From Salinarchaeum sp. Harcht-Bsk1 (GTDB lineage Archaea; Halobacteriota; Halobacteria; Halobacteriales; Salinarchaeaceae): a DNA stretch of 64,000 nt. The stretch covers positions 124,001 to 188,000 of the forward strand of contig NC_021313.1 in the NCBI RefSeq assembly GCF_000403645.1, read 5' to 3'. Positions 1-64,000 of this stretch are shown here, one piece after another. Made by a program: the position numbers and the translations under genes. Position 1 is the first letter of the stretch, and every line of letters starts with the position of its first letter. The notes below the pieces were generated by a model, which had not been told where the DNA came from, made no database searches, and saw only the letters and a program-made list of their open reading frames with translations.

Positions 1-405
1 CAGCGTCTTGGCTGCCCGCGTCTCGTCGCTGAACAACTCGTGGTTCTGGACGCCGAGGTGGACGCCCGCTTCCTCGGTCGCCTCCATCATCGCCTTCGCG
101 TCGGTGTAGGTCGCCGCCATCGGCTTCTCACAGAAGACGTGGCAGCCGGCGTCCGCCGCGTCGACGGTGACGGGGCGATGGAGGTTGTTGTGAACGCAGA
201 CGTCGATGGCGTCGAGGTCCGCGTCGTCGAGCATGTCGCGATAGTCGCCGTAGGCCGTGCCACCGACGGCCCCCGCGAGCGCCTCCGCGGCCTGCTCGTC
301 GATGTCCGCGACGGCGACGACCTCCGCGCCGTCGACGTCCGCGTACTCGCCTGCGTGCGTCTCTCCACGATTCCCTGCGCCGACGATGCCGATGTCGATC
401 GTCAT
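1..405 (-). CDS. Gfo/Idh/MocA family oxidoreductase, C-terminus beyond window
   Basis: Only the N-terminal 135 residues lie in the window; the gene runs off the left edge. It begins MTIDIGIVGAGNRG, a Rossmann nucleotide-binding signature, followed by VVAVADID at the end of the second beta strand and the CEKPMA motif that marks this NAD(P)-dependent sugar or cyclitol dehydrogenase family. The Lys of EKP is the usual catalytic residue. The start is the ATG at 405. Substrate cannot be predicted. It is one of four family members within 10 kb and is divergent from the deacetylase-like gene at 522, which suggests a shared role in breaking down an unusual sugar. Confidence 0.9.
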   Translation of the reverse strand, partial: MTIDIGIVGAGNRGETHAGEYADVDGAEVVAVADIDEQAAEALAGAVGGTAYGDYRDMLDDADLDAIDVCVHNNLHRPVTVDAADAGCHVFCEKPMAATYTDAKAMMEATEEAGVHLGVQNHELFSDETRAAKTL

Positions 406-521
406 AGTCGAAGGGCGTCGACACACGGAAATGAATCCTCGGCTGTCGGAAGGTGGGGCGGCCAGCGGCCATCGCCGCCGTGGCCGCCAGCCTTAGGACT
501 GCAGCCTCGAAGGACGCGAGC

Positions 522-1292
522 ATGAGCACCGACGACGGCGCCGAGCACGTCCGACTCTTGACGAGAGCCGACGACGGGGGGACGGCCGAGAGCGCGAACG
601 ACGCGATCCGTGAGAGCTACGAGGAGGGAATCCTGCAGAACGTCAGCGTCATGGCCCCCACACCGGCACTCGAGCACGCTGCGGATCGCCTCGCTGGCGT
701 CGAAGGACTCTGCGTCGGCGTCCACGTCACGCTCTCGTCGGAGTGGGTCGATCCGACCTGGGGTCCAGTGCTCGGCGCAGAGGAAGTGCCGTCGCTCGTC
801 ACCGACGGCGGGCGATTCTATCGCTCCCCAGAGGCACTCTTCGAGACCGACCCCGATCGCGAGGAGGTCCTCGCCGAGGTCTCCGCCCAGGTCGACCGGA
901 TCCGCGACGTCGGCTTCGACCCCGACTACGCGGACACCCACATGCTCATCGAGCCTGCATCGGAGTGGTTCGCAGACGCGTTCGACGACCTCTGTGAGCG
1001 CGAGGACCTGATCAACTGGTGGGGCGTGTCGCCGCTGCCAGGCTCGGAGGGCATCGGCTCCGGACCGGAGTGGCTGCTCGATCACCTCGACGGCGTGGAT
1101 CCGGGGACCTACCTCGTCGTGGGGCACCCGGCCTACGACGACGATGAGATGGCGGAGTTCTGGCTTCCCGACGGCGAACCCGGGCGGATCGCAACGGAAC
1201 GCGACGCGCAGCGCCGGATGTTCACCGACGACCGCGTCCTCGAGTACGTCGAGGAGCACGGCGTCGAACCGATCAGGTACGACGAACGCTGA
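522..1292 (+). CDS. ChbG/YdjC-like carbohydrate deacetylase
   Basis: A 256-residue protein resembling the YdjC/ChbG/HpnK fold, metal-dependent enzymes that remove acetyl groups from N-acetylated sugars. Supporting motifs are RADDGG near residue 17 (the ADD-x-G metal site), GVHVTL near residue 73 and DTHMLIEP near residue 140. An in-frame ATG exists at 453, but the segment before 522 is alanine-rich and unlike the family, so the ATG at 522 (MSTDDG) is preferred. The natural substrate is unknown. It lies next to sugar oxidoreductase genes, which fits processing of an amino sugar or acetylated glycan. Confidence 0.8.
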   Translation: MSTDDGAEHVRLLTRADDGGTAESANDAIRESYEEGILQNVSVMAPTPALEHAADRLAGVEGLCVGVHVTLSSEWVDPTWGPVLGAEEVPSLVTDGGRFYRSPEALFETDPDREEVLAEVSAQVDRIRDVGFDPDYADTHMLIEPASEWFADAFDDLCEREDLINWWGVSPLPGSEGIGSGPEWLLDHLDGVDPGTYLVVGHPAYDDDEMAEFWLPDGEPGRIATERDAQRRMFTDDRVLEYVEEHGVEPIRYDER

Positions 1293-1394
1293 TCGAACGA
1301 CCACGTTCGCGACCGACCACTCGTCGCAGTTCCCGGCCGCCACAGCATACCGCGATCCGAGGAACTATGCGCGAACGTGTGCCAATCAACAGCT

Positions 1395-2609
1395 ATGACA
1401 GCATCATTCGGCATCGGCGTCGTCAGTTGCGGCTTCATCACCCGCGAGATGCACCTCCCGAGCGTCGAGTACCTCCCGGACGTCCACGTCGGCGGGATCC
1501 AGAATCGCACGAAGGAACACGCCGAGGACGTTGCCGAAACCTGTCGCGAGGAGGGCTGGGGCGATCCGTCGGTCTACGGCGAGGATCGCGTCGCCGCGCT
1601 CGTCGAGGATCCCGACGTGGACGGCCTCTGGGTCACGAGCCCGAACTTCACCCGCGTCGACGTGATCGACGCGGCCGTCGACGCCGTGGAGGACGGCGCC
1701 GACCTGCAGGGCATCGCGATGGAGAAGCCGGTCGCGCGGAACATGGAGGAAGCCAACCACATCGCGGATCGGATCCGCTCGGCCGGTATCCCGAACGCCT
1801 ACCTCGAGAACTGGCCCTTCGAACCCGACATCGCGAAGCTCCGCGACCTGCTCTGGGAGCGCGGCGGCGAGGCCGGTCGCCCCTACATCGCCCGATCGCA
1901 AGCCGAGCACGGCGGCCCACACTCCGCGTGGTTCTGGGACGGCGAACTCCAGGGCGGCGGCGCGCTCACGGACATGCTCTGTCACGCACTGGCGGGCAAC
2001 CACGTCCTGCTCGCCGATCCGGAGACCGAGGACGGCGGCCTCGAACCCGTCTCGGTCTCCGCGGACACGGAGACCCTGAAGTGGGGCCGCGAGGACTACG
2101 CAGAGGCACTCCGCGAGGAGCACGGCGTCGACTGGGCGGAGAACCCGTCCGACGACTACGCCCGCGCCACGGTGCGCTACGAGGGCGAGGACGGCGAACC
2201 GCTCGTCTCCGAAGCCACCGGCTCCTGGTGCTACGTCGGCTCTGGCGTCCGCCGATCGATCGAACTCCTCGGTCCGGAGTACTCCGGCCAGGTGCTGACC
2301 GACGACGAGTCCTCCAGCGTCTTCTTCTCCGACGACCTCGGCGAGGGCGAGGGCTGGGCGGAGAAGCAGGCAGCCACGAGCGGTCGGATGCCGATCGGTG
2401 CGGGAGCGGTATTCGACGGCGGCTACGTCGCGGAGAATCGGGACGCCGTCGACGCGTTCCGCGAGGGCGAGAACGGAACGCTGGATGTCGAGGACGGCCT
2501 GCGCGTCCTCCGGATCTGCATGGCGGCGTACAAGGCAGCGGAGCACGGCGAAGAAGTGGATGTGCGGGAGGCCGATCTGTCGACGTACACGCCGCCGCCG
2601 GCGCGGTAA
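1395..2609 (+). CDS. Gfo/Idh/MocA family oxidoreductase
   Basis: A 404-residue NAD(P)-dependent dehydrogenase-like protein. The N-terminus has the Rossmann pattern IGVVSCGFITREMHLP; the catalytic-lysine motif appears as MEKPVARN. The central part (WFWDGELQGGGALTDMLCH) matches the GGG-x-L-x-D-x-x-x-H signature of the C-terminal domain, whose His is normally catalytic. At about 400 residues it is longer than the usual 330-360. An alternative ATG at 1377 would add six residues; 1395 is preferred because the Rossmann strand follows directly. It is the second of four paralogous families in the region. Substrate not predictable. Confidence 0.88.
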   Translation: MTASFGIGVVSCGFITREMHLPSVEYLPDVHVGGIQNRTKEHAEDVAETCREEGWGDPSVYGEDRVAALVEDPDVDGLWVTSPNFTRVDVIDAAVDAVEDGADLQGIAMEKPVARNMEEANHIADRIRSAGIPNAYLENWPFEPDIAKLRDLLWERGGEAGRPYIARSQAEHGGPHSAWFWDGELQGGGALTDMLCHALAGNHVLLADPETEDGGLEPVSVSADTETLKWGREDYAEALREEHGVDWAENPSDDYARATVRYEGEDGEPLVSEATGSWCYVGSGVRRSIELLGPEYSGQVLTDDESSSVFFSDDLGEGEGWAEKQAATSGRMPIGAGAVFDGGYVAENRDAVDAFREGENGTLDVEDGLRVLRICMAAYKAAEHGEEVDVREADLSTYTPPPAR

Positions 2610-2774
2610 CGAGGTTCGACTTCTCGGTTCCCAGCGGTGAATATCCCGCTATTACTCCGCGGTAGCACAGGTTCTGGATCGCACGAAGTGCTCCCGGGTC
2701 ACCCCACGTTCAGTGGGTCCCTTGTTCGGTGCAACCGGGAACTACCTTTGTATCGCTCGACTGATCCGTAGGAC

Positions 2775-3134
2775 ATGGCCCTGGAAGACTCGATCGTCGT
2801 GTTCGTCGTGAGTCTGCTCATCGGTGCGTTCGGCATCTACGTCGGCGCGGGTGCCGTCACGGATTACTCTAGCTACACGTACGCCATCGTGACGGCGCTG
2901 CTCGGTGCGATCATCTGGGGTGTGGTCGGCTTCCTGCTGGGCTGGATCCCGCTTCTCGGACCGCTCCTGGTGTTGCTCGCGTACATCTGGGTGATCAAGG
3001 CGCGGTACCCCGGCGGGTGGGGCGACGCGATACTGATCGCGTTGATCGCCTGGATCGCTGTCGTCCTGGTGCTCTACGCGGTCGCCCTCCTCGGTATCGC
3101 GAGCTACGGGGCCGTCGGCGTTCCCGGGGCCTGA
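2775..3134 (+). CDS. small multi-pass membrane protein
   Basis: A 119-residue hydrophobic protein with about four transmembrane segments: residues 7-28, 35-52, 54-73 and 84-110. I do not recognise a characterised family. A short conserved-looking loop, KARYPGGWGDA, sits between the third and fourth segments. The start ATG at 2775 follows a T-rich stretch (CTTTGTAT) about 27 bases upstream that could serve as a TATA element, suggesting a short leader. It converges with the oxidoreductase at 3172-4209. Function unknown. Confidence 0.75.
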   Translation: MALEDSIVVFVVSLLIGAFGIYVGAGAVTDYSSYTYAIVTALLGAIIWGVVGFLLGWIPLLGPLLVLLAYIWVIKARYPGGWGDAILIALIAWIAVVLVLYAVALLGIASYGAVGVPGA

Positions 3135-3171
3135 TTCGGCAGTTCCTGCGCGCCCGCTTCCCTGGATCCAC

Positions 3172-4209
3172 TCACTCGTCGACGAGAGCCACGCGCTCGC
3201 CCGCCTGGGCACTCCGCTTCGCCGTCTCGACGATCCGGTGGGCTTCCCGGCAGAACTCCGGATCGCACGGTCCCTCGGGATCCTCGCCGGTTTCCAGCCG
3301 ATTGACGATATAGTAAATCAAGTTCCGGAACCGATCGGGAAGCGGAGAGGGCTCGACCTCGTACCCTTCCGGTTCGTCGTCGGTCTGGACGCGAATCTCG
3401 ACGCCACGCTCGACCGTGGAGATGGATCCCTCGGTGCCGACGACCACGTAGCCCTTCATCGGCTGGGGCTCGATCTCCCAGGGGTTCGTCGGCATCCGCC
3501 AGGACGTCTGGAACGCCGAGAGACCGTCCTCGAAGCGTGCGATCGTCGAGGACTGGACGTCGACGTCGAAGTCCTCGGGAACGTACTCCTCGGCACTGAT
3601 CGACTCGGGGAGGTGGCCGTCGCGGAACCACGTCGAGAAGGTCGCGCCGTAGCCGAGGTAGTCCAGCATCGACCCGCCGCCTGCATCGCGGTCGTAGAAC
3701 CAGCTATCGTCCGGCGGCGCGCCGGAGTTCCCGCCGTAGTACTGGACCTCGACGACGTCGCCGAGGGTGCCGTCCTGGACGAGGCGGCGGACCTCGTGCT
3801 TGACCGGGTCCCACGAGACCGGCCAGTTCAACACGAACAGGTTCCCCGTCTCGTCCATCGCGTCGATCATCCGGTCGGCGTTCTCGAGGGTGTCCGCGAG
3901 GGGCTTCTCCAGTGCGACGTGGACGTCGTGCGGTGCGACCCGCTCGACGAAGTTCGCGTGCTCCGAGTTCATCGGACAGCCCAGCACGACGTCGGGATCG
4001 GTCTCCTCGATACACCGATCGAGGTCTTCGTAGACCGCGTCTTCGGGAATATCGTGGGCCTCGACGGCGTCGTCGAGAGAGCCGGTGGAGGTCGAGGGGT
4101 CCTCGTCGCAGACGCCGACGATCTCCGCGTCGGGGTGGTCGGCGACCCAGTCGAGGTTCGTGTTCATGTGCATCTGGTCGAAGTTCGCACCGACGAAGCG
4201 GTAGGTCAC
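3172..4209 (-). CDS. Gfo/Idh/MocA family oxidoreductase
   Basis: A 345-residue protein of the NAD(P)-dependent sugar dehydrogenase family. The N-terminus TYRFVGANFDQMHMNTNLDW is followed by IVGVCDEDP (dinucleotide site) and LEKPLAD (catalytic Lys). DAGGGSMLDYLGYGATF occupies the place of the usual GGG-x-x-x-D-x-x-x-H motif, but a glycine (LGYG) sits where the conserved His is often found. The reading frame is open further upstream, but homology-like sequence begins at the GTG at 4209, so that start is chosen. The divergent gene at 4417 shares the 207-bp promoter region. Confidence 0.85.
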   Translation of the reverse strand: MTYRFVGANFDQMHMNTNLDWVADHPDAEIVGVCDEDPSTSTGSLDDAVEAHDIPEDAVYEDLDRCIEETDPDVVLGCPMNSEHANFVERVAPHDVHVALEKPLADTLENADRMIDAMDETGNLFVLNWPVSWDPVKHEVRRLVQDGTLGDVVEVQYYGGNSGAPPDDSWFYDRDAGGGSMLDYLGYGATFSTWFRDGHLPESISAEEYVPEDFDVDVQSSTIARFEDGLSAFQTSWRMPTNPWEIEPQPMKGYVVVGTEGSISTVERGVEIRVQTDDEPEGYEVEPSPLPDRFRNLIYYIVNRLETGEDPEGPCDPEFCREAHRIVETAKRSAQAGERVALVDE

Positions 4210-4330
4210 GTGCGGAGCGTCAGCGTAGTGGGTGAGAAAGGTTTGGCTGGCGGAAAGGCGACCCCGGGAAGCTCCGGGGGTTGGCGGTCGTGAGGTCGTC
4301 GCCCGTGACAACGATAATGCCCGTGGCAAG

Positions 4331-4342
4331 CCTCTATAGAGG
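4331..4342. promoter_or_regulatory. 12-bp perfect palindrome with TATA-like core between divergent genes
   Basis: The sequence CCTCTATAGAGG is a perfect dyad in the 207-bp gap between the oxidoreductase starting at 4209 and the membrane protein starting at 4417. Its CTATAG core could be a TATA box, an operator, or both. No cognate regulator is evident nearby. Confidence 0.35.
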
Positions 4343-4416
4343 TACATGCCAGTTGTGACCCACGCCCGGGCGACGACACCAGCGAGCGACAGACCGGGAG
4401 GAGGGAGGGCAAGATC

Positions 4417-5280
4417 GTGAGCAGGGAGACGGATCGGCCGCTCTGGATCGGTCTCGTCGTGCTCGGCGTGGCACTCGCGATCAACTCCCTGCTCGGCCCG
4501 CTCGCCGCAGCCGTCGTCGAGTACCCGTTCTCGCAGTCGATGGTGAACCAGACGATCGGTCTCGACGCCGTCTCGCTCGCGGTCGTCGCCCCGTGGAGTC
4601 TGCTCGCTGCCGAAGCGGTCCGGCGGAAGCACCACGCGGGCCCGATCCTCGCCATTCCGCCGGCAGCGTACAGCGCTTACATGTTCAGCCAGTACGTCCT
4701 CGGGCCGACCTACCTCGAGTACCCCGCAGTGATGCCGTTACACCTCGGAATATTCGTGCTCGGCTGGGTGCTCGTCGTCCTGGCGTGGGTTCGTATCGAC
4801 GTATCGGACCTGCCAACGGTCGGGGAGCGACGCTGGCGCATCTACGCCGGTGGGGTCGGCTTCTTCGCCTTCTTCACGTTCGCCCGGTACGTGCCCTCCT
4901 TCGTGGGAATGGCCAGCGGGGAGCCAATCTCCGAGGAGTTCGCGCAGGATCCGACGATGTTCTGGACGATCTTCCTGCTCGACGTCGGGGTCGTCGTTCC
5001 AGCGACGATCGGCGCCAGCGTCGGTGCGTACCGCGGCCGAGCGTGGGGGCGGAAGGCGCTCTACCCGCTCGCCGGGTGGTTCGCACTGGTGCCGATCTCG
5101 GTTTCGGCGATGTCGATCGTCATGTACCTGAACGACGATCCGTACGGGTCGCTCGGCAGCGTCGCGTTCCTCACGAGCGCCGCCGTGGCCTTCACCGCGT
5201 TCGTCGTCTGGGTCCACCTCCCGCTGTTCGGCGGCGACGGCAGCCCGGACACCGGACCGGCGTCCGAGACCACCGGATAG
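4417..5280 (+). CDS. multi-pass membrane protein of unknown function
   Basis: A 287-residue integral membrane protein with about seven hydrophobic helices, including residues 9-32, 48-64, 74-93, 107-126, 140-157, 180-202 and 221-265. I do not recognise a family. The start is a GTG at 4417 preceded by a purine-rich GGAGGGAGG stretch that could act as a ribosome-binding site; this supports the GTG. The C-terminal tail is short and acidic. It lies between an oxidoreductase and a lipid-linked sugar flippase, but nothing in the sequence ties it to either. Confidence 0.75.
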   Translation: MSRETDRPLWIGLVVLGVALAINSLLGPLAAAVVEYPFSQSMVNQTIGLDAVSLAVVAPWSLLAAEAVRRKHHAGPILAIPPAAYSAYMFSQYVLGPTYLEYPAVMPLHLGIFVLGWVLVVLAWVRIDVSDLPTVGERRWRIYAGGVGFFAFFTFARYVPSFVGMASGEPISEEFAQDPTMFWTIFLLDVGVVVPATIGASVGAYRGRAWGRKALYPLAGWFALVPISVSAMSIVMYLNDDPYGSLGSVAFLTSAAVAFTAFVVWVHLPLFGGDGSPDTGPASETTG

Positions 5281-5389
5281 CGCCTCCGAAAGCGGTGCAG
5301 ATAGACGGCAGCAGTATCGACTGCCCGCTCCTTTCCGGGTTCGGAGCCCTTTATCCGACGGGCCTGAAAGCGCCTGCTATCTTGCGACC

Positions 5390-6979
5390 ATGAGCAGCGG
5401 CGAAGCGACTGCCGAATCGACCAGCGAGCCCGACGCCGCGAGCGACGACGCCGGTCGAGACGCTGCCGTTCCCGAGGCCGAGCGCGAGGCGCTCGTCACG
5501 ATCGCCCACGGCGCGGTCGTCACCTCCGGCGGCGTCTCCGCCCAGCGTGCGCTGGTCTCCGCGACAGAGTTCGTTCTCGCTCGCGGCCTCGGGCCGGTCG
5601 CCTACGGCGTCTACGCCTTCGCATGGCGGATCGCCGAGACGCTCGTTCGACTGGTGACGTTCGGGAGCGTCCCGGCGATCCAGCGGTACGTACCCGCCGC
5701 GGAGGATGATCCAGAGCAACGCTCGCGGACGGTCGCCCTCGCCTACCTCACGACGCTCGGGGTCGGGACGCTCATCGCCGGAAGCGTCTGGTTCCTAGCA
5801 CCGTCGATCGACGCCGCGACGGTGAACGATCCGGCGTTTCCCCCGGCGATGCGCCTGTTCGCGGTACTGACCGGCCTGATCGGGCTGGTGATGATCGTCT
5901 CGGCGATCTTCCGTGCCGTCGGATCCGCACGCGGCGAAGTCCTGTTCAACAAGCTTCTCCGCCCGGCAGCACGCCTCCTCGGTGCGCTCGCCGCACTCGC
6001 ACTCGGCTACTCCGTCGTGGGGATCGCGGGCGCGATGGTCGCCGCCATGACAGTACTCGTCGCCATCGGCATCCCGATATCGATACGTGTGACGGGGATC
6101 AAGCCGACGCTCCGAATCGGTCGCGAGAGTGCCGCCGCGTACTACCGCTACGCCTCGCCCGTCGCGCTCAGTAGCCTCGGGAAGATCTTCCAAAACCGGG
6201 TGGACGTGTTCCTCGTCGGTGCACTCCTCACGGCGGTCGCCGCCGGGATCTACAACGTGATTCTCGTGCTAGTCGCCGTGGCCTGGATCCCACTGTTGGC
6301 CTTCAATCAACTCCTGCCACCCGTCGCCTCCGACCTCTACGCGAAGGACGACTTCGAGACGCTCAACGCGGTGTACGGGTCGGCGACGCGACTGATCGTG
6401 ACGACGGTTCTGCCGATCCTCGCCGTCCAGCTCGTCTTCGGCCGAGAGTTGCTGCGGATCTTCGGCTCGACGTACACCCGCGGGTACCTGCCGCTCGGCA
6501 TCTACCTCGCCGGCGTGTTCGTCGGGAGCGCCGTCGGTGCGACTGGCTGGCTGCTGATGATGACCGACCACCAGTACGCACGGATGGCGCTGGACTGGCT
6601 CCTCGCCGTTCTCAACGTCGTCCTGACGTACGCCTTCGTCGTGACGTTCGGTCTCGAAGGAGCCGCCCTGGGGACGTCGATCGCGATCGCCGTCCAGAAC
6701 TTCCTGCAGGTCCTGCTCCTCAAACGATTCGAGGGGCTCTGGCCCTGGGACGCGTCCTATCTCACGCCGCTGACCGCCGGCGGGGTGATGATCGGCGTCA
6801 TGTGGGGACTCCGGCGCGCGAGCGAGGGGCCGCTGTTGATCGGAGTCGCCGTGCTCGTCGGCCTCGCGAGCTACCTCGGCACGCTCCGTCTGCTGGGCGT
6901 CGACGACAGAGATCGACTCGTCGTCCGTGAACTGACCCGCCGGTATCGAGCGGGGCTGACCGGGAGATCGCCCTTCTGA
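5390..6979 (+). CDS. polysaccharide biosynthesis flippase (Wzx/MATE-like)
   Basis: A 529-residue membrane protein with a hydrophilic acidic N-terminus of about 40 residues, followed by roughly 12-14 transmembrane helices. The family-like start GAVVTSGGVSAQRALVSATEFVLARGLGPVAYGVYAFAWR matches the first helices of Wzx-type flippases, which move lipid-linked oligosaccharides across the cytoplasmic membrane for surface glycan assembly. The late segment FGLEGAALGTSIAIAVQNFLQVLLLKR is the conserved pattern before the last helix pair. No glycosyltransferases are adjacent, so the glycan served is not identified here. A TATA-like CCTTTATCC lies about 38 bases before the ATG. Confidence 0.85.
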   Translation: MSSGEATAESTSEPDAASDDAGRDAAVPEAEREALVTIAHGAVVTSGGVSAQRALVSATEFVLARGLGPVAYGVYAFAWRIAETLVRLVTFGSVPAIQRYVPAAEDDPEQRSRTVALAYLTTLGVGTLIAGSVWFLAPSIDAATVNDPAFPPAMRLFAVLTGLIGLVMIVSAIFRAVGSARGEVLFNKLLRPAARLLGALAALALGYSVVGIAGAMVAAMTVLVAIGIPISIRVTGIKPTLRIGRESAAAYYRYASPVALSSLGKIFQNRVDVFLVGALLTAVAAGIYNVILVLVAVAWIPLLAFNQLLPPVASDLYAKDDFETLNAVYGSATRLIVTTVLPILAVQLVFGRELLRIFGSTYTRGYLPLGIYLAGVFVGSAVGATGWLLMMTDHQYARMALDWLLAVLNVVLTYAFVVTFGLEGAALGTSIAIAVQNFLQVLLLKRFEGLWPWDASYLTPLTAGGVMIGVMWGLRRASEGPLLIGVAVLVGLASYLGTLRLLGVDDRDRLVVRELTRRYRAGLTGRSPF

Positions 6980-7026
6980 TTCGCAGATTCCTGCTGCGCC
7001 CCGGAAATCGACCTGCAGTCGCCGAG

Positions 7027-7308
7027 TTACGAGTCCGCGTCGAGCGCATCCGCGATCGCCTCGAGTTCCGCCTTCCGGAAGCTGCTTCCGACCGCTTCGG
7101 GATCGTCCGACTCCAGTTCGCCGATCGAGGAGAGGATGCCAGCGCGCATCTGCGAGGTCGGCGGGTAGTCGTCGTGATCGATCTCGTAGTCGACGGCCTC
7201 GCAGATCGCGGCGAGTGATTCCTTGGTGAAGCCCGCGGAATCGGGCCGTTCGAATCGGTCCACGGCGAGGCGGATCTCGTTTCGGAGGTCGCCGACGGTC
7301 GGTGCCAT
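7027..7308 (-). CDS. conserved haloarchaeal hypothetical protein
   Basis: A 93-residue soluble acidic protein beginning MAPTVGDLRNEIRLAVDRF. It looks alpha-helical throughout, with charged amphipathic stretches (KESLAAICEAVDYEI, KAELEAIADAL). No cofactor-binding or catalytic motif is evident. Its size and codon usage match real haloarchaeal genes, and it is the only frame in this interval with that character. It diverges from the SOUL-domain gene at 7411, with about 100 bp between the starts. Function unknown. Confidence 0.75.
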   Translation of the reverse strand: MAPTVGDLRNEIRLAVDRFERPDSAGFTKESLAAICEAVDYEIDHDDYPPTSQMRAGILSSIGELESDDPEAVGSSFRKAELEAIADALDADS

Positions 7309-7410
7309 ACCGGGGCAGTGACTGCGAGGACCCTGTCAGTTTCGGTCGGTTAGCAGCCACCTGCTTCCGTGCGACGGACCCTTGATCGTGCTGGCTGTCG
7401 AAGGACGCCC

Positions 7411-8040
7411 ATGCGCTCGTCAACGAAGGCCGCTCTCGTCGGGGGCGCCGTCTTCCTCGCCGGCTGGATCGGCTGGGGGCGGCATTCGGGCAACAACGTG
7501 GAGACCGTCCCCTACGATCGAGTGCGAACGATCGACAGCGTCGAGATCCGGCGCTACCCGCAGGTCGTGCTCGCGGAGACGACGGCGCCAAACGAGATCA
7601 CGGCCTTCCGTCGGCTGTTCCGGTACATCGCCGGAGCGAACCGCGGCGACGTCGAGATCCCGATGACGGCACCGGTCGAGACACAGTCCGGGGAATCGAT
7701 GTCGATGACCACGCCCGTCCGCTCCGAGTCCGACGCGGCGTCCGAGGAGGTCAGAATGGCGTTCTACCTGCCGACGGAGTACGACCACGAGACAGCACCG
7801 GAACCGACTGATCCGACCGTGGCACTGGTGACGGAGCCAGCGAAGACGGTCGCCGTGGACTCCTTCTCGTGGTACGCCCCCAAGTGGCGGATCGAGCGGC
7901 GCGAGCGTCGACTCCTCGACGCGCTCGAACGTGACGGGATCCGGCCCTTCGGCGAACCCTACCTCCTGCGGTACGACGATCCGTGGACGCCGCCGTTCAT
8001 GCGACACAACGAGGTCGCGGTCGTCGTGGAAGGGGCCTGA
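7411..8040 (+). CDS. SOUL-family haem-binding protein, membrane anchored
   Basis: A 209-residue protein. Residues 5-22 form a single hydrophobic segment, probably an N-terminal membrane anchor. The rest has the SOUL/HBP pattern: VEIRRYPQVVLAET, then AFRRLFRYIAGANRG, IPMTAPVE, and later RMAFYLP. SOUL proteins bind haem or porphyrin. The IPMTAPV block is the family hallmark. The start at 7411 places the hydrophobic segment at the very N-terminus; an earlier TTG/GTG-type start would add only unrelated residues. The gene converges with the ThuA-like gene at 8125. Confidence 0.88.
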   Translation: MRSSTKAALVGGAVFLAGWIGWGRHSGNNVETVPYDRVRTIDSVEIRRYPQVVLAETTAPNEITAFRRLFRYIAGANRGDVEIPMTAPVETQSGESMSMTTPVRSESDAASEEVRMAFYLPTEYDHETAPEPTDPTVALVTEPAKTVAVDSFSWYAPKWRIERRERRLLDALERDGIRPFGEPYLLRYDDPWTPPFMRHNEVAVVVEGA

Positions 8041-8124
8041 GAGCGTGTGGTTCTGGAGGGCCCCTAGACCGGTGTCGCGTTGGGAGCGGTCGCGACGATC
8101 AGTCGTCGATACGGTGGCGGCCGG

Positions 8125-8787
8125 TCACTCGTCGCCGACGGCCCAGCGTGTGCCGTTCCGGAGGAGCGCCTGCACGCCGTCGTGGGTCAGCGAGGCGGTG
8201 CCGTGGCCGAGGGAGCAGTAGAAGACACGCCCGTCGCCGTAGGGCTTCGTCCACGCGACCGGCATATCGGCGTGCTCCGGGTGGTCCATCCGGGCGAGTA
8301 CGCGGACGTCGTCGTCCACGTCGAGGACGTACGGCTCGTCCCACACGGAGACGTCCTCGAGCGTGGCGGTGATCGGCGAGTGATGATCGACGATGCGCAC
8401 GTCCACGACGGACTGCTCGGGATGGGTTACGAAGTGACCGCCGAGCATCTCCCGGAGGTCGGGGAACGGTTCCTCGCGCGAGTCGATGAGTTCGTCCGGA
8501 TCGTCCGCGACGGTGCTCGTGAGGTCCGCCGCGCAGTGGATTCCGACGTACCCGCCGCCGTCCTCGACGAAGGAGAGGAGGCCATCACGCTGTTCGTCCG
8601 ATAGCGTGCTATCGGTCAGGTAGTCGACGACGGCGTCGTAGCCGGCGAGGTCGGTGAGGTCGTCCTTGTCGGTCGTCGTCGTCACGTCGATGCGGTCGTC
8701 GAACGCCGCTGTGATCGCGGTTTTGCGATCCGCCAACCGGTGGAAGGGGAAGCGGTTCCCGCCGATCAAGAGCACGGAGTGAGTCAT
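8125..8787 (-). CDS. ThuA-domain protein (trehalose-utilisation type)
   Basis: A 220-residue protein of the ThuA family, a class I glutamine amidotransferase-like fold found beside sugar-oxidoreductase genes. The N-terminus is MTHSVLLIGGNRFPFHR, followed by YDAVVDYLTDSTLSDEQRDGLLSFVEDGGGYVGIHCA, the typical strand-turn holding a Cys-containing motif, and GGHFVTHPEQ. Near the end GRVFYCSLGHG is the conserved family block. In bacteria ThuA works with a Gfo/Idh/MocA enzyme (ThuB) in disaccharide oxidation, and such an oxidoreductase lies immediately upstream here (8852-9961), 64 bp away on the same strand. Confidence 0.85.
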   Translation of the reverse strand: MTHSVLLIGGNRFPFHRLADRKTAITAAFDDRIDVTTTTDKDDLTDLAGYDAVVDYLTDSTLSDEQRDGLLSFVEDGGGYVGIHCAADLTSTVADDPDELIDSREEPFPDLREMLGGHFVTHPEQSVVDVRIVDHHSPITATLEDVSVWDEPYVLDVDDDVRVLARMDHPEHADMPVAWTKPYGDGRVFYCSLGHGTASLTHDGVQALLRNGTRWAVGDE

Positions 8788-8851
8788 GGGTCGAACGAAC
8801 ACGCGCGGTCCTGAAAGGTGCTCGGACGGCAGCAAGCGATACGCACCGCAA

Positions 8852-9961
8852 TCACTCGATCCGATTCCCGTCCGGGAACGACGCCGGAAGCGGTTCGGGC
8901 CGACCGACGTCGGCGTCGCTGATAGCGACGTGTTCGGCGCGCTCGGAGGCCGCCCGGACGCCGGAGAGCACCGAGAGGACGTGGTTCGCGAGCCCTGCAC
9001 CCGTCCGGTGCTCCCAGTCGCCGCGGATCGCCATCGCGAGGTCGGCGACGCCCGCGCCACGACCGTCGGTGTACTCGTGGGTCAGTTCGACCTCCTCGAA
9101 CCCGTCGGTGTCGTGGTCGCTCACCCTGACGGGCCCTTCGAAGTGGTTGGGATCGGGCAGTGCGAGCGTGCCGTCCGTCCCGTAAATCTCGAAGGCGGGG
9201 GAGGGAAGCGTCGATCCACCGGGAACGTCGAAACTCGTCGTGAGATTCGCAATTGTGCCGTCCGCGAACTCGAGGACGCCGCTCTCGTGGGTCGGTACCT
9301 CGACGTCGATCGTCTCGCTGGCGCGCGGCTCGCTCGTGATCGTCCGCTCGTCGAACGCACGGCTCACCGAGCCCGTCACGCGCTCCACCGGGCCGAGCAG
9401 CGAGACGAGCGCTGTGACGTAGTACGGCCCCATGTCGAACAGCGGGCCACCGCCCTCGTGGTAGTAGAAGTCCGGGTTCGGGTGCCAGGACTCGTGGCCG
9501 CCGGAGGTCCAGATCGCCGTGGCACCGATCGGCTCGCCGATCCGGCCGGAATCGATCACCGAGCGGCAGGTCTGCAGGCCAGCACCGAGGAACGTGTCGG
9601 GCGCGGAGCCGACCAGGAGATCGGACGACTCGGCGGCGTCGACGATCCGGTCGGCGTCATCGACCGTCGCCGCGATCGGTTTCTCGACGTAGACGTGGTT
9701 GCCAGCCTCGAGGAGCCGTTCGACCGTCTCGGCGTGCGCCGCGGGCGGCGTGAGATTGACGACCGCCTCGATGGCGGGGTCCTCGCGGAGTTCCGCAGGC
9801 GTGCGGGCTTCGAGGTCGTACTCCGCGGCGGTCTCGGCGGCCACGTTCGGGTCGACGTCCGCACAGGCCACGAACTCGAAGGAATCGAAGCGATCGTCCG
9901 ACGAGAGGTAGGCGTCGCTGATCGTGCCACAGCCGAGCAGGCCGACGCTGACAGGGTCCAT
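8852..9961 (-). CDS. Gfo/Idh/MocA family oxidoreductase (ThuB-like context)
   Basis: A 369-residue NAD(P)-dependent sugar dehydrogenase-like protein. Motifs: VSVGLLGCGTISDAYL (dinucleotide site), FEFVACADVDP, VEKPIAATVDDADRI (catalytic Lys) and GGGPLFDMGPYYVTALVSLLG (substrate-domain motif). The ATG at 9961 (MDPVSVG) is preferred over one four codons upstream because it directly precedes the Rossmann strand. It probably forms a two-gene transcription unit with the ThuA-like gene at 8125-8787. In the family, ThuB acts on trehalose or related disaccharides; the substrate here is inferred only from context. Confidence 0.88.
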   Translation of the reverse strand: MDPVSVGLLGCGTISDAYLSSDDRFDSFEFVACADVDPNVAAETAAEYDLEARTPAELREDPAIEAVVNLTPPAAHAETVERLLEAGNHVYVEKPIAATVDDADRIVDAAESSDLLVGSAPDTFLGAGLQTCRSVIDSGRIGEPIGATAIWTSGGHESWHPNPDFYYHEGGGPLFDMGPYYVTALVSLLGPVERVTGSVSRAFDERTITSEPRASETIDVEVPTHESGVLEFADGTIANLTTSFDVPGGSTLPSPAFEIYGTDGTLALPDPNHFEGPVRVSDHDTDGFEEVELTHEYTDGRGAGVADLAMAIRGDWEHRTGAGLANHVLSVLSGVRAASERAEHVAISDADVGRPEPLPASFPDGNRIE

Positions 9962-10074
9962 ACTGCGAGGCAACGCTGCACCGCCGGTAAGCGTTCGCGT
10001 CGCTCGCGGAAACTGCCGCTATCGCGAAAACGTGCCCAGATGCCGCTGGGCTTCGTCCGCTCCTGTGCTGCCGC

Positions 10075-11085
10075 TTAGTCCTGCGCTGCCTGCACTTCTT
10101 CGAGGAAGCCGTTCCACACGTCGTCGGGCTCCTCACAGGCGATGTCGGAGATGGACTTGCAGCCGTCGTAGCCCCACATCATGACGCTGTCGACGCCGGC
10201 CTCGATGGCCGTTCGGGTCGCTGTCTTGACCTCCTCCGTGGATCCGGCGGGGAGGCGGAAGCCCTGGATCCAGATCTGGCTGCGGAGGTCGTACTTCTCG
10301 GCCATGTCGGCGACCTTCTCGGAGAAGTAGCCGACGAACTCCTCGGGGCCCTCCGCCTCGGGGAAGATGGCCCAGTAGGGGTCCGTGACGAGCACGTCGA
10401 GGTACTCGTTTGCGGCCAGCTGGTCCCAGTCGCTGAGGCCGTGCTCCTCGTCTTCGCTCGGGAGGAGACAGACGGCGTTCTCACAGCCGTTCTCGCGGGT
10501 GAGCTGCATCATCTCGTCGAGGAAGGCAGTGAGCTGGTCGGCCTTGAACTCGCGGACCTGCTCGGTCTGCTCCTCGGGCATCGGCTCGCCGTACTCGTCC
10601 TCGTACCGCGCCTGGCAGTGCTCGCAGCGACAGCCCCACTCGTCGTCTTCGAACTCCTCCTCGAACCACTCGGGGATGAACCAGTGTGGCTCGTCCCAGA
10701 AGAGGACGTCCGCGCCGAGGCCTGCAGCGGCCTCCGTCCACTCGCGCATGTACTCCCGGAACTCGGGAGCGTTGAAACAGGCGGTGGCCACGTTGTTCCC
10801 CTCCGAGGTCACCTGCTGGCACTCGGGGTGCTCGCCGATGAACTGCGAGAGCGCCTCGCCGCCGAAGACGCGGCCGACGCTCCATGGGTTGACGTAGACC
10901 TCGAAGCCGCGGTCCTTGCTCGCGGCGACGATGTCCTGCATCGTCCCCTCGTAGTAGCGGTGATCGCGCTCGCTGAAGGTGTGGAGGACGGCGTTGAGTC
11001 CCTCCTCCTGGAAGCGGTCGAGATCGGTTTCCGCGTGGGTACGATTCCTGACGCCGAAGTAACTTGCTCCGTATTCAGTTGGCAT
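10075..11085 (-). CDS. TIM-barrel putative glycoside hydrolase-like protein
   Basis: A 336-residue soluble protein whose pattern resembles a glycosidase-like TIM barrel: LNAVLHTFSERDHRYYEGTMQDIVAASKDRGFEVYVNPWSVG, AAGLGADVLFWDEPHW, and later SVMMWGYDGC. An inserted CRCEHCQARYEDEYG segment (about residues 153-167) could bind metal. Acidic residues at the ends of predicted strands (FWDEPHW) are candidate catalytic carboxylates, but I cannot assign a GH family. The ATG at 11085 starts MPTEYGASYFGVRN. It lies between sugar oxidoreductases and glucose dehydrogenase, consistent with carbohydrate metabolism. Substrate unknown. Confidence 0.65.
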   Translation of the reverse strand: MPTEYGASYFGVRNRTHAETDLDRFQEEGLNAVLHTFSERDHRYYEGTMQDIVAASKDRGFEVYVNPWSVGRVFGGEALSQFIGEHPECQQVTSEGNNVATACFNAPEFREYMREWTEAAAGLGADVLFWDEPHWFIPEWFEEEFEDDEWGCRCEHCQARYEDEYGEPMPEEQTEQVREFKADQLTAFLDEMMQLTRENGCENAVCLLPSEDEEHGLSDWDQLAANEYLDVLVTDPYWAIFPEAEGPEEFVGYFSEKVADMAEKYDLRSQIWIQGFRLPAGSTEEVKTATRTAIEAGVDSVMMWGYDGCKSISDIACEEPDDVWNGFLEEVQAAQD

Positions 11086-11108
11086 TGTTGTGGATCGTCC
11101 GATGATTG

Positions 11109-11129
11109 ACTCGGGTACGTATCCCGAGT
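11109..11129. promoter_or_regulatory. inverted repeat upstream of the TIM-barrel gene
   Basis: Perfect 7-bp arms ACTCGGG and CCCGAGT flank a 7-bp centre (TACGTAT), 24-44 bases before the start codon at 11085. This is where a haloarchaeal TATA/BRE would lie, so a protein bound here could block transcription. It vaguely recalls TrmB sites (TACT...GAGTA), but the spacing differs. Confidence 0.4.
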
Positions 11130-11142
11130 AACAGGCGATGCA

Positions 11143-11174
11143 AAAGGGTTCGGACCCCGGCGATCGTGCCGGGG
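11143..11174 (-). terminator. possible terminator downstream of glucose dehydrogenase
   Basis: On the minus strand a stem with perfect 7-bp arms CCCCGGC and GCCGGGG (6-base loop) is followed after about ten bases by TTTT. It lies 66-98 bases past the dehydrogenase stop. A 16-bp direct repeat, GCCGGGGATCGGAACC, occurs at 11168-11183 and 11194-11209 and overlaps the stem. Confidence 0.35.
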
Positions 11175-11239
11175 ATCGGAACCGCAATCGCGCGCCGGGG
11201 ATCGGAACCCTCGATCTGACTGACGATTCGCGCGACCCC

Positions 11240-12328
11240 CTACAGGTCGTCGAACTCCACGACGACCTTGATGCGATCGTCGCCGGTCTCGAACGCCTCG
11301 TCGACGTCCTCGGGATCGAAGACGTGGGTCACGATCGCGTCCGTGAACCACTCGGGCATGCCTGCGAGCGTCTCGACGGCCGCCTCGAAGTGGGGTACGT
11401 GGGAGTTCACGCTCCCGAGCAGCGCCTTGTTCTCCAGCACGAAGTCGCGATGCAGCGCGCCGCCGTCGATCTCGAACTCCCACTCGCCGGGGATCCCGAG
11501 CAGGACGCCGACGCCGTTGGGCGCGAGGGCGTCGATCGTCTGGAACGCATGTGGGGCGTACCCCGTCGCCTCGTAGACGAAGTCCATCGGCTCCTCGGCC
11601 CCGGGGAGTTCGTCGACGGGCGTTTCGCGAGAGTCGACGTAGGTCGCGCCGAGTTCCTCGATGATATCGATCGTTGGATCGGGGCGATCCCGGCGACCGA
11701 GACAGTAGTGGCGGTCGAAGCCACGATCGTCGAGCATCGCGAGCGTGAGCAGGCCGAGCGGGCCGTTCCCGAGGACGATCGCCGACTCGGGGTCCCACTC
11801 GAACGTCGAGCGGGACGCCTCCGCGAGGTCGAAGGCCTTCTCGGAGTTGCTGATCGGCTCCACGAGGAATCCGATCTCAGCAAACTCGTCGGGAACCGGA
11901 ACGAGGTAGCGTGGCTCGCTCGTGAAGTACTCCGCCATATAGCCGTGGGCACCCGCGATGCCGCGCTCGACGTACTCGCCAGCGGGCGCCATGTCGGGCT
12001 CGTTTCGCTCGAAGTACTCGTTCGGCTCAGCACCCGAACCGAAGGCGTCACCGCCCGGCGGTCGTCGGACCGTCGGAACGACGAGCTGGCCCGCCTCGAG
12101 GTCGGTGCCGTTCGGGTCCTCGACGACGCCGATCGCCTCGTGGCCGAGCACCTGGAAGTCCTCGCCCTCGGGGTAGCCGCCGTGGTTGCTCCCGATGACC
12201 TCGTGATCGGTGCCGTCGATGCCGACCCGGAGGGTCCGGATCAGCGCCTCTCCCTCGGCAGGTTCGGGCTCGTCGATTTCGACGACCGTCGGATCCGTCT
12301 CGCCGCGTCCGACCGCGATCGCGCGCAT
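11240..12328 (-). CDS. gdh: zinc-dependent glucose dehydrogenase
   Basis: A 362-residue medium-chain dehydrogenase that oxidises D-glucose to gluconolactone with NAD(P)+, the first step of the haloarchaeal semi-phosphorylative Entner-Doudoroff route. It matches the haloarchaeal glucose dehydrogenase type: MRAIAVGRGE start, GIDGTDHE with Asp38 as zinc ligand in place of the usual Cys, LGHEAIG with His63 and Glu64, and LVEPIS with a Glu near 157 in the place of the fourth ligand. The nucleotide-binding loop is IVLGNGPLGLLT. The ATG at 12328 fixes this numbering; a longer reading frame upstream is not family-like. The substrate could be another aldose. Confidence 0.9.
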   Translation of the reverse strand: MRAIAVGRGETDPTVVEIDEPEPAEGEALIRTLRVGIDGTDHEVIGSNHGGYPEGEDFQVLGHEAIGVVEDPNGTDLEAGQLVVPTVRRPPGGDAFGSGAEPNEYFERNEPDMAPAGEYVERGIAGAHGYMAEYFTSEPRYLVPVPDEFAEIGFLVEPISNSEKAFDLAEASRSTFEWDPESAIVLGNGPLGLLTLAMLDDRGFDRHYCLGRRDRPDPTIDIIEELGATYVDSRETPVDELPGAEEPMDFVYEATGYAPHAFQTIDALAPNGVGVLLGIPGEWEFEIDGGALHRDFVLENKALLGSVNSHVPHFEAAVETLAGMPEWFTDAIVTHVFDPEDVDEAFETGDDRIKVVVEFDDL

Positions 12329-12668
12329 CGTCAGTTCACCGCCTCTACGTGCGACGCTGCACGATCGTACGCATTGCTGTACTGGTTCATTCGTCCCGGT
12401 ATTTCCCCTGGCACGTAATAAAGTACCCTTTGTCGGGAAGCGCAACCGGTTCGACCGCAGTACTGGGGTTTCTGTCAGCTACCGTCGACCTCGCGGAGTT
12501 CGTCTTCGGGCGGTCGATGGGGTCGATCCCAGCGCCGAGTGTTTCACGAGGGACGATCGGGGTCGAATGCGACTGCAGGGACCGAACTCGACGGCAGATC
12601 GAACGCCACGGTTGTAACCGATTCACCCAACGAAACCGTTTCCTCACCGGGCACGAACGATCAGCACG
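12329..12668. other. 340-bp intergenic region with divergent promoters
   Basis: It separates the divergently transcribed glucose dehydrogenase (start 12328) and the small membrane protein (start 12669). An A/T-rich segment at 12413-12425 (TAATAAAGTAC) about 85-97 bases before the dehydrogenase start is the best TATA candidate, implying a leader of roughly 60 bases. No convincing gene is present; open frames here lack haloarchaeal codon character. Confidence 0.5.
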
Positions 12669-12851
12669 ATGAACGACCGCCGTCGCCAGTACGTGTTACT
12701 GGGTCTCGCGCTGGCACTGATCGTTACCGGCACCCTCGCGACCGGACTCCTCCCGTCGACGGCACCGTATCAGATCCTGGCTGGCGCGCTGATCGTGGCC
12801 GGGTTCGCCGTCGGGTACGTCGGGGTCGGTGCGATCAAGTTGCCAGAGTAA
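12669..12851 (+). CDS. small two-helix membrane protein
   Basis: A 60-residue protein with a basic N-terminus (MNDRRRQY) and two hydrophobic segments, residues 8-27 and 34-56. No family is recognised. The basic start and following helix suggest an N-in topology. It converges with the last gene of the antiporter operon (stop at 12907), with 55 bp between the stops, so it is not part of that operon. Compact size and haloarchaeal codon use support it as a real gene, but the function is unknown. Confidence 0.6.
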   Translation: MNDRRRQYVLLGLALALIVTGTLATGLLPSTAPYQILAGALIVAGFAVGYVGVGAIKLPE

Positions 12852-12906
12852 ACCGGACCAATCAGACCGGTCGGGCACCGGAGCGGGTGATAGTCTGCGG
12901 CCGCTC

Positions 12907-14685
12907 CTACCCGCTCAGCACCGCGACGAGCACCACCGTCGCAACGAGCGTCACGAGCAGGATGCTCCGCCCGATGCCGGAGCGAAGCGGCCTGTACCGT
13001 TCCCCCGGTTCGCCGAGCGCCCGTTCGGAACCAGGCACGCGGCGCACGTACGCCTCCGGATCGCTCGCGACGGTCATCGAGGTGTCAGCGAGCCACACTG
13101 CACCGCGATCCACCACGGCGTAGAGCTCCGTGACGAGAATCACGAACCACCGCGTGCCTACGAAGCCGGCGCGGTTGTAGAGCCAGTCGACGTCTGGCAC
13201 CGTGCCGATCCGGTGCAGCGGCGCCCGGAGAATCGCGAAGCCGACCAGTCCGGCAGCAGCAAGCGCCACGCCCTCGATCAGGTGGCTCGCGGTGAACACC
13301 TCGAACTCGTAGTGGCCGGACTCGAAGGTCTGCCAGCCCAGGACGTGCGAGTTCGGCAGGATCTCGAACAGGGCGGCGGGATAGATGCCGAGCAGGACGC
13401 ACAGCGCCGCGACGAGGCCCATCCCGACGCTCTGACCGACGTTCGCGTCCTTTACCTCACCGTCGTAGCTTCCCTCGACGAAGGCGAAGTAGCCCAGTTT
13501 GATGAACGAGAGGAAGGTCCCGACGCCGCCGAGGAGGAGCAGGTACCACAGCGCCTCGTACTTCTCGTAGTGGTGGGCCTCCGCGATGACGATCCCCTTC
13601 GAGACGAACCCGTTGAACCCGGGGAAGCCGGCGATCGAGAGGGCTGCAACCGTGAAGGTGATCGCAGTAAAGGGCATCGTGCGGCCGAGGCCGCCGATCT
13701 CGTCGAGTGACTCCTCGCCGGTTCGGTAGATGACGACGCCGACGGCCATGAACAGCAGGCTCTTGTAGAGGATGTGGTTGAACACGTGGCCGAACGCGCC
13801 GGCGACCGCCAGACTCGTGCCGATGCCGACGCCGGCGATCATGTACCCGACCTGGGACTGGATGTGGTAGGAGAGGAGCCGCCGCATGTCCGACTGGAGC
13901 AGCGCAGCGAAGGCCCCGAAGACGGCCATCGCGCCGCCCATGTACGCGATCCAGAGGTGGCCCTCCGGGAACGCCCGGAACATCCCGTAGACGCCGGTCT
14001 TCGTCGTGAAGACGCAGAGGAACACGCTCGCCGCGACGTGCGGTCGCGGGTAGGTGTCGGGAAGCCACGCGTGGAGGCCGACGAAGCCGACGTTGACGCC
14101 GATGCCGACCGCCGCGAGGACCTGGGCCGTCGTCCCCTCCATCCCGGTGCTCGCCGAGAACAGCAGGCTCCCGACCTCGGCGTACTGCCAGACGATCGCG
14201 GCGAGCAGCAGGCTGCCGCCGATCCCGTGCAGGAGCGCGTAGCGGAACCCGGCCCGGACCGCCGCGCCGCCGTAGTGCCAGACGAGCAGCGTCGAGGTGA
14301 CGGCCATCAGCTCCCAGAAGAAGATCATCGTCAGCCAGTCGCCGGCGAAGACGGTTCCGAAACTGGTGCCGACGTAGCCGAGTGCGAACGCGGTCTGAAC
14401 GCGATCCGCCCCGCTGTACCAGGAGTACAGCACCGCCATCGCGCCGATGAATCCGAAGATCAGTCCCATCAGCGCGGAGAACTGGTCGACGTTGTAGAGC
14501 ACCGCCGGGAAGGTCCCGAACAGGTCGACGGCGTAGTGCGTGCCCTCGGGCGCGAACCAGGAGATAGCGGCAGCGCTCGCGGTCGCGACGACACCGAGTG
14601 CGTGCCCGACATTCCGGGGAAGCCGCCACGCGAGCACTGCCGCGAGCAGGACGAGCGCCGCTGGGTGAATCACATCGAGTACCAT
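12907..14685 (-). CDS. Mrp antiporter MnhD/NuoL-like subunit (third copy)
   Basis: A 592-residue polytopic membrane protein of the proton-translocating antiporter-subunit family (MnhA/MnhD, NuoL/M/N). Family marks are FFWELMAVTSTLLVWHYGG (the Glu in a central helix is normally essential), AWLPDTYPRPHVAASVFLCVFTTKTGVYG (lysine of the conserved broken-helix region), and LLSYHIQSQVGYM. The C-terminal 150 residues carry extra helices and an acidic/basic segment. It begins directly after the stop of the preceding subunit (14686), so it is the last gene of the nine-gene operon. It may supply the function of the missing full-length MnhA. Confidence 0.88.
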   Translation of the reverse strand: MVLDVIHPAALVLLAAVLAWRLPRNVGHALGVVATASAAAISWFAPEGTHYAVDLFGTFPAVLYNVDQFSALMGLIFGFIGAMAVLYSWYSGADRVQTAFALGYVGTSFGTVFAGDWLTMIFFWELMAVTSTLLVWHYGGAAVRAGFRYALLHGIGGSLLLAAIVWQYAEVGSLLFSASTGMEGTTAQVLAAVGIGVNVGFVGLHAWLPDTYPRPHVAASVFLCVFTTKTGVYGMFRAFPEGHLWIAYMGGAMAVFGAFAALLQSDMRRLLSYHIQSQVGYMIAGVGIGTSLAVAGAFGHVFNHILYKSLLFMAVGVVIYRTGEESLDEIGGLGRTMPFTAITFTVAALSIAGFPGFNGFVSKGIVIAEAHHYEKYEALWYLLLLGGVGTFLSFIKLGYFAFVEGSYDGEVKDANVGQSVGMGLVAALCVLLGIYPAALFEILPNSHVLGWQTFESGHYEFEVFTASHLIEGVALAAAGLVGFAILRAPLHRIGTVPDVDWLYNRAGFVGTRWFVILVTELYAVVDRGAVWLADTSMTVASDPEAYVRRVPGSERALGEPGERYRPLRSGIGRSILLVTLVATVVLVAVLSG

Positions 14686-16617
14686 CTACGCGAACACCCC
14701 CGCGACGATCACGTCGACGAGTTCCAGGAACTGCGCCTGGTACGGCACGACGCCGAGGACGAGCGCCCCGGCTGCGACCGCGAGGATCGGACCGAGCATC
14801 AGCCAGGTGCTCTCCGCACCGGTCCAATCGCGGCATTCCCAGCCGTCGGGGCCGGGACCCCCGTGGTGATCGTGGTCGGCCTCGTTATGGCCGTGATCGG
14901 CATCGTGGTGGCCATGGTCGGCGTCCTGGTGGCCGTGATCCGATTCGTAGTCGGCAGCGTCTGCGTCCTGATCGACGGTGTCGGAGTCCGGAGAATCGTT
15001 GCCGGACTCGCCAGCGCTGGATGCGACGGGGGCATCGATCGATTCCCCGTCCGGGGCAGCCTCGGCGCTGGTCGGCAGATGATCGCTCGGATTCTGGTCG
15101 ACCGCGTACTCGCCATCCTCGAGCGGCGCGGGTTCGCCTCGGTCGTCGTCGGCAGACGACCCCGCGAGCGCGCCGCCGGACTCTTCACCGTGGTGCGCAC
15201 CGGCGGGCTTGAGGAACTGAATCGTGCGAGGTCCGACGTGGCCCCCGAGCGAGCCTGAGACGAGCGGTTTCTCGTCGGCCGTGTCGTAGTCCTCGAAGAA
15301 CGCGCCGTAGACGATCGGCCAGAAGTACGCGATGTTGAGGACGCCCGAGACGAGCAACGCGACGGCGAAGACCGCCTCGTTCACCTCGACCGCGCCGACG
15401 AGGATGAACCACTTGCTGACGAAGCCGGCGACCAGCGGGATGCCGGCCATCCCGGCCGCCGCGACCGCGAAGGCCGTCATCGTCAGCGGCATCCGCTTCC
15501 CGATCCCGTCCATCTCGGAGATGTAGTCCGTGTGCGTCTCGACGTGGATGATCCCCGCACAGAAGAACAGGGTGAGCTTCATGAACGCGTGAGCGGGGAT
15601 GTGGAGCAGCCCACCGGTGATCGCGGTCGGTCCGAGGAGTGCGAGTCCGAGGACGATGTAGGAGAGCTGGCTGATCGTCGAGTAGGCGAGGCGTCGCTTC
15701 AGGCGATCCTGCCGGAGGGCGATGACGCTCGCCGTGAGGAGGGTAAATGCCGCGACCGCAGCGAGTGGAAGCCCAACGCCGAGATCGCCCACGAGCTCCG
15801 GGCCGAAGACGTCGAGCACGAGCCGAGCGATCCCGAAGGCGCCGGCCTTGACGACTGCGACCGCGTGCAGGAGGCCGGACACCGGCGTCGGCGCGACCAT
15901 GGCGTCGGGGAGCCAGGAGTGCAGCGGCATGAGTGCGGCCTTGACGCCAAACCCGGCCGCGAGCATCGCGAAGGCGGCCTTCGCGAGCGTCGGATCGGCA
16001 GTCGCGAGCCCCTGCGCCGTGGCGCCGAACGTCGTCGTGCCCGCCAGCGCGTAGACGAGCACCGCGCCACCGAGCACCAGCACGCCGCCGCCGAAGAACG
16101 TGTATAGCAGGTACTTCCGGCCAGCCGCACGGGCCTCGTCGGTCTCGTCGTGGGCGACAAGTGGGTACGTCGCTACGGAGAGCAACTCGTAGAACACGAA
16201 GATCGTCAGGAGGTTCGCCGCGAACGCGATCCCCACAGCGGCAGCGAGGCTCGCGGCGAACGCCGCGAAGAATCGCGTCTGGTTGGATTCGTCGAGGCCA
16301 CGCATGTAGCCGATCGCGTAGAATGCCGTGAAGACCCACAACAGGCTCGAGAGGGTGGCGAAGAGCATCCCGAGGGGATCTGCCTGCAGCGCGAACTCGA
16401 TGCCGGGCGCGTACGCACCGGCCGACCAGCGGAACGAGTCGCCGTCGAGCGCGGCTGGCAGCATGCTCGCGACGGTCGCGAACAGGCCGATCGCTGCGGC
16501 GATGGACCACGCGTCCCGAAGGTTCCGCCGACTACTTCCGGTCGCGACGATCAAGACGATCGCGATGGTGGGAATGGCGACGGCGAGGAGCGGCCGGAGC
16601 GAGGCAGTGGTGCTCAC
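14686..16617 (-). CDS. Mrp antiporter MnhD-like subunit with His-rich insertion
   Basis: A 643-residue subunit of the cation/proton antiporter. The first ~450 residues are the standard MnhD/NuoN-like helix bundle: IFVFYELLSVATYPLVAHDETDEA with its conserved Glu, ALMPLHSWLPDAMVAPTPVSGLLHAVAVVKAG with its conserved Lys, and LAYSTISQLSYIVLG. Between the last helices is an unusual acidic linker. It ends in a histidine-rich stretch at about residues 556-586 (14860-14952) made of DADHGHH-like repeats, then a final hydrophobic segment. The insertion probably forms a flexible loop. The start overlaps the preceding gene's stop by 4 bp. Confidence 0.87.
   Translation of the reverse strand: MSTTASLRPLLAVAIPTIAIVLIVATGSSRRNLRDAWSIAAAIGLFATVASMLPAALDGDSFRWSAGAYAPGIEFALQADPLGMLFATLSSLLWVFTAFYAIGYMRGLDESNQTRFFAAFAASLAAAVGIAFAANLLTIFVFYELLSVATYPLVAHDETDEARAAGRKYLLYTFFGGGVLVLGGAVLVYALAGTTTFGATAQGLATADPTLAKAAFAMLAAGFGVKAALMPLHSWLPDAMVAPTPVSGLLHAVAVVKAGAFGIARLVLDVFGPELVGDLGVGLPLAAVAAFTLLTASVIALRQDRLKRRLAYSTISQLSYIVLGLALLGPTAITGGLLHIPAHAFMKLTLFFCAGIIHVETHTDYISEMDGIGKRMPLTMTAFAVAAAGMAGIPLVAGFVSKWFILVGAVEVNEAVFAVALLVSGVLNIAYFWPIVYGAFFEDYDTADEKPLVSGSLGGHVGPRTIQFLKPAGAHHGEESGGALAGSSADDDRGEPAPLEDGEYAVDQNPSDHLPTSAEAAPDGESIDAPVASSAGESGNDSPDSDTVDQDADAADYESDHGHQDADHGHHDADHGHNEADHDHHGGPGPDGWECRDWTGAESTWLMLGPILAVAAGALVLGVVPYQAQFLELVDVIVAGVFA
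14860..14952 (-). repeat. histidine/aspartate-rich coding repeat inside the MnhD-like gene
   Basis: About 31 codons encode a run of DHGH and DADHGHH units, with His about every second or third residue. Such stretches bind divalent metals such as Zn, Ni or Co in other proteins. The repeat is in frame and flanked by acidic linker and a transmembrane helix, so it is part of the protein and not an insertion element. Confidence 0.7.
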
Positions 16618-18239
16618 TGGCCGAGCACCTCCGTGACGAACGGATCGATCGCGTCCGACAGCTCCGGACCTGCGAAGCCGAGCAGGACCGCCATGATCGC
16701 CGCAGCAACTGCGACGGCGACGATACCGAACGGAACGCCGTCGAGGGTCCCATCCTCCACCGCCCCGCCGTCGGCAGCGACGGCCCGACCGCCGGACTCG
16801 TCGCTGGGAGCGTCAGCGTCGACGTCGACGCCGACGTCGCCAGCCGAGGGACTGGGCGTAAAGTACAGCTGTTCGACGATTCGCGCGACGTAGGCGAGCG
16901 TGAACACCGTGGAGAGCAGGATCACGGCAGCGACGGGCCATATGCCGGCGTCGATCGCGCCTACGGCAATGTACCATTTGCCGAGGAAGCCGACCGCCGG
17001 CGGCACGCCGACGAGCGTGAAACCGAGGACGGCAAGGCTTGCGGAGAGGACGGGCGACTCGCGCCCCAGACCCGCGAGATCCCGGACTCGTCGGGCGCCG
17101 GCGTCGCGAGCGAGCCCCATCGCCGCGGCGAAAAGGCCGCCCTTGACGATCGCGTGCCCGACGAGGTGGATCACGGCACCGACGAGCGCGGCCTCGGAGG
17201 CGCTGGCACCGGCGTCTGGGTGAACCGCGATGCCGACGGCAGTGACGATCAAGCCGAACTGCGAGACGGAGGAGTAGGCGAAGACGCGCTTGACGCGGGA
17301 CTGCATCACCGCGAGGGCGCTGCCGGCGACGACGCTGATCGACGCGAGCGTCACGATCGTCGTCGCGACGATTGGCGTGGCCGCGAAGAACGCTGGCGTG
17401 AACACGGTCAGCGTAATGCGGAGGAAAGCGTACGCGCCGATCGTCGAGGCGAGCGCGGAGATCAGCACCGTCACGCCGTCCGGCGCCTCCGCGTACGCGC
17501 CGGGCTGCCAGGTGTGGAGCGGAAAGATCGCCGACTTGACGAACAGGCCGGTCGCGATGAACGCGTAGCTCGCGAGGACGAGCGTGTCGGTGTACAGCGG
17601 CCCGTCGACGAACGACGGCTCACCGGCCAGCGTCGCCGAGAGGTCGGCCATGTTGAGCGTCCCGGTGGCCATCAGGAGGTAGCCCACGCCGAGCAGGTAC
17701 AGGGAGGCGCCCGTGGTCCCGACGATCAGGTACTTGAGCGACGCGACGGCTGCCGGAGCGCTCCTGTCCGACGCTACGAGCGTGTACGTCGCGATCCCCG
17801 TGATCTCGAGGAACACGAAGAGGTTGAACACGTCACCGGTCAGCACGACGCCCATCAGCCCGGCGATGAGCAGGAGGTACGCGGCGTAGAACGGGGTGCC
17901 GCGGGGCCCAGCCCGGCGGGTAACCGCGAGGACGGCGAGGGCGACGACCGCGATCAGCCCGACCATCACGCCGGTCAGGGCGTCGGCGACGAGTTCGATC
18001 CCCACCGCGAAGTTCTCGGGACCTGGTCGGCCGTAGGCACCGAGTTCGTGGACGATTCGACCCTGCTCGCCGTAGACGGCGTTCGCGAGCCACGCTGCGA
18101 GGCCGGCCTCACCGAGCATCGCGAGCAGCGCCATCGACCACCCGGCGGTCGGCCAGCGAAGGCCGACGACGAGGGTGAGGGCCGCGGCGACGATCGGCAG
18201 GGCGATCAATAGCACGGGCGCGAGCGTCACGTCACTCAT
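16614..18239 (-). CDS. Mrp antiporter MnhD-like subunit (first copy)
   Basis: A 541-residue membrane protein of the MnhD/NuoN family. LFVFLEITGIATYTLVASDRS contains the conserved helix-5 Glu, and KSAIFPLHTWQPGAYAEAPDGVTVLISALASTIGAYAFLRI contains the conserved helix-7 region, including Lys at the KSAIFPLH position. FAYSSVSQFGLIVTAVG is the family's broken-helix block. Residues ~470-505 form a soluble acidic loop before the final helix. In the Mrp complex MnhD-type subunits provide the ion channels. Start and stop both overlap neighbours (8 bp with MnhC upstream, 4 bp with the next D copy), indicating translational coupling. Confidence 0.9.
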   Translation of the reverse strand: MSDVTLAPVLLIALPIVAAALTLVVGLRWPTAGWSMALLAMLGEAGLAAWLANAVYGEQGRIVHELGAYGRPGPENFAVGIELVADALTGVMVGLIAVVALAVLAVTRRAGPRGTPFYAAYLLLIAGLMGVVLTGDVFNLFVFLEITGIATYTLVASDRSAPAAVASLKYLIVGTTGASLYLLGVGYLLMATGTLNMADLSATLAGEPSFVDGPLYTDTLVLASYAFIATGLFVKSAIFPLHTWQPGAYAEAPDGVTVLISALASTIGAYAFLRITLTVFTPAFFAATPIVATTIVTLASISVVAGSALAVMQSRVKRVFAYSSVSQFGLIVTAVGIAVHPDAGASASEAALVGAVIHLVGHAIVKGGLFAAAMGLARDAGARRVRDLAGLGRESPVLSASLAVLGFTLVGVPPAVGFLGKWYIAVGAIDAGIWPVAAVILLSTVFTLAYVARIVEQLYFTPSPSAGDVGVDVDADAPSDESGGRAVAADGGAVEDGTLDGVPFGIVAVAVAAAIMAVLLGFAGPELSDAIDPFVTEVLGQ

Positions 18240-18627
18240 CGTGGCGCACCTCCTGGAGGACGTCTTCCTCGAGCGTCCCGTACTCGGTGTAGATCCGGAC
18301 GAGGAGCGCGAGGGCGACCGCGGTCAGCGCGATCCCGACGACGATCGCAGTCAGGACGATGACGTGGGGCAACGGGCTGACGTACGTCGCCTCGCTGCCC
18401 TTCTCGACGATGGGCGCCTGCCCGCCAGCGACGTAAGCACTGGCGATGAAGAAGAGGAAGAGCGCGGTCTGGAACAGGTTCAATCCGATCACCTTCTTGA
18501 CGAGGTTGCGACTGGAAACCATCATGTACAGGCCGATGCCGAGCAGCAGCGCGAACAGCACGTACGCGTAGCGGTTGGCGAGGACCTCGAGCAGGAGCGG
18601 GACGTGGGGAATCGTCTCGAGCGTCAC
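18232..18627 (-). CDS. mnhC: Mrp antiporter subunit C (NuoK-like)
   Basis: A 131-residue protein with three transmembrane helices, the usual size for MnhC/MrpC, which is homologous to NuoK of complex I. Recognisable family sequence is YMMVSSRNLVKKVIGLNLFQTALFLFFI, then PLPHVIVLTAIVVGIALTAVALALLVRIYTEYGTLEED, where PLPxxLVLTAIVIG is the hallmark. Conserved acidic and polar residues within helices 2 and 3 carry the proton path in this family. Its start overlaps the end of mnhB by 4 bp, and its stop overlaps the next gene by 8 bp. Confidence 0.93.
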   Translation of the reverse strand: MTLETIPHVPLLLEVLANRYAYVLFALLLGIGLYMMVSSRNLVKKVIGLNLFQTALFLFFIASAYVAGGQAPIVEKGSEATYVSPLPHVIVLTAIVVGIALTAVALALLVRIYTEYGTLEEDVLQEVRHDE

Positions 18628-19298
18628 GACTGCTCACCTCCGGTAGCCGCGTCTCGATCGGAGCCGTCCCCGGCGGCAGTGGCACCAGCCTCGCCGCCTC
18701 CCGCGCCAGGGGTCGTCTCGGTGCCGGGTGGTCCCTCCGGTCCCGCGGGATGCCAGGCGTCGACGTCGCCCGTGAATCCCGCGGCGATCGCGAAGAACAG
18801 GCCGATCACGATCGCCGCGACGATCGGCGCGATGCCGACGATCTCCACGCCTTCGAGCGCGTACTTCTTCCCGTGGTAGAGGCCGAACTCCTCGTCGAAC
18901 ACGGCGTGCTCGAGGAAGCGCCCATCGACCAGGAGCGGAACGAGTCCGATCAGTGCGAAGGCGAGCACGCCGCCGCTGGCGAGTCCGACCACCACGCGAT
19001 TCGAGAGCCAGTCGCGGGTCGGTTCGATCCCGAACGCGAACGCGATCATCAACACGGTCGTGCCGATCACGGCGCCGCCCTGGAACCCGCCGCCGGGCGA
19101 GCCACCGCCGTGGAAGGTCAGGAACAGGCCGTAGGTGAAGGCGAACGGCGCGACGACGCGCACCGTCGTCATGATCACCTGGCTCTCGACGTACGTGTCG
19201 TCGGCCCCCATCGCTCTCCCGGCGGCTCGATTCGTCGAGGATTGACTGGCCTCACCGGTCTCGGCCCCGTTCCCGTCTGCGCCACGATCGTTACTCAC
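18624..19298 (-). CDS. mnhB: Mrp antiporter subunit B
   Basis: A 224-residue subunit with an acidic hydrophilic N-terminus of about 35 residues. The MnhB core follows: SQVIMTTVRVVAPFAFTYGLFLTFHGGGSPGGGFQGGAVIGTTVLMIAFAFG. The HGGGSPGGGFQGG glycine-rich motif between helices 1 and 2 is diagnostic. Four helices are predicted, and the C-terminus carries a low-complexity Gly/Pro/Ala tail (residues ~185-224). It lies between the MbhD-like subunit and MnhC, with 8-bp and 4-bp overlaps, so it is translated as part of the operon. Confidence 0.93.
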   Translation of the reverse strand: MSNDRGADGNGAETGEASQSSTNRAAGRAMGADDTYVESQVIMTTVRVVAPFAFTYGLFLTFHGGGSPGGGFQGGAVIGTTVLMIAFAFGIEPTRDWLSNRVVVGLASGGVLAFALIGLVPLLVDGRFLEHAVFDEEFGLYHGKKYALEGVEIVGIAPIVAAIVIGLFFAIAAGFTGDVDAWHPAGPEGPPGTETTPGAGGGEAGATAAGDGSDRDAATGGEQS

Positions 19299-19839
19299 GA
19301 GTGAACACCTCCGAGTGAAGTACGACCAGCGACGCGACGCCGGCGGCGAAGACCACGACCGCCTCGCCGAATGTGTCGAAGCCCCGGTAGCCCGCGAGGA
19401 CGGCCGTCACGACGTTCTCGACGCCGGTGTCGTGGTAAGCCTCCTCGAGGTAGTACTGGGAGACCTCGGGGTTCGACCAGATCGGCGCGTCGGTGGCGCC
19501 GATCGCCGGGAACGATGTGACGGTCACCAGGATCGCTCCCGTGAACGTGCCGACGATGAGCAGCCCCGGAAGGTGGACCTCTTCGAGGAGTTTCTCGCGA
19601 CCTGGCCGGACGGTCTTCGCGATCGTGAGCAGGAGGAGCAGCGTCGTCACGCCCGCACCGATCGCGGCTTCCGTCATCGCCACGTCGGGCGCCAGCAGGA
19701 CGGCGTAGTAGATCGCCATCCCGAGACTGTAGGCGGCGAAGACGATGATCGCCGCGAGTACGTCCTTGAACGCCGCCGTCGCGAGCGCGGTCCCGAGGAC
19801 GAATCCAAACAGTGCGAGTTCGAGGGCACCGGGCGTCAC
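19291..19839 (-). CDS. Mrp antiporter subunit resembling MnhA C-terminus (MbhD/DUF4040 type)
   Basis: A 182-residue membrane protein. Residues 10-75 (GFVLGTALATAAFKDVLAAIIVFAAYSLGMAIYYAVLLAPDVAMTEAAIGAGVTT) match the DUF4040/MbhD helices usually fused to the C-terminal end of bacterial MnhA. Residues ~85-182 add further helices and the block GFDTFGEAVVVFAAGVASLVVL, typical of the MbhE/MnhB N-terminal part. Here the unit stands alone, as in archaeal Mbh/Mrp operons. LAPDVAMTEAAIG holds an intramembrane Asp and Glu likely to be in the proton path. Overlaps both neighbours. Confidence 0.88.
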   Translation of the reverse strand: MTPGALELALFGFVLGTALATAAFKDVLAAIIVFAAYSLGMAIYYAVLLAPDVAMTEAAIGAGVTTLLLLLTIAKTVRPGREKLLEEVHLPGLLIVGTFTGAILVTVTSFPAIGATDAPIWSNPEVSQYYLEEAYHDTGVENVVTAVLAGYRGFDTFGEAVVVFAAGVASLVVLHSEVFTRE

Positions 19840-20219
19840 GCGCGGTCACCCCCTTCCTCGATCGTCGACCGATCGCCGTCGGTGGACGGCGGGGCCGTGG
19901 CACCGTCGGCACCGTCGCCCGTCGTCCACGGCTCGATCCCCTCTTCGTGGGCGGCACGAGCGATCGCGTGGGCCGCCGTTGGGTTGGTCACGAAGATGAA
20001 AAACAGCAAGAGGACGGTCTTGATCGCCGTCGCGTCGACGCCGATCGCGAGCGCGACCCCGGCGAGTGCGAAGCCAGCACCCAGGGTGTCCGCCTGCGAG
20101 GCGGTGTGCGCACGGGAGTAGACGTCGGGCAATCGTAGGACGCCAACGGTGGAGACGACCGTGAAGAACAGGCCCACGAGCACCAGGGCGACGATCGCGA
20201 TGGCGCGGAGTTCCTCCAT
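19836..20219 (-). CDS. mnhG: Mrp antiporter subunit G
   Basis: A 127-residue protein with three helices. Family signature: FFTVVSTVGVLRLPDVYSRAHTASQADTLGAGFALAG, where GxLRLPDxYxRxHAxxKxxTLG is the MnhG hallmark, then LLLFFIFVTNPTAAHAIARAA. The C-terminal 35 residues are hydrophilic and low in complexity. The ATG at 20219 shares its A with the mnhF stop (TGATG), so translation is coupled; the open frame continues upstream, but that part is antisense-like and not MnhG. In the complex the E, F and G subunits form the small membrane arm. Confidence 0.93.
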   Translation of the reverse strand: MEELRAIAIVALVLVGLFFTVVSTVGVLRLPDVYSRAHTASQADTLGAGFALAGVALAIGVDATAIKTVLLLFFIFVTNPTAAHAIARAAHEEGIEPWTTGDGADGATAPPSTDGDRSTIEEGGDRA

Positions 20220-20545
20220 CAGATGACACCCCCGCGATCGACGGTGAACTTCGAGATGGCTACCGCCGTCAGGAAGTTCAACAGCGCGTAGATGAGTGCG
20301 ATGTCGAGCAGCGACTCCTCGTCGAGGCCGACGGAGAGCAGCGCGAGCACGACCACCGTGCTCGTTCCGATGACGTTCACCGCGAGCACCCGGTCCTGCA
20401 TGGTCTCGCCGCGAACCACCCGGTAGAGCAGCAAAATCGCCATCCCGACGAACAGTGCAGCGGCCGCGACGAACACGTCCGAGACGAACGCGTCGAGGTC
20501 GCCGTCGAGGAGGAGTAGCAGGACCGGTCGGACCCCCTGGATCAC
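20219..20545 (-). CDS. mnhF: Mrp antiporter subunit F
   Basis: A 108-residue subunit with three transmembrane helices, the standard MnhF length. The core FVGMAILLLYRVVRGETMQDRVLAVNVIGTSTVVVLALLSV matches the family pattern R-G-P-T-x-x-D-R-x-x-x-x-N. The end is ALIYALLNFLTAVAISKF. The start overlaps the end of mnhE by 4 bp and the stop overlaps the start of mnhG by 1 bp, so order E-F-G is preserved as in known Mrp operons. Confidence 0.92.
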   Translation of the reverse strand: MIQGVRPVLLLLLDGDLDAFVSDVFVAAAALFVGMAILLLYRVVRGETMQDRVLAVNVIGTSTVVVLALLSVGLDEESLLDIALIYALLNFLTAVAISKFTVDRGGVI

Positions 20546-21780
20546 TGCTGGTCACCTCCCGAACCGTCCTGGCCATCGACGCGACTGGCGTCGGTCGAGG
20601 GGGCTGGGCCCGTGACGACCTCTGCAGCGTCCCGATCCCGGAGGCTATCGATGCGCATCGCGCGACGGCCGTAGAAGACGAACCGGATCGCTCGCTCGAG
20701 CGAGCCGTCGAAGAGGTCCTCGCGAGCGCCGGGGATCAACGTGTGCACGAGCAGTTCGCGGCCCTGCACGCGGACGGTCAGCGTTCCCGGCGTGAGCGTG
20801 ATCGAGTTCGCGAGCGAGGTGATCGGGAGCGCACCGTACACAGCAGGGCGGATTCGGGTCATCTGCGGATCGATGACTCTGCGCGGATCGAGAATGACCG
20901 CGGCGACGGCGACGTTGGCGACCAGGATCTCCCAGAACAGGTAGGGGAGGTAGAGGATCCCCCGGGCGACGCGGAGTGGCGTATCGGTGAGCGTGGGATC
21001 GCGCCCGAAGGAGATCCTGGAGAGCGATCCGGCGACGACGATTGCCGTGATCCCGCCGGTGACGAGGTCGAACGCAGAGAAGGCGCCGGCGAGTACCTGG
21101 TAGAAGAGAAAGGATAGCCCGAGGAGGGTGCCGATCCGACGGGCGCTCGACCGACCGACGAGCGGTGCACGGCGGACCTGTTGTTGGACGGGTGCCTCCT
21201 CGATCGTCAACGTGGAGTCCCGAGAGAGTTCGTAGGTGAGCGGCCGCAAGAGTGGCGCGCCGACGCCCGGATCGTACTCCGGATCCAGGACGATTCGCTC
21301 GACGCCGCGCTCTCGCGCAGCGTCGATGAGTGCGGCAGCGACGTCGGCCGGGCTGAACAGGTATCGATCGCTGCCGACGTGTCCAGTGTGAACGTCGAGG
21401 TACTCCTCTCCACCGGCGTCCTCTTCGGCCCAGACCCGGACCCGATCGAGCAACTCGTCGGCGTCGTCGAGTGCTGGCGTTTCGTCGTCGGGGTCGAATT
21501 CGTCGGGGGCGTGTACGTAGACGAAGTGAATGGCCGGCGGCGGAGACGCCGGCGCTGGCGGCGTCTCGGCGTCGGGAGCGTCCGACGGCCGTGAATCCGC
21601 CTGTGGGCCGGAATCTTCGTCGCTGGACGAACCCCCTGCTGCCGATTCCACTCGCTCGAGGGTCGAATCGACGACGTACTCGACGGTCTCCCGAAGCGTC
21701 GCCGACGGGGCGACCGGGACGAGCACGTCCACAGCGGCTCCTGGGGCGTCGTGGTCGCGGCCGCCGGAGTGCTCGGACAT
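20542..21780 (-). CDS. mnhE: Mrp antiporter subunit E with N-terminal UspA-like domain
   Basis: A 412-residue protein, far longer than the ~160 residues of a normal MnhE. Residues ~15-190 resemble a universal-stress-protein domain (VDVLVPVAPSATLRETVEYVV, IHFVYVHAP, AALIDAARERGVERIVLDPEYDPG), interrupted by an acidic linker. From about residue 210 comes MnhE proper: LGLSFLFYQVLAGAFSAFDLVTGGITAIVVAG, YLPYLFWEILVANVAVAAVIL, and SLANSITLTPGTLTVRVQGRELLVHTL, the family hallmark. The ATG at 21780 (MSEHSGG) is preferred over one 11 codons earlier. First gene of the nine-gene operon; the Usp part may sense nucleotides. Confidence 0.85.
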   Translation of the reverse strand: MSEHSGGRDHDAPGAAVDVLVPVAPSATLRETVEYVVDSTLERVESAAGGSSSDEDSGPQADSRPSDAPDAETPPAPASPPPAIHFVYVHAPDEFDPDDETPALDDADELLDRVRVWAEEDAGGEEYLDVHTGHVGSDRYLFSPADVAAALIDAARERGVERIVLDPEYDPGVGAPLLRPLTYELSRDSTLTIEEAPVQQQVRRAPLVGRSSARRIGTLLGLSFLFYQVLAGAFSAFDLVTGGITAIVVAGSLSRISFGRDPTLTDTPLRVARGILYLPYLFWEILVANVAVAAVILDPRRVIDPQMTRIRPAVYGALPITSLANSITLTPGTLTVRVQGRELLVHTLIPGAREDLFDGSLERAIRFVFYGRRAMRIDSLRDRDAAEVVTGPAPSTDASRVDGQDGSGGDQQ

Positions 21781-21958
21781 GTGGCTCGTTGGCCTCGTTG
21801 GTGCGCCCTTCAAGTGATCCGCCGAAAACCGTTTCGTTCTCCCCCGGCCGTCTCCGGATTCGCGGAGAATCGATTGAACGAACGTCCACCCATGTGACGG
21901 CGGTTCGAGGCTAGACGCTTGGGGAACGAGATCGCGGACCCCAGCGGTGACCGAGAGG

Positions 21959-23194
21959 CTAGGCGAGCAACGCAGCGACCCGATCGGCGATTCGCTCGCC
22001 GACAGCAGCCTTCGAGCCGCTCACGCTCGAGACGGGCGAGCCGTCGACGTCTTCGACCGAATCGACGAACAGCGCACGCGTCTCGTCGGCTCCCATGACG
22101 CTCGCGTCGTTGGCCACGACGAGGTCGAGGTCGGCGCGCTCCATGATCGCTCGCGCGGCAGCCACCATGGCGTCGTCGTCACCGCTCGTCTCGGTCTTGA
22201 AGCCGACGATCGGGAGGGACGGCTCGGCCTCGCGTGCGCCGTCGATGAGCTTCGGCGTCGGTTCGAGGTCGAGCGACCGCGATTCGCCCGACCGGAGTTT
22301 GTCGGCGTGCTTTGGCGTCGTGTAGTCACCGACGGCGGCAGCCGCGACGAGCGCGTCGGCGTCGGCGATGGCGTCCTCGAGGGCCTCGAGCATCGCCTCG
22401 GAGTCGTCGACCTCGACCAGCCTCGCGTAAGGGACTCCCGTATCGTCCGCTTTCGGGTTCGCCCCCGAGTTGGAGAACGGTCGTGGACCGACGGGGCCGT
22501 GGACGACGGTTACGTTCGCTCCACGAACGTAGCAAGCGCGGGCGACGGCGCGGCCCATCTTGCCCGAGGAACGGTTCGTTAGTACCCGGACCGGGTCGAC
22601 TCGTTCGGCTGTGGCACCGGCGGTGACGACGATCGATTCGCCCCGGAGCGTGTCCTCGTCGGCGTCTGTGAACGCGGCCCGCGCCGTCGCCAGCGCGATC
22701 GCGTCCTCGGTCGCGATCTTGGCCTTCCCCTCCTCGATTCTGGGATCGACGAACGCGACGCCCCAGGATTCGAGGGTGCCGATGGCCTGCGGGACGCCGG
22801 GATGATCGTACATTGGCTCGTGCATCGCGGGCGCGACGACCACGGGAACGTCCGCCCCGAGGGCCGTCGTCGCACACGTCGTCACAGGAGAATCGTCGAT
22901 CGTGGCGGCCATCTTGCCAATCGTGTTGGCCGTGGCCGGTGCGATCAACAGGACGTCGGCCCAGCCGTCGCGGCCACAGAGTTCGACGTGTTCGACGGCA
23001 CCGGTGATCTCCGTGACGGGATCGCGACCTGTCGCGAACTCGAGCGCCCACGGATTGACGATGCCGGTGGACGCGTGGGTACAGACGGCCCGTACCTCGG
23101 CGCCGCGGCGGCGCAGTTCGTGGGCGAGTTCCACGGTGCGAACTGCGGCAATGCTGCCCGTGACGCCGAGTGCAACGTTCACTCCCTCGAGCAT
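21959..23194 (-). CDS. coaBC: phosphopantothenoylcysteine decarboxylase / phosphopantothenate-cysteine ligase
   Basis: A 411-residue bifunctional enzyme of coenzyme A synthesis. CoaB couples cysteine to 4'-phosphopantothenate; CoaC decarboxylates the product to 4'-phosphopantetheine. The N-terminal flavoprotein domain (1-185) has VALGVTGSIAAVRTVELAHELRRRGAEV, LIAPATANTIGKMA and the substrate-binding PAMHEPMY. The C-terminal ligase domain starts near residue 188 with SIVVTAGATAERVDPVRVLTNRSSGKMG and includes AAAVGDYTTPKHADKLRS and IVGFKTET. Length is normal. It has a TATA-like element 27 bases upstream and appears monocistronic. Confidence 0.95.
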   Translation of the reverse strand: MLEGVNVALGVTGSIAAVRTVELAHELRRRGAEVRAVCTHASTGIVNPWALEFATGRDPVTEITGAVEHVELCGRDGWADVLLIAPATANTIGKMAATIDDSPVTTCATTALGADVPVVVAPAMHEPMYDHPGVPQAIGTLESWGVAFVDPRIEEGKAKIATEDAIALATARAAFTDADEDTLRGESIVVTAGATAERVDPVRVLTNRSSGKMGRAVARACYVRGANVTVVHGPVGPRPFSNSGANPKADDTGVPYARLVEVDDSEAMLEALEDAIADADALVAAAAVGDYTTPKHADKLRSGESRSLDLEPTPKLIDGAREAEPSLPIVGFKTETSGDDDAMVAAARAIMERADLDLVVANDASVMGADETRALFVDSVEDVDGSPVSSVSGSKAAVGERIADRVAALLA

Positions 23195-23220
23195 CTGTCC
23201 AGCGGTTCGGAGCCACGAGG

Positions 23221-23228
23221 GTTATTGC
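23221..23228 (-). promoter_or_regulatory. TATA-like element of coaBC
   Basis: GCAATAAC on the minus strand, about 27-34 bases before the coaBC ATG at 23194. The spacing predicts a leaderless or nearly leaderless transcript. Confidence 0.45.
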
Positions 23229-23260
23229 TTTCGTCGGTCCACCGGATCCACGTTTCGGCC

Positions 23261-23325
23261 GACGTTCTCTCGGGCGACGTCCACTCACCTGACGTCCTTT
23301 CGGGCGACGTCATCACAGCTAACGT
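23261..23325. repeat. 15-bp phased repeat array upstream of coaBC
   Basis: GACGT (AACGT in the last unit) recurs at 23261, 23276, 23291, 23306 and 23321, exactly every 15 bp. Units 1 and 3 share the tail TCGGGC and units 2 and 4 share a CAC-rich tail, so the array is also two copies of a 30-bp unit. On the plus strand it would read as pentapeptides with DV at fixed positions (ADVLS GDVHS PDVLS GDVIT ANVVS), but no convincing gene contains it. Confidence 0.6.
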
Positions 23326-23329
23326 CGTC

Positions 23330-24325
23330 TCAATTGAGGTCCTCGACTGGGGCAAAGCCGTCGATGACCCAGCATCCCTCATGCGGCGACGAATCGCGAC
23401 GGCTCAGCGAGAACTCGTACACCCGCTCGGTGCCGTCGTAGAGCACGGCAGTCGCACGAACGACCGCGTCGTCGCCGAGGACGACGGCGTCGTCGAACCG
23501 GACCGAACTGGAGTTGTAGTACTCCATCCGCGCATCGGACCGCATCATCTCGTCCCAGACGCCCGTGGGCACCCCCTCGACGAGCGTCGGGTTCCAGAAC
23601 CGACCCATGACGACCAGGCCCGCACCGAGTCTCGGCCCACGGACTGCCGCCGTGGTGACCTCGACGACCTCTCGAGGACTGCGGGTACACGTGGGGGTGG
23701 ACTGGTAGACGGGGGAATCCGCCGACGCGTAGGCGCCGGCCGAGGTCGGCCCGCTTGCGTTGACGGTCGTGGTGGACGAACCCCCGGGGAAGACGCCTGT
23801 CGCGGCGACGAGGACTGCGATCCCTGTCAGGAGGAGGAAGACGCCGACTCCGGCAGCCGTCACGCGCCCTGCATCGGGGATCCTGACGGGCGGAAGTGGC
23901 CGCAGACCGGTTGCATCCGATCCCTCGACGTCGAGCCCGAGGTGATCCGCGAGCAGCCGATCCCGCGTCGACTCGTCGAGGGCGTACAGGAGTCGGTCGC
24001 GGATGCCGTCGGCGGTGACGACATCTGCGACGGGGAGGTTTCGGGGCAGTCGAGACCGCTCTGCGGTTCGATACGGCGAGACGACCGCATCGATCGAGTC
24101 TGCATCCTCGACGGCAGGCGCACTCCACGCACCGGGGAACGTTCGGCGCGGGGGCAAGACCAGCAGCCGTCTTTGCTCGCCCGGCCGTCCGATCTCGAGC
24201 ACCGGTCCCCCCCGCTCGACAGACCAGTTGCTGCCCGTCCACAGCGCTGCCACGAACTCGACGAACGCGTCGTGGTCGAGCGCGAGCAGGTGGCGCTCGA
24301 TGGTCCGTGCCGTGGGCGAGCCCAT
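23330..24325 (-). CDS. membrane-anchored protein with restriction-endonuclease-like N-terminal region
   Basis: A 331-residue protein. The N-terminal ~135 residues (ARTIERHLLALDHDAFVEFVAALWTGSNWSVERG...LLVLPPRR...VVTADGIRDRLLYAL) resemble the haloarchaeal variant of the Mrr-like nuclease fold, but without a clear catalytic D-x-ExK set, so enzymatic activity is doubtful. A single membrane segment (about residues 160-182, AGVGVFLLLTGIAVLVAATGVF) is followed by an extracellular-type domain ending EGCWVIDGFAPVEDLN. The start may be the ATG at 24325 or one three codons earlier (24334). Function not known. Confidence 0.7.
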   Translation of the reverse strand: MGSPTARTIERHLLALDHDAFVEFVAALWTGSNWSVERGGPVLEIGRPGEQRRLLVLPPRRTFPGAWSAPAVEDADSIDAVVSPYRTAERSRLPRNLPVADVVTADGIRDRLLYALDESTRDRLLADHLGLDVEGSDATGLRPLPPVRIPDAGRVTAAGVGVFLLLTGIAVLVAATGVFPGGSSTTTVNASGPTSAGAYASADSPVYQSTPTCTRSPREVVEVTTAAVRGPRLGAGLVVMGRFWNPTLVEGVPTGVWDEMMRSDARMEYYNSSSVRFDDAVVLGDDAVVRATAVLYDGTERVYEFSLSRRDSSPHEGCWVIDGFAPVEDLN

Positions 24326-24470
24326 AGCCGACACGTCGGGCCACGATCACAAATCGGTGTCGCAGCCGGAACGGACGGGGAGAATGCTTCTCGCCCCCGC
24401 GGAACAGGAATCCTGCTTTCCAGCCCGAAGTAGCAGCCCTTTTGACGCCGTGTGACGGACCACTGAGTCG

Positions 24471-24791
24471 ATGACGTTCGTGACGACACTGGAACTCGAA
24501 AGCGGCGACCGGCGAGCCCTGGATTCCGTCGTCGCGGACATCAAGGAGACGGTCGAACGCAAGGGCGCGGAGTTCAAGGGACCCCACACGCCACCGCCCG
24601 AGACGCTCGCCGTTCCGTTGTACGACGACCTCGAACGGGGCGGACACTTCGATAGCTGGTCGTACACGGTCTACACCCGGACAGTCGAAATCGTGGGCCA
24701 CGACGAACTCGCGAGTTCGATCGCGACGCGCTCCTTCCCCGATCAGGTACACGTCGAGGCGGACGTCCGATCGATCCAGCAGTCCGGGTGA
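24471..24791 (+). CDS. uS10/mL48-family ribosomal protein paralogue
   Basis: A 106-residue protein with the S10-like ferredoxin fold pattern: TFVTTLELESGDRRALDSVVADIKETVERKGAEFKGPHTPPPETLAVPLY, the last part matching the GP-x-PLP-T region of uS10. It then has YTVYTRTVEIVGHDELASSIATRSFPDQVHVEADVRSI. It is not the true rpsJ, which in haloarchaea lies in the tuf/EF-1-alpha operon and ends differently. Haloarchaea commonly carry this extra copy, whose role is unproven. The gene stands alone, divergent from the membrane-anchored protein at 23330-24325. Confidence 0.8.
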   Translation: MTFVTTLELESGDRRALDSVVADIKETVERKGAEFKGPHTPPPETLAVPLYDDLERGGHFDSWSYTVYTRTVEIVGHDELASSIATRSFPDQVHVEADVRSIQQSG

Positions 24792-24916
24792 CGGGACGGC
24801 GATCCAGCGGTTCTCTCCAGCCAGTTCCTCCTTCGCCAGGCGCATCGGAAGATCCTGCTGCCCCGTACGAGCATCGCCTACACTTACGGTCCCGCCAGCA
24901 CTAACAACGACTTGCA

Positions 24917-25297
24917 ATGGCGAAAACCGCCCACACCGTCTCCACAGAAGGATTCAGCTCCGAGAATCACGTCCGCGACTTCGAACTGACGATCGACGCC
25001 ACGGGCGAGTCCGGACCCGACACGCTCGAGGTCCTCATCGCGGACTACGCCTCCTGTTACGTCCCCGCCCTGCGCGTGGCGAGCGAGCAGCGCGGCGCCG
25101 ACGACCTCGGCGAGGTCGCGATCGACGTGACCGGGGAACTCAACGACGACGACAAACTCGAATCGATCCACTTCGACGTGGAGGTCGACGCCGACCTCGA
25201 CGACGACACGGCAACGGCGATCGTCGAGCGAGCCAACGAGCTTTGCAAGGTTCACGACGCGCTGAAAGAGTCCCTGTACGCCGAGGTCGACCTGTAG
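24917..25297 (+). CDS. OsmC/Ohr-family peroxidase-like protein
   Basis: A 126-residue OsmC-fold protein, a thiol-dependent peroxidase family that detoxifies organic hydroperoxides. The two reactive cysteines expected of the family are visible: Cys47 in the helix start ADYASCYVPALRVA and Cys110 in NELCKVHDALKES. The N-terminal half forms the usual antiparallel sheet (HTVSTEGFSSENHVRDFELTID). It is somewhat shorter than typical OsmC (~140 residues) but complete. The ATG follows a CACTAACAACGAC stretch with a weak TATA-like element. Monocistronic context. Confidence 0.88.
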   Translation: MAKTAHTVSTEGFSSENHVRDFELTIDATGESGPDTLEVLIADYASCYVPALRVASEQRGADDLGEVAIDVTGELNDDDKLESIHFDVEVDADLDDDTATAIVERANELCKVHDALKESLYAEVDL

Positions 25298-25527
25298 CTA
25301 CGTCGCTTCGTCTCTGCGTCACTACCGATATACCCTATTCTCCGAAAGCACCGTCGAACTCGGGACTGCGGATGGCCTCGCCAGGATTCGAGTGGTCCGA
25401 CTTCGAGCGGTGACGGAGACCGGTTACCCGAGGAACTGGGCCAGGGGGACGTTCTCGAAGCCGAGTCTGGATCTACCTGGCGAGTCGGTCGTCGAAACCG
25501 CCAGAGAGAATAAACCGGCAGACTGCA

Positions 25528-27318
25528 TTGGCCCAGTCGTTCGTGTTCGTCGAGGATCCGTCGGCCGCGACGCTTTCCTACGCATTCGCGACGTTCGGCG
25601 TCGGCGTACTCACCGGATTCGTGGCGCGATACGCGTGGCGTCGACGCGACGTGCGCGGAGCGAGCTCGCTCACGGCATTGATGGCGGGTGTCTCGGTCTG
25701 GACGCTCTGTACTTCACTAGAGTTGCTCTCCGCGAATCGTGATTTGACGCTCGCCCTCGAGAGTGTCACGCTCGGTGCGACCGGCGTCGTCGTGATCGGC
25801 TTCGTGGGCGTCGCGGTAGAGATCAGCGGCAACGACGAGCTGCTGGACAAGCGGATCGTTGGACTGCTCTCGATCGAGCCGGTAGCGATCACGCTGCTGA
25901 CCGCGACGACCGACCTACATGGCCTCGTCTACCAGACGATCGAACCCGCGAGCAAGAGTCTCGACACGATCGATGTGACGACTGGGATCGCGTTCTGGCT
26001 ACACGTCGGATTCGCCTACGCACTCCTGGCGACTGCCCTGGCTCTCGTCTCGATTCAGATCATTCGTTCCACGGGCGTCTACCGACGCCAAGCGGCGACG
26101 GTACTGCTCGGTGCGCTCATCGCGATCGCAGGCAACGTGGTCAGGCTGTGGGGAAACGCATCGATCGACGCCGAGCCGATCGGATTTGCCGTCCTGGGAG
26201 GCCTCGTTGCCTGGAGTATCTGGCGCTACCAGCTGATCGATCTGGTGCCGATCGCCCGCGAGCAGGTCGTTGACACCCTCCCGGACCCCGTCGTCGTGCT
26301 CGACGAGCAGGATCGGATCACGGACCTCAACGAGGCCGGGATCACCTTGCTCGGTGAGAGCGAGGACGAACTGCTTGGCGCCGACTTCGACGCGGCGTTC
26401 CGCGCGTTCCCGAACGTGGTCGACACGTTCGAGGACGCGATGCAGACCCGTCAGGTCGTCAGAATCCACGTACGCGACGAAATCAAGGACTACGAGGTGC
26501 GGGTGGCCCCGATCGAGGACGAGCGAGGGACCACACGCGGGCGGATACTCCTCTTCCACGACGTGAGCGAGCGCGAGGTCAACCGACGCGAACTCGAACA
26601 CCAGAACGAGCAACTGGAGCGTTTTGCCAGCGTCGTCTCACACGATCTCCGGAACCCTCTGAGTGTGGCCGAGGGATACCTCGATCTGGCACGTGAATCC
26701 GGCGAGGGCGAGCACTTCGAGACCGTCGCGGAGGCCCACGATCGGATGCACGCGATCATTCAGGACGTGCTGACGATGGCCCGTGAAGGCACCAGCGTCG
26801 AGGAGACGTCCCCGGTCTCGCTACGGGCAGCCGCCGAGACTGCCTGGAGCCAGGTCGACACGGGGGACGCGGAACTCGTCGTCACCGAGGACCGCACGAT
26901 CCCCGCTGACGAGGACAGGCTGCAACGGCTCCTCGAGAACCTGTACCGGAATTCGGTGGAGCACGGCGCCGTCCCCGATCGATCCGGGGGCGACACCCTC
27001 ACCGTCAGGATCGGCCCGATCGGCGACGACGTGCGAACTCCCGCGGACGAGGAACGCGGTTTCTTCGTCGAAGACGACGGCGTCGGGATCCCCGAGGCAG
27101 ACAGGAGCAAGATCTTCGAACCAGGCCACTCCACTGGTAGCCAGGGCACGGGGCTCGGACTCTCGATCGTACGGAGCATCGCCGAGGGCCACGGCTGGTC
27201 GGTTCGGGCCACCAAAGCACCGGACGGTGGGGCCCGATTCGAAATCACGGACGTCCCGCCGATCGGTCCAGCGATGGCGGATCCGCAGTCCTCGGCGCCC
27301 GACGGTGCGCAACGCTGA
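25528..27318 (+). CDS. 7TM-PAS sensor histidine kinase
   Basis: A 596-residue membrane sensor kinase. Residues ~12-225 form seven hydrophobic helices of the haloarchaeal 7TM histidine-kinase N-terminal type. A PAS domain follows (~245-355: LPDPVVVLDEQDRITDLNEAGITLLGESEDELLGADF). HisKA has FASVVSHDLRNPLSVAEGYLDLARES with the phosphorylated His at residue 372, and the ATPase domain has RLLENLYRNSVEHG (N box), FVEDDGVGIPEADRSKIF (G1) and GTGLGLSIVRSIAEGHGW (G2). All catalytic boxes are intact. No response regulator is adjacent. The start is either TTG at 25528 or GTG at 25543, since no ATG fits. Confidence 0.88.
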   Translation: MAQSFVFVEDPSAATLSYAFATFGVGVLTGFVARYAWRRRDVRGASSLTALMAGVSVWTLCTSLELLSANRDLTLALESVTLGATGVVVIGFVGVAVEISGNDELLDKRIVGLLSIEPVAITLLTATTDLHGLVYQTIEPASKSLDTIDVTTGIAFWLHVGFAYALLATALALVSIQIIRSTGVYRRQAATVLLGALIAIAGNVVRLWGNASIDAEPIGFAVLGGLVAWSIWRYQLIDLVPIAREQVVDTLPDPVVVLDEQDRITDLNEAGITLLGESEDELLGADFDAAFRAFPNVVDTFEDAMQTRQVVRIHVRDEIKDYEVRVAPIEDERGTTRGRILLFHDVSEREVNRRELEHQNEQLERFASVVSHDLRNPLSVAEGYLDLARESGEGEHFETVAEAHDRMHAIIQDVLTMAREGTSVEETSPVSLRAAAETAWSQVDTGDAELVVTEDRTIPADEDRLQRLLENLYRNSVEHGAVPDRSGGDTLTVRIGPIGDDVRTPADEERGFFVEDDGVGIPEADRSKIFEPGHSTGSQGTGLGLSIVRSIAEGHGWSVRATKAPDGGARFEITDVPPIGPAMADPQSSAPDGAQR

Positions 27319-27344
27319 AACGACTGCCACCCCGAGCAACGCCC

Positions 27345-27896
27345 ATGACAGCCTGGACGGACCAGTTCGTGGGCGACCGGATGGCGGTCGACCGGGAGTT
27401 CACGGAGCGCGTCGCCGCATCGGAGTTCTCGAGCCAGGAGTGGGGAACGATCATGACTGCCGTGGAGTTCGAGATCGAGGATCCCGAGTCGCCCGAGCAG
27501 GCACGCGTCGTCGCCGATACGAGCAAGGTCGATCAGGTGCTCCCCGCGATCGAGTCGATGCGGGAGGGGATGGGCATGGGCGGCGCCCCCGGCGCGGGGG
27601 GTGGCGGGACGAACGCCGACGGACGCGAAGGCGGCGCCGGTTCGGGGAGCGGACTGTTCGGATCGATCAAGGACTCGCTCGGATTGGGCGGTGGCGGCGA
27701 CGAGGCCGATCACCGCGCCGAATCCGCCGCCGCACTCGCCGAGGAGTACGCCCAGCGGTTCCAGGAACACCTCGAAGAACACGGCAAGTGGACCCGCGCC
27801 TGCGAAGTCGCTGCCGCGACCGGCGACGCGTCGCGAGGCGAGCACGCCGAGGAATCGGGAGGCGGTGTAGGCAGCGCCGACGAGCAACCGGAGTAA
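27345..27896 (+). CDS. conserved haloarchaeal protein of DUF5799 type
   Basis: A 183-residue acidic protein. Residues 1-75 (WTDQFVGDRMAVDREFTERVAASEFSSQEWGTIMTAVEFEIEDPESPEQARVVADTSKVDQVLPAI) form a compact conserved-looking domain. Residues 78-120 are a glycine-rich disordered stretch. Residues ~122-160 (HRAESAAALAEEYAQRFQEHLEEHGKWTRACEVAA) are helical. I recognise this architecture as a haloarchaea-restricted family of unknown function. It starts 26 bp after the histidine kinase stop on the same strand, so the two may be co-transcribed. Confidence 0.75.
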   Translation: MTAWTDQFVGDRMAVDREFTERVAASEFSSQEWGTIMTAVEFEIEDPESPEQARVVADTSKVDQVLPAIESMREGMGMGGAPGAGGGGTNADGREGGAGSGSGLFGSIKDSLGLGGGGDEADHRAESAAALAEEYAQRFQEHLEEHGKWTRACEVAAATGDASRGEHAEESGGGVGSADEQPE

Positions 27897-28013
27897 CCGA
27901 TTCCCGACGCGAGTAGCCGTTTTTGCGAGTAGGGATCCGAATGCGCCAGCTGCTGCAGACGGCACCCGTGGATCGAATCGGGCTCGAGGAGCCGCACGTC
28001 GGCTGTGACCACG

Positions 28014-28066
28014 TACAACTCGATTACAGAACCCGATCCACAACTGCTTTAACGAATAGAGTTGTA
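28014..28066. promoter_or_regulatory. inverted repeat flanking the aldolase promoter
   Basis: TACAACTC (28014-28021) and its perfect complement GAGTTGTA (28059-28066) bracket the TATA-like CTTTAACG at 28047-28054. The distal arm ends at -57 and the proximal arm covers -19 to -12 relative to the aldolase ATG at 28078. A dimeric regulator bound to both arms would loop or cover the promoter. Confidence 0.5.
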
Positions 28067-28077
28067 TCGCCCACTAC

Positions 28078-28893
28078 ATGCGTCCCGGCATGGCATCCTC
28101 CCTGACCCGCGACGGCCGGACGATCGTCCTGGCACACGACCACGGACTCGAACACGGGCCCACGGGGTTCTCCGAAGTCCCCGAGCGCCTCGACCCCGAG
28201 CAGATCTTCGAGTTGGCGACCCACGACGCCGTCGGCTGCCTCGCGGTGCAGAAGGGCCTCGCGGAGACGTACCTGCCCTCCTACCCCGAGGTCGACGTCC
28301 TGTTGAAGTGCAACGGCACGAGCAACCTCTGGAGCGGCGAACCCTACTCGCCCCAGACCTGTTCGGTCGACTACGCCGCAGACCTCGGTGCTGCAGCGAT
28401 CGGCTACACCGTCTACCCCGGGAGCAACCACGAGCCCCGGATGACGACGGAGTTCAGCGAGGTCCAGGAGGCGGCGCGCGAGCACGACCTGCCGGTCGCG
28501 CTCTGGTCGTACGCCCGCGGGCAGCCGATCAAGCGAACCCGAACCGAGGACACGGTCGCCTACGCCGCTCGCATCGGCCTCGAACTCGGCGCGGACTTCA
28601 CGAAGGTGAAGTACCCCAGCAGCGAGGAGTCACTCTCCCACGCCGTCGACGCCGCAGCCGACGTGAACGTCCTGATGAGCGGCGGATCGAAGACCAACGA
28701 CGTCGAGTTCCTGGAGACGGTCGAGGGTGCGATCGACGCTGGCGTCTGCGGCCTCGCGGTCGGTCGCAACGTCTGGCAACGCGAGGAACCGGAAGCGATG
28801 CTCGACGCGCTCGAGCGGGTCGTCTACGAGGACGAGTCGGCGTCGGTCGCGGCCGAGTCGCTCGCGCCCGCAGCGGCATCGGGCGACGACTGA
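28078..28893 (+). CDS. archaeal class I (DhnA-type) fructose-bisphosphate aldolase
   Basis: A 271-residue enzyme that reversibly cleaves fructose 1,6-bisphosphate into dihydroxyacetone phosphate and glyceraldehyde 3-phosphate. Family marks: RTIVLAHDHGLEHGP at the start, GADFTKVKYPSS with the Schiff-base lysine (residue ~180), NVLMSGGSKT and AGVCGLAVGRNVWQRE for phosphate binding. The related DhnA enzyme making a dideoxyhept-ulosonate precursor of aromatic amino acids has a different opening motif, so the aldolase is favoured. Start ATG at 28078; ATGs three codons apart give some uncertainty. The promoter has a TATA-like element and an inverted repeat. Confidence 0.87.
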   Translation: MRPGMASSLTRDGRTIVLAHDHGLEHGPTGFSEVPERLDPEQIFELATHDAVGCLAVQKGLAETYLPSYPEVDVLLKCNGTSNLWSGEPYSPQTCSVDYAADLGAAAIGYTVYPGSNHEPRMTTEFSEVQEAAREHDLPVALWSYARGQPIKRTRTEDTVAYAARIGLELGADFTKVKYPSSEESLSHAVDAAADVNVLMSGGSKTNDVEFLETVEGAIDAGVCGLAVGRNVWQREEPEAMLDALERVVYEDESASVAAESLAPAAASGDD

Positions 28894-28935
28894 GCGCGGG
28901 GCGCCGGCTGGGCGGCGGTCGACGACGTCGCTCGG

Positions 28936-28989
28936 AGCGACGATTTTCCACAGAGTGACGATTGTGGACAGAGCGACGATCTAGCGCCG
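28936..28989. repeat. 18-bp tandem repeat between convergent genes
   Basis: AG(C/T)GACGAT begins at 28936, 28954 and 28972, exactly 18 bp apart; units 1 and 2 also share the tail ending in CACAG/GACAG. It lies in the 139-bp gap between the stops of the aldolase and leuB. No gene or obvious terminator is seen there. Confidence 0.5.
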
Positions 28990-29032
28990 GGGACGATCGA
29001 GTAACCCCCCACTGTGACGCGGGTTCGATTCC

Positions 29033-30013
29033 TCAGAGCCGGTCGATCACGGCAGCCGTCACGTCCTGCGTGTTCGCGTCGCCACCGAGGTCGGGCGTTC
29101 GCGGGCCCGCCGCCAGCACGTCCTCGACCGCGGAGCGAACCTTCGCCGCCTCGTCGCCGTACTCGAAGTGCTCGAGGAGCATCGCCGCCGAGAGGATCAT
29201 CGCCGCGGGATTCGCGATGCCCTGCCCGGCGATGTCCGGCGCAGAGCCGTGGACCGGCTCGAACAGCGCGTTCTCCTCGCCGACGTTCGCCGACGGGAGC
29301 AGTCCGAGCCCACCGACCAGCCCCGCCGAGAGGTCGGAGAGCATGTCGCCGGCGAGGTTCGGGCAGATGACGACGCCGTACTCCTCCGGGCGCTGGACGA
29401 GGTGCATCGCGAGAGCGTCCATCAGCGCCGTTTCGTAGTCCATCCCGAACTCCTCGCCGACCTGCTCGGCCACCTCGAGGAAGAGGCCGTCCGTCTGGCG
29501 CATCACGTTGGCCTTGTGTGCGATCGTCACGTGCTCGAAGTCGTTCCGGCGAGCGTACTCGAAGCCGTACTCGGCGATATCGCGGGAGGCATCCTCCGTC
29601 ACGACGCGTGTGAGCGTCCGGACGCCGTCGGTGATCTCGCTCTCGATGCCGGTGTAGACGCCCTCGGTGTTCTCCCGGATGAACACGATGTCTGCGTCGG
29701 GCTGGAGTGCTTCCAGACCGGGGTAGGAGCGTGCGGGGCGGACGTTCGCGAAGGAACCGACGACCGACCGGAGCGGCAGGATGACGTCCGCGGCGGTCTC
29801 ACCCGCGGCGCCGAACAGCGTCGCGTCCGCGTCGGCGGCCAGTTCGCGGGTCTCCTCGGGGAGCGCCTCGCCAGTCTCTGCCGCGACGGCGTCGCCGGCC
29901 TCGCCCTCGACGAAGTCGAAGTCGACGGGCAGCGCCTCGAGCACCTCGACGGCTGCGGGCGTGACTTCCTGCCCGATGCCGTCGCCGGGAATCACCGCGA
30001 TTTCGTGAGTCAT
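29033..30013 (-). CDS. leuB: 3-isopropylmalate dehydrogenase
   Basis: A 326-residue NAD-dependent enzyme for the third step of leucine synthesis, oxidative decarboxylation of 3-isopropylmalate to 2-oxoisocaproate. Motifs: [85 protein letters not shown] (metal-binding Asp) and [32 protein letters not shown]. The ATG at 30013 begins [10 protein letters not shown]. It is the last gene of the leucine cluster by function but is separated from leuD by two unrelated genes, one on the opposite strand, so it must use its own promoter. Confidence 0.94.
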
Positions 30014-30189
30014 GCGTACGGGGAGATGGCGGTGGACGGAAAGTGGTTCGGTTTTTCCACACGCCGATACTGCACGGCCGTCGGCGCTCGTGGGAGGCAG
30101 GCCCGGCAAGTGGAGCAACGGCCGGGGCCATCGAGCCCACCGATCACCGGGACCAGCGGGTTTTTCGGGCAGGTCAGCAAGCACGGCGC

Positions 30190-31713
30190 ATGGCGAGCAC
30201 CTGGCATCCCGTCGAACTCGACTTCGAGGCGACGGATCCGCCTGCGAATCCGTACGGCGAGGAACTCCTCGACCTGCGACTGGAGCACGAATCGGGAGCG
30301 ACCCACACCGTGCCGGGCTTCTGGGACGGCGGCGACGTCTTCCGCGCCCGGTTCGCACCGCCGGAGCTGGGCACCTGGACCTGGGAGACGATCACCGACG
30401 ACCCCGGGCTCGAAGCGACGGGGTCGTTCGACGCCACACCGGGCGACGTCGGAGCGCCGATCCACGATCACGGCTACCTCCGCGCCGGCGAACGCGCACT
30501 CCGCCACGCGGACGGCACGCCATTCTTCTGGCTGGCGGACACCGCCTGGACCGCGAGCACCCGCGCGACGACCGACGAGTGGGAGAAGTACCTCGATCAC
30601 CGCGTCGAGCAGGGGTACAACGTCGTCCAGGTGAACGCACTCCGGCAGCACGACGGGTCCCGCCCGCACGACCGGATTCCGTTCGAGGACTGGGACCTTT
30701 CGCGGCCGAACCACGACTACTTCCAGCACCTCGACGACCTGGTCGCGATGGCCCACGGACGCGGCGTCGTTCCGGCACTCGTCGCCCTCTGGTTCGACTA
30801 CGCTGGTGCGAACCCCGACTGGGGCATCCCGGAGGAACGCCGCAACGAGCACTCCCCGGAACAGGCCCGTACGCTCGGCCGGTATCTCGGGGCACGGTAC
30901 GGTGCCTACGGGGCCGCATGGCTCGTCTCCGGTGACTCTCACGTCGACGAGTCGTCCTTGCCAATCTACCGTGCAGCCGGCGAAGTACTGGGCGAGGCCT
31001 GCCAGCACCCGCTTCGGACCGCCCATATGCCCGGCGGACAGAACACGCCTACAACGCTCAACGACGAAGCCTGGCTCGACTTCCACATGTACCAGTCGGG
31101 TCACACGCACGACCTCACCGTCCCGAAGCGACAGGCCCGGGTGAACCGTGGACTGCACCCAGCCCGGCCGGTCCTGAACGGAGAGCCTGCCTACGCCGAC
31201 ATGCGGGCGTACGCCGACGAAACCGTGCTGGAACGCGAGACCGTCCGGGCTGCGGGCTGGCTCAGCGTGCTCGCAGGCGCGAACGCCGGCGTGACCTACG
31301 GCGCGCACGGTGTCTGGCCGTGGCACCGCGCGAGCGACACCTTCGAGTCGGCCGAGTTGTGGGGCGAACCGAAGCCCTGGGACGAGGCGCTGTCGCTGGC
31401 GAGCGGTGACGACTACGCCCGGATCGCTGACGTGCTCTCCGCACGCGCTGCCGAGTCGCTCTCGCCCCGGCCGGACCTGCTCGCCGACGCCGACGAGACC
31501 GAGGCGGCTGCGGTGACCCCGGACGCGGTGCTCGTCTACCTCGGCGAGGGCCGGGCCATCGAACTCCAGGACGCGCCGCCGCTCGACGCCGTTAGCTGGT
31601 ACGATCCCGCCACGGGCGAGACGGCCGACGCCGCTACGACGAACGCGGCCGGCGACCTCGAGGTAGCGACACCGCCGTTCGGTGGGGACGCGGTGCTGCT
31701 CGGAACTCGATAG
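30190..31713 (+). CDS. DUF4038/DUF5060 glycoside hydrolase-like protein (apiosidase type)
   Basis: A 507-residue protein. Residues 1-95 form a beta-rich N-terminal domain of the DUF5060 type ([41 protein letters not shown]). Residues ~105-420 are a TIM-barrel DUF4038-like domain: [57 protein letters not shown] and NGEPAYADM. The C-terminal part ([15 protein letters not shown]...[12 protein letters not shown]) is the putative collagen-binding-type beta domain. Related GH140 enzymes release apiose from plant pectin; the substrate here is unproven. Lacking a signal peptide, it probably acts in the cytoplasm. It interrupts the leucine cluster on the opposite strand. Confidence 0.82.
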
Positions 31714-31765
31714 GTGCCGGTCGGACCAGATCGGCGAGTGGTACGCGCGCCGCGATCGACGACGG

Positions 31766-32215
31766 CTACTCCTCGACGGTCGTCTTGATCACGGTCGCCG
31801 GCCGGGCGGTCAGCCGGAGCACGCGATCGGTCACGCTTCCGAGCAGCGCGCGGTACTCCGCGGGCCGGTGCTTCGTACCAAGCACGATCAGATCGACGTC
31901 GGCGTCGTCGGCGTACTCGACGATCGTCCGGGACGGCGTTCCGTGCCGCATCGCGCTCTCGACCTCGACACCCGCGCTCGCCGCTCGGTCTCGGATCTCC
32001 TCGATCGCTTCCTCGCCGACCTCCTCGAGGCCGTGTTCGGGGCCTTCGGCCTCGTCGACGTACTCGTCGCCGCTGTAGGCGGAGTAGACCGTCTCGTCGA
32101 CCACGTAGAGGACGTGCAACGTCGCGCCGGTGTCCGCTGCGAGGTCGATCGCGTGTGTGGCAGCGTCGGTCGACGCCTCGGTACCGTCGGTCGCGAGGAG
32201 GATCCTGTCGTACAT
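31766..32215 (-). CDS. universal stress protein, UspA family
   Basis: A 149-residue protein with complete Usp fold: MYDRILLATDGTEASTDAATHAIDLA, LHVLYVVDE, RTIVEYADDADVDLIVLGTKHRPAEYRALLGSVTDRVLRLTARPATVIK. The G-x2-G-x9-G(S/T) ATP-binding motif normally expected near the end is modified to GTKHRPAEYRALLGSVT, retaining most small residues, so nucleotide binding remains possible. The ATG at 32215 gives the standard length. It lies between leuD and leuB on the same strand as the leucine genes, but has no evident link to that pathway. Confidence 0.9.
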   Translation of the reverse strand: MYDRILLATDGTEASTDAATHAIDLAADTGATLHVLYVVDETVYSAYSGDEYVDEAEGPEHGLEEVGEEAIEEIRDRAASAGVEVESAMRHGTPSRTIVEYADDADVDLIVLGTKHRPAEYRALLGSVTDRVLRLTARPATVIKTTVEE

Positions 32216-32351
32216 CACCTGACGGTACGAGCGCCCTCCGATTAAGAGTGGGTGTGACTCTCGGTGAGTGAGAGGACGCCAGGAACGGATCGACACGTCG
32301 CCAGTAACAGGGGACGCGAATCCCCAGCGCGTAGGCGTTCGAATCGCCGAT

Positions 32352-32996
32352 TCAGAGGTACGGCAGCGCGTCGGCCGTCTCCTGAATCGCATTCTGGTTG
32401 GCCTTCATCAGCGCCGTCGTGTCCCAGATGCCCTCCACGAGGGCCTGGCGCTGGGCGTCGTCGACCTCGACGTCCACCGTGGTGTCGCCGTAGGTGACGG
32501 TCTCGGCGGCGACGTCGACGTCGATGTCGCCGTCGGGGTTCTCCTCGACCCAGTCCTGCAGGTCGGCGATCGTCTCGCCGTCGGCGGTGACGGTGGGCAG
32601 CCCCAGCGCGAGACAGTTGCCCGCGAAAATCTCCGCGAAACTCTCGCCGATGAACGCGTCGATGCCCCAGCGCATCAGGGCCTGCGGGGCGTGCTCGCGG
32701 GAGGAGCCACAGCCGAAGTTGTCGTTGACGACCATGATCGAGGCGTCCTGGAAGCGCTCCTCGTTCATCGGGTGTTCCTTTGGCTCGTCATCGTCGTCGA
32801 AGCGCAGGTCGAAAAAGGAGAACTGGCCCAGCCCGTCGAAGGTGACCACCTTCATAAACCGCGCCGGGATGATCTGGTCGGTATCGACGTCGTTGCCCCG
32901 GATCGGGACGCCAGAGCCGGAGACGTGCTCGACCGAGGGGATGTCCTCGGTTGCGTCGCGGCCGCTCTCGTCGGGACCGTCGCCGTTCGCGCTCAT
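32352..32996 (-). CDS. leuD: 3-isopropylmalate dehydratase small subunit
   Basis: A 214-residue small subunit of isopropylmalate isomerase, which with LeuC converts 2-isopropylmalate to 3-isopropylmalate. Core motifs are [16 protein letters not shown] near residue 34, [36 protein letters not shown] (substrate-binding swivel domain), and [12 protein letters not shown]. An acidic N-terminal extension of about 28 residues precedes the core, as is common for haloarchaea. The start overlaps the leuC stop by 4 bp (ATGA), so the subunits are translationally coupled. Confidence 0.94.
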
Positions 32997-34414
32997 GCCA
33001 GGGGCACCTCCTTCATCTCGCGGACGTCAGAGACTTCCCCGTTGATCGCCGCCGCGGCGACCATTCGCGGGTTCATCAGGACGGTCCGCCCGTTCTTGGA
33101 GCCCTGGCGGCCGACGAAGTTCCGATTCGAGGAGGAGGCACAGGCCTCGTCGCCTTCGAGCTGGTCCTCGTTCATGCCGAGACACATCGAGCAGCCCGCG
33201 TTGCGCCACTCGAAGCCGGCGGCCTCGAAGACGTCCTTCAGTCCCTCTTCCTCCGCGGCGCGCTGGACGCGCTGGCTACCGGGCACGACGAAGGCGCGCA
33301 CGTCCTCGTCGACCTCGCGGTTCTTGACGATTCGCGCGGCGCGACGCAGGTCGGGTAGGCGAGCGTTCGTACAGGAGCCGAGGAACGCCACGTCGATGTC
33401 GTATCCGTTCATCGTCTCGCCGGGTTCGACGCGCATGTGCTCCTGGGCGCGTCGGGCGGTGTCCTGCTTCGCTTCGGGGAGGTCCTCCGGCGCGGGAATC
33501 GGATCGTCGATGCCGATGCCCTGCCCGGGCGTGGTGCCCCAGGTGACGACGGGGTCCAGCTCGCTTGCGTCGATCTCGACGACGTCGTCGTACTCGGCGT
33601 CAACGTCCGAGCGGATCGACTCCCAGTAGGGCTTCAGTTCGTCGTACTGCTCGGGGTGCTCCTGGAAGTAGTCGGTGTCCTGCAGCCACTCGTAGGTGGT
33701 CTCGTCCGGGTTGAGGTAGCCCGCCCGGGCGCCACCCTCGATCGTCATGTTGCAGATCGACATCCGGCCTTCCATGTCGAGGTTCTCGATGGTCTCGCCG
33801 GCGTACTCGTACACGTAGCCGACGCCGCCCTCGGTGCCGAGGCGGCGGATGATCTCGAGGATGATGTCCTTGGCCTCGACGCCCTCCTCGAGTTCGCCGG
33901 TGACCTCGATCTTCCGGACCTTCTGTTTCTCCATCGCGATAGTCTGGGTCGCGAGCACGTCCCGGATCTGGGAGGTGCCGATCCCGAAGGCCAGCGCGCC
34001 GAACGCGCCGTGAGTCGAGGTGTGGGAGTCGCCACAGACGATCGTCTTGCCGGGCTGGGTGATCCCCTGCTCCGGGCCGATGACGTGGACGATCCCCTGG
34101 TCGCCGCTGTCGGGATCCGAGAATTCGATGCCGGCCTCGCGGACGTTCTCCTCGAGTTCGGCCATCATCCGCTCCGCGGCGTCCTCCTTGTAGGGACGTG
34201 ACTGGTCGGCCGTCGGCACGATGTGGTCGACGGTCGCGTGGGTCAGGTCCGGCCGCGCGACCTCGAGGCCGCGCTCCTGGAGCATCCCGAAGGCCTGCGG
34301 GCTCGTGACCTCGTGGATGAGGTGCAGCCCGACGAACAGCTGGTCCTGCCCGTTCGGCAGCGTGGTGACCTTGTGCTGGTCCCAGACCTTGTCGTAGAGC
34401 GTGCCCTCACTCAT
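32993..34414 (-). CDS. leuC: 3-isopropylmalate dehydratase large subunit
   Basis: A 473-residue aconitase-family enzyme carrying the [4Fe-4S] cluster of isopropylmalate isomerase. Motifs: [84 protein letters not shown] with the first cluster Cys, and [13 protein letters not shown] with the C-x2-C pair. All three cluster ligands are present. Length is normal. Start overlaps the end of the upstream small orf by 8 bp; stop overlaps leuD by 4 bp. Confidence 0.95.
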
Positions 34415-34781
34415 CCGTTGCCTCGTCAGCTACGGCGTCGGATTCCGTCGTGCCGGCGTGCTCCGCGCCGCGCTCGAAGGTCGCGTTCGCACCGGTCTCG
34501 CTCGGTGCCTCGTGGTCGACGTCCTCCATGATCTCGTCCTCCTCGGGATCGGGGGCGGTCGCGGGCTTTCCACCGTCGGATCTGCGATCCGACGAGGATC
34601 GCCGTCCAGAGGCCGGCTCACCCCCGTCCGCAGCGACGCTGGGGCCGCGGCCGAAGATGGAGCCGAAAGTGGTGTTCCGATCCGGGTGGGTGTGGTCGAC
34701 GCCCCCCATGGATCGGTTGGCGCTGTCTGTGCTGCTGTCGGATTCTGTCGTGCGTTTCTCGGTCGGTGTATCGGGTGTCAT
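34407..34781 (-). CDS. conserved acidic protein between ilvC and leuC, internally repeated
   Basis: A 124-residue, highly acidic and probably disordered protein. Two related blocks are visible: [28 protein letters not shown] (about 27-54) and [23 protein letters not shown] (about 87-109), both reading VDH-x-x-P followed by TF and a (F/E)RG box. I do not recognise a characterised family. It sits inside the operon, 27 bp after ilvC and overlapping leuC by 8 bp, so it is co-expressed with branched-chain synthesis genes and may help the isomerase or its Fe-S cluster; that is inference only. Confidence 0.75.
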
Positions 34782-34808
34782 CGGTGGGATTGTGTCGGTA
34801 GCTGGGTA

Positions 34809-35852
34809 TCAGTCGTCTGCGGGTGCCTCGGCGGCTTCCTGTTCGTTCTCGTCGGCCCAGGCGAAGAGGGCGCGCAGGCGCTCGCCGACGTCCTCGATGT
34901 CGTGATTCATCTCGGCGTCGCGCAGCTGGGTGTAGCTGGGTCGGCCGGCCTGGTTCTCCGCGATCCACTCGCGGGCGAAGGTACCGTCCTGGACTGCCTC
35001 GAGCGTCTCCTCCATGTTCTCGCGAACGTGGTCGTCGACGATCTCGTCGCCTTTGACGAGGCCGCCGTACTCCGCGGTGTCGGAGACGGAGTTCCACATC
35101 TCGGCGTGCCCACCTTCGTACATCAGGTCGACGATGAGCTTCAGCTCGTTCAGGCACTCGAAGTAGGCGATCTCCGGGGAGTAGCCGTTCTCGACGAGCG
35201 TCTCGTAGCCGTGCTTGACCAGCGAGGTCACGCCACCACAGAGGACGGCCTGCTCGCCGAAGAGGTCGGACTCGACCTCCTCCTGGAAGCTGGTCTCGAT
35301 GACGCCCGCGCGGGCACAGCCGATGCCCTGGGCGTACGCCAGTCCCTCGTCGACGGCCTCGCCGGTTGCGTCCTGGTAGACCGCGAGCAGGGCGGGCGTG
35401 CCCTGGTCGCGCTCGTAGTTCCGGCGGACGAGGTGGCCCGGGCTCTTCGGGGCGACCATGGTCACGTCGACGTCCTCCGGCGGCTCGATCTGGTTGTAGT
35501 GGACGTTGAAGCCGTGAGCGAACTGGAGCGTGTCGCCGGCGTCGAGGTTCGGCTCGATGGCGTTCTCGTAGACGTCGGGCTGGACCGTGTCCGGGACGAG
35601 CACGGAGACGACGTCCGCCTGCGCAGCGGCGTCAGCCGGCGTCGCGACGCTCAGGCCGGCGGATTCGGCCTCGTCCCAGGAGCTCGAGGACTCGCGGAGC
35701 CCGACGACCACGTCGTGGCCGGACTCGTGGAGGTTGAGCGCGTGGGCGTGTCCCTGGCTACCGAAGCCGAGGACGGCTACGGTCTTGTCGTCGAGATGTG
35801 CACTGTCCGCGTCGTCGTCGTAGTATACCGTCGTGGTGAATTCGTCTGCCAT
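34809..35852 (-). CDS. ilvC: ketol-acid reductoisomerase
   Basis: A 347-residue class I enzyme that isomerises and reduces acetolactate (or acetohydroxybutyrate) with NAD(P)H in valine, leucine and isoleucine synthesis. Motifs: [34 protein letters not shown] (dinucleotide site), [46 protein letters not shown] with the metal-binding Asp and Glu, and [17 protein letters not shown] short acidic C-terminal tail is normal for haloarchaea. It lies 52 bp after ilvN and 27 bp before the small orf. Confidence 0.95.
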
Positions 35853-35904
35853 TGTAGCTGTGATATGTGGGTTGGTGTATGGATGTGGCGATTGTCGTGT
35901 CGAT

Positions 35905-36564
35905 CTAGTCGTCGTTCATCGGCGCGTTCGCCGGGTGGTCGTGAGCCGCTGTTTCGGTAGTGCCGCGCGCCAGCGCCGCGGTTCCGGTCCGGGTGACCTC
36001 GCGGACGCCGAAGCGCTCGAATGCCTCGACGGCGTTCTCGATCTGGGGCCGCTGGCCGGTGATCTCGACCGTGATCGTCTCCGCGCCCGCGTCGACGGCC
36101 TGCCCGCCGTACATCTCCGCCATCGACTGCACCTTGTCCGGGTGGTCGCTGGAGACCTTGATGAGCGCGAGTTCGCGGAGCGTCGCGTCCCGCTCGAGTT
36201 CGCGAACCGACGCGACGGGCACGAGCTTCGCGAGCTGCTTCTTCGCCTGCTCGATGCCCGGTCGCGTCTCCTCGATGACGAGCGTGATCCGCGCTCGGTC
36301 GGGGTTCTCCGTCGGCCCGACGGTCAGGCTCTCGATGTTGAACTGCCGTCGGCTGAACAGCGAGGAGATCTGCGCCAGGACCCCGGGCTCGTGGAGCACG
36401 AGCACCGAGAGCGTCGCGACTTCGGGCTCGGGCTCGGCTTCTGCCTCGGGGTCGATCCGGATGCCCTGGGCGTTGCGCTTGCCAGTGGGCTCCGGTCGCT
36501 CCTCGGGGTGGGGTCCATCCAGCGCCTTCGAGTCGACGTCCGGTTGTTGTGGTGAATCACTCAT
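35905..36564 (-). CDS. ilvN: acetolactate synthase small (regulatory) subunit
   Basis: A 219-residue regulatory subunit. A 45-residue acidic N-terminal tail precedes the ACT domain ([47 protein letters not shown], about 48-95), which binds valine and mediates feedback inhibition in the family. The second domain ([77 protein letters not shown]) is the usual IlvN C-terminal part. It starts 11 bp after ilvB. Confidence 0.94.
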
Positions 36565-36575
36565 ACTTGATCACC

Positions 36576-38465
36576 TCAGAGCTGGCCCTCCGACAGCGCG
36601 AACTTCCCGTTGTCCCCGCCGCTGGGGACCATCGGATAGACGTTCGCCTGCGGGTCGATCCGGAAGTCGATCACGCTCGGACCGTCGTAGTCGACCGCGG
36701 CCTCGACGGCGTCGGCGACCTCGTCGTAGTCGTCGACCGCCCAGCCGCGGGCGCCGAAGGCCTCCGCCAGCTTGTCGAACTCGGGACACCAGCCGTACTC
36801 CGAGGCCGCGTGGCGACCCTCGAAGAAGGCGTCCTGCCACTGGCGAACCATGCCGACGTACTCGTTGTTGAGCACCGCGACGGTGACGTCGAGGTCCTCG
36901 CGGACGGCGACTGACAGCTCCTGCATCGTCATCAGGAAGGAGCCGTCGCCCTCGAAACAGACGACGTCCTGGTCGTCGTCAGCAGCCAACCGCGCGCCGA
37001 TCGCCGCGGGCATGCCGTAGCCCATCGTGCCCAGCCCGTGGCTGGAAACCCAGGTGCGGGGCTCGGTGAACTCCCAGTACTGGCAGGCCCACATCTGGTG
37101 TTGGCCGACGCCGGTCGTGACGATCGCGTCGTCGCCGGTCGCCTCGTCCAGCGCCTCGACGACGAACTCCGGCTGGAGCGGCCGATCCTCCGGGATCGGG
37201 TAGTCCATCGGATACTCCTTCTTCCAGGTCCGGCACTGCTCGCGCCACTCGTCTGCCTCCGGCGCAGCTTCGACCTCGTCGTGAAGCTGCTCGATCACCG
37301 TTGCAGCGTCGCCGATCAGGGGGTAGTCCGCGTGGATGTTCTTGCTGATCTCCGCCGGATCGATGTCCACGTGGACGACCTCCGCGTCGGGCGCGAACGT
37401 CTCGATGCCGCCGGTCAGGCGGTCGTCGAAGCGCGTGCCGATCCCGATCAGGAGGTCGGTGTGGGTGATGGCCATGTTGGCGAATCCGGTGCCGTGCATG
37501 CCGGCCATCTCCATCGATAGCTCGTGGTCCTCGGGGAACGCGCCCAGTCCGGGCATCGTCGTCACGACCGGAATCTCGTACTCGGTCGCGAACTCGTACA
37601 GTTCGTCGCTGGCGTCGCCCTTGACGATCCCACCGCCGGCCAGGATCGCGGGGCGCTCGGCGTCCTCGATGGCCCGCGCGGCATCGACGACGTTCGCGCG
37701 CTCGGCGGTTTCCTGGACCGTGTAAGTCTCGGGCGTCTGTGGTGCGCCCGGCTCCCGGTCGGTCTCGGCGTTGGTCACGTCCTTGGGCAGGTCGACCAGG
37801 GTCGGCCCAGGGCGGCCCGTGCGCGAGAGTTCCAGCGCCGTGCCGACGTCGTCGCCGACCGTGTCGGCGTCCGTCGCGAAGATGTTGTGCTTCGTGATCG
37901 GATCGGTGACGCCGGTGGTGTCGGTCTCCTGGAACGCGTCGTTGCCGACGAAGTCCGTGGGGACCTGACCGGTCAACGCGATCATCGGGTCGGAGTCCAT
38001 GTCGGCGTCGGCGATGCCGGTCACAAGGTTCGTCGCACCGGGACCCGACGTGGCCAGGCAGACGCCTGGCTCGCCGGAGACGATGCCATAGGCGTCTGCG
38101 GCGTGGGAGGCGCCCTGCTCGTGGGCCATCGTGACGTGGGTCAGCGCCTCGGAGTCGTAGAGCGCGTCGTAGACGGGCATGATCGCGCCGCCCTGGACCC
38201 CGAAGAGGTACTCGATGCCGGAGTTCTCGAGCGCGCGGACGACCGACTGTGCTCCGGAGGTGACCTGGCGCTGGCCCGCGTCGGCGTCGGCCGTCGATTG
38301 GTCGTCGTCACCGACGTCGGGGTCGGTGCCCTCGGTACCGGCGCCACGCTCGGCCGCGGAGCCAGGTGCGGTCGTCCCGGTCGGACCGGCGGTCGCCTTT
38401 CCACCGTCGGGAACGGCGTCCGTCGAGGCGTCGCTCGGTTCGGTGTCGGATTCGTCGTCGGTCAT
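36576..38465 (-). CDS. ilvB: acetolactate synthase large (catalytic) subunit
   Basis: A 629-residue thiamine-diphosphate enzyme that condenses two pyruvates to acetolactate (or pyruvate with 2-oxobutyrate). An acidic disordered stretch of about 68 residues precedes SGAQSVVRALENSGIEYLFGVQGGAIMPVYDAL. Further motifs: VTMAHEQGASHAADAYG with the cofactor-activating Glu, GVCLATSGPGATNLVTGIADA, and GDGSFLMTMQELSVAVREDLDVTVAVLNNEYVGMVRQWQ, the GDG...NN site for TPP-Mg. First structural gene after a leader region; followed by ilvN after 11 bp. Confidence 0.95.
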   Translation of the reverse strand: MTDDESDTEPSDASTDAVPDGGKATAGPTGTTAPGSAAERGAGTEGTDPDVGDDDQSTADADAGQRQVTSGAQSVVRALENSGIEYLFGVQGGAIMPVYDALYDSEALTHVTMAHEQGASHAADAYGIVSGEPGVCLATSGPGATNLVTGIADADMDSDPMIALTGQVPTDFVGNDAFQETDTTGVTDPITKHNIFATDADTVGDDVGTALELSRTGRPGPTLVDLPKDVTNAETDREPGAPQTPETYTVQETAERANVVDAARAIEDAERPAILAGGGIVKGDASDELYEFATEYEIPVVTTMPGLGAFPEDHELSMEMAGMHGTGFANMAITHTDLLIGIGTRFDDRLTGGIETFAPDAEVVHVDIDPAEISKNIHADYPLIGDAATVIEQLHDEVEAAPEADEWREQCRTWKKEYPMDYPIPEDRPLQPEFVVEALDEATGDDAIVTTGVGQHQMWACQYWEFTEPRTWVSSHGLGTMGYGMPAAIGARLAADDDQDVVCFEGDGSFLMTMQELSVAVREDLDVTVAVLNNEYVGMVRQWQDAFFEGRHAASEYGWCPEFDKLAEAFGARGWAVDDYDEVADAVEAAVDYDGPSVIDFRIDPQANVYPMVPSGGDNGKFALSEGQL

Positions 38466-38652
38466 CGATGCTCACCTGTCGGCGTCGTCGAGGAGGGCGC
38501 CTTCGCGTGCTGGCGACACCCTCGTTTGCTGATCGGCGGGCGATACGGGCGGAGTGATCGTCGGTGTGGACTGGCGTGTCGGGTCATTGCTGAACGGAAC
38601 CGCTGGTGGTCGAAAGCTGGACGGCAACTCGAGGAAGGGGTAGGTGCAGGGG
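38466..38652 (-). promoter_or_regulatory. spacer between leader ORF and ilvB
   Basis: 187 bases follow the leader stop before the ilvB ATG. No further gene is seen. The spacer starts with the 3' half of a hairpin and C-rich sequence and ends with GACAGGTGAGCATCG before the start, in which AGGTGAG is the likely ribosome-binding site of ilvB. No U-rich tract typical of archaeal termination was found, so regulation by early termination would need another signal. Confidence 0.5.
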
Positions 38653-38664
38653 CTAGGGAGCCCC
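38649..38664 (-). promoter_or_regulatory. hairpin overlapping the end of the ilv leader ORF
   Basis: GGGGCTCCCTAGCCCC on the minus strand: perfect 6-bp G/C-rich arms with a 4-base loop. The last codons of the leader peptide (Gly-Ala-Pro) and its TAG stop lie inside it, so a ribosome stalled on the preceding Val/Ile codons or at the stop would prevent it from forming. Confidence 0.6.
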
Positions 38665-38730
38665 TACGATAATCGCTACGACGTCGCTGCTCGCCGGACG
38701 TGCGGACCGGGAGCGAGCGCGTCGGTTCAT
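38653..38730 (-). CDS. putative branched-chain amino acid leader peptide of the ilvBNC operon
   Basis: A 25-residue ORF. It starts MNRRARSRSARPASS, strongly basic, and ends DVVAIIVGAP. Five of the last ten residues are Val or Ile, read by GTC GTA ATT ATC GTA; GTA and ATT appear uncommon beside the GTC and ATC that dominate neighbouring genes. A Shine-Dalgarno sequence AGGAG lies about 12 bases before the ATG. The TAG stop is inside a perfect hairpin. The layout recalls bacterial ilv attenuator peptides, of which E. coli IvbL also ends in a Val run followed by GNAP. Located 187 bp before ilvB; no homology search was possible. Confidence 0.6.
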   Translation of the reverse strand: MNRRARSRSARPASSDVVAIIVGAP

Positions 38731-38847
38731 TGCTCGTTCTCTCCTGCGACCTCGGTGTATTTGTTTGTTTCGGAGCAACGGTGACGGATTCCCGCCCCTG
38801 TGGGGGGTCGTCGGCGACTCGCCGTCGGTCTGGAGCATCGGTGCTCG

Positions 38848-38883
38848 AAATCCACCAGTCGCTGGAAATCCGCTGGTCGCTGC
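38848..38883. repeat. two tandem 18-bp repeats upstream of the ilv leader
   Basis: GAAATCCACCAGTCGCTG (38848-38865) is followed directly by GAAATCCGCTGGTCGCTG (38866-38883), 15 of 18 bases identical. They lie 118-153 bases before the leader ATG. A related GAAAATCACCGCTG occurs at 40252-40265, 107-120 bases before the leuA start, so they may be copies of one regulator site. Confidence 0.45.
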
Positions 38884-38920
38884 TGGAGGTGTGGTGTGCG
38901 GCCCGGGACATGGGAATCAC

Positions 38921-40145
38921 CTACGCCCGGACCTCCTCTTCCTCGAGGGATACCCCGACCTCGCGGGCGAAGCGCTCCAGCTCCGCCTCGGTGACGCGGT
39001 CGCCCTCGGCGCCGTAGTCCTTGACCCGCCGGGTGACCGCCCGGACCTCCTCGTCGGAGGGGGCGAAGCCAGCGTCGACCAGGCGCTCGCGGACGCCGTG
39101 GGTCCCGGTGTGCTTGCCCAGGACCAGTTCGCGCTGGGCACCGACCATCTCGGGGGTCATGACGCCGGGCTCGAAGGTGTCGGAGTTCTCGATCACGCCC
39201 GCGGCGTGGATGCCGCTCTCGTGGGAGAAGGCGTTGGCCCCGACGACCGGCTTGTTGCCCGGCGTCTCGATACCGGACTTCTCCTCGACGACGCGTGACA
39301 GCTCCGTGATCCGCGTCGTGTCGATGCCGGTGTCGGCCTGGAACACGGACTCGACGGCCATCACGAACTCTTCGTAGGCGGCGTTGCCGGCCCGCTCGCC
39401 GATGGAGTTGACCGAGACCTGGGCCTGGTCGGCGCCGGCCTCGATGCCCGCGATGGCGTTGGCCGTCGCCATCCCGAAGTCGTCGTGGGTGTGGACGTCG
39501 ATCCGCGCGTCGGTGTGGTCCGTGACCGTGTCGATCAGGTCGTAGAACCGCCGCGGCGCGGCGACGCCGCAGGTGTCCGGGATGTTGATCCAGTCCGTCC
39601 CCGCCTCGGAGACGGCCTCGATCACGTCCAGTAGGAATCCTTCGTCCGTGCGCGTGGCGTCCATGGGCGAGAACATGCAGGTCGCGCCCGCTTCGGTGAC
39701 CCGCTCGACGGCGTCGACCGCGTTCTGGCGGACCTCCTCGCGGGTCGCGTGCATGGAGTCCTCGATCTGGACGTCGCTCGTCGAGACGAAGACGTGGACC
39801 ATCTCCGCGCCCGAATCGAGGGCGGCTTCGATGTCCTTGTCCACGACTCGCGCCAGCCCACACACGTCGGAGCTGGTGCTCTTCGCGATGTCTCGGACTG
39901 CCTCGAACTCGGCGTCCGAGTTCACCGGGAACCCTGCCTCGATGACGTGGGTGCCCATCTCGTCGAGGATCGCCGCTATCTCGCGTTTGTCCTCGTAGGA
40001 GAAGGACGTGCGAGGCGACTGTTCCCCGTCTCTGAGCGTCGTGTCGAAAACGCGCGCCGTCTCGATCTCGTCAGTTGAATCCAGTGTGCCCTGGAAGAAC
40101 TCGATCCGCCTGGCTGGTGCCAGACGAGTCGTCGGAATGCGACAT
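38921..40145 (-). pseudogene. leuA: 2-isopropylmalate synthase, apparent 5' frameshift
   Basis: LeuA condenses acetyl-CoA with 2-oxoisovalerate, the first step to leucine. The main frame gives FDTTLRDGEQSPRTSFSYEDKREIAAILDEMGTHVIEAGFP (metal site and catalytic Arg), SVNSIGERAGNAAYEE and KPVVGANAFSHESGIHAAGV, all intact to the stop at 38921. Its homology reaches back to EFFQGTLDST, but that frame has no ATG, GTG or TTG before a stop at 40151. A good start, ATG at 40145 with a TATA-like element 30 bases upstream, begins MSHSDDSSGTSQADR in another frame, which stops at 40071. Frames must join near 40100. Starting at the next in-frame ATG (39958) would lose the active site. Truly broken, or a sequence error. 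Confidence 0.75.
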
Positions 40146-40169
40146 TGTGTTCAAAGCAGAACGAATGTG

Positions 40170-40181
40170 CCTACATAAGTC
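40170..40181 (-). promoter_or_regulatory. TATA-like element of leuA
   Basis: ACTTATGTAG on the minus strand, about 25-35 bases before the ATG at 40145. Its position predicts transcription starting within ten bases of that ATG, supporting it as the true leuA start even though it is out of frame with the catalytic domain. Confidence 0.5.
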
Positions 40182-40312
40182 TGTCCCTGTCGTCCGGCGG
40201 TTTCGTGCGAACACGTGGCACGAATACACCGGTGGCGGACTCCCGCTGCTGGAAAATCACCGCTGCAGGAGGGCCGACGCGTCTGGGGACCTGGCCGGCT
40301 ACATCCCGGGTC

Positions 40313-41773
40313 TCAGAGCTTCTCCAACGCGCCAGCGACGTCGAGACGGCCGGCCCCCAGGCTGGGATCGTTCTTGCCGTCCGTGCCGTCGGCAGATTGC
40401 TCGATCGCTTGCTCCAACTGTGCCGGACTCGCTCCCGGATTCGCGTCCCGGAGCACGGCGGCGGCACCGGTGACCTGCGGCGCAGCCATCGAGGTACCGG
40501 CGATCCACCCCCACTCGCCCCCCGGGAGCGTGGAGAAGACGAAGTTGAACGGGTACGGCCACTCCGGAATCGGGCACTCCGTCGTCGACGCGATTGCGTC
40601 GGGATCGCTCGTCGGGACGCCGTCCTCGTCCAGCCAGAGGGTCCCGGTCTCGCCCGCCTCGCGCGGGTCGTTCGATATCAACGACGGGGGTTCCTCGCCC
40701 TCCTCCGCAGCCGCGAGCCACTCCTGAATCGCACAGAACGACGTCGCGAGCGAGCTGTAAAGTCCGCCCGGCGCCCCGACGTCGATCTCGTTGGTCCCGT
40801 AGTTGGAGTAATAGCTCAGGCCGTCGGCGGGTCCGGTCGCGCTGATGCTCATCGCGCTCGCGACGCTGTTGGGAACGGTGAAGTAGCCGCCCTGCTGGAG
40901 GTTCGCGGACGCGTTCCCGGCACTGACGACGACGAGCGTTCCCGCCCGCGTCGCGTGCTGGATCACCGTCTGGTACATCGGTCTGTACCCCTCCGAATTG
41001 CCCGACGGCGGGATCGGCGGCGTTCCGATGCTCAGGTTCGCGGCGTCGGCCCCGATCGAGGCCGCGTAGTCGATCGCCGCGAGGATGTCCCCGGTCGTCG
41101 TCGTGAGGACGGGTCCGTCGTCGGTCTCGACCAGGTAGAACACGCGCAGGGACACAACGTCGGCGTCGGGGGCGGTGCCGGTGACCCCGACGCTGCCGTT
41201 CGCGGCGGCGATCCCGGCCACGTGCGTGCCGTGGCCGTTGACGTCCCACGGATTGTCCTGGAGCGAGTCCAGGCTGGCGAAGAGACGGCTGGCCGACTCG
41301 TCGACGTTCGCGGCCAGATCGGGGTGCTCGTGATCGACGCCGGTGTCGAGGACCGCGATCGTCGTGCCCTCGCCCGTCGCCAGCTCGTGCGCGGCCGCGA
41401 CGTTCGTCCTGTGCTTGTCCCACTGATTCTCTGTGAGGATACCGTCGAGGGATTCGTGCCCGTCCACGCTCGCACCGACGGACTCGACCGGACCCGGCAG
41501 TTCCACCTCGAACGACGCGTCCCGAACGGCGTCGACGACGCCGGCGACGCTCCGGAGCTCGCTCTCGGCATCCTCCGGACCGACGACGACCAGCACCGCG
41601 CCGTCAGCGAGTTCGTACCTGATGTCGAATCCCGAAGATTCGACCCGCCGTGCGACGCCTCCCGATCCTCTGACGAGGTACTGGGCGTCTCCAGCCGACG
41701 CCGTCACCGTGCCGAGGAAGGATAGTCCGATTGCGCTGCCACCGAGTTCGAGTAGCGTTCGTCTGGATACCAT
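40313..41773 (-). CDS. exported subtilisin-like serine protease (halolysin type)
   Basis: A 486-residue S8-family protease. The N-terminus MVSRRTLLELGGSAIGLSFLGTVTASA is a twin-arginine signal, indicating export in folded form. A propeptide of the inhibitor-I9 kind follows (about 30-100). The catalytic triad is visible: Asp143 in IAVLDTGVDHEHPDL, His181 in NGHGTHVAGIAA, Ser428 in GTSMAAPQVTGAAAVL. The oxyanion Asn is in VSAGNASANLQQGG. Unlike classic halolysins there is no long C-terminal extension after the catalytic domain, which ends near residue 486. The ATG at 41773 places the RR motif at the N-terminus. Confidence 0.93.
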   Translation of the reverse strand: MVSRRTLLELGGSAIGLSFLGTVTASAGDAQYLVRGSGGVARRVESSGFDIRYELADGAVLVVVGPEDAESELRSVAGVVDAVRDASFEVELPGPVESVGASVDGHESLDGILTENQWDKHRTNVAAAHELATGEGTTIAVLDTGVDHEHPDLAANVDESASRLFASLDSLQDNPWDVNGHGTHVAGIAAANGSVGVTGTAPDADVVSLRVFYLVETDDGPVLTTTTGDILAAIDYAASIGADAANLSIGTPPIPPSGNSEGYRPMYQTVIQHATRAGTLVVVSAGNASANLQQGGYFTVPNSVASAMSISATGPADGLSYYSNYGTNEIDVGAPGGLYSSLATSFCAIQEWLAAAEEGEEPPSLISNDPREAGETGTLWLDEDGVPTSDPDAIASTTECPIPEWPYPFNFVFSTLPGGEWGWIAGTSMAAPQVTGAAAVLRDANPGASPAQLEQAIEQSADGTDGKNDPSLGAGRLDVAGALEKL

Positions 41774-42027
41774 GTGGACCAGTCCACGAGGGACTACGCT
41801 GGCAATCGGCCATAACATACATAAATGACCGTTATAGTTTCGCCGAGAGATCGAAACGATTCCGAAATAAGACGGTGCTACTCGGAAACGATCTCATTAG
41901 TTGCATCCTACTCTCGAGGGATTGCCCATCGTCGCACCTCCGCGTTCGAAGCGGTTGTCTTCACGACGTGACGCCTTGGACCTCGAGCGGTAGAGGACCC
42001 GGATCACCACACCGGAGCGGGCCCGGC

Positions 42028-42861
42028 CTAGAACGGAATCCGTCGCATCAGCCCCGGGAAGCGATTCCAGATCCGCCGCTTGATCCCGCCGTCGAGGGTG
42101 GCGATACGTTCCATCTCGTCCCGGGTGAGTTCGAAGTCGTAGATTGCGAGGTTCGCTTCGAGGTGCTCGCGACTCGTCGCCTTCGGAATCGCGACGACGT
42201 TCTCTTGCTGGACGAGCCACCGGAGCGCGACCTGAGCGGCGGACTTGTCGTAGCGCTCGCCGATCGCGGCGAGCATCGAATCGGATATCGCGTCGCCGCG
42301 GCCCAGCGGGCTGTACGCGGTCAGCGCGACGTCGGATTCGAGACTGAACGCGTGGAGATCGGACTGGTCCTTGTACGGGTTGTAGAGCACCTGGTCGGTG
42401 ACGATCGGGGCGCGTGTGATCCCCATCGCCTCCTCGAGCTGGGCAGGCGTGAAGTTGCTCACCCCGATGTGGCGGACCGTCCCCTCGTCGTGCAGTTCGT
42501 CCATCACGCCGAGCGTCTCCTCGAAGGGGACGCGGGGATGGGGCCAGTGAATCAGGAGGAGGTCGACGTAGTCGGTGCCGAGTTTTTCGAGACTCTCCTC
42601 GAAGGACTCGCGAGCGTCGTCCGCTTCGAGGTTCCCTCGATCGAGCTTCGTCGTCAGGAAGACGTCGTCGCGATCGACGCTGGATCGCTCGATTCCTTCA
42701 CCGACCTGCGCCTCGTTGCCGTACATCTGCGCGGTGTCGACGTGTCGATAGCCCAGTTCGAGGGCAGTTTCGACCGTCTCGGCACAGGACTGGCCGGTGT
42801 TCTGCCAGGTGCCGAGGCCGAGTTCGGGAATCTCGGCGTCGCCGGCTTGGACGTACTCCAT
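42028..42861 (-). CDS. aldo/keto reductase
   Basis: A 277-residue NAD(P)H-dependent (beta/alpha)8 barrel enzyme. Motifs: LGLGTWQN, ALELGYRHVDTAQMYGNEAQVGEGI with catalytic Asp and Tyr, VFLTTKLDRG with the catalytic Lys, DYVDLLLIHWPHPR with the active-site His, IGVSNFTPAQLEEAM, and IPKATSREHLEANLAIYDFELTRDEMERI for cofactor binding. All four catalytic residues are present. The ATG at 42861 is preferred over one seven codons earlier. Substrate unknown. It diverges from rpa across an 83-bp gap. Confidence 0.92.
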   Translation of the reverse strand: MEYVQAGDAEIPELGLGTWQNTGQSCAETVETALELGYRHVDTAQMYGNEAQVGEGIERSSVDRDDVFLTTKLDRGNLEADDARESFEESLEKLGTDYVDLLLIHWPHPRVPFEETLGVMDELHDEGTVRHIGVSNFTPAQLEEAMGITRAPIVTDQVLYNPYKDQSDLHAFSLESDVALTAYSPLGRGDAISDSMLAAIGERYDKSAAQVALRWLVQQENVVAIPKATSREHLEANLAIYDFELTRDEMERIATLDGGIKRRIWNRFPGLMRRIPF

Positions 42862-42944
42862 GTATTCTATGCCACGTAACAATCACAGAAAGCCGTTCCC
42901 CATCGGTAAGACACCTTTTTGCACGCCCCCATCCAATCGCGACC

Positions 42945-44219
42945 ATGTCGCTCGACGATCACGCCGAGGATCTCGCCTCCGACCTCGGTGTCGACAAAGA
43001 GGAGGTCAAAGCGGACCTGGAGAATCTGGTCGAGTACAGCGTGCCGGTCGAAGAGGCCAAGGAGAGCCTCCGCCGGAAGTACGGCGACGGTGGCGGCGGT
43101 GGCGGCTCCACGCCCTCCGTCGACTCCATCGCCGAGATCGACACCGAAACGGGCAGCGTCAATCTCACCGCGCGGGTGCTCACCATCGGGGATCGCGAGA
43201 TATCCATCGACGGCGAGCGCCAGGTGATCCGAGAGGGCGACCTCGCCGACGACTCGGGCAAGATCGAGTACACCGCCTGGGAGGATTTCGGCCTCGAAGC
43301 CGGCGATACGATCACGATCGGGAATGCCGGCATTCGGGAGTTCCGCGGCAACGCTCAGGTGAACCTCGGCTCCTCAACGACGGTCACGTTCGAGGAGGAC
43401 GATCTGGAGGTCCCCTACGAGATCGGTCCCGACCGCTCGCTCGCGGACCTGCAGGTCGGCGACGCCGGCCGTGCGGTCGAGGTGCTCGTCGAGGAAGTCG
43501 AGACCAGGACGATCGACGGCCGCGACGGCGAGACGACGATCAAGTCCGGCGTCTTCGGCGACGAGTCCGGTCGGCTGCCGTTCACGGACTGGGGTAACCG
43601 CGACGACCTCGAGGAGGGAACCACCATCCGCGCGGAGAACGTCCACGTCCGGGAGTTCCGCGGCGTCCCGGAGGTCAGCCTCTCCGAGCGCGCGACCGTC
43701 CAGCCGATCGACCGGGACATCGAGGTCGGCGAAGAGGTCACCCGCCGTTCGATTCGCGAGGCCGTCGCTACCGGCGGCATCTACGACGTCGAAGTGGTCG
43801 GGAACGTCGTCGACGTCAGAGACGGCTCCGGCCTTATTGAGCGCTGCCCCGAGTGCGGTCGCGTCATCCAGAACGGCCAGTGCCGGTCCCACGGCCAGGT
43901 CGAGGGCGAGGACGACCTCCGCGTTCGCGCGATCCTCGACGACGGCACAGACACCGTGACGATCGTCCTCGGACCCGACAAGACCGAGGAGATCTACGGC
44001 GGCGGGCTGGAGAAAGCCCGCGAAGCCGCCCGCGACGCGATGGACCAGAGCGTCGTCGGCGAGCAGATCGCCTCGGAGATCGTCGGGCGGGAGTACCGCG
44101 TCCGCGGCCACCTCTCCGTGGACGACTACGGCGCGACGCTCGACGCCTCCGAGTTCGAGGAAACCGGCGACGAGCCAGCGGATCGGGCCGCCGAACTCCT
44201 CGCGAAGGTGGGCCGATGA
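42945..44219 (+). CDS. replication protein A, OB-fold single-stranded DNA-binding protein
   Basis: A 424-residue RPA large-subunit-like protein that binds single-stranded DNA during replication and repair. After a short helical N-terminus there are at least three OB folds: about 65-165 (VNLTARVLTIGDREISIDGERQVIREGDLADDSGKIEYTAWEDFGLEAGDTITI), about 170-270, and about 285-400. The last holds a zinc site CPECGRVIQNGQCRSHG near 301-317 (Cys3His). This is the euryarchaeal type with its partner genes directly downstream: the stop overlaps the next start by 4 bp, as in the conserved haloarchaeal rpa-rpap-phosphoesterase operon. Confidence 0.93.
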   Translation: MSLDDHAEDLASDLGVDKEEVKADLENLVEYSVPVEEAKESLRRKYGDGGGGGGSTPSVDSIAEIDTETGSVNLTARVLTIGDREISIDGERQVIREGDLADDSGKIEYTAWEDFGLEAGDTITIGNAGIREFRGNAQVNLGSSTTVTFEEDDLEVPYEIGPDRSLADLQVGDAGRAVEVLVEEVETRTIDGRDGETTIKSGVFGDESGRLPFTDWGNRDDLEEGTTIRAENVHVREFRGVPEVSLSERATVQPIDRDIEVGEEVTRRSIREAVATGGIYDVEVVGNVVDVRDGSGLIERCPECGRVIQNGQCRSHGQVEGEDDLRVRAILDDGTDTVTIVLGPDKTEEIYGGGLEKAREAARDAMDQSVVGEQIASEIVGREYRVRGHLSVDDYGATLDASEFEETGDEPADRAAELLAKVGR

Positions 44220-45859
44220 GCAGCGCCGGTCCAGGCCGCCGCGAGGTCGCCCACCGGCTCTTCGCGGCGGAGTACGACGACGCGACCCTCGAGTACGCCG
44301 AGAGTGACGAGGAGCGCGCCCCGAACTACGTCGTGCTGCCGTCGGGTGCCCGCGTCAATCGCCTCTTCGTCGTCGGCGTCCTGACTGCGGTGGAGCAGGT
44401 CAACGACGACACCGTCCGCGCCAGGATCGCCGATCCCACCGGAGCCTTCGTCGTCTACGCCGGACAGTACCAGCCCGACGAACTCGCCGCGTTCCAGTCC
44501 CTCGAAGCGCCGGCGTTCGTCGCGGTCACCGGGAAGGCGAACACGTTCTCGCCGGAGGGCTCCGACCGCGTGCTGACCTCCGTTCGCCCCGAGAGCGTCA
44601 CCGAGGTCGACGCCGAGACCCGGGATCGCTGGGTCGTCGCGACGGCCGAACACACGCTCGCTCGCGTCCAGACCGCTGCAGAGGCCCTCGGCATGGACGA
44701 GCGCGGCGAGGGCCTGCAACGGGCGCTCCTCCGGGACGGCGTCGAGCCCGGGCTCGCGGAGGGAATCTCGAGAGCGATCGATCACTACGACACCTCCACC
44801 GACTACCTCGACGCCCTCCGCCAAGTGGCGACGCAGGCCCTCGAGGTCGTCGCTGACGAACGATCCGAAGTCGAGGCCCTCGACCGCGAGCCCGCGGGGG
44901 GCGACGGAACGACGACGGCCAGCGATCTCACCTCACTGGTCGACGAAGAGCGGTTGAGCGTCACGCAGGCTGCGGGCGACGTGGATCCGGACGTCCTGCT
45001 TGGAGACGAACCCGATGGTGAGGAACCCGATGGTGAGGAACCCGAGGAAGCCGAGGAAACGGGCGAGGAAGAGGAAGCAACGTCTGGCACCGAAGCGACG
45101 GACGCGGAGACCGAACCCGCCGAAGGTGGCTCCGCCGAGCCCACGGAAGCGACCGAGGAACCCGAGTCGAGCACGAGTGAACCCGCCGGCGAGCAGACGG
45201 CCGACGAGGATGCGACCGCCGCCGACACCGGCGCAGATAGAGACGAGCAGGATTCCACAGGAGTAGCCCAACCGGAAACGGGCGAGGACGCTCCGGCGGA
45301 ATCCGCGACCGAGCCTGCGAAGGCTGCCGTCGACGAATCCGCCGAAACCGAGGAAACTACCGAGGGCGAGGAACCCTCCGAGAGCGACGAATCCGAGGCC
45401 GACGGTGAACTGTACGAGGTCGACGAGGCGGAACGCGAGCAGATCGAAGAGGAGTACGGCGTCGGCTTCCAGAGCGGCACCGAGGTCGACCCGGCCGGGG
45501 AGGCAGGAATCGAGACCGACGACACGCCCCCGGGAGCGAACGAGGGCGAGGAGCCTGCCGCCGTGGAAGCAAGCGACGAGACCGACGGTGCCGAGGCTGA
45601 GTCCGAATCAGTTGCAGACGACGATGACGAGGACAGCGAATCCGAAGACGCCGAATCCGAGGACGTCGACCTCGAAGGAGTGCTGCTCGAAGAGATGTCC
45701 GCGCTCGACGATGGCGACGGCGCCGATCGCGAGGCGCTGATCGACGCGGTGGCCGGGACAACCGGTGCCGACGCCGACGCCATCGACGACGCCATCGACG
45801 ACCTGCTGATGAGCGGCCAGTGCTACGAGCCCGGCGACGGCCAGCTCAAACCCATCTGA
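44216..45859 (+). CDS. RPA-associated protein with long acidic linker and C-terminal winged helix
   Basis: A 547-residue protein. Residues ~1-220 contain the conserved COG3390-like OB-fold part: REVAHRLFAAEYDDATLEYAESDEERAPNYVVLPSGARVNRLFVVGVL, RIADPTGAFVVYAGQYQPDE. Residues ~258-482 are an extremely acidic Glu/Ala/Thr/Ser linker, including a tandem EEPDG repeat (45011-45042). The last ~65 residues (LEGVLLEEMSALDDGDGADREALIDAVAG...DAIDDLLMSGQCYEPGDGQLKPI) resemble the RPA32 C-terminal winged helix, which recruits partner proteins. Haloarchaeal RPAPs bind their cognate RPA. Starts within the rpa stop (ATGA). Confidence 0.87.
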   Translation: MSSAGPGRREVAHRLFAAEYDDATLEYAESDEERAPNYVVLPSGARVNRLFVVGVLTAVEQVNDDTVRARIADPTGAFVVYAGQYQPDELAAFQSLEAPAFVAVTGKANTFSPEGSDRVLTSVRPESVTEVDAETRDRWVVATAEHTLARVQTAAEALGMDERGEGLQRALLRDGVEPGLAEGISRAIDHYDTSTDYLDALRQVATQALEVVADERSEVEALDREPAGGDGTTTASDLTSLVDEERLSVTQAAGDVDPDVLLGDEPDGEEPDGEEPEEAEETGEEEEATSGTEATDAETEPAEGGSAEPTEATEEPESSTSEPAGEQTADEDATAADTGADRDEQDSTGVAQPETGEDAPAESATEPAKAAVDESAETEETTEGEEPSESDESEADGELYEVDEAEREQIEEEYGVGFQSGTEVDPAGEAGIETDDTPPGANEGEEPAAVEASDETDGAEAESESVADDDDEDSESEDAESEDVDLEGVLLEEMSALDDGDGADREALIDAVAGTTGADADAIDDAIDDLLMSGQCYEPGDGQLKPI

Positions 45860-46605
45860 TGGCGACCGTCGAACCGGTCCCCGACGCGCCGGCGGCGACG
45901 GCGTGGCTCGACGGCGAGCGAGCCCTGCTCGTCGCGGATTACCACGCCGGCATCGAGGTCGCACTCGCGATCGAGCGGGGCATCGAAGTCGAATCCCGCG
46001 CCGAGGAGCGTCGCCAGCGACTGGTCGATCTCGTCGAGCAGACCCGCCCCGATGTGCTCGTTATTCTCGGCGACCTGATGCACTCGATCGGCGATCCGGG
46101 TGGCCGCGAACGCGACGAGATCGAGGCGCTGGTCGAGGCCTTGCCCGACCTCCCGATCACGCTCGTGAAAGGCAATCACGACGGCGCAATCGAGGAGTGG
46201 GTACCACGCGTCGATGTGACGGACGGGGCCGGCGTCCGATTTGGCGAGATCGGGGTCGCCCACGGCCACACCTGGCCTGCGAGGGAGGTGCTCGAGGCCG
46301 ACGTCGTTTGCGTGGGCCACGAGCATCCACAGGTCCGCCTGGAGGACGAGGTCGGCGGCAGTCGCGTCGAACGGGTGTGGCTCCGGGGGCCGATGGCGGG
46401 CGCCCCGTTCGAGGCACGCGACGACGAACTGGACTGGAGCGCACCCGAACTCGTCGTCCTTCCGGCCTTCAACGGCCTCGCTGGCGGCACCTGGATCAAC
46501 GTCGAGGGCCAGGAGTTCCTCGCACCGTTCCTCCCGGAGGGACTCGCCAGCGGGGAGGCGTTCCTCCTCGACGGAACGCGACTCGGGGACTATCGGACCG
46601 TTTAG
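45859..46605 (+). CDS. metallophosphoesterase of the COG1407 (ICC-like) type
   Basis: A 248-residue calcineurin-like phosphoesterase. Metal-site motifs: LLVADYHAGIE (D-x-H), VILGDLMHSIG (GD), LVKGNHDG (GNHD), GEIGVAHGHTWP (GH) and VVCVGHEHPQV (GHxH). The complete two-metal site suggests an active nuclease or phosphatase; the substrate is not known. Its start shares one base with the stop of the RPA-associated gene (TGATG). This third position is conserved in haloarchaeal rpa operons, pointing to a role with single-stranded DNA. Confidence 0.9.
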   Translation: MATVEPVPDAPAATAWLDGERALLVADYHAGIEVALAIERGIEVESRAEERRQRLVDLVEQTRPDVLVILGDLMHSIGDPGGRERDEIEALVEALPDLPITLVKGNHDGAIEEWVPRVDVTDGAGVRFGEIGVAHGHTWPAREVLEADVVCVGHEHPQVRLEDEVGGSRVERVWLRGPMAGAPFEARDDELDWSAPELVVLPAFNGLAGGTWINVEGQEFLAPFLPEGLASGEAFLLDGTRLGDYRTV

Positions 46606-47006
46606 AGAGCACGGGGTCGGGACCCCAGCCACGAAATCCCGACCCGGCTTGGCAGGAGGCGTATCGTGCTGATCTCGGCGGCTGTACAGTTCGGTCGTCG
46701 ACGGGGCACCGTCGACAAGAAGAGCTACGGGGAAGACGCAGATATATCGTCGCTCATGGGCAGATATTACACTTCATTGGCCGACTGTGCTACATACAGC
46801 CAAATGTATTTACTATAGTAAAACATTCCCGTCAAATTTTGGAGCGGCACGCTTGCGTCGTGGACAGGTGCAGACGTGCACCTGATTATCCCGAACGGTT
46901 ACTACCGACACCTTCACTGGACGTTCGTCCAGAGTTCAAACGTCTTTGAGGACGTAGATTCAGTATTAGGGCTGACGTTAAGCCGATCGACGCACCCGAA
47001 GGAGGT
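46606..47006. other. 401-bp intergenic region with five perfect dyads and an A/T-rich island
   Basis: No convincing gene is seen. Perfect inverted repeats lie at 46697-46716 (GTCGACGG/CCGTCGAC), 46809-46822 (TTTACTATAGTAAA), 46865-46884 (CAGGTGCA/TGCACCTG), 46917-46932 (CTGGACG/CGTCCAG) and 46940-46955 (ACGTC/GACGT). The stretch 46738-46850 is much richer in A and T than its surroundings. The first dyad may end the rpa operon; the rest could be operators or fold as a non-coding RNA. Confidence 0.55.
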
Positions 47007-47141
47007 ATGCACGGCATCGATCCGTACGAATCGACCGATCCAACCTTCGAGTGCCCGAGCTGTGGCGCCCGTTCCGACGACCGCGGCGAATGCGATTCGT
47101 GTTCGACCACAATGTTGAACATCTCCGTGGCGCGCGAGTGA
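47007..47141 (+). CDS. zinc-ribbon microprotein (rubrerythrin-like domain)
   Basis: A 44-residue protein. It has two Cys pairs, CPSCG at 16-20 and CDSC at 29-32, spaced as in a zinc ribbon, then a short tail MLNISVARE. The pattern D-P-Y-x-x-x-x-P-x-(Y/F)-E-C-x-x-C...C-x-x-C-x-x-x-(L/M)-x-N-I-(A/S)-V-x-R-E is one I recognise from many haloarchaeal small zinc-finger proteins. A strong ribosome-binding site GGAGG lies 1-6 bases before the ATG. Function unknown. Too small for most gene callers. Confidence 0.8.
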   Translation: MHGIDPYESTDPTFECPSCGARSDDRGECDSCSTTMLNISVARE

Positions 47142-47233
47142 GGAGTCGAGCGACGCCCGGCGCTCGCTAATCGCGCCAGGGACTCGCATTCGAGACCACT
47201 GTCCTTAACGGCGCTGCAGCGCTAGGACGGCCG

Positions 47234-50095
47234 ATGAGTCGGGAGTCCGGGGCGGACGCGTTCTCGCAACTCGGGCCAGCGGTCCGCTCGGCACTTTCCG
47301 CACGGGGCTTCGCGACCCCGACCGAGCCCCAGCGGCTCGCGATCCCCCCGCTCGCCGACGGCCGACACACCCTCGTGGTCGCGCCGACCGGCACCGGGAA
47401 GACCGAGACCGCGATGTTGCCGGTGTTCGACGCCGTCGCGGAAGCCGAACACAGCTTCGGCATCTCCGCGCTGTACGTCACGCCGCTCCGCGCGCTGAAC
47501 CGCGACATGCGCGACCGCCTGGACTGGTGGGGCGAGGAACTGGACCTCGACATCGACGTTCGCCACGGCGACACCTCAGACTACCAGCGCAGCAAGCAGG
47601 CCGACGATCCGCCGGACGTGCTCGTGACGACGCCGGAGACGCTCCAGGCGATGTTCACGGGGAAGAAGCTCCGACGGGCGCTCGAAGACGTCGAGCACGT
47701 CGTGATCGACGAGATTCACGAACTGGCGGCGTCGAAACGCGGCGCACAGCTCGCGATCGCCCTCGAACGACTCCGCGACCTCGCTGGCCCGTTCCAGCGC
47801 GTCGGGCTCTCCGCGACCGTCGGCGATCCCGAGACCGTCGGGGCCTTCCTCACCGGCGGCCGTGGGTGTGCGATCCGCGAAGTCGACGTCGGGAGTCGGC
47901 TCGAACTCGACGTGGTCGTGCCGGAGGTCACGGCCGAGGACGAGGCGCTCGCGAGCGAACTGATGATCGAGGAGGAGTTCGCGAGCCACGTCCGGGCGAT
48001 CCGGGACGTCGTAGCGGAGAACGAGTCGACGCTGATCTTCGTGAACACTCGGCAGACGGCGGAGGCGATGGGCTCGCGGTTCACGCAGCTAGCTGCCGAC
48101 GAGGATAGCGGATCCGGAGGCGAGGGCGTCGTCGACGTCGGCGTTCACCACGGCTCGCTCGCGAAGTCGGCCCGGATCGAGATCGAGGACTCCTTCAAGG
48201 CCGGCGAACTCGACGGCCTGCTCTGTACGTCGTCGATGGAACTCGGCATCGACGTGGGCCACGTCGACCACGTCGTCCAGTACCAGAGTCCACGTCAGGT
48301 AACCAGGTTGCTCCAGCGCGTCGGGCGTGCCGGGCACCGCAGCGACAAAGTGTCGGCCGGGACGGTCGTCGCGACCCGCTCCGACGACGCACTGGAGGCG
48401 ATGGCGATCGCACGCCGGTCGCTCGACGGCGAGGTCGAACCCGCGCCGATCCACGAGGGGAGCCTCGACGTCGTCGCGAACCAGGTCGGTGGGCTCGTCG
48501 AGGGACAGGGTGGCGTCCACGCCCGCCGAGCGTACGAGATCGTCACCGCGGCCTACCCGTTCCGCGATCTCGACAAATCGACGTTCAAGGACGTCGTCCG
48601 GGAGCTTTCCAAGAACCGGATCGTCTACCTCGACGAGGACGCAGACCGCATCGAATCCTCCGGCACCTGGCGGTACGTCTACGAGAACCTCTCGATGATC
48701 CCGGACGAGGAGACCTACGCCGTCGAAGACGTGGCCTCGGGTTCACAGATCGGGACCCTCGACGAGCGGTTCGTCGCGACGTTCGCCGAACCCGGCGCGG
48801 CGTTCATCCAGGGCGGACAGATGTGGCGCGTCACGAACGTCGACGACGACGACGGTTCGCTGACGGTGTCGCCGATCGAGGATCCGAGTGGCGAGATCCC
48901 GTCCTGGATCGGCGAGGAGATTCCGGTCCCACGGCCCGTCGCGGAGGAGGTCGGCGAACTCCGCGGCGTGGCGGGCAGACAGTTCGAGCATGGAGCCGAC
49001 CGCGCAGCCGTCGCGCGAGACCTCGCCCGTCGGTACCCGATCGAGGCCGAGCACGTCGCGCGGGCACTTGACCCGATCGAGCGCCACGCCGGGGAAGCGC
49101 CGCTTCCGACGGACGAGGGCATCCTGATCGAACGCGAGGGCGGGAAGATCGTGCTCAACGCGCCCTACGGCCACGACGCCAACGAGACGCTCGGTCGGAT
49201 GCTCTCGGCGTTGCTCGGCCAGCGCACCGGCTCCTCGGTCGGGCTCGACGTCGACCCGTACCGAATCGATCTGGAGGTCCCCGGCATCGTCGACGGCAGG
49301 GACGTCATCGCCGTGCTCGAGGAGACCGACCCCGACCACGTCGAGCCGTTGCTGGAGCTCTCACTCGATCGCTCCGAGGCGCTCGCGTTCCGGCTCTCGC
49401 AGGTCGCCGAGCACTTCGGCGCGATCAAACCCTGGCAGGGCGACTCGAGCCCACCGGCGAGCCGCCTCCGACAGTACCTCGCGAACACGCCGGCATACGA
49501 AGAGGCCAAACGTGAGGTGTTCCACGAGGACCTCGACGTCGAGGCAGCAGCCGATCTCCTGCGGTCGATCCAGCGCGACGAGATCGCGATCGAACTCGTC
49601 GGTGGCCGGACGCCGATCGGGACGGCGGGCAGGAGTTCGAACATGGAGCTCCTCGTCCCGCAGAACGCGGACGCGGGCGTCGTCGAACAGGTGAAAGATC
49701 GAATCTACGGCGACGACGTCCGGCTGTTCTGCGTCCACTGCACGGAGTACGATCGAGTGAAGCCCGTCAAGCGCGTTCGCGAGGAGCCCTCCTGTCCGCA
49801 CTGCGAGTCGACGATGATCGCCGCGTTGCACCCGTGGGCCGACGACGCCGTGACCGCTATCAAGGCCGACGACAAAGACGACGAACAGGAGAAGCTGACC
49901 GAGCGAGCCTATCGTTCCGCGAGCCTCGTCCAGCACCACGGGAAACCGGCCGTGATCGCGATGGCGGCCCGTGGCGTCGGACCGGACACGGCTGCCCGGA
50001 TCATCAACAAGCACCGCGAAGCCGAGGCCGACTTCTACCGCGACATCCTGGAACAGGAGCGCCAGTACGCCCGGACGAAATCCTTCTGGGACTGA
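47234..50095 (+). CDS. lhr: Lhr-type superfamily 2 DNA helicase
   Basis: A 953-residue ATP-dependent helicase of the Lhr-core family, linked to replication-coupled DNA repair. Motifs: VVAPTGTGKTETAMLPV (I), LYVTPLRALNRDM (Ia), VVIDEIHEL (DEIH in place of DEAH, II), GLSATVGDPE (III), TLIFVNTRQTAEAMG (IV) and YQSPRQVTRLLQRVGRAGHR (VI). After ~430 come the winged-helix and Lhr-specific domains. The C-terminus holds a four-cysteine cluster, CVHCTEYDRVKPVKRVREEPSCPHC, about residues 833-857, characteristic of the haloarchaeal form. Start ATG at 47234. TATA-like CCTTAAC about 30 bases upstream. Confidence 0.93.
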   Translation: MSRESGADAFSQLGPAVRSALSARGFATPTEPQRLAIPPLADGRHTLVVAPTGTGKTETAMLPVFDAVAEAEHSFGISALYVTPLRALNRDMRDRLDWWGEELDLDIDVRHGDTSDYQRSKQADDPPDVLVTTPETLQAMFTGKKLRRALEDVEHVVIDEIHELAASKRGAQLAIALERLRDLAGPFQRVGLSATVGDPETVGAFLTGGRGCAIREVDVGSRLELDVVVPEVTAEDEALASELMIEEEFASHVRAIRDVVAENESTLIFVNTRQTAEAMGSRFTQLAADEDSGSGGEGVVDVGVHHGSLAKSARIEIEDSFKAGELDGLLCTSSMELGIDVGHVDHVVQYQSPRQVTRLLQRVGRAGHRSDKVSAGTVVATRSDDALEAMAIARRSLDGEVEPAPIHEGSLDVVANQVGGLVEGQGGVHARRAYEIVTAAYPFRDLDKSTFKDVVRELSKNRIVYLDEDADRIESSGTWRYVYENLSMIPDEETYAVEDVASGSQIGTLDERFVATFAEPGAAFIQGGQMWRVTNVDDDDGSLTVSPIEDPSGEIPSWIGEEIPVPRPVAEEVGELRGVAGRQFEHGADRAAVARDLARRYPIEAEHVARALDPIERHAGEAPLPTDEGILIEREGGKIVLNAPYGHDANETLGRMLSALLGQRTGSSVGLDVDPYRIDLEVPGIVDGRDVIAVLEETDPDHVEPLLELSLDRSEALAFRLSQVAEHFGAIKPWQGDSSPPASRLRQYLANTPAYEEAKREVFHEDLDVEAAADLLRSIQRDEIAIELVGGRTPIGTAGRSSNMELLVPQNADAGVVEQVKDRIYGDDVRLFCVHCTEYDRVKPVKRVREEPSCPHCESTMIAALHPWADDAVTAIKADDKDDEQEKLTERAYRSASLVQHHGKPAVIAMAARGVGPDTAARIINKHREAEADFYRDILEQERQYARTKSFWD

Positions 50096-50182
50096 CCGGT
50101 CGTTCCGATCGGCGAGCGCGGCGGCCGGGACTACCTCGTGGGAAACCCTTTTGCGGCGGCGGACGAAACCGCCGGTCGAGAC

Positions 50183-50452
50183 ATGAGCGTCACCCTGAAA
50201 GACTTCTATGCGGACTGGTGTGGGCCGTGCAAGACCCAGGATCCCATCCTCGACGAGTTGTCCGAGGACTGGGGCGACCGCTTCGCCGTCGAGAAGGTCA
50301 ACGTCGACGAGGAGCAGGAGATCGCCAACGAGTATCAGGTGCGCTCGCTCCCGACGCTGATCGTCGAGAACGAGGACGGCGTCGTCGAGCGCTTCGTCGG
50401 CGTCACCCAGCGCGAGGACCTCGAGGACGCGCTCGAACAGGCTGGCGCGTAG
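50183..50452 (+). CDS. thioredoxin
   Basis: An 89-residue thioredoxin, a protein disulfide reductant. The active site is intact: FYADWCGPCKTQDPIL with Cys13 and Cys16. The cis-proline region is VRSLPTLIVENEDG, and the C-terminal helix is QREDLEDALEQAG. It is shorter than the ~105-residue standard because the first beta strand and helix are trimmed, as in several archaeal versions. The ATG at 50183 is chosen; an earlier in-frame ATG at 50138 would add 15 residues that do not look like thioredoxin. Confidence 0.93.
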   Translation: MSVTLKDFYADWCGPCKTQDPILDELSEDWGDRFAVEKVNVDEEQEIANEYQVRSLPTLIVENEDGVVERFVGVTQREDLEDALEQAGA

Positions 50453-50551
50453 CGCGAATCGTCGATTCTCTGGATCGGTGTATGCTGCGGAACGGCCGGT
50501 CAGCGACGCGGACCGTCGGTGTGCCTTGTTCCGAGCGAGACGGACGGCGAC

Positions 50552-51355
50552 TCAGAAGGAAAGCGGCTCTGCGGCCTCCCAACGAGGGCCGTAGAGCTCC
50601 TGCACGTCGGCAGCGAACTCGGGATCCTTCAGGTCGATGACGCCGAAGGGCTCGTCGGGCTCCAGTGGGTGCGGCACGTGGATGGTGACCTCCGTGGCGT
50701 CGATGAGGTTGAAGGTCCCCGCGACGTTCGGGGCCGTCCGGACCTCGTAGCGAGGATGCTCCGAGAGCGTCCGTCGGTGACGATTGCCGACCTCCGGCGG
50801 GAGTGAATCCACGAGGCCGGGGGTGAGCAAGACCTCGATGGTGACGCCGCGGTCGAGAGCCGATTCGAGTTCGTCCACGGCGAGGATCCCGAGTTCGGAC
50901 ACGTCGAACAGCGGGCTCCGATCCGAGCCGACAACGACGATCCGGTCCTCCGCGGCTGCGAGACGTTCGATGAGCAGGTCGACGGCGTTCTCCGCGCCGA
51001 CGGCGGCCGTCCAGAACTGTTCCTCGACGGGTTCGGCCGCGTCGAGTTCGACCGAAAGGTCGTCGACGATCTCCTCGTACTGTTCGGCCTGCGCGTCGAG
51101 TTCGCGCTTCTTGTCCTCCAGCAGCCGGTCGAGCGCCGTCGCCGGTTCGACGGCGACGTACTTCTTGGGCCGGCTGGCCGTCTGGCTGCGAACGAGGTTG
51201 TACTGCTCGAGGCTGTTCAACACGTCGTAGATCCGGCCCATCGGGACGTCACTCGCGCGTGACAACTCCTTGGCCGTTGCAGGCCCCGTATTGAGGAGCG
51301 CACGGTACGCCCGTGCTTCGTACTCCGAGAGACCGAGATCCCTGAGACTCGCCAT
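50552..51355 (-). CDS. TrmB-family transcriptional regulator
   Basis: A 267-residue regulator. Residues 1-80 form the TrmB winged helix: LRDLGLSEYEARAYRALLNTGPATAKELSRASDVPMGRIYDVLNSLEQYNLVRSQTASRPKKYVAVEP. A coiled-coil segment (~80-112) follows, then a TrmB effector-like domain with VGSDRSPLFDVSELGILAVDELESALDRGVTIEVLLTPGLVDSL. TrmB proteins sense sugars and control sugar uptake or glycolysis and gluconeogenesis. Upstream is an inverted repeat that may be its own operator. Targets are not evident; the sugar genes lie about 40 kb away. Confidence 0.9.
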   Translation of the reverse strand: MASLRDLGLSEYEARAYRALLNTGPATAKELSRASDVPMGRIYDVLNSLEQYNLVRSQTASRPKKYVAVEPATALDRLLEDKKRELDAQAEQYEEIVDDLSVELDAAEPVEEQFWTAAVGAENAVDLLIERLAAAEDRIVVVGSDRSPLFDVSELGILAVDELESALDRGVTIEVLLTPGLVDSLPPEVGNRHRRTLSEHPRYEVRTAPNVAGTFNLIDATEVTIHVPHPLEPDEPFGVIDLKDPEFAADVQELYGPRWEAAEPLSF

Positions 51356-51381
51356 ATCGGTCGTTCAAGAGACGGTAGAAC

Positions 51382-51405
51382 ATAAACACTGCGTTGGTTG
51401 TTTAT
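51382..51405. promoter_or_regulatory. inverted repeat upstream of the TrmB-family gene
   Basis: ATAAAC (51382-51387) and its complement GTTTAT (51400-51405), with a 12-base centre, lie 27-50 bases before the regulator's start at 51355. On the minus strand GTTTATG at the near arm doubles as a TATA-like box, so binding here would repress the gene; autoregulation is likely. Confidence 0.4.
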
Positions 51406-51442
51406 ACCACGCGGGAGCAGTTTTGCCGGATGCGAGGCAGGG

Positions 51443-53266
51443 TCAGAGCTGGGATGCAACGCGCTCGCTCAGCTCTTCGGGGTGGAATGCCGGTGCGGAC
51501 CGCTCGCCATCGGCGACTACGTACGCCGCGTCGGGTTCGTAGTCGACATCGCGATCGATCGGTTCGCCAGCATCGCCGATTGCGGGCACGACGATCGCCT
51601 CGTGGTCTGCGAGACGCAGGGCGGCCCGATGCAGATCGCTTCCGACGGCTGCCGTCAGATCGATCCGCACGGTCCCGCGAAGGAGGCGCCCCGCGACGGT
51701 CCCGAAAGCGGCAGCCTGCGGGCCGAATCGTTCGTGGGCGCCGGCGAAGGCCTCGGCAGTCTCCCGAGCGATCGATTCGTATCGATCCACCCCGGTCACC
51801 TCCGCGAGGTCGAGTAAAGCACCGGCGAGTTCGACGTTGGCGTCAAGCGGCCTGAGCGGACGGTCTAGAAGCCCGACGTCCCCGATGGGACCGTCGACGA
51901 ACGTCTGGCCGGGTCGCCGCTCGTCGATCGCGGTGTCGACCAGTTCGCGAGCGAGGGCCACGGGGCCAGATGCAGTCTCCTCACCGTCGAACGCATCCAC
52001 GGCAGGATCCGGACCGAGCACGCCACGAGCGGTGACGAGCGTCCGAATCGTTCGTGCCGTATCGAGGAGCAGTCCACGTTCCCCGTCCGAGTCCTCGGCC
52101 GCGGGTGATCGATAGTGGACGGTCTCGCCCTCCTCGATCAACGAGCCCACGAGCGTAGCGAGCGCCCTGCGCGCGAACGCCTCGGCGGTCTCGTCGTCGG
52201 TCACCGCCGCCACGGAGAGCAGGGCGTCGATGCCCAGGGCATTCCAGTCAGCGAGCACGGTCTCGTCGACGAACGGTGCCTCGGCACGTTCCCGCTCCGA
52301 AGGCTCGAGCGCGTAGTAGTCCGCGCCTGGACCTGCGGCCTGGCTAGCGGCGAACGCACCGCGATCGCCTGGGGCGTCGTCGGTCCAGAGCGTCGTCGTC
52401 AGGAACTCGACGCCGCGCTCGGCGGACCGGCGGTAGGACTCCTCGCCGGTGTAGCGGTACGCGGCCGCAAACGCCCGGATCAAGGCAGCGTTCGAGTCGA
52501 GCAGCTTCTCGTAGCTCACCGAACTCCAGTTCCGGTTGGCTGCGCTGCGGTGGAACCCGCCGGCGTGCTCGTCCTCGAGATTGGACGAGATCGCGTCGAG
52601 GGTCCGGAGTGCCATCTCACGATCCCGCTTGAGCGCGAACTCGATCGCCCGCGGCATCGGGAACTTCGCGCCGGTGCCCCAGCCGCCGGCCTGCTCGTCG
52701 AAGTTCTCCCGGAGCGTCTCGAGCAGGTGGCCCTCGATCGACGCGTCGAGGGGCGCGCCCGGTGGTTCTTCGTCGGCGAGCGCACGCGGAACCCGCCCCG
52801 CCGTCGATCCCTGCTCGCTCCACGTTCGGCGAACGCCCTCGATCGCCCCACGCATGCCCGACGCGGTCAGCGGTCCGGCGGCATTCAGGACCTCGCCCTC
52901 CGGCGTCAAAAACGCGGTCGAGGGGACCCCGCCCATCGCGTACCGGTTCGCGACCCGCGGGTTCCGATCGACGTCGGCTCGAACCGGGACGAACCCGTCG
53001 TCGATGTCTGCCGCGACGCGGGGCTCGCCATACGTCTCGGCGTCCATCTGCCGGCACTCCTCGGACCACGTCGCAGTCAGGGAGAGCAGCACGGGCACGC
53101 CAGCGTTCGCTGCCTCGTCGAAGGTGGCCTGGCCCCACGGTCGCCACTCGACGTGGCCACCCGGCGGCCAGGTCGGGACGCCTGGTGCCGGATCGCTCGC
53201 TGCGGCCCGTTCCGCGGCCCTGCTTCCCGGCGCGGGCTCCTCGGTTCCGTCCGGATCCTCGGTCAT
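51443..53266 (-). CDS. SSP411/YyaL-like thioredoxin-domain protein, active-site cysteine changed
   Basis: A 607-residue member of the DUF255 (spermatogenesis-associated protein 20) family: N-terminal thioredoxin-like domain (VEWRPWGQATFDEAANAGVPVLLSLTATWSEECRQMDAETYGEPRVAADIDDGFVPVRADVDRNP), then an (alpha/alpha)6 glycosidase-like domain from about residue 170 (NFDEQAGGWGTGAKFPMPRAIEFAL, DEHAGGFHRSAANRNW). The family's W-C-x-x-C is read here as W-S-E-E-C (residues 67-71), so the first Cys is Ser. At 607 residues it is shorter than the ~700 typical. Function of the family is unclear. Convergent with no partner. Confidence 0.85.
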   Translation of the reverse strand: MTEDPDGTEEPAPGSRAAERAAASDPAPGVPTWPPGGHVEWRPWGQATFDEAANAGVPVLLSLTATWSEECRQMDAETYGEPRVAADIDDGFVPVRADVDRNPRVANRYAMGGVPSTAFLTPEGEVLNAAGPLTASGMRGAIEGVRRTWSEQGSTAGRVPRALADEEPPGAPLDASIEGHLLETLRENFDEQAGGWGTGAKFPMPRAIEFALKRDREMALRTLDAISSNLEDEHAGGFHRSAANRNWSSVSYEKLLDSNAALIRAFAAAYRYTGEESYRRSAERGVEFLTTTLWTDDAPGDRGAFAASQAAGPGADYYALEPSERERAEAPFVDETVLADWNALGIDALLSVAAVTDDETAEAFARRALATLVGSLIEEGETVHYRSPAAEDSDGERGLLLDTARTIRTLVTARGVLGPDPAVDAFDGEETASGPVALARELVDTAIDERRPGQTFVDGPIGDVGLLDRPLRPLDANVELAGALLDLAEVTGVDRYESIARETAEAFAGAHERFGPQAAAFGTVAGRLLRGTVRIDLTAAVGSDLHRAALRLADHEAIVVPAIGDAGEPIDRDVDYEPDAAYVVADGERSAPAFHPEELSERVASQL

Positions 53267-53335
53267 GGTCGCGCTACCGCTCGGCGGGGTAAGTGGCTTC
53301 GGAGTCGAACCGGGCCAGCCCAGGTTCGGCCGCGC

Positions 53336-53848
53336 TCAGAGGCGTCGGTAGCCCGATCGAGTCTCGACGATCTCGCCGCGGCCCTCCAGCTTCCTGAGCG
53401 CCCGGTCGACGTACTCGCGTGGGACGCCGTGCTCCTCGGCGTAGTCCCGGATCGCCGCACCGTCAGGTTCCTCGTGGACGTCGAAGGCGTCGAGGACGAT
53501 CTCCCGACGGCTCCGGCTTCCACCACCGCCGCTGGCCCGTTCGCCCGCTTCGGCGACGGCCTCCGGATCGATGCCCGCGGCTTCCAGTTGCGTCTCGTCG
53601 TCGATGACGTCCTCGCCGATCGACGCTTCGAGGTCGCCGAAGGAGGGCGCCGCGTCGCCCGCACCCCGGCGGTTCGCGACCAGCGCCGCCCGAGCCTCCC
53701 TGGCGTCGTCGGCCTCGGCCGCTTCCGCGAAGTGTCGCAGCTTCTTCGTCTGGTGGCGCTTCCCACAGCGTGGACAGGTCGCCGAGTCGCCACCCTGCTC
53801 GATGACCCACAGCGACGAACACTCCGTGCAGCCGACGACGGCGTACAT
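53336..53848 (-). CDS. zinc-ribbon and winged-helix haloarchaeal protein (DUF5817 type)
   Basis: A 170-residue protein. The N-terminus MYAVVGCTECSSLWVIEQGGDSATCPRCGKRHQTKKLRHFAEA is a zinc ribbon with Cys pairs at 7/10 and 25/28. A helical middle (EADDAREARAALVANRRG) follows. The C-terminal ~60 residues (EIVLDAFDVHEEPDGAAIRDYAEEHGVPREYVDRALRKLEGRGEIVETRSGYRRL) look like a winged-helix domain, suggesting nucleic acid binding. The ATG at 53848 fits the family start; one eight codons earlier also exists. Haloarchaea-specific; exact role unknown. Confidence 0.82.
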   Translation of the reverse strand: MYAVVGCTECSSLWVIEQGGDSATCPRCGKRHQTKKLRHFAEAAEADDAREARAALVANRRGAGDAAPSFGDLEASIGEDVIDDETQLEAAGIDPEAVAEAGERASGGGGSRSRREIVLDAFDVHEEPDGAAIRDYAEEHGVPREYVDRALRKLEGRGEIVETRSGYRRL

Positions 53849-53989
53849 CACTCCGAGGTCGGGCGGCATCACTCAAGAATCTGCGGGAGTGCCACAGCTT
53901 CAAATACCAGACCGGAGCCAACCACCGGCGTGATCTGCGGATTCGCTCCGATCGGTTTCGCGGGTGTGCGACGCACCGATCGGACGGAC

Positions 53990-54064
53990 CAGCCGCGTCG
54001 CCTGTCCGCCCAATCTACAGTGTGGCCCCTTCGCCCAATTCGCCGCGTCGCCTGTTCGCCCAAT
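53990..54064. repeat. three tandem 25-bp repeats
   Basis: CGCCCAAT ends units at 54014, 54039 and 54064, exactly 25 bp apart. Units 1 and 3 share 24 bp from 53992 and 54042 with one mismatch; unit 2 shares only the last ~11 bases. The array is in the 289-bp gap between the zinc-ribbon protein start (53848) and the methylthiotransferase stop (54138). The rest of that gap shows no gene. Confidence 0.6.
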
Positions 54065-54137
54065 CGACCGAGTCGCGGTCCCGACGTTGTCGACACGTCG
54101 TCGATCCCGGAACTCGCGGCAATCGCCCGACGAGTAC

Positions 54138-55394
54138 TCAGACTGGCTCGCCGAAGGCGTACATCGTCTGGTGGCTGGTGACCTCGACGGTGAGTCGATC
54201 GCCAGGCTCGATCCCACGCTCCTCGGCATTCCGGACGATGATCTGGCGATAGGCGTCGTCCCGACACTTTACGGAGTGCTCGGTCCCCTGCTCGACGACG
54301 AGCACGGAACGCTCCTGTCCGACGAGGTCATCGTACGCCTCGCCGACGATGTCGCGTTTCACTTCGCTCATCTCCTTCGACCGTTCCTTCTTGAGCGTCC
54401 CACCGAGGCCCTTCATCTCGGCCGCGTCGGTCCCCGGCCGCTTCGAGAAGCGCGTCACGTTGACCTTCTCGGGACGGACCTCCCGAAGGAGCGCCATGGA
54501 CTGCTCATGGTCGGCGTCGGTCTCGGTCGGGAAGCCACAGATGAAGTCAGTCGAGAGGGTCCACTCCCCGAGCGCGCCGTCGAATGCCTCGACGACGTCG
54601 AGGAACTCCGAGACCTGGTGCTGGCGGCGCATGTCGCCGAGGACGTCGTCGGAGCCCGACTGGACCGGCACGTGCAGGAAGTTGTAGAGTTCGTCGTGTT
54701 CGGCGAAGACCTCCGCGAGTTCCTCGCGAATGCCGTGGACGCCCTTCGGATTCGCCATCCCGACGCGAACCCGGAAGTCGCCGTCGATCTCGGTGCAGAT
54801 GCGATCCAGCAGGGTGTGCAGCGTCCGCTCGCCGTCGTCCCAGCCGTAGACGCCCGTGTCCTGGCCCGTGATACGCAGTTCCTTGGCGCCGGCGTGGACC
54901 AGCGCGCGGGCCCGATCCACGTTCTCGGAGATCGGCGGCGAGTCGATCTTCCCGGTCGCCTGCTTGGTGATGCAGTACGAACAGTCGCTCATGCACCCGC
55001 GAGCGATCGGGAGGATGCCGACGACGCCGTCGAGGATCGGTTCTGCGTCGGGGGTCGTCGTCGGACACTCGCCGTTGCGGACGTGGCTGGGCACCTCGTC
55101 CCAGTGGAGCACCTCGGCGTCGACGCCTGCCTCGCGGAACTGCTCTCCCTGGGCCAGCGCCATGCAACCAGTCACGACCAGATCGCCCGGCGTCTCCTCG
55201 TCGAGTTCCCGGGCCCGTGCGAGCATGTTCCGCTCGGTCTTCTCGACGACGGTACAAGTGTTGAGGATCGCGACGTCGGCGTCGTCCGGCCCCGTAGCCT
55301 CGTGGTGGCCGCCGTCGCGGAGGGCCCGCTCGATCTGGCGGCTCTCACCGCGGTTAGCGGTGCAGCCGTAGGTCTCGATGTGGTAGCGGGCCAC
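54138..55394 (-). CDS. tRNA N6-threonylcarbamoyladenosine methylthiotransferase (e-MtaB/CDKAL1 type)
   Basis: A 418-residue radical SAM enzyme that adds a methylthio group to t6A37 of ANN-decoding tRNAs. The N-terminal domain has YHIETYGCTANRGES and ILNTCTVVEKTE with cluster cysteines and VVTGCMA with the third. The radical SAM site is IARGCMSDCSYCITKQATGKI (C-x3-C-x2-C). The C-terminal TRAM domain includes VLVVEQGTEHSVKCRDDAYRQIIVR. All six cluster cysteines are present. GTG at 55394 is chosen because it directly precedes ARYHIETYGC; an earlier TTG (55424) would add non-conserved residues. Confidence 0.92.
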   Translation of the reverse strand: MARYHIETYGCTANRGESRQIERALRDGGHHEATGPDDADVAILNTCTVVEKTERNMLARARELDEETPGDLVVTGCMALAQGEQFREAGVDAEVLHWDEVPSHVRNGECPTTTPDAEPILDGVVGILPIARGCMSDCSYCITKQATGKIDSPPISENVDRARALVHAGAKELRITGQDTGVYGWDDGERTLHTLLDRICTEIDGDFRVRVGMANPKGVHGIREELAEVFAEHDELYNFLHVPVQSGSDDVLGDMRRQHQVSEFLDVVEAFDGALGEWTLSTDFICGFPTETDADHEQSMALLREVRPEKVNVTRFSKRPGTDAAEMKGLGGTLKKERSKEMSEVKRDIVGEAYDDLVGQERSVLVVEQGTEHSVKCRDDAYRQIIVRNAEERGIEPGDRLTVEVTSHQTMYAFGEPV

Positions 55395-55528
55395 GGTTGC
55401 CCGGTCTAACGGGGACGCGGGCAAAAGCGCGACGGATCACTCCGGGGACGGATAGGGGTCGCTCGCATCGCTCGGTGCCCCTCTGCAACGGCTCAATCAC
55501 TAAGTAGGCAGCCACCGGAGAGACAGGT

Positions 55529-55810
55529 ATGTTCGGCGACGGGGACGACGGCCGCGTCACCTGCATCGCCTGCGGGACGGAGCTACCGCGGTCGGCGGCC
55601 CGCGAGTACGACAAGGCGGGCGATCGCTGGGAGCGCGAGGAGAAGACCTTCGAGTATTTCTGCAAACCGTGCGATCGAGATCGGTGTCACCAGCCCCGTC
55701 GCGGCCTGGAGGACGCACTCGTCGCAAGCGGCGCCGGCGAGTGCGATCGCTCCGAGTTCCTGGCTCGGCTCTCTGAACAGTGGGAGCAGCCACCCAGAGA
55801 GGAGCCGTAG
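55529..55810 (+). CDS. haloarchaeal zinc-finger protein of DUF7562 type
   Basis: A 93-residue protein. Two Cys pairs are spaced for zinc: CIACG at 12-16 and CKPC at 45-48, with additional Cys and His (DRDRCHQPRRGLEDAL) immediately after. The second half is a helix-rich acidic tail (SEFLARLSEQWEQ). I recognise it as a haloarchaea-restricted small zinc-finger family without known role. Start ATG 55529. An A/T-rich CAATCACTAAGTAGG precedes the start by about 35 bases and may be its TATA region. Confidence 0.8.
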   Translation: MFGDGDDGRVTCIACGTELPRSAAREYDKAGDRWEREEKTFEYFCKPCDRDRCHQPRRGLEDALVASGAGECDRSEFLARLSEQWEQPPREEP

Positions 55811-55895
55811 TTCGCGCCGAGCGCGTCGAACGATCAGACGCTGGGTACAGCCGCGCCCCGACACGCATATGGGTGGCTCCGTCGTAGCGCGGGGC

Positions 55896-57287
55896 ATGAC
55901 CGACGCGGACGCCGAGACCGACGCTGACGACGCTGACGGTGTGCCTCCCGAATCCGACGGGGACGCACGGTCCGAGAAGAAGACCAAACCCGACGATCAG
56001 GGACCCGTCCGCATCGACGAGGAACTGGCTCGCCACGTCGAGAACAAGCGCGAGGAACTCTTAGAGAAGTTCGAGATTCCGGACGGGTTTCCACCAGAGG
56101 TGATGGAGGAAGCCGAGCAGCGGACCGACGACGTCGGCTCGGAGATCCAGTCGGAGGCCGACGAGCGGCGGGACCTCCGCGACCTCACGACCTGGACCGT
56201 CGACCCGGTCGACGCCCAGGACTTCGACGACGCCATCTCGATCCGGCGCGAGGGCGACGACTATCGACTCTGGGTGCACATCGCGGACGTCACTCACTAC
56301 GTCCACCCCGACTCCGCGATGTGGGCCTCGGCGGTGGAGCGGGCGAACACCGTCTACCTCCCCGGATACACCGTACACATGCTGCCGCCGGTGCTCGCGG
56401 AGACGGTCTGTTCGATCGTTCCCAACGAGGATCGCCTCGCGCACACCGTCGAGATGGAACTGGACGGCGAGACGCTCTCCTACGAGACCATCGACATCTA
56501 CAAATCGGTCGTTCGGAGCGACTCGCGGCTCACCTACACCGAGTGTGAGCACCTCCTCGACGAGCCCGAAACCGCGGACGAGTACCTCGAGGATCCCGAC
56601 GTCGACCTCGGCGAGCGCGTCGACCTCGCCTGGGAACTGGCGGACCGGATGCACGAGCAGCGCAAGGAAGACGGCTCCCTCGTCCTGAACCCCCGACGTG
56701 ATCGCGCTCACACGATCGTCGAGGAGTGCATGCTCAAGGCGAACAAGGCGGTCACGCACGAACTGATGTGGGATCGCGGCGTCGAGGCGATGTACCGGGT
56801 TCACCCGCAGCCCTCTCCCGACGAGTGGGGCGAAGCTCTGCAGGAGATCCAGGAACTGGATGGGGTTTCGATCCCAGCCGAGACCTGGGACGAGCCCCGC
56901 AAGGCCGTCAACGCGACCCTGGAATCCGCGCCAGAGCGGCAGCTCTCGGACATCCAGTGGGCAGTGATGAAGGTCATGCCCGCCGCGAAGTACATGAACG
57001 ACCCCTTCGGCGGCCACCACGCGCTCAACTTCGAGATCTACGGCCACTTCACGAGCCCCATACGTCGCCTCTCCGACCTCATCAACCACTGGATCGTCCA
57101 CACCAACGACGTCCCCGAGGACCTCGTGGCGCTGTGCGATCGCGCGTCCGACAAGGAGCGAGACGCCGAACAGTGCGAGCGCGAGTACCGGCAGTTCCTC
57201 CAGGAGGTGGGTCTCGACGCCGACGCCGTCAACAATCGTGGTATCGAGGTCGTCGACGATCCGGCAGACGCCGACTACACGCTCTAG
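55896..57287 (+). CDS. RNB-domain exoribonuclease (RNase R/II family)
   Basis: A 463-residue ribonuclease. A ~45-residue acidic N-terminus is followed by a short region (ELARHVENKREELLEKFEIPDGFPPEVMEEAEQ) and the RNB catalytic domain: LTTWTVDPVDAQDFDDAISIRREGDDYRLWVHIADVTHYVHPDS, in which the Asp cluster at about residues 105-112 binds Mg. Later come RDRAHTIVEECMLKANKAV and YGHFTSPIRRLSDLINHWIVH. No N-terminal cold-shock or C-terminal S1 domains are present, so it is shorter than bacterial RNase R. The ATG at 55896 is preferred over one nine codons earlier. Confidence 0.92.
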   Translation: MTDADAETDADDADGVPPESDGDARSEKKTKPDDQGPVRIDEELARHVENKREELLEKFEIPDGFPPEVMEEAEQRTDDVGSEIQSEADERRDLRDLTTWTVDPVDAQDFDDAISIRREGDDYRLWVHIADVTHYVHPDSAMWASAVERANTVYLPGYTVHMLPPVLAETVCSIVPNEDRLAHTVEMELDGETLSYETIDIYKSVVRSDSRLTYTECEHLLDEPETADEYLEDPDVDLGERVDLAWELADRMHEQRKEDGSLVLNPRRDRAHTIVEECMLKANKAVTHELMWDRGVEAMYRVHPQPSPDEWGEALQEIQELDGVSIPAETWDEPRKAVNATLESAPERQLSDIQWAVMKVMPAAKYMNDPFGGHHALNFEIYGHFTSPIRRLSDLINHWIVHTNDVPEDLVALCDRASDKERDAEQCEREYRQFLQEVGLDADAVNNRGIEVVDDPADADYTL

Positions 57288-57361
57288 CGTACCGTTCACC
57301 CCCCACGTCCAGGATCTCTACCGACGGAAACGGCTTTACGACGCGGGAGTTAATCCTTCGC

Positions 57362-57580
57362 ATGGTCTACACGCTCCAGTACTACGATCTCGTGCTGATC
57401 GCGGTAATCACTCCAGTGCTCATCGGCGTCGGCCTGGGGTCGTTCACGCCGCTGGGGATGCCCATCGCGATCGTCGGTCTCGGCGCCGTCTCGATCGCCG
57501 TGATGTACTACGGTCTCTTCGTCAACGGCCCGGTCGACGAGGTGCAGGACCTCACCGACGAGGTCGAAGACCTCGCCTGA
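57362..57580 (+). CDS. small two-helix membrane protein
   Basis: A 72-residue protein with two hydrophobic segments, about residues 8-30 (YDLVLIAVITPVLIGVGLGSF) and 33-54 (MPIAIVGLGAVSIAVMYYGLF), and an acidic tail ending VDEVQDLTDEVEDLA. The size, codon use and clean start after an RNB gene suggest a genuine gene, though it is short. ATG at 57362. A TATA-like GGCTTTACG occurs about 31 bases upstream. No family recognised; I infer a small membrane protein without further evidence. Confidence 0.65.
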   Translation: MVYTLQYYDLVLIAVITPVLIGVGLGSFTPLGMPIAIVGLGAVSIAVMYYGLFVNGPVDEVQDLTDEVEDLA

Positions 57581-57648
57581 TCAGCGGTCACTTCTCCGCA
57601 CACGCTGGGAAGAACAGCGCTTTGTGCCCCGCCTCCCCAGCGTCAGCC

Positions 57649-58836
57649 ATGCACACTCGCGAGGGACTCGCGCTCTCCTGTGTCGCCTGCGGATGGCAGG
57701 GTGACCGCCTCGACGCGCAGCGGTGCCCGGACTGTGACGGCCAACTGGCACCGAGCTACGACGCGGACGCGATCGACGGCTCTTCACTCCGCGCTGGTCT
57801 CGAGGACAGCGATTCCCAGTGGTCCGTCGACGCGCTGGTTCCCATCGGATCCGACGGCGACGGGGTCACGCTCGGCGAAGGTGCCACGCCGCTCGTGGCC
57901 TGCCCAACGCTCGGCGACGAACTCGACGTCGAGACGTTCGAGATCAAGGACGAGGGACACAATCCGACCGGCACGGTCAGGGATCGTGCGATCGCCGTGG
58001 CGGCGACGGCGGCAGTGGAGGCGGGAGCGACCGACGTCGCACTTCCGACGACGGGCGCCGACGGCGTGGCTGCCGCGGCCTACGCGGCGCGTGCCGACCT
58101 CGACGCCCACGTGTTCGTGCCGACGAGGTCGACGCACACGACGAAGGCGATGATCAACGTCCACGGTGGCGACATGCAGGTCGTCGAGGGACGACTGCCC
58201 CACGCCGAGGACGCGTTCGAGTCGGCGATCGACGAGGAGGACGGCTGGACACCGATCGATCCAGCGAATTCGCCGCTCCGCGCCGTGGGGCCAGCGACGA
58301 TGGGTGCGGAACTGTTCGCAAGCGCGGACGGTGGAGTCCCCGACGCGGTCGTCGTCCCGACGGGTCACGGCGAGGTACTCGCTGGGCTGCACGCCGTCGC
58401 GGAGTTGCTCGTCGACCTCGGAATCCTCGAGGAACTGCCAGAGTTCCACGCCGTCCAGGCCGAGGGCTGTGCTCCGATCGTCCGCGCCTTCGAGGACGAC
58501 GAAGGGACCGTCGAAGGCTGGGACTCCCCCGACACGATCAGCGGCGCGCTCGAAGTTCCAGATCCGGCGTTCGGGACGCACGCCCTCGCGGCAGTGCGTG
58601 AATCGGGCGGTCGTGCAGTCGCCGTCGACGACGAGGCGATCCTGGCGTCGGCCTGCCGGATCGCGGCGGCCGAAGGGCTGCAGGCCAGTGTGGCAGGCGG
58701 TGCGGCGGCCGCCGGGGCCTGGGAGCTATCGAACGCGGGTGTCTTCGAGTCCGACGACGCCGTCGTCTGCTGTAACACTGGGGCTGGCTCGCTGGACTCG
58801 GACGTACTGCGGAGCCACCTGATGCGGGCCGGATAG
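57649..58836 (+). CDS. threonine synthase-like protein lacking the PLP lysine
   Basis: A 395-residue fold-type II PLP-enzyme-like protein. An N-terminal zinc ribbon (C11, C14, C26, C29) as in archaeal threonine synthases is followed by TLGEGATPLV. The PLP lysine block should read N-P-T-G-S-F-K-D-R; here it is NPTGTVRDRA with Arg111 (AGG at 57979-57981) at the lysine position. The loop normally S-x-G-N reads TTGADG (134-139). The remaining scaffold is intact (VVVPTGHGEVLAGLHAVAELL, VCCNTGAGSLDSD). It probably cannot form the internal aldimine, so it is more likely a pseudoenzyme than a threonine synthase. Confidence 0.85.
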   Translation: MHTREGLALSCVACGWQGDRLDAQRCPDCDGQLAPSYDADAIDGSSLRAGLEDSDSQWSVDALVPIGSDGDGVTLGEGATPLVACPTLGDELDVETFEIKDEGHNPTGTVRDRAIAVAATAAVEAGATDVALPTTGADGVAAAAYAARADLDAHVFVPTRSTHTTKAMINVHGGDMQVVEGRLPHAEDAFESAIDEEDGWTPIDPANSPLRAVGPATMGAELFASADGGVPDAVVVPTGHGEVLAGLHAVAELLVDLGILEELPEFHAVQAEGCAPIVRAFEDDEGTVEGWDSPDTISGALEVPDPAFGTHALAAVRESGGRAVAVDDEAILASACRIAAAEGLQASVAGGAAAAGAWELSNAGVFESDDAVVCCNTGAGSLDSDVLRSHLMRAG

Positions 58837-58860
58837 GTGGACCGCTGGCCAGTGGGCCAG

Positions 58861-59571
58861 TCAGCCGTCGAGATCTTGTAGGTCGGTCACGACGAGCACC
58901 TCGGTTGGTCCGGGCTGGAACCGGTACTCGACTGCCTGGCGCTCGATCGTGTACCCTGCTGGGGCAAGCGACCCAATCACCGGTTCGACGAACCGGGAGC
59001 GGTCCGCGTCGAGCGTCTGCAGCCCCGAGATCCGGAGTTCGCCTGCAGTGACGCGGGCCAGTTCACGGGCTGCCGCCTCGTGGAAGTCGCGATCGAATCG
59101 ATCGTCGTAGAGAAAGAGGAGGTTCGCCGAGCAGGTGAGACCGAAAGCGTCGTCTCTGAATGGCAGGTCTGGAAGCGCTGCCTCAACGTAGCGATCCGGA
59201 CACCGGGCGTAGTCGGCGAGAAACCGTCTGGCAGCGGCCCTGGCGTAGCGTTCCCGCGTCGCGACGTCGCCGTAGAACGACCAGTCGAAGAAGGAGCGCT
59301 TCTCGGTGATCTGTTCGACGACCTCGTCGATCGTCCCAGCACAGTGCGCTTCGAGCTCGTCCACCGACGGGCCGTAGACGGGGTCGACCGCAACGGCGCT
59401 GTCACCGATCTGCGCCGCGACGGCCGTGAAGGATCCCGGACCACCCGGACAGTCCAACATTCGGCGACCTCGAAGGTCTTCACAGGAGAGTCCGAACAGC
59501 CGACGGTACTCCTCGAAAGTCCGCCCGTAGAAGGCGGTTCCCTCATCGACGACGAATCCGTCAGATTGCAT
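58861..59571 (-). CDS. SAM-dependent methyltransferase-like protein
   Basis: A 236-residue protein. The SAM-binding motif appears as RRMLDCPGGPGSFTAVAAQIGDSAVAVDPVY (motif I and the acidic residue after strand 2). PYLPxR-type spacing is seen as ALPDLPFRDDAFGLTCSANLLFLYDDRFDRDFHEAAARELARVT, typical of class I methyltransferases working on small molecules. The C-terminal part ends in PTEVLVVTDLQ. Substrate not predictable. It starts at 59571 and diverges from the epimerase at 59715. Confidence 0.82.
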   Translation of the reverse strand: MQSDGFVVDEGTAFYGRTFEEYRRLFGLSCEDLRGRRMLDCPGGPGSFTAVAAQIGDSAVAVDPVYGPSVDELEAHCAGTIDEVVEQITEKRSFFDWSFYGDVATRERYARAAARRFLADYARCPDRYVEAALPDLPFRDDAFGLTCSANLLFLYDDRFDRDFHEAAARELARVTAGELRISGLQTLDADRSRFVEPVIGSLAPAGYTIERQAVEYRFQPGPTEVLVVTDLQDLDG

Positions 59572-59591
59572 CGCTGGTTAATGGATTATCC

Positions 59592-59616
59592 TGTACTCTG
59601 TTGTACTTTATTGCAC
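59592..59616. promoter_or_regulatory. three TG(T/C)AC boxes spaced 10 bp
   Basis: TGTAC at 59592 and 59602 and TGCAC at 59612 recur exactly every 10 bp, on one face of the helix, in an A/T-rich gap between the divergent methyltransferase (start 59571) and epimerase (start 59715). The nearest arm is only 21 bases from the methyltransferase start, overlapping its likely promoter. Confidence 0.35.
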
Positions 59617-59714
59617 ATTATCAATCGATGTCACACGACTTTGACTCCACTGTCTTCAGTCGTCCGAATCGCCGCGACCGCGGGGCTCAAGGGTCATCCT
59701 CGGAATGCTCCGCT

Positions 59715-60596
59715 ATGGAATCAGTCCTGATTACTGGCGCACTCGGACTCGTCGGGCGCTGGGCCGTCGACCGATTCGCCGAGGAGTACGACGTGATCGC
59801 CGTCGATCGGACGCGCCCCGACGATCCGCGAGCGGACGTCGAGTATCGCGCGGCCGATCTCACCGAACAGGGCCCCGCGTGGGAACTCGTCCTCACAGAG
59901 GAGCCCGACGCCGTCGTCCACCTCGCCGCGATCCCTGCGATTGGGATGCGCGCCGGCGCCGAGACCTTCACCACGAACGTCACCGCCGGCTACAACGTGC
60001 TCACTGCCGCTGGCGAAGCGGGCATCCCAATCGCGTGGGCCTCCAGTGAGTGCGCCTACGGAGAGAACTTCGCCGACCCGCCTCGGCCACCCGAGTACCT
60101 GCCGATCGACACGGACCATCGGACCGATCCCGAGGATCCGTATGGAACGTCGAAAGTGGCTCTCGAGGCAGTCGCAGCCAGCGTGGCCCGGAAGTACGAT
60201 ACAAAGGTGACCACGATCCGACCGAGCTGGGTGCAGGAACCCGGAGCCTATCACACGAAGGAGGGTCGTGCCGAGTTCGATCCCGACGACCCAGGGCGGC
60301 ACGGCAACTACTGGTCGTACGTCGACGTGCGTGACGTCGTCGAGTTGTTCGTTTCTGCGCTCGAAGTTGGCCACGATGGACACGAGATCTACAACGCCGT
60401 GGCCGACGAGAATTTCATAGACTATCCGACAGTAGACGCGATCGAGTCGGGCTATGGAACCGTTCCCCAGCCCTGTAACATCGAGGGTGACGAGTGCGCG
60501 TACTCCAATGCGAAGGCCGAAGCCGAACTCGGCTGGTCACCCCAGCATAGCTGGCGGACGGCAGAGGACGAGGACGTTCCGAGGCCGGAGCTGTAG
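59715..60596 (+). CDS. NAD-dependent epimerase/dehydratase
   Basis: A 293-residue extended short-chain dehydrogenase. Motifs: VLITGALGLVGRWAVDRF (G-x-x-G-x-x-G cofactor site), VVHLAAIPA, and the catalytic DPYGTSKVALEAVAASV (Y-x-x-x-K), with Ser in WASSECAYG. The C-terminal domain includes NYWSYVDVRDVVELFVSALE. Substrate is probably a nucleotide sugar or free sugar; it is not specified by the sequence. ATG at 59715 (MESVLITG) is chosen because it places the first strand at the N-terminus. An earlier open frame carries unrelated residues. Confidence 0.88.
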   Translation: MESVLITGALGLVGRWAVDRFAEEYDVIAVDRTRPDDPRADVEYRAADLTEQGPAWELVLTEEPDAVVHLAAIPAIGMRAGAETFTTNVTAGYNVLTAAGEAGIPIAWASSECAYGENFADPPRPPEYLPIDTDHRTDPEDPYGTSKVALEAVAASVARKYDTKVTTIRPSWVQEPGAYHTKEGRAEFDPDDPGRHGNYWSYVDVRDVVELFVSALEVGHDGHEIYNAVADENFIDYPTVDAIESGYGTVPQPCNIEGDECAYSNAKAEAELGWSPQHSWRTAEDEDVPRPEL

Positions 60597-60750
60597 GATA
60601 TCGCTCTGCACGGTCGTTCGGAGCGCTTCGCTCGCGGCTCCCTACCTTCGCCGGGAGACTCGTTCCGCTCGGCTCCCGAACCCTGCACTCCCTCGTGCTG
60701 CGCAGGACGCCGCTCACGTAACCGAGTCGCTCCGGGTGGTCGCGGCTCGA

Positions 60751-60773
60751 ATGCGAGGGATGGGATTCGAACC
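60751..60773 (-). repeat. duplicate of the tRNA-Leu 3' end (possible att site)
   Basis: These 23 bases are identical to 60874-60896, which are the last 22 bases of the tRNA-Leu gene (discriminator, acceptor 3' strand and part of the T arm) plus one flanking base. Such copies mark where site-specific integrases insert elements into tRNA genes. Only about 100 bp lie between the copies, with no gene, so this would be a remnant. Confidence 0.6.
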
Positions 60774-60874
60774 ACGGCCAGACGTTCCGGCTCGGGCCTC
60801 CGGCCCTCGCGGGCTGCGACTGGTCTCATACGAATCCCGTTTCACGCATCGCTCCTCACTGTCGTTCGGACCGA

Positions 60875-60959
60875 TGCGAGGGATGGGATTCGAACCCACG
60901 AACTCCTACGAGAGCGGGTCTTAAGCCCGCCGCCTTTGGCCAGGCTCGGCCACCCTCGC
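60875..60959 (-). tRNA. tRNA-Leu (UAA)
   Basis: An 85-base type II tRNA. Acceptor arms GCGAGGG and CCCTCGC pair perfectly, followed by an A discriminator. The anticodon stem is GCGGG/CCCGC with loop CTTAAGA, giving anticodon TAA. A long variable arm and the T loop GTTCGAATC confirm the leucine type. No CCA is encoded and no intron is seen. The 3' end is repeated downstream at 60751-60773. Confidence 0.95.
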
Positions 60960-61026
60960 GCGTCCGGTCTTTTCACTCACCCCGACAAGTCGGTTTCGCC
61001 TGGCGATTGCCGATCGGGAACCGAGC

Positions 61027-61368
61027 TTACCAGTCGACGCTGATCGTGCCGTCGCCGTGGGGATCCGGCGCGATCTCCTCGTCGGTGCGCCGGTCGATCA
61101 CGTGGATGCAGCCGTCGCCCTTCTTCGCGGGGCAGACCTCCGCCGCACGGACGTTCTCCTCGAGGTCGTCTTCGGCGATGAAGTAGGAATTGGGCTTGGC
61201 CATCCCGCTCAGGATGTCCATCTCCCAGTTGTCGCCGACCTCGGCGCACTTCCCGGCGCCGAAGCAGGCGTTCGCCTCGAAGATGATCTTGTAGGGCTTC
61301 TCCGCGATCGGCGGTCCCTCGTCGCCAACGGAGCTGGGATCCTGCACTTCTGCGTCGAGATCGCTCAT
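61027..61368 (-). CDS. ferredoxin with reduced cysteine set, probably [3Fe-4S]
   Basis: A 113-residue acidic ferredoxin. A ~25-residue acidic N-terminal extension precedes KIIFEANACFGAGKCAEVG: the first motif is Cys-x5-Cys, lacking the middle cysteine of C-x2-C-x2-C, as in [3Fe-4S] ferredoxins. The third ligand is in AAEVCPAKKGDGCIHVID, with a further Cys eight residues on. It carries one electron per cluster; partner unknown. It stands next to a tRNA gene and upstream of a mechanosensitive channel, on the same strand. Confidence 0.85.
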   Translation of the reverse strand: MSDLDAEVQDPSSVGDEGPPIAEKPYKIIFEANACFGAGKCAEVGDNWEMDILSGMAKPNSYFIAEDDLEENVRAAEVCPAKKGDGCIHVIDRRTDEEIAPDPHGDGTISVDW

Positions 61369-61417
61369 TGCCCAAGGACTGGCACCCGGGATGCTTTCCG
61401 GTTACGGTTCAGGGCAG

Positions 61418-61987
61418 TCACGTGTCAGGAGGCTGCCGGTCGCCCAGGCGCTTCCACTTCTTCTCCACGTCGCCGTTCGCGACGACGAGCACGTCGCCGT
61501 CGTCCTGCATGAGTCGACACTTGCGAAGTTCGATGGCCTCGACGACGCCCTCGCCCTTGTCCGTCACGACCCGATCGCCAACCTCGAAATCCGGGTCCCG
61601 AAGCAGATACACGCCGGCGACGGTATCCTCTATCATGTCAGAAAGCGCGTAAGAGACGCCGAGGGCGATGAAGCCCGTCGCAGTTCCGAGACTCGCCGCG
61701 ATCTCGCCCATCCCGAGCGTCGAGAGCACGGACAATGCAACGCCGAACCACAGGAAGATAGCCACGATCGTCACGAGGAGGTCGACGACGAGGTCCTCGC
61801 GCTTGCCGTAGACGCTCCCGAGGACCCGCCGGAGGACGGTCAGCAGGATCTTGATGCCGACGTAGGCCAGTCCAAGGACGATCAACGCTTGCAGGAGCGT
61901 CGGCACCGACGTCTCGATCCAGGTCGCGAGCTGGTCCGCGGTCGTTTCGGCGAGGTCCGACGCGAATCCTTCGAGATCGATTGCCAT
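61418..61987 (-). CDS. MscS-family mechanosensitive channel protein, small form
   Basis: A 189-residue membrane protein. It has about three transmembrane helices (TLLQALIVLGLAYVGIKILL, 60-85, and the pore-lining TM3-like MGEIAASLGTATGFIALGVSYALSDMIEDTVAGVYLLRD). The start of the MscS beta domain follows (FEVGDRVVTDKGEGVVEAIELRKCRLMQDDGDVLVVANGDVEKKWKRLG). It ends soon after, so most of the large cytoplasmic cage of E. coli MscS is missing. Such short forms are common in haloarchaea. ATG at 61987 is preferred; a frame extension reads unrelated residues. Confidence 0.87.
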   Translation of the reverse strand: MAIDLEGFASDLAETTADQLATWIETSVPTLLQALIVLGLAYVGIKILLTVLRRVLGSVYGKREDLVVDLLVTIVAIFLWFGVALSVLSTLGMGEIAASLGTATGFIALGVSYALSDMIEDTVAGVYLLRDPDFEVGDRVVTDKGEGVVEAIELRKCRLMQDDGDVLVVANGDVEKKWKRLGDRQPPDT

Positions 61988-62065
61988 GGACGCCTCTCGA
62001 ACGGACTCGTGTTCAACGCTTGGGGTCGGCAACAGAAACAGAATCGGACGCGAACGTCGAAGCCG

Positions 62066-63484
62066 TTACTCGAAGGGATGGTCGAGCACGACGGTGTGGT
62101 CGCGCTCGGGGCCGAGACCCACGGCGTAGAGGTCGGTGTCGACCTCCTCGGCGACGTACTCGAGATACGTCCGGGCGTTCTCGGGGAGCGCCTCGTAGCC
62201 CTCCTCGGCGACCGCGGCCCAGTCGACCTCCGGCCAGCCGTCGAACGTCTGGAAGTTCGGCTCGCACTGGGCCCAGCGCTCGGTCGTCGACGGGATCGTC
62301 TCGATCGTCTCGCCGTCGAGGTCGTAGCTCTCGCCGACCTTGACCTCGTCCAGTCCGGCGAGCACGTCGACGTGGTTGACCGCGAACCCGGTGAAGCCGC
62401 TCGCGCGAGCGGCGTGGCGGACCATCGGGAGGTCGAGCCACCCGACTCGGCGGGGTCGGCCGGTGACGGTGCCGTACTCCCCACCTTCTTCCCGAATGTA
62501 GGACGCGAGGTCCTCCGCGGAGGGGTCATCACCCGTCGCAGCAGCTTCGTCGCCCGCGTCGACGCCGTGGCCGCCGTCGCTCGGGCCGAGTTCCGTCGGC
62601 ATCGGCCCGGTGCCGACGCGCGAGAGATAGCCCTTCACGACGCCCACGACCTCGCCGTCACCGATCGTCGTGACGCCGAGGCCGGATCCGGTCGCGGCGT
62701 ATCCGGCCGTGGGGTTCGAGGAGGTGACGTACGGGAAGTTCCCGTGGTCGATGTCGAGGAGGGTGCCCTGCGCGCCCTCGAGCATGACCTGTTCGCCGTC
62801 GTCAATTCGGCTCGTGAGGAACTCGCCCGCGACGACGGTCATGTCCTCGTCGCGCAGCCGCTCGCCGTACTCGACGTAGCGATCGTAGACGGCGTCGACG
62901 TCGAGCGCGTCCTCTGCGCTGAACCCGTCGAATTCGAGGTCGACGCTCGCGAGGTCGATCCCGTAGACGTCCTCGATGAGTGCTCGCTTCTGGGGAATCA
63001 CGTACTCGAGGCGGTCCCGGAGGACCGCCGGATCGAGGAGGTCACCGATCCGGACACCGCGTCGGCCGACCTTGTCCTCGTACGTCGGACCGATGCCCCG
63101 TCCCGTCGTCCCGACCTTGAGGTCGTCGTCGCTGCGAACGTCCTCTTCGAGGTTGTCGAGGATCCGGTGATACGGCATGATGACGTGCGCCCGCTCCGCG
63201 ACGCGCACGTCGGGATCGAGGCCCTGCTCGTGGAGCCCGTCGAGTTCTTCGAACAGCGTGTGCGGGTTCACGACGCAGCCGTTGCCGAGGACGCCGATCT
63301 TGCCGCGAACGGCGCCGCTGGGAACCAGTGAGAGCTTGTAGGTCTCTCCGCCGTGCACGACCGTGTGTCCGGCGTTGTCACCGCCCTGGTATCGCGCGAC
63401 CACGTCGGCAGACTCGCCGAAGACGTCAACGATGCCGCCCTTCCCCTCGTCGCCGAGCTGTGCGCCGACGATGGTGACAGTCAT
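62066..63484 (-). CDS. purA: adenylosuccinate synthetase
   Basis: A 472-residue enzyme that joins IMP and aspartate, using GTP, in AMP synthesis. Motifs: TVTIVGAQLGDEGKGGIVDVFGESADVVARYQGGDNAGHTVV (GDEGKG phosphate loop and catalytic Asp; NAGHT), VGTTGRGIGPTYEDKVGRRGVRIGDL, EGAQGTLLDIDHGNFPYVTSSNPTAGYA, and GPMPTELG with the downstream GRPRRVGWLDLPMVRHAARASGFTGFAVNHVDVL. Somewhat longer than the ~430 usual because of an acidic insert after the GPMPTE block. The ATG at 63484 starts MTVTIVGAQLG. Confidence 0.95.
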   Translation of the reverse strand: MTVTIVGAQLGDEGKGGIVDVFGESADVVARYQGGDNAGHTVVHGGETYKLSLVPSGAVRGKIGVLGNGCVVNPHTLFEELDGLHEQGLDPDVRVAERAHVIMPYHRILDNLEEDVRSDDDLKVGTTGRGIGPTYEDKVGRRGVRIGDLLDPAVLRDRLEYVIPQKRALIEDVYGIDLASVDLEFDGFSAEDALDVDAVYDRYVEYGERLRDEDMTVVAGEFLTSRIDDGEQVMLEGAQGTLLDIDHGNFPYVTSSNPTAGYAATGSGLGVTTIGDGEVVGVVKGYLSRVGTGPMPTELGPSDGGHGVDAGDEAAATGDDPSAEDLASYIREEGGEYGTVTGRPRRVGWLDLPMVRHAARASGFTGFAVNHVDVLAGLDEVKVGESYDLDGETIETIPSTTERWAQCEPNFQTFDGWPEVDWAAVAEEGYEALPENARTYLEYVAEEVDTDLYAVGLGPERDHTVVLDHPFE

Positions 63485-63660
63485 TACGAGGCGAGATTTC
63501 GCGTCGCTGGATAAACGAATTACGATGTACCTGGCGAGGGGATTCACCGGTCACGGACTGGCTGGGATCGGAACCGTTAACCACTCCCACGGGACAGTTT
63601 CTATCGTAGCAGACGGTACACGCGTCCTGAACGCTCTCCTCTCGCGGTTCCTGACGACAA

Positions 63661-63670
63661 CATTTAAAGC
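63661..63670 (+). promoter_or_regulatory. TATA box of the final regulator gene
   Basis: ATTTAAAGC with TTTAAA at 63663-63668, 28-33 bases before the ATG at 63696. This is a near-consensus haloarchaeal TATA box and predicts a leaderless transcript. Confidence 0.6.
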
Positions 63671-63695
63671 CCCCAACGACAAGTTAACACGTGCC

Positions 63696-64000
63696 ATGAT
63701 AGATCGGCTCGAAAAGGAGGTCGACATGCTGGAACGCCATCTGCAGGTCCTGCGGATGGTCATCGAAAACGAGCCCATCGGCATCGTGAAGATGTCCAAC
63801 GAGACGGGCTACCCCCACCACAAGGTACGCTACTCCCTGCGAGTCCTCGAAGAGGAGAACCTCATCGAGCCCTCGAGCCAGGGTGCAATCACCACGGAAC
63901 GGACCGCCGAGTTCATCGACGAACTCGACGACAAGATCGACGAGACGGTCGACACGCTCGAAGGCATGAAGCTAGAGGACGCGGCCGAGCTCGAGTCGTA
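63696..64000 (+). CDS. conserved haloarchaeal winged-helix protein, stop just beyond window
   Basis: 101 codons are visible and the window ends with TA of the next codon, which is likely the stop. The protein starts MIDRLEKEVDMLERHLQVLRMVIENEPIGIVKMSNETGYPHHKVRYSLRVLEEENLIEPSSQGAITTERTAEF: a coiled N-terminal helix followed by a winged-helix domain with recognition helix HHKVRYSLRVLEEEN, and a C-terminal acidic helix. I recognise it as a conserved haloarchaeal probable DNA-binding protein; its targets are unknown. Confidence 0.85.
   Translation, partial: MIDRLEKEVDMLERHLQVLRMVIENEPIGIVKMSNETGYPHHKVRYSLRVLEEENLIEPSSQGAITTERTAEFIDELDDKIDETVDTLEGMKLEDAAELES

Follow-up and report, generated by a model that had tools for sequence, protein, structure and literature searches.

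A probable leader-peptide attenuator upstream of ilvBNC in Halobacteria

The ilvB locus in Salinarchaeum

The window (the whole 64,000-nucleotide stretch of Salinarchaeum sp. Harcht-Bsk1 DNA that was analysed) carries on its minus strand, in this order, leuA, a short ORF (ORF1), ilvB, ilvN, ilvC, an ORF for a 124-aa protein, and leuC. The acetolactate synthase large subunit gene ilvB (36576..38465; TIGR00118, 2.9e-209) is the first enzyme gene under the control proposed below. It is followed by ilvN (35905..36564; TIGR00119), encoding the small subunit, and ilvC (34809..35852; TIGR00465), encoding ketol-acid reductoisomerase. The downstream part of the operon is formed by leuC (32993..34414; TIGR00170), the gene of the isopropylmalate dehydratase large subunit. 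The ilvB of Salinarchaeum laminariae (L032) is 87% identical to that of the window.

Between ilvC and leuC lies the gene of a conserved 124-aa protein of unknown function (34407..34781, minus strand). NCBIfam and Pfam searches with it gave no matches; the ORF is present in the operon of 57/80 relatives, with some of the loci truncated. A VDHxxP...FxRG motif occurs twice in the protein. Upstream of ORF1, leuA (38921-39958, minus strand) was identified as the neighbouring gene. Its reading frame stays open 5' of the first ATG (39958-40110, minus strand; IEFFQGTLDSTDEIETARVFDTTLRDGEQSP...), and the true leuA start is therefore not the ATG at 39958. A search of the phage collection returned no matches.

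ORF1 (38653..38730, minus strand) has 25 codons and encodes the putative leader peptide MNRRARSRSARPASSDVVAIIVGAP. Its final codons are GAC GTC GTA GCG ATT ATC GTA GGG GCT CCC TAG. The TAG stop codon occupies 38655-38653 and is separated by 187 bp (38652-38466) from the ilvB ATG at 38465. The original prediction, made from the sequence alone, had described this ORF, its DVVAIIVGAP-TAG ending, its distance to ilvB and the identity of ilvBNC, and all of these held. The ATT ATC GTA codons (Ile Ile Val; 38665..38673, minus strand) are the putative regulatory codons, singled out by codon statistics in relatives.

A putative attenuator hairpin, GUAGGGGCU-CCCU-AGCCCCUGC (38646..38667, minus strand), takes in the final sense codons of ORF1 together with its stop codon. 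RNA folding gives it 9 bp, a 4-nt loop and -16.9 kcal/mol (z = -2.8; 3/200 shuffles were as good). The stop codon had been placed inside a perfect hairpin at 38649-38664, which is correct, and the hairpin is larger than described. Directly 3' of it follows a G-free pyrimidine-rich tract (38631..38645, minus strand); the earlier statement that no U-tract is present holds for the window.

Before ilvB there is also a second small ORF, ORF2 (38462..38587, minus strand), with 41 codons, MTRHASPHRRSLRPYRPPISKRGCRQHAKAPSSTTPTGEHR, nearly without Val, Ile or Leu. Its TGA overlaps the ilvB start codon (ATGA). The original prediction treated ORF1 as the whole device and missed ORF2, so it was incomplete in this respect.

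Conservation among Halobacteria

For comparison, 110 ilvB loci were fetched from Halobacteria. The non-redundant set consists of 69 loci, which were de-duplicated only at 80% over 45 nt and are still related to one another; start codons were assigned by rule. At 109/110 loci the motif AT[T/C]GTAGGGG[C/T], followed by CCCC, is found within the leuA-ilvB gap, in frame with an ORF of 18-54 codons whose tail reads I-V-G-[A/V]-(x) and reaches a stop codon soon after the motif. The exceptional locus (L105) encodes RVVVGAV with GTAGTAGGGGCC, and its hairpin is unchanged. A pattern search for ATYGTAGGGGY..CCCC found the motif in 327/342 Halobacteria genomes, mostly as one copy each; the reversed pattern gave about 20 matches in the same search. 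A short ORF with a Val/Ile-rich end in many Halobacteria, which the original prediction had named as the observation that would support it, is thus present. A shorter pattern, GTAGGGGY..CCCC, was also searched for across the phylum and was uninformative, since its reversed control matched equally often. The one match of interest, in genome G356, proved to be a normal terminator with no ORF.

At 109 loci Ile precedes the tail Val; rare variants (L105, L122, L128) have Val or Leu there. More distant families retain V-G-A with Ile replaced by Val, Leu or Phe (PVVGAS in L122, LVLVGAL in L128, VFVGA in L133). In four loci from divergent families (L129-L132) ilvB is present and the leader motif was not found, and in L121 the upstream region has only an unrelated small ORF and no leader. 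A wide range of residues (R, I, G, V, A, P) stands N-terminal to IVG. The leaders of Haloferax elongans and H. profundi (L110/L092) have SLIIVGA at their C-terminus. The base immediately before the conserved Ile codon is T in 90/109 loci (window position 38671); the codon to which it belongs is variable, and pairing does not explain this preference.

Two observations bear on the nature of ORF1. In the 120 nt 5' of the motif, the 69 non-redundant loci contain 105 ATGs in the motif frame, compared with 3 and 9 in the remaining frames. Together with the class-wide conservation, these frame statistics exclude a chance ORF. In close pairs, substitutions fall evenly on codon positions 1, 2 and 3 (129/142/139), so there is no third-position bias in the body and the body of ORF1 is not a functional protein, though the frame and the tail are kept. 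A kept frame and tail with a drifting body are what a leader peptide should show, and ORF1 probably encodes one; its translation is inferred from sequence alone. A conserved functional micropeptide was rejected for the bodies of both ORF1 and ORF2, as third-position bias is absent.

The start of ORF1 can be placed relative to a promoter. A BRE/TATA-like element, CGAAACAAACAAATAC (38757..38772, minus strand), lies about 32 nt 5' of the ORF1 ATG, and similar boxes are present in relatives. At 47/69 loci the TATA-like box begins exactly 32 nt 5' of the ATG, and at 66/69 its distance is 39-25 nt. From this spacing it follows that the transcript probably starts at the ATG or a few bases from it, making the ORF1 mRNA leaderless or nearly so. 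The AGGAG which had been noted before the ATG is present in the window, but it is absent from Salinarchaeum laminariae (L003/L032), and any Shine-Dalgarno (SD)-like sequence is found 5' of ORF1 in just 15/69 loci. A Shine-Dalgarno start for ORF1 was therefore rejected and the AGGAG regarded as accidental. Immediately upstream of the promoter, a GCAA-N2-3-TTGC palindrome, possibly a regulator site, occurs in 19/69 loci (e.g. L006, L020, L092); the window has the TTGC half only.

Codon choice in the tail is far from that of the downstream gene. GTA encodes the tail Val in 69/69 loci, yet in the ilvB genes of these genomes its share of the Val codons is only 0.5% (15/2867). ATT accounts for 78% of the Ile codons in the tail, whereas among Ile codons of the 69 ilvB genes the figure is 8.6%. 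The original statement that three of the five Val/Ile codons of ORF1 (GTA, ATT, GTA) are uncommon is therefore correct. GTA is invariant although in 44/99 stems its A is unpaired (there is no outer pair). Since GTA stays constant even where its A cannot pair, the codon itself appears to be selected. Selection on the codon is the favoured reading; an RNA or protein recognition sequence that includes GTA and GGG is not excluded. The strictly conserved regulatory codons number one or two for Ile and one for Val, fewer than in most bacterial leaders.

The hairpin is conserved along with the tail. Because MAFFT left the variable loops unaligned, pairs were counted per sequence by a script. A GGGG/CCCC stem is present in 99/102 distinct sequences, compared with 25 in shuffles. 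The next inward pair (motif position 10) is C-G in 79, T-A in 7, T-G in 6, and a mismatch in 7. Loop length varies among relatives from 3 to 9 nt, and the ORF1 stop codon is mostly in the loop or the 3' arm. In some Natrialbaceae the stop codon lies 12 nt further downstream with the stem retained (GGGGCGCTCTCGCCCC).

The tract after the hairpin is poor in G in the relatives as well. At motif positions +18 to +36 the G fraction of the 69 loci is 2-4%, in contrast to 20-35% around it. T runs of at least 4 after the hairpin are enriched, occurring in 21/69 relatives (6.6 in shuffles), but a U-tract such as strong archaeal terminators have is missing from most loci. No competing antiterminator hairpin was found by single-sequence folds, without a systematic comparative search. 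A search of 38300-39000 with Rfam covariance models (riboswitch, T-box, leader RNAs) gave no hits with E up to 1.

ORF2 is likewise widespread. Its TGA overlaps the ilvB ATG in 60/69 loci, and an ORF2 of at least 10 codons is found in 54/63 loci in which ilvB starts with ATGA, compared with 7 in dinucleotide shuffles. It starts 68-125 nt past the motif (once 188 nt). Val, Ile and Leu together make up 3% of its residues (18% in ilvB). Relative to other frames, the ORF2 frame has ratios of 0.12 for Ile, 0.33 for Val and 0.55 for Leu, versus 1.4 for Phe and 3.0 for Met, so the depletion is specific both to the frame and to the residues. Apart from this the ORF2 sequence drifts freely. Val, Ile and Leu are similarly scarce in the N-terminal tail of ilvB (3.6%), an observation given little weight because such acidic tails are common in haloarchaeal proteins. 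An SD-like site of ilvB itself is present in 59/63 loci. A BCAA-poor route into ilvB would be sensible if ilvB must be translated under starvation. An ORF2 is present in most Halobacteria, and it often carries a [QRTP]YR[PTSQ] motif.

Upstream ORFs at other genes

Leader-like ORFs are also found before two aminoacyl-tRNA ligase genes. At pheS, about 20 of 30 loci have a Phe-rich upstream ORF of 23-29 aa, mostly of the form M[A/V]SE...GFGFF[F]x followed by the stop codon, and a T-rich TATA-like box precedes it. An ORF containing WRW, likely a Trp leader peptide, is present before the bacterial-type trpS (L172-L181) in 6/10 loci. The upstream regions of hisG, trpB and ileS were scanned too, and no comparable conserved leader was detected, which shows that the scan does not turn up ORFs of this kind at every gene. 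Past the leader stop codon, the pheS loci (L142-L171) contain a conserved GGTGGACTC...hairpin...GAAACC block, which resembles a structured RNA element.

Upstream ORFs at such genes have been seen before. Differential RNA sequencing (dRNA-seq) of Haloferax volcanii detected upstream ORFs (uORFs) of 15-31 aa with mapped transcription start sites in long 5'-UTRs (PMC4983044, Table 2), among them one of 26 aa before pheS and one of 23 aa before a tryptophan--tRNA ligase. They were taken as small proteins and no attenuation was proposed in the relevant section; ilvB is absent from the list.

In two genomes of one genus (G031, G339) a second ilvB-type leader precedes a stand-alone relative of the 124-aa ORF (L134, L135). 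The relationship is supported by 40% identity over about 50 aa in G031 (E 9e-5) and is weaker in G339 (E 0.015). This second copy would fit a leader that is a portable regulatory unit of a regulon, which is a possibility only.

Interpretation and comparison with known systems

The anatomy of the locus, its conservation, the codon choice, the hairpin and the coupling overlap of ORF2 with ilvB are established. ORF1 lies in the leader of a biosynthetic operon and is enriched over background in codons for the end products, as is required of an attenuator. ORF1 and the hairpin therefore probably constitute a ribosome-mediated attenuator of ilvBNC-leuC. Translation, stalling, the direction of the switch, termination and regulation itself are inferred, with no expression, ribosome-profiling or RNA-end data. 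The core of the original prediction, a leader peptide reporting Ile/Val supply to ilvBNC, is supported at this inferred level because the short ORF is conserved in the class, its Ile/Val tail and rare codons are kept, and Phe and Trp versions occur before pheS and trpS.

In the proposed mechanism, transcription would begin just 5' of ORF1 and the leaderless RNA would be translated immediately. The ribosome would decode a disposable peptide and arrive at the rare ATT/ATC and GTA codons, where the base of a G+C-rich hairpin lies; the 5' arm of this hairpin is made of the GTA GGG GCN codons themselves. With ample charged tRNA-Ile or tRNA-Val the ribosome would terminate and depart, the hairpin would fold and ilvB expression would fall. 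With Ile or Val scarce, the ribosome would be slow on these codons, its footprint would prevent the hairpin from forming and transcription would go on; ribosomes would then translate the BCAA-poor ORF2 and cross the ATGA overlap into ilvB. A ribosome with its A site at ATT or GTA would cover approximately 12-15 nt downstream. Such a footprint would keep the 5' arm open, and occlusion is therefore the simplest reading.

How the hairpin would act is not settled. An effect on transcription, either premature termination or a pause at the G-free pyrimidine tract, is favoured over a block to the next ribosome, because the tract follows the stem and because termination by a hairpin has been seen in Haloferax: an in vivo assay in Haloferax volcanii showed 59% termination of transcripts by a hairpin that lies upstream of a termination site (PMC7237163). 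A haloarchaeal hairpin can therefore terminate without a long U-tract. A translational component is still possible because ORF2 is coupled to ilvB. The suggestion in the original prediction that the mechanism acts on translation or through stalling, not through termination, thus remains undecided. Recognition of the C-rich tract by FttA/aCPSF1 was considered and is not claimed; the FttA structure paper contains no such term.

The best surviving alternative is a purely translational switch, in which the mRNA is always full-length, the hairpin after ORF1 impedes ribosomes or small subunits on their way to ORF2, stalling relieves the block, and ilvB is translated by reinitiation. It is supported by the ORF2 ATGA overlap (60/69), the depletion of Val, Ile and Leu codons in ORF2, and a T-tract that is weak or missing at many loci. 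However, the SD-like site of ilvB (59/63 loci) means that the gene may not depend on ORF2, the hairpin is located 60-100 nt 5' of ORF2, and neither the start of ORF2 nor that of ilvB was seen to be sequestered by any structure. This alternative is considered unlikely.

Much less support remains for an arrest peptide, in which the nascent IVG[A/V] tail itself would stall the ribosome, perhaps with a bound metabolite (TnaC-type), without any sensing of tRNA charging. The tail is indeed the sole conserved part of the peptide and adjoins the stop codon. However, synonymous positions are fixed (GTA, GGG), diverse residues are tolerated before IVG, which is not expected of such a peptide, and the pheS and trpS leaders have other amino acids, matched to their genes.

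An untranslated RNA element or DNA operator, with GTAGGGG-N-CCCCTAC bound by a regulator and the ORF incidental, would explain the strong nucleotide conservation, including the T at -1 (90/109), but can be all but dismissed on the frame statistics (105 vs 3 and 9 ATGs), the varying arm spacing (loops of 3-9 nt, unlike a DNA dyad), the restriction of the codons preceding GTA to I, V, L or F, and the lack of an Rfam match.

Ribosome-mediated attenuation can also be read more broadly. Haloarchaea may have general leader-peptide attenuation on leaderless uORFs, sensing Ile/Val at ilvB, Phe at pheS and Trp at one type of trpS; at ilvB a single hairpin over the sensing codons would be combined with a coupled, nearly BCAA-free ORF2 that guides ribosomes into ilvB in starvation. 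The balance of evidence tips slightly towards this bolder reading.

Accounts of how archaea regulate amino-acid biosynthesis usually centre on transcription factors. The open-access literature searched (subscription papers and preprints were not covered) yielded no description of leader-peptide attenuation in any archaeon, which is consistent with the original statement that it is not established in haloarchaea. If the interpretation is true, archaea would here have their first known system of ribosome-mediated attenuation. A class-wide leader peptide would imply that the ribosome position reads out transcription, or at least downstream expression, in archaea, and so bears on transcription-translation coupling. 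Given the parallels at pheS and trpS, annotation pipelines may be overlooking a family of such sensors.

In E. coli, the ilvBN leader peptide IvbL is a Val-rich short ORF before acetolactate synthase genes of the Ile/Val/Leu pathway, with a G+C-rich hairpin located at the stop codon or beyond it, and all of these features have a haloarchaeal likeness. The haloarchaeal ORF differs in that it is apparently leaderless, has a single hairpin over the regulatory codons with no alternative antiterminator found, has a weak or absent U-tract, and is followed by an extra BCAA-poor ORF coupled to ilvB. Homology to IvbL through the Val-rich run and the GNAP ending, a likeness drawn in the original prediction, did not hold up. 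The haloarchaeal consensus is IVG[A/V](x)-stop and not GNAP, few leaders outside Salinarchaeum have the final Pro, and the codons for Gly-Ala double as the hairpin 5' arm, so the resemblance is accidental and the haloarchaeal leader has not been shown to be homologous to IvbL.

The leaders of Corynebacterium glutamicum ilvBNC (PMC11857589) and Mycobacterium tuberculosis ilvB1 (PMC13236596) share with the haloarchaeal one the ilvBNC gene order and a uORF with BCAA codons, and in M. tuberculosis a GUA codon is a marked regulatory codon (PMC13236596), like the putative one of the haloarchaeal leader. The actinobacterial leaders form mutually exclusive antiterminator and Rho-independent terminator hairpins, whereas one hairpin is seen in haloarchaea. 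The haloarchaeal pheS and trpS leaders are paralleled by the E. coli pheST leader PheM and the bacterial trp leaders, which are likewise matched to the amino acid, PheM also preceding an aminoacyl-tRNA ligase gene. These use bacterial machinery and terminators, and no sequence relationship is claimed. By analogy, the haloarchaeal device, for which neither an alternative hairpin nor a U-tract has been demonstrated, probably works like the bacterial leader-peptide attenuators.

Follow-up and report, generated by a model that had tools for sequence, protein, structure and literature searches.

A conserved block between rpe and a zinc-ribbon microprotein gene of Salinarchaeum as a candidate genus-restricted small RNA gene

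The interval that follows the last gene of the RPA operon in Salinarchaeum sp. Harcht-Bsk1 holds, at its left end, a block that we consider a candidate gene for an intergenic small RNA (sRNA) of ~110 nt, restricted to the genus and lying on the minus strand, where it would converge on rpe; on the comparison of two genomes, the chances that it is such a gene appear to us evenly balanced. The block is conserved in the one congener compared, has a sharp left border, is absent elsewhere in the set searched, contains hairpins, and is accompanied by promoter-like words at fixed spacing. If transcribed, it would constitute an unlisted sRNA gene positionally tied to the RPA (single-strand-binding) repair operon of a haloarchaeon, and because the candidate is defined by conservation, not by expression, it offers short invariant parts to mutate.

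Results

The window, that is the whole 64,000-nucleotide stretch analyzed here, is part of a single contig of 3,255,260 bp; the excerpted text of the genome paper on Salinarchaeum sp. HArcht-Bsk1 gives 3,255,260 bp and 66.7% GC (PMC3715672). The interval of interest, 46606–47006, is flanked by a metallophosphoesterase gene, itself preceded by a single-strand-binding/replication-factor-A gene, and by the gene for a zinc-ribbon microprotein of 44 aa, after which an Lhr-type helicase gene (lhr) begins at 47234. Following convention, we name the metallophosphoesterase gene at 45859–46605 rpe.

45859–46605, plus strand: rpe, metallophosphoesterase, end of the RPA operon (open reading frames, Pfam)
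47007–47141, plus strand: DUF7129 zinc-ribbon microprotein, 44 aa (Pfam PF23455, E 7e-16)

In 54 of the 110 loci compared, lhr follows rpe at a distance of no more than 2.5 kb; this neighborhood is thus widely retained, so that the conserved block would have been either gained or preserved in Salinarchaeum. A DUF7129-like microprotein gene was observed between rpe and lhr in 6 of the 110 loci, two of them in Salinarchaeum and the others being L043, L044, L061, and L062; the order rpe-microprotein-lhr is thus also found outside the genus. Our literature search returned no paper on DUF7129. The initial annotation had described the interval as gene-free, and indeed no open frame tried there or in its counterpart in the congener reached a Pfam cut-off, which fits a non-coding element and counts in favor of an sRNA. 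It had also pointed to an A/T island: at 46720–47000 the GC content falls to 49%, where the mean is 67%, and no 280-bp slice of the window has a lower value.

The conservation analysis relied on G001, the sole other Salinarchaeum genome compared, and therefore on two sequences in all. The interval occupies the equivalent place in G001, and positions 46608–46718 show 84% identity over 111 positions, including 39 consecutive identical bases from 46608, with flanks that are far less alike. Among the gaps between genes of the window, only the leuA leader (97 nt), the tRNA-Leu gap (69 nt), and one long gap (50 nt) have longer identical runs; the genes behind this comparison were picked roughly, with at least one overlooked, and the long gap probably holds an unpicked gene. 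The left edge of the block is sharp, as ~36 unrelated bases separate it from rpe in G001. The local identity, the identical run, and the sharp edge all argue for an sRNA gene, the features of which are the following.

46607–46717, minus strand: candidate sRNA gene, ~110 nt (84% identity to G001, 39-nt identical run, sharp left edge)
46697–46716, minus strand: 5' hairpin GTCGACGG-TGCC-CCGTCGAC, 8-bp arms, 4-nt loop; G001 has the same arms and differs by one change in the loop
46614–46645, minus strand: 3' hairpin with loop GUGGCU; 9 exact pairs, rising to 13 when G-U is counted on the minus strand; identical in G001
46608–46670 (span), minus strand: outer stem AGCACG (46665–46670)/CGTGCT (46608–46613); G-U in G001
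46651–46665, minus strand: invariant strand GATACGCCTCCTGCC, identical in both species, unpaired in the consensus fold
46742–46747, minus strand: TATA-like ATATAT, separated from the 5' hairpin by 25 nt; word and spacing the same in G001
46759–46765, minus strand: ATCTGCC, 11 nt before ATATAT; conserved in G001

The minus strand is favored by the consensus fold of the two sequences (-44.6 kcal/mol, against -39.5 for the plus strand) and by the outer stem, in which the G001 sequence gives G-U on the minus strand and A.C on the plus strand, although a single G-U change is thin evidence for strand and, with only two sequences, there is no real covariation. Counting against the assignment, the folds of single sequences stand weakly above shuffles in the window, with z scores of -1.0 for the minus strand (-2.0 with a few more bases) and -1.3 for the plus strand; the G001 sequence reaches z -2.4, and its minimum-energy fold pairs the outer part differently. 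No terminator T run was seen for the minus-strand candidate, which counts against an sRNA gene.

On the side of the block away from rpe, the arrangement ATCTGCC-N11-ATATAT-N25 occurs at equal spacing in both species, a further point in favor of an sRNA gene. Over this putative promoter region, 30 of 65 ungapped positions match between the species, compared with 16.2 by shuffling (0 of 5000 shuffles as high), and ATATAT occurs once in the 40 kb around the site. The haloarchaeal promoter elements given in the excerpted text of PMC4983044 are a BRE of CGAAA and a TATA element of TTWT; ATATAT, at -31 to -26, and its surroundings match these poorly, which counts against the assignment. Our reading of the two words is nevertheless that of an archaeal promoter layout, though one with a poor BRE.

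The main rival of an sRNA gene is that the block is a plus-strand 3' UTR of the RPA-rpe mRNA, in which the hairpin at 46614–46645 would act as a terminator or as a processing or stability element, with no separate RNA gene. This reading is possible, if tentative. It is in agreement with the start of the block 2 nt after rpe in the window, with the capacity of the 9-bp stem to form on either strand, and with a plus-strand fold that is as stable in the window (-49.5 versus -45.9 kcal/mol). On the other hand, the block extends ~70 nt past the hairpin and includes the invariant unpaired strand, it lies ~36 nt farther from rpe in G001, on the plus strand an A.C mismatch disrupts its outer stem, and it is the side of the block away from rpe that carries the conserved TATA-like word.

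The block is single-copy in the genome and, as far as can be seen from the sequences searched, confined to the genus Salinarchaeum. A BLAST search with a 127-bp block against 392 genomes of the order gave matches in 382 at E <= 1, the best outside G000 (the genome of the window) and G001 being 1.6e-4. A covariance model built from the two sequences gave 25 matches with E <= 0.1 in 195 genomes, where ~20 were expected by chance; the best outside the genus had an E value of 2.3e-4, and the best 8 of 10 loci looked like coding sequence or poor fits. The same model applied to 90 of the 110 rpe loci gave a best E value of 0.11 and no match at the syntenic place. By eye, the sequence downstream of rpe carried the block in 2 of 30 loci (G000 and G001). 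The loop pattern yielded no further accepted member in 98 genomes, and where the loop motif, sought at 15 loci including that of the window, occurred outside G000, it lay in apparent coding sequence and without the hairpin block. With filters as strict as these, remote homologues may go unnoticed. No Rfam family matched the interval, whether at gathering score or at E values up to 10, and a scan of L005, L050, and L161 gave two matches far below gathering scores, both outside the block. Plasmid, phage, and viral contig collections gave no match to the block, and a scan of genome contigs listed 80 loci, none of them from Salinarchaeum, a set from which records near the window may be absent. No Salinarchaeum RNA-seq study was among the matches listed in our literature search.

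The initial annotation had drawn attention to five perfect inverted repeats, at 46697, 46809, 46865, 46917, and 46940, all of which are present. That at 46940 (ACGTC-TTTGAG-GACGT) has arms of just 5 bp and falls below the size used for the count of arms of at least 7 bp and for the G001 comparison. The list lacked the stem at 46614–46622/46637–46645 (9 bp, 14-nt loop), which is the longest exact one in the interval. The three strong dyads of the A/T-rich part are as follows.

46809–46822, no strand: palindrome TTTACTATAGTAAA, 7+7, no gap; unique in the genome, absent from G001
46865–46884, no strand: dyad CAGGTGCA-GACG-TGCACCTG, 8-bp arms, 4-nt loop; absent from G001
46917–46932, no strand: dyad CTGGACG-TT-CGTCCAG, 7-bp arms, 2-nt loop; absent from G001

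With arms of at least 7 bp and loops of at most 8 nt, four dyads were observed against a mean of 0.19 in 500 first-order Markov copies of the interval, none of which reached four; 0.6% of the 400-bp slices of the window reach this number. In the one congener, the dyads at 46697 and 46613 are kept, and those at 46809, 46865, and 46917 are absent. The dyads of the interval are therefore not one unit, being split between those shared with G001 and those that are not, and the suggestion of a structured non-coding RNA is supported for the left quarter (46607–46717) but not for the A/T-rich dyad cluster. The surplus of dyads in the unconserved part could reflect chance in a stretch chosen for its striking looks, or could be mutational in origin; template switching produces perfect dyads. 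An echo of the 46917 dyad ~90 nt before the microprotein start in L043 was put down to chance, as it is not seen in L044 of the same genus. The A/T-rich DNA has an alignable counterpart in G001: positions 46719–46958 align with a score of -2 against a mean of -67 for shuffles (0 of 500 higher), with just 139 identities in 266 columns, and the length from 46697 is nearly equal in the two species (310 and 311 nt). The interval thus shows that striking inverted repeats within an A/T island may lack conservation, the constrained element being a less conspicuous neighbor.

Another proposal was that the dyads are operators, clustered to control the zinc-ribbon microprotein; their excess over chance and their position upstream of this gene can be adduced in its favor. 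We regard this as unlikely, since three of the four strong dyads listed (46809, 46865, and 46917) have no counterpart at the orthologous position of the one congener, where the microprotein is retained and 82% identical, and since the palindrome, sought across the 3,255,260-bp genome, has no other copy even with one mismatch. What is conserved upstream of the microprotein is the element below; GATnCAGTATTAGGG and a TTAWGC box (~-28) are conserved in G001 while the surrounding DNA is not, and even with one mismatch permitted, each of the two genomes has a single copy of GATnCAGTATTAGGG. These words are best read as a plain archaeal promoter layout.

46957–46983, plus strand: conserved microprotein promoter, GATTCAGTATTAGGG (46957–46971) and a TTAAGC box at about -28 to -24, from the G001 comparison

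A small gene in decay seems a highly improbable explanation of the A/T-rich stretch. The G001 counterpart carries an open frame, alignable to the window, whose ATG is ACG there, and the low GC content is like that of acquired genes; the frame has no relative in 98 genomes except in G001 itself and no Pfam match above cut-off.

L005 1238–1468, minus strand: 76-codon open frame of G001, in the A/T-rich stretch

A G001 frame with CPSCG, considered as a tandem DUF7129 remnant, gave Pfam matches below cut-off only and was rejected. The residue of a small mobile element, to which low GC content and dyads had pointed, is scarcely credible for a single-copy sequence with no plasmid, phage, or viral match that occupies an equivalent site of near-equal length in both species.

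The search for a conservation baseline among the gaps of the window also brought to light an unusual gene start. Positions 38921–40145 of the minus strand presumably encode LeuA/CimA, a 2-isopropylmalate or citramalate synthase to judge by similarity. From the stop that precedes it up to TTLRDGEQ, the main frame (RIEFFQGTLDSTDEIETARVFDTTLRDGEQ...) contains neither ATG nor GTG nor TTG. A different frame (MSHSDDSSGTSQADRVLPGHTGFN) begins with an ATG at 40145 and runs to a stop at 40071; a +1 shift in the vicinity of 40100 would fuse it to the main frame. The 97-nt block at this leader is identical in G001. An out-of-frame ATG, and after it an almost invariant TCGAGTTCTTCCAGGGCAC carrying RVLPGH-like codons, were found in all 24 haloarchaeal loci inspected (L211–L234; 28 were returned), and the main frame lacked ATG, GTG, and TTG in 12 of 22 loci scanned by script. 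A programmed +1 frameshift and a non-AUG start are candidate explanations. No description of this start was found in the literature searched, including the excerpted texts of PMC5009743, PMC8211752, and PMC8305020, and its conservation may deserve a study of its own.

Discussion

An sRNA gene accounts for the borders of the block, for its conserved unpaired strand, and for the TATA-like word, and it makes of the A/T island a spacer between two promoters. As predicted for its transcription, strand, and ends, the sRNA would be transcribed from the TATA-like promoter within the A/T island, from 46717 down to 46607, starting at the 5' hairpin and ending at the strong GC-rich 3' hairpin beside the rpe stop codon. 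Its mode of action might be base pairing in cis with a read-through RPA-rpe mRNA, whose 3' UTR would be its exact complement, or alternatively trans pairing, for which the invariant strand GAUACGCCUCCUGCC, unpaired in the fold, would serve. The A/T-rich remainder (46720–47006) would then separate the sRNA promoter from that of the leaderless DUF7129 microprotein gene, and the extra dyads would be species-specific. No target was found among genome matches to the complement of the exposed strand, which numbered 11 with up to two mismatches, including its own site, against 34 for the reversed control; the best duplex of this strand with rRNA was no better than that of shuffled probes in both species. 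A more specific proposal, which we consider very unlikely, is that the genus-specific sRNA mimics the 16S tail and competes with ribosomes for those few haloarchaeal mRNAs that bear an SD, in addition to pairing with the RPA-rpe 3' UTR. It is prompted by the resemblance of the conserved single-stranded GCCUCCU to CACCUCC near the 3' end of the 16S rRNA of this organism and by a loop region, GUGGCUGG, close to GCGGCUGG in the 16S rRNA; such mimicry would tie repair-gene output to the translation state.

Among known systems, the candidate sRNA resembles archaeal C/D and H/ACA guide RNAs in being a small hairpin RNA of similar length, but unlike them it shows on inspection neither C/D boxes nor an ACA tail, matches nothing in Rfam at E values up to 10, and has no rRNA complementarity above shuffled probes. 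The comparisons that follow draw on excerpts of the papers concerned. In PMC5867862, 26% of Haloferax antisense RNAs overlap 3' UTRs, and the candidate is like these in converging on rpe and in being complementary to operon read-through; unlike them, as bounded here, it stops short of the rpe coding sequence, and any overlap would depend on the mRNA end. The candidate is also like haloarchaeal intergenic sRNAs, such as sRNA132 and s479 of Haloferax volcanii, in size, intergenic place, a putative TATA-like promoter of its own, and narrow spread, whereas it differs from them in being known from conservation alone and in having no described homologue as far as Rfam shows. Archaeal sRNAs measure 50–500 nt, and 21% of intergenic sRNAs are conserved across three Methanosarcina species (PMC5867862); intergenic sRNAs of the size and narrow spread proposed here are thus already known in archaea (PMC5867862, PMC4983044).
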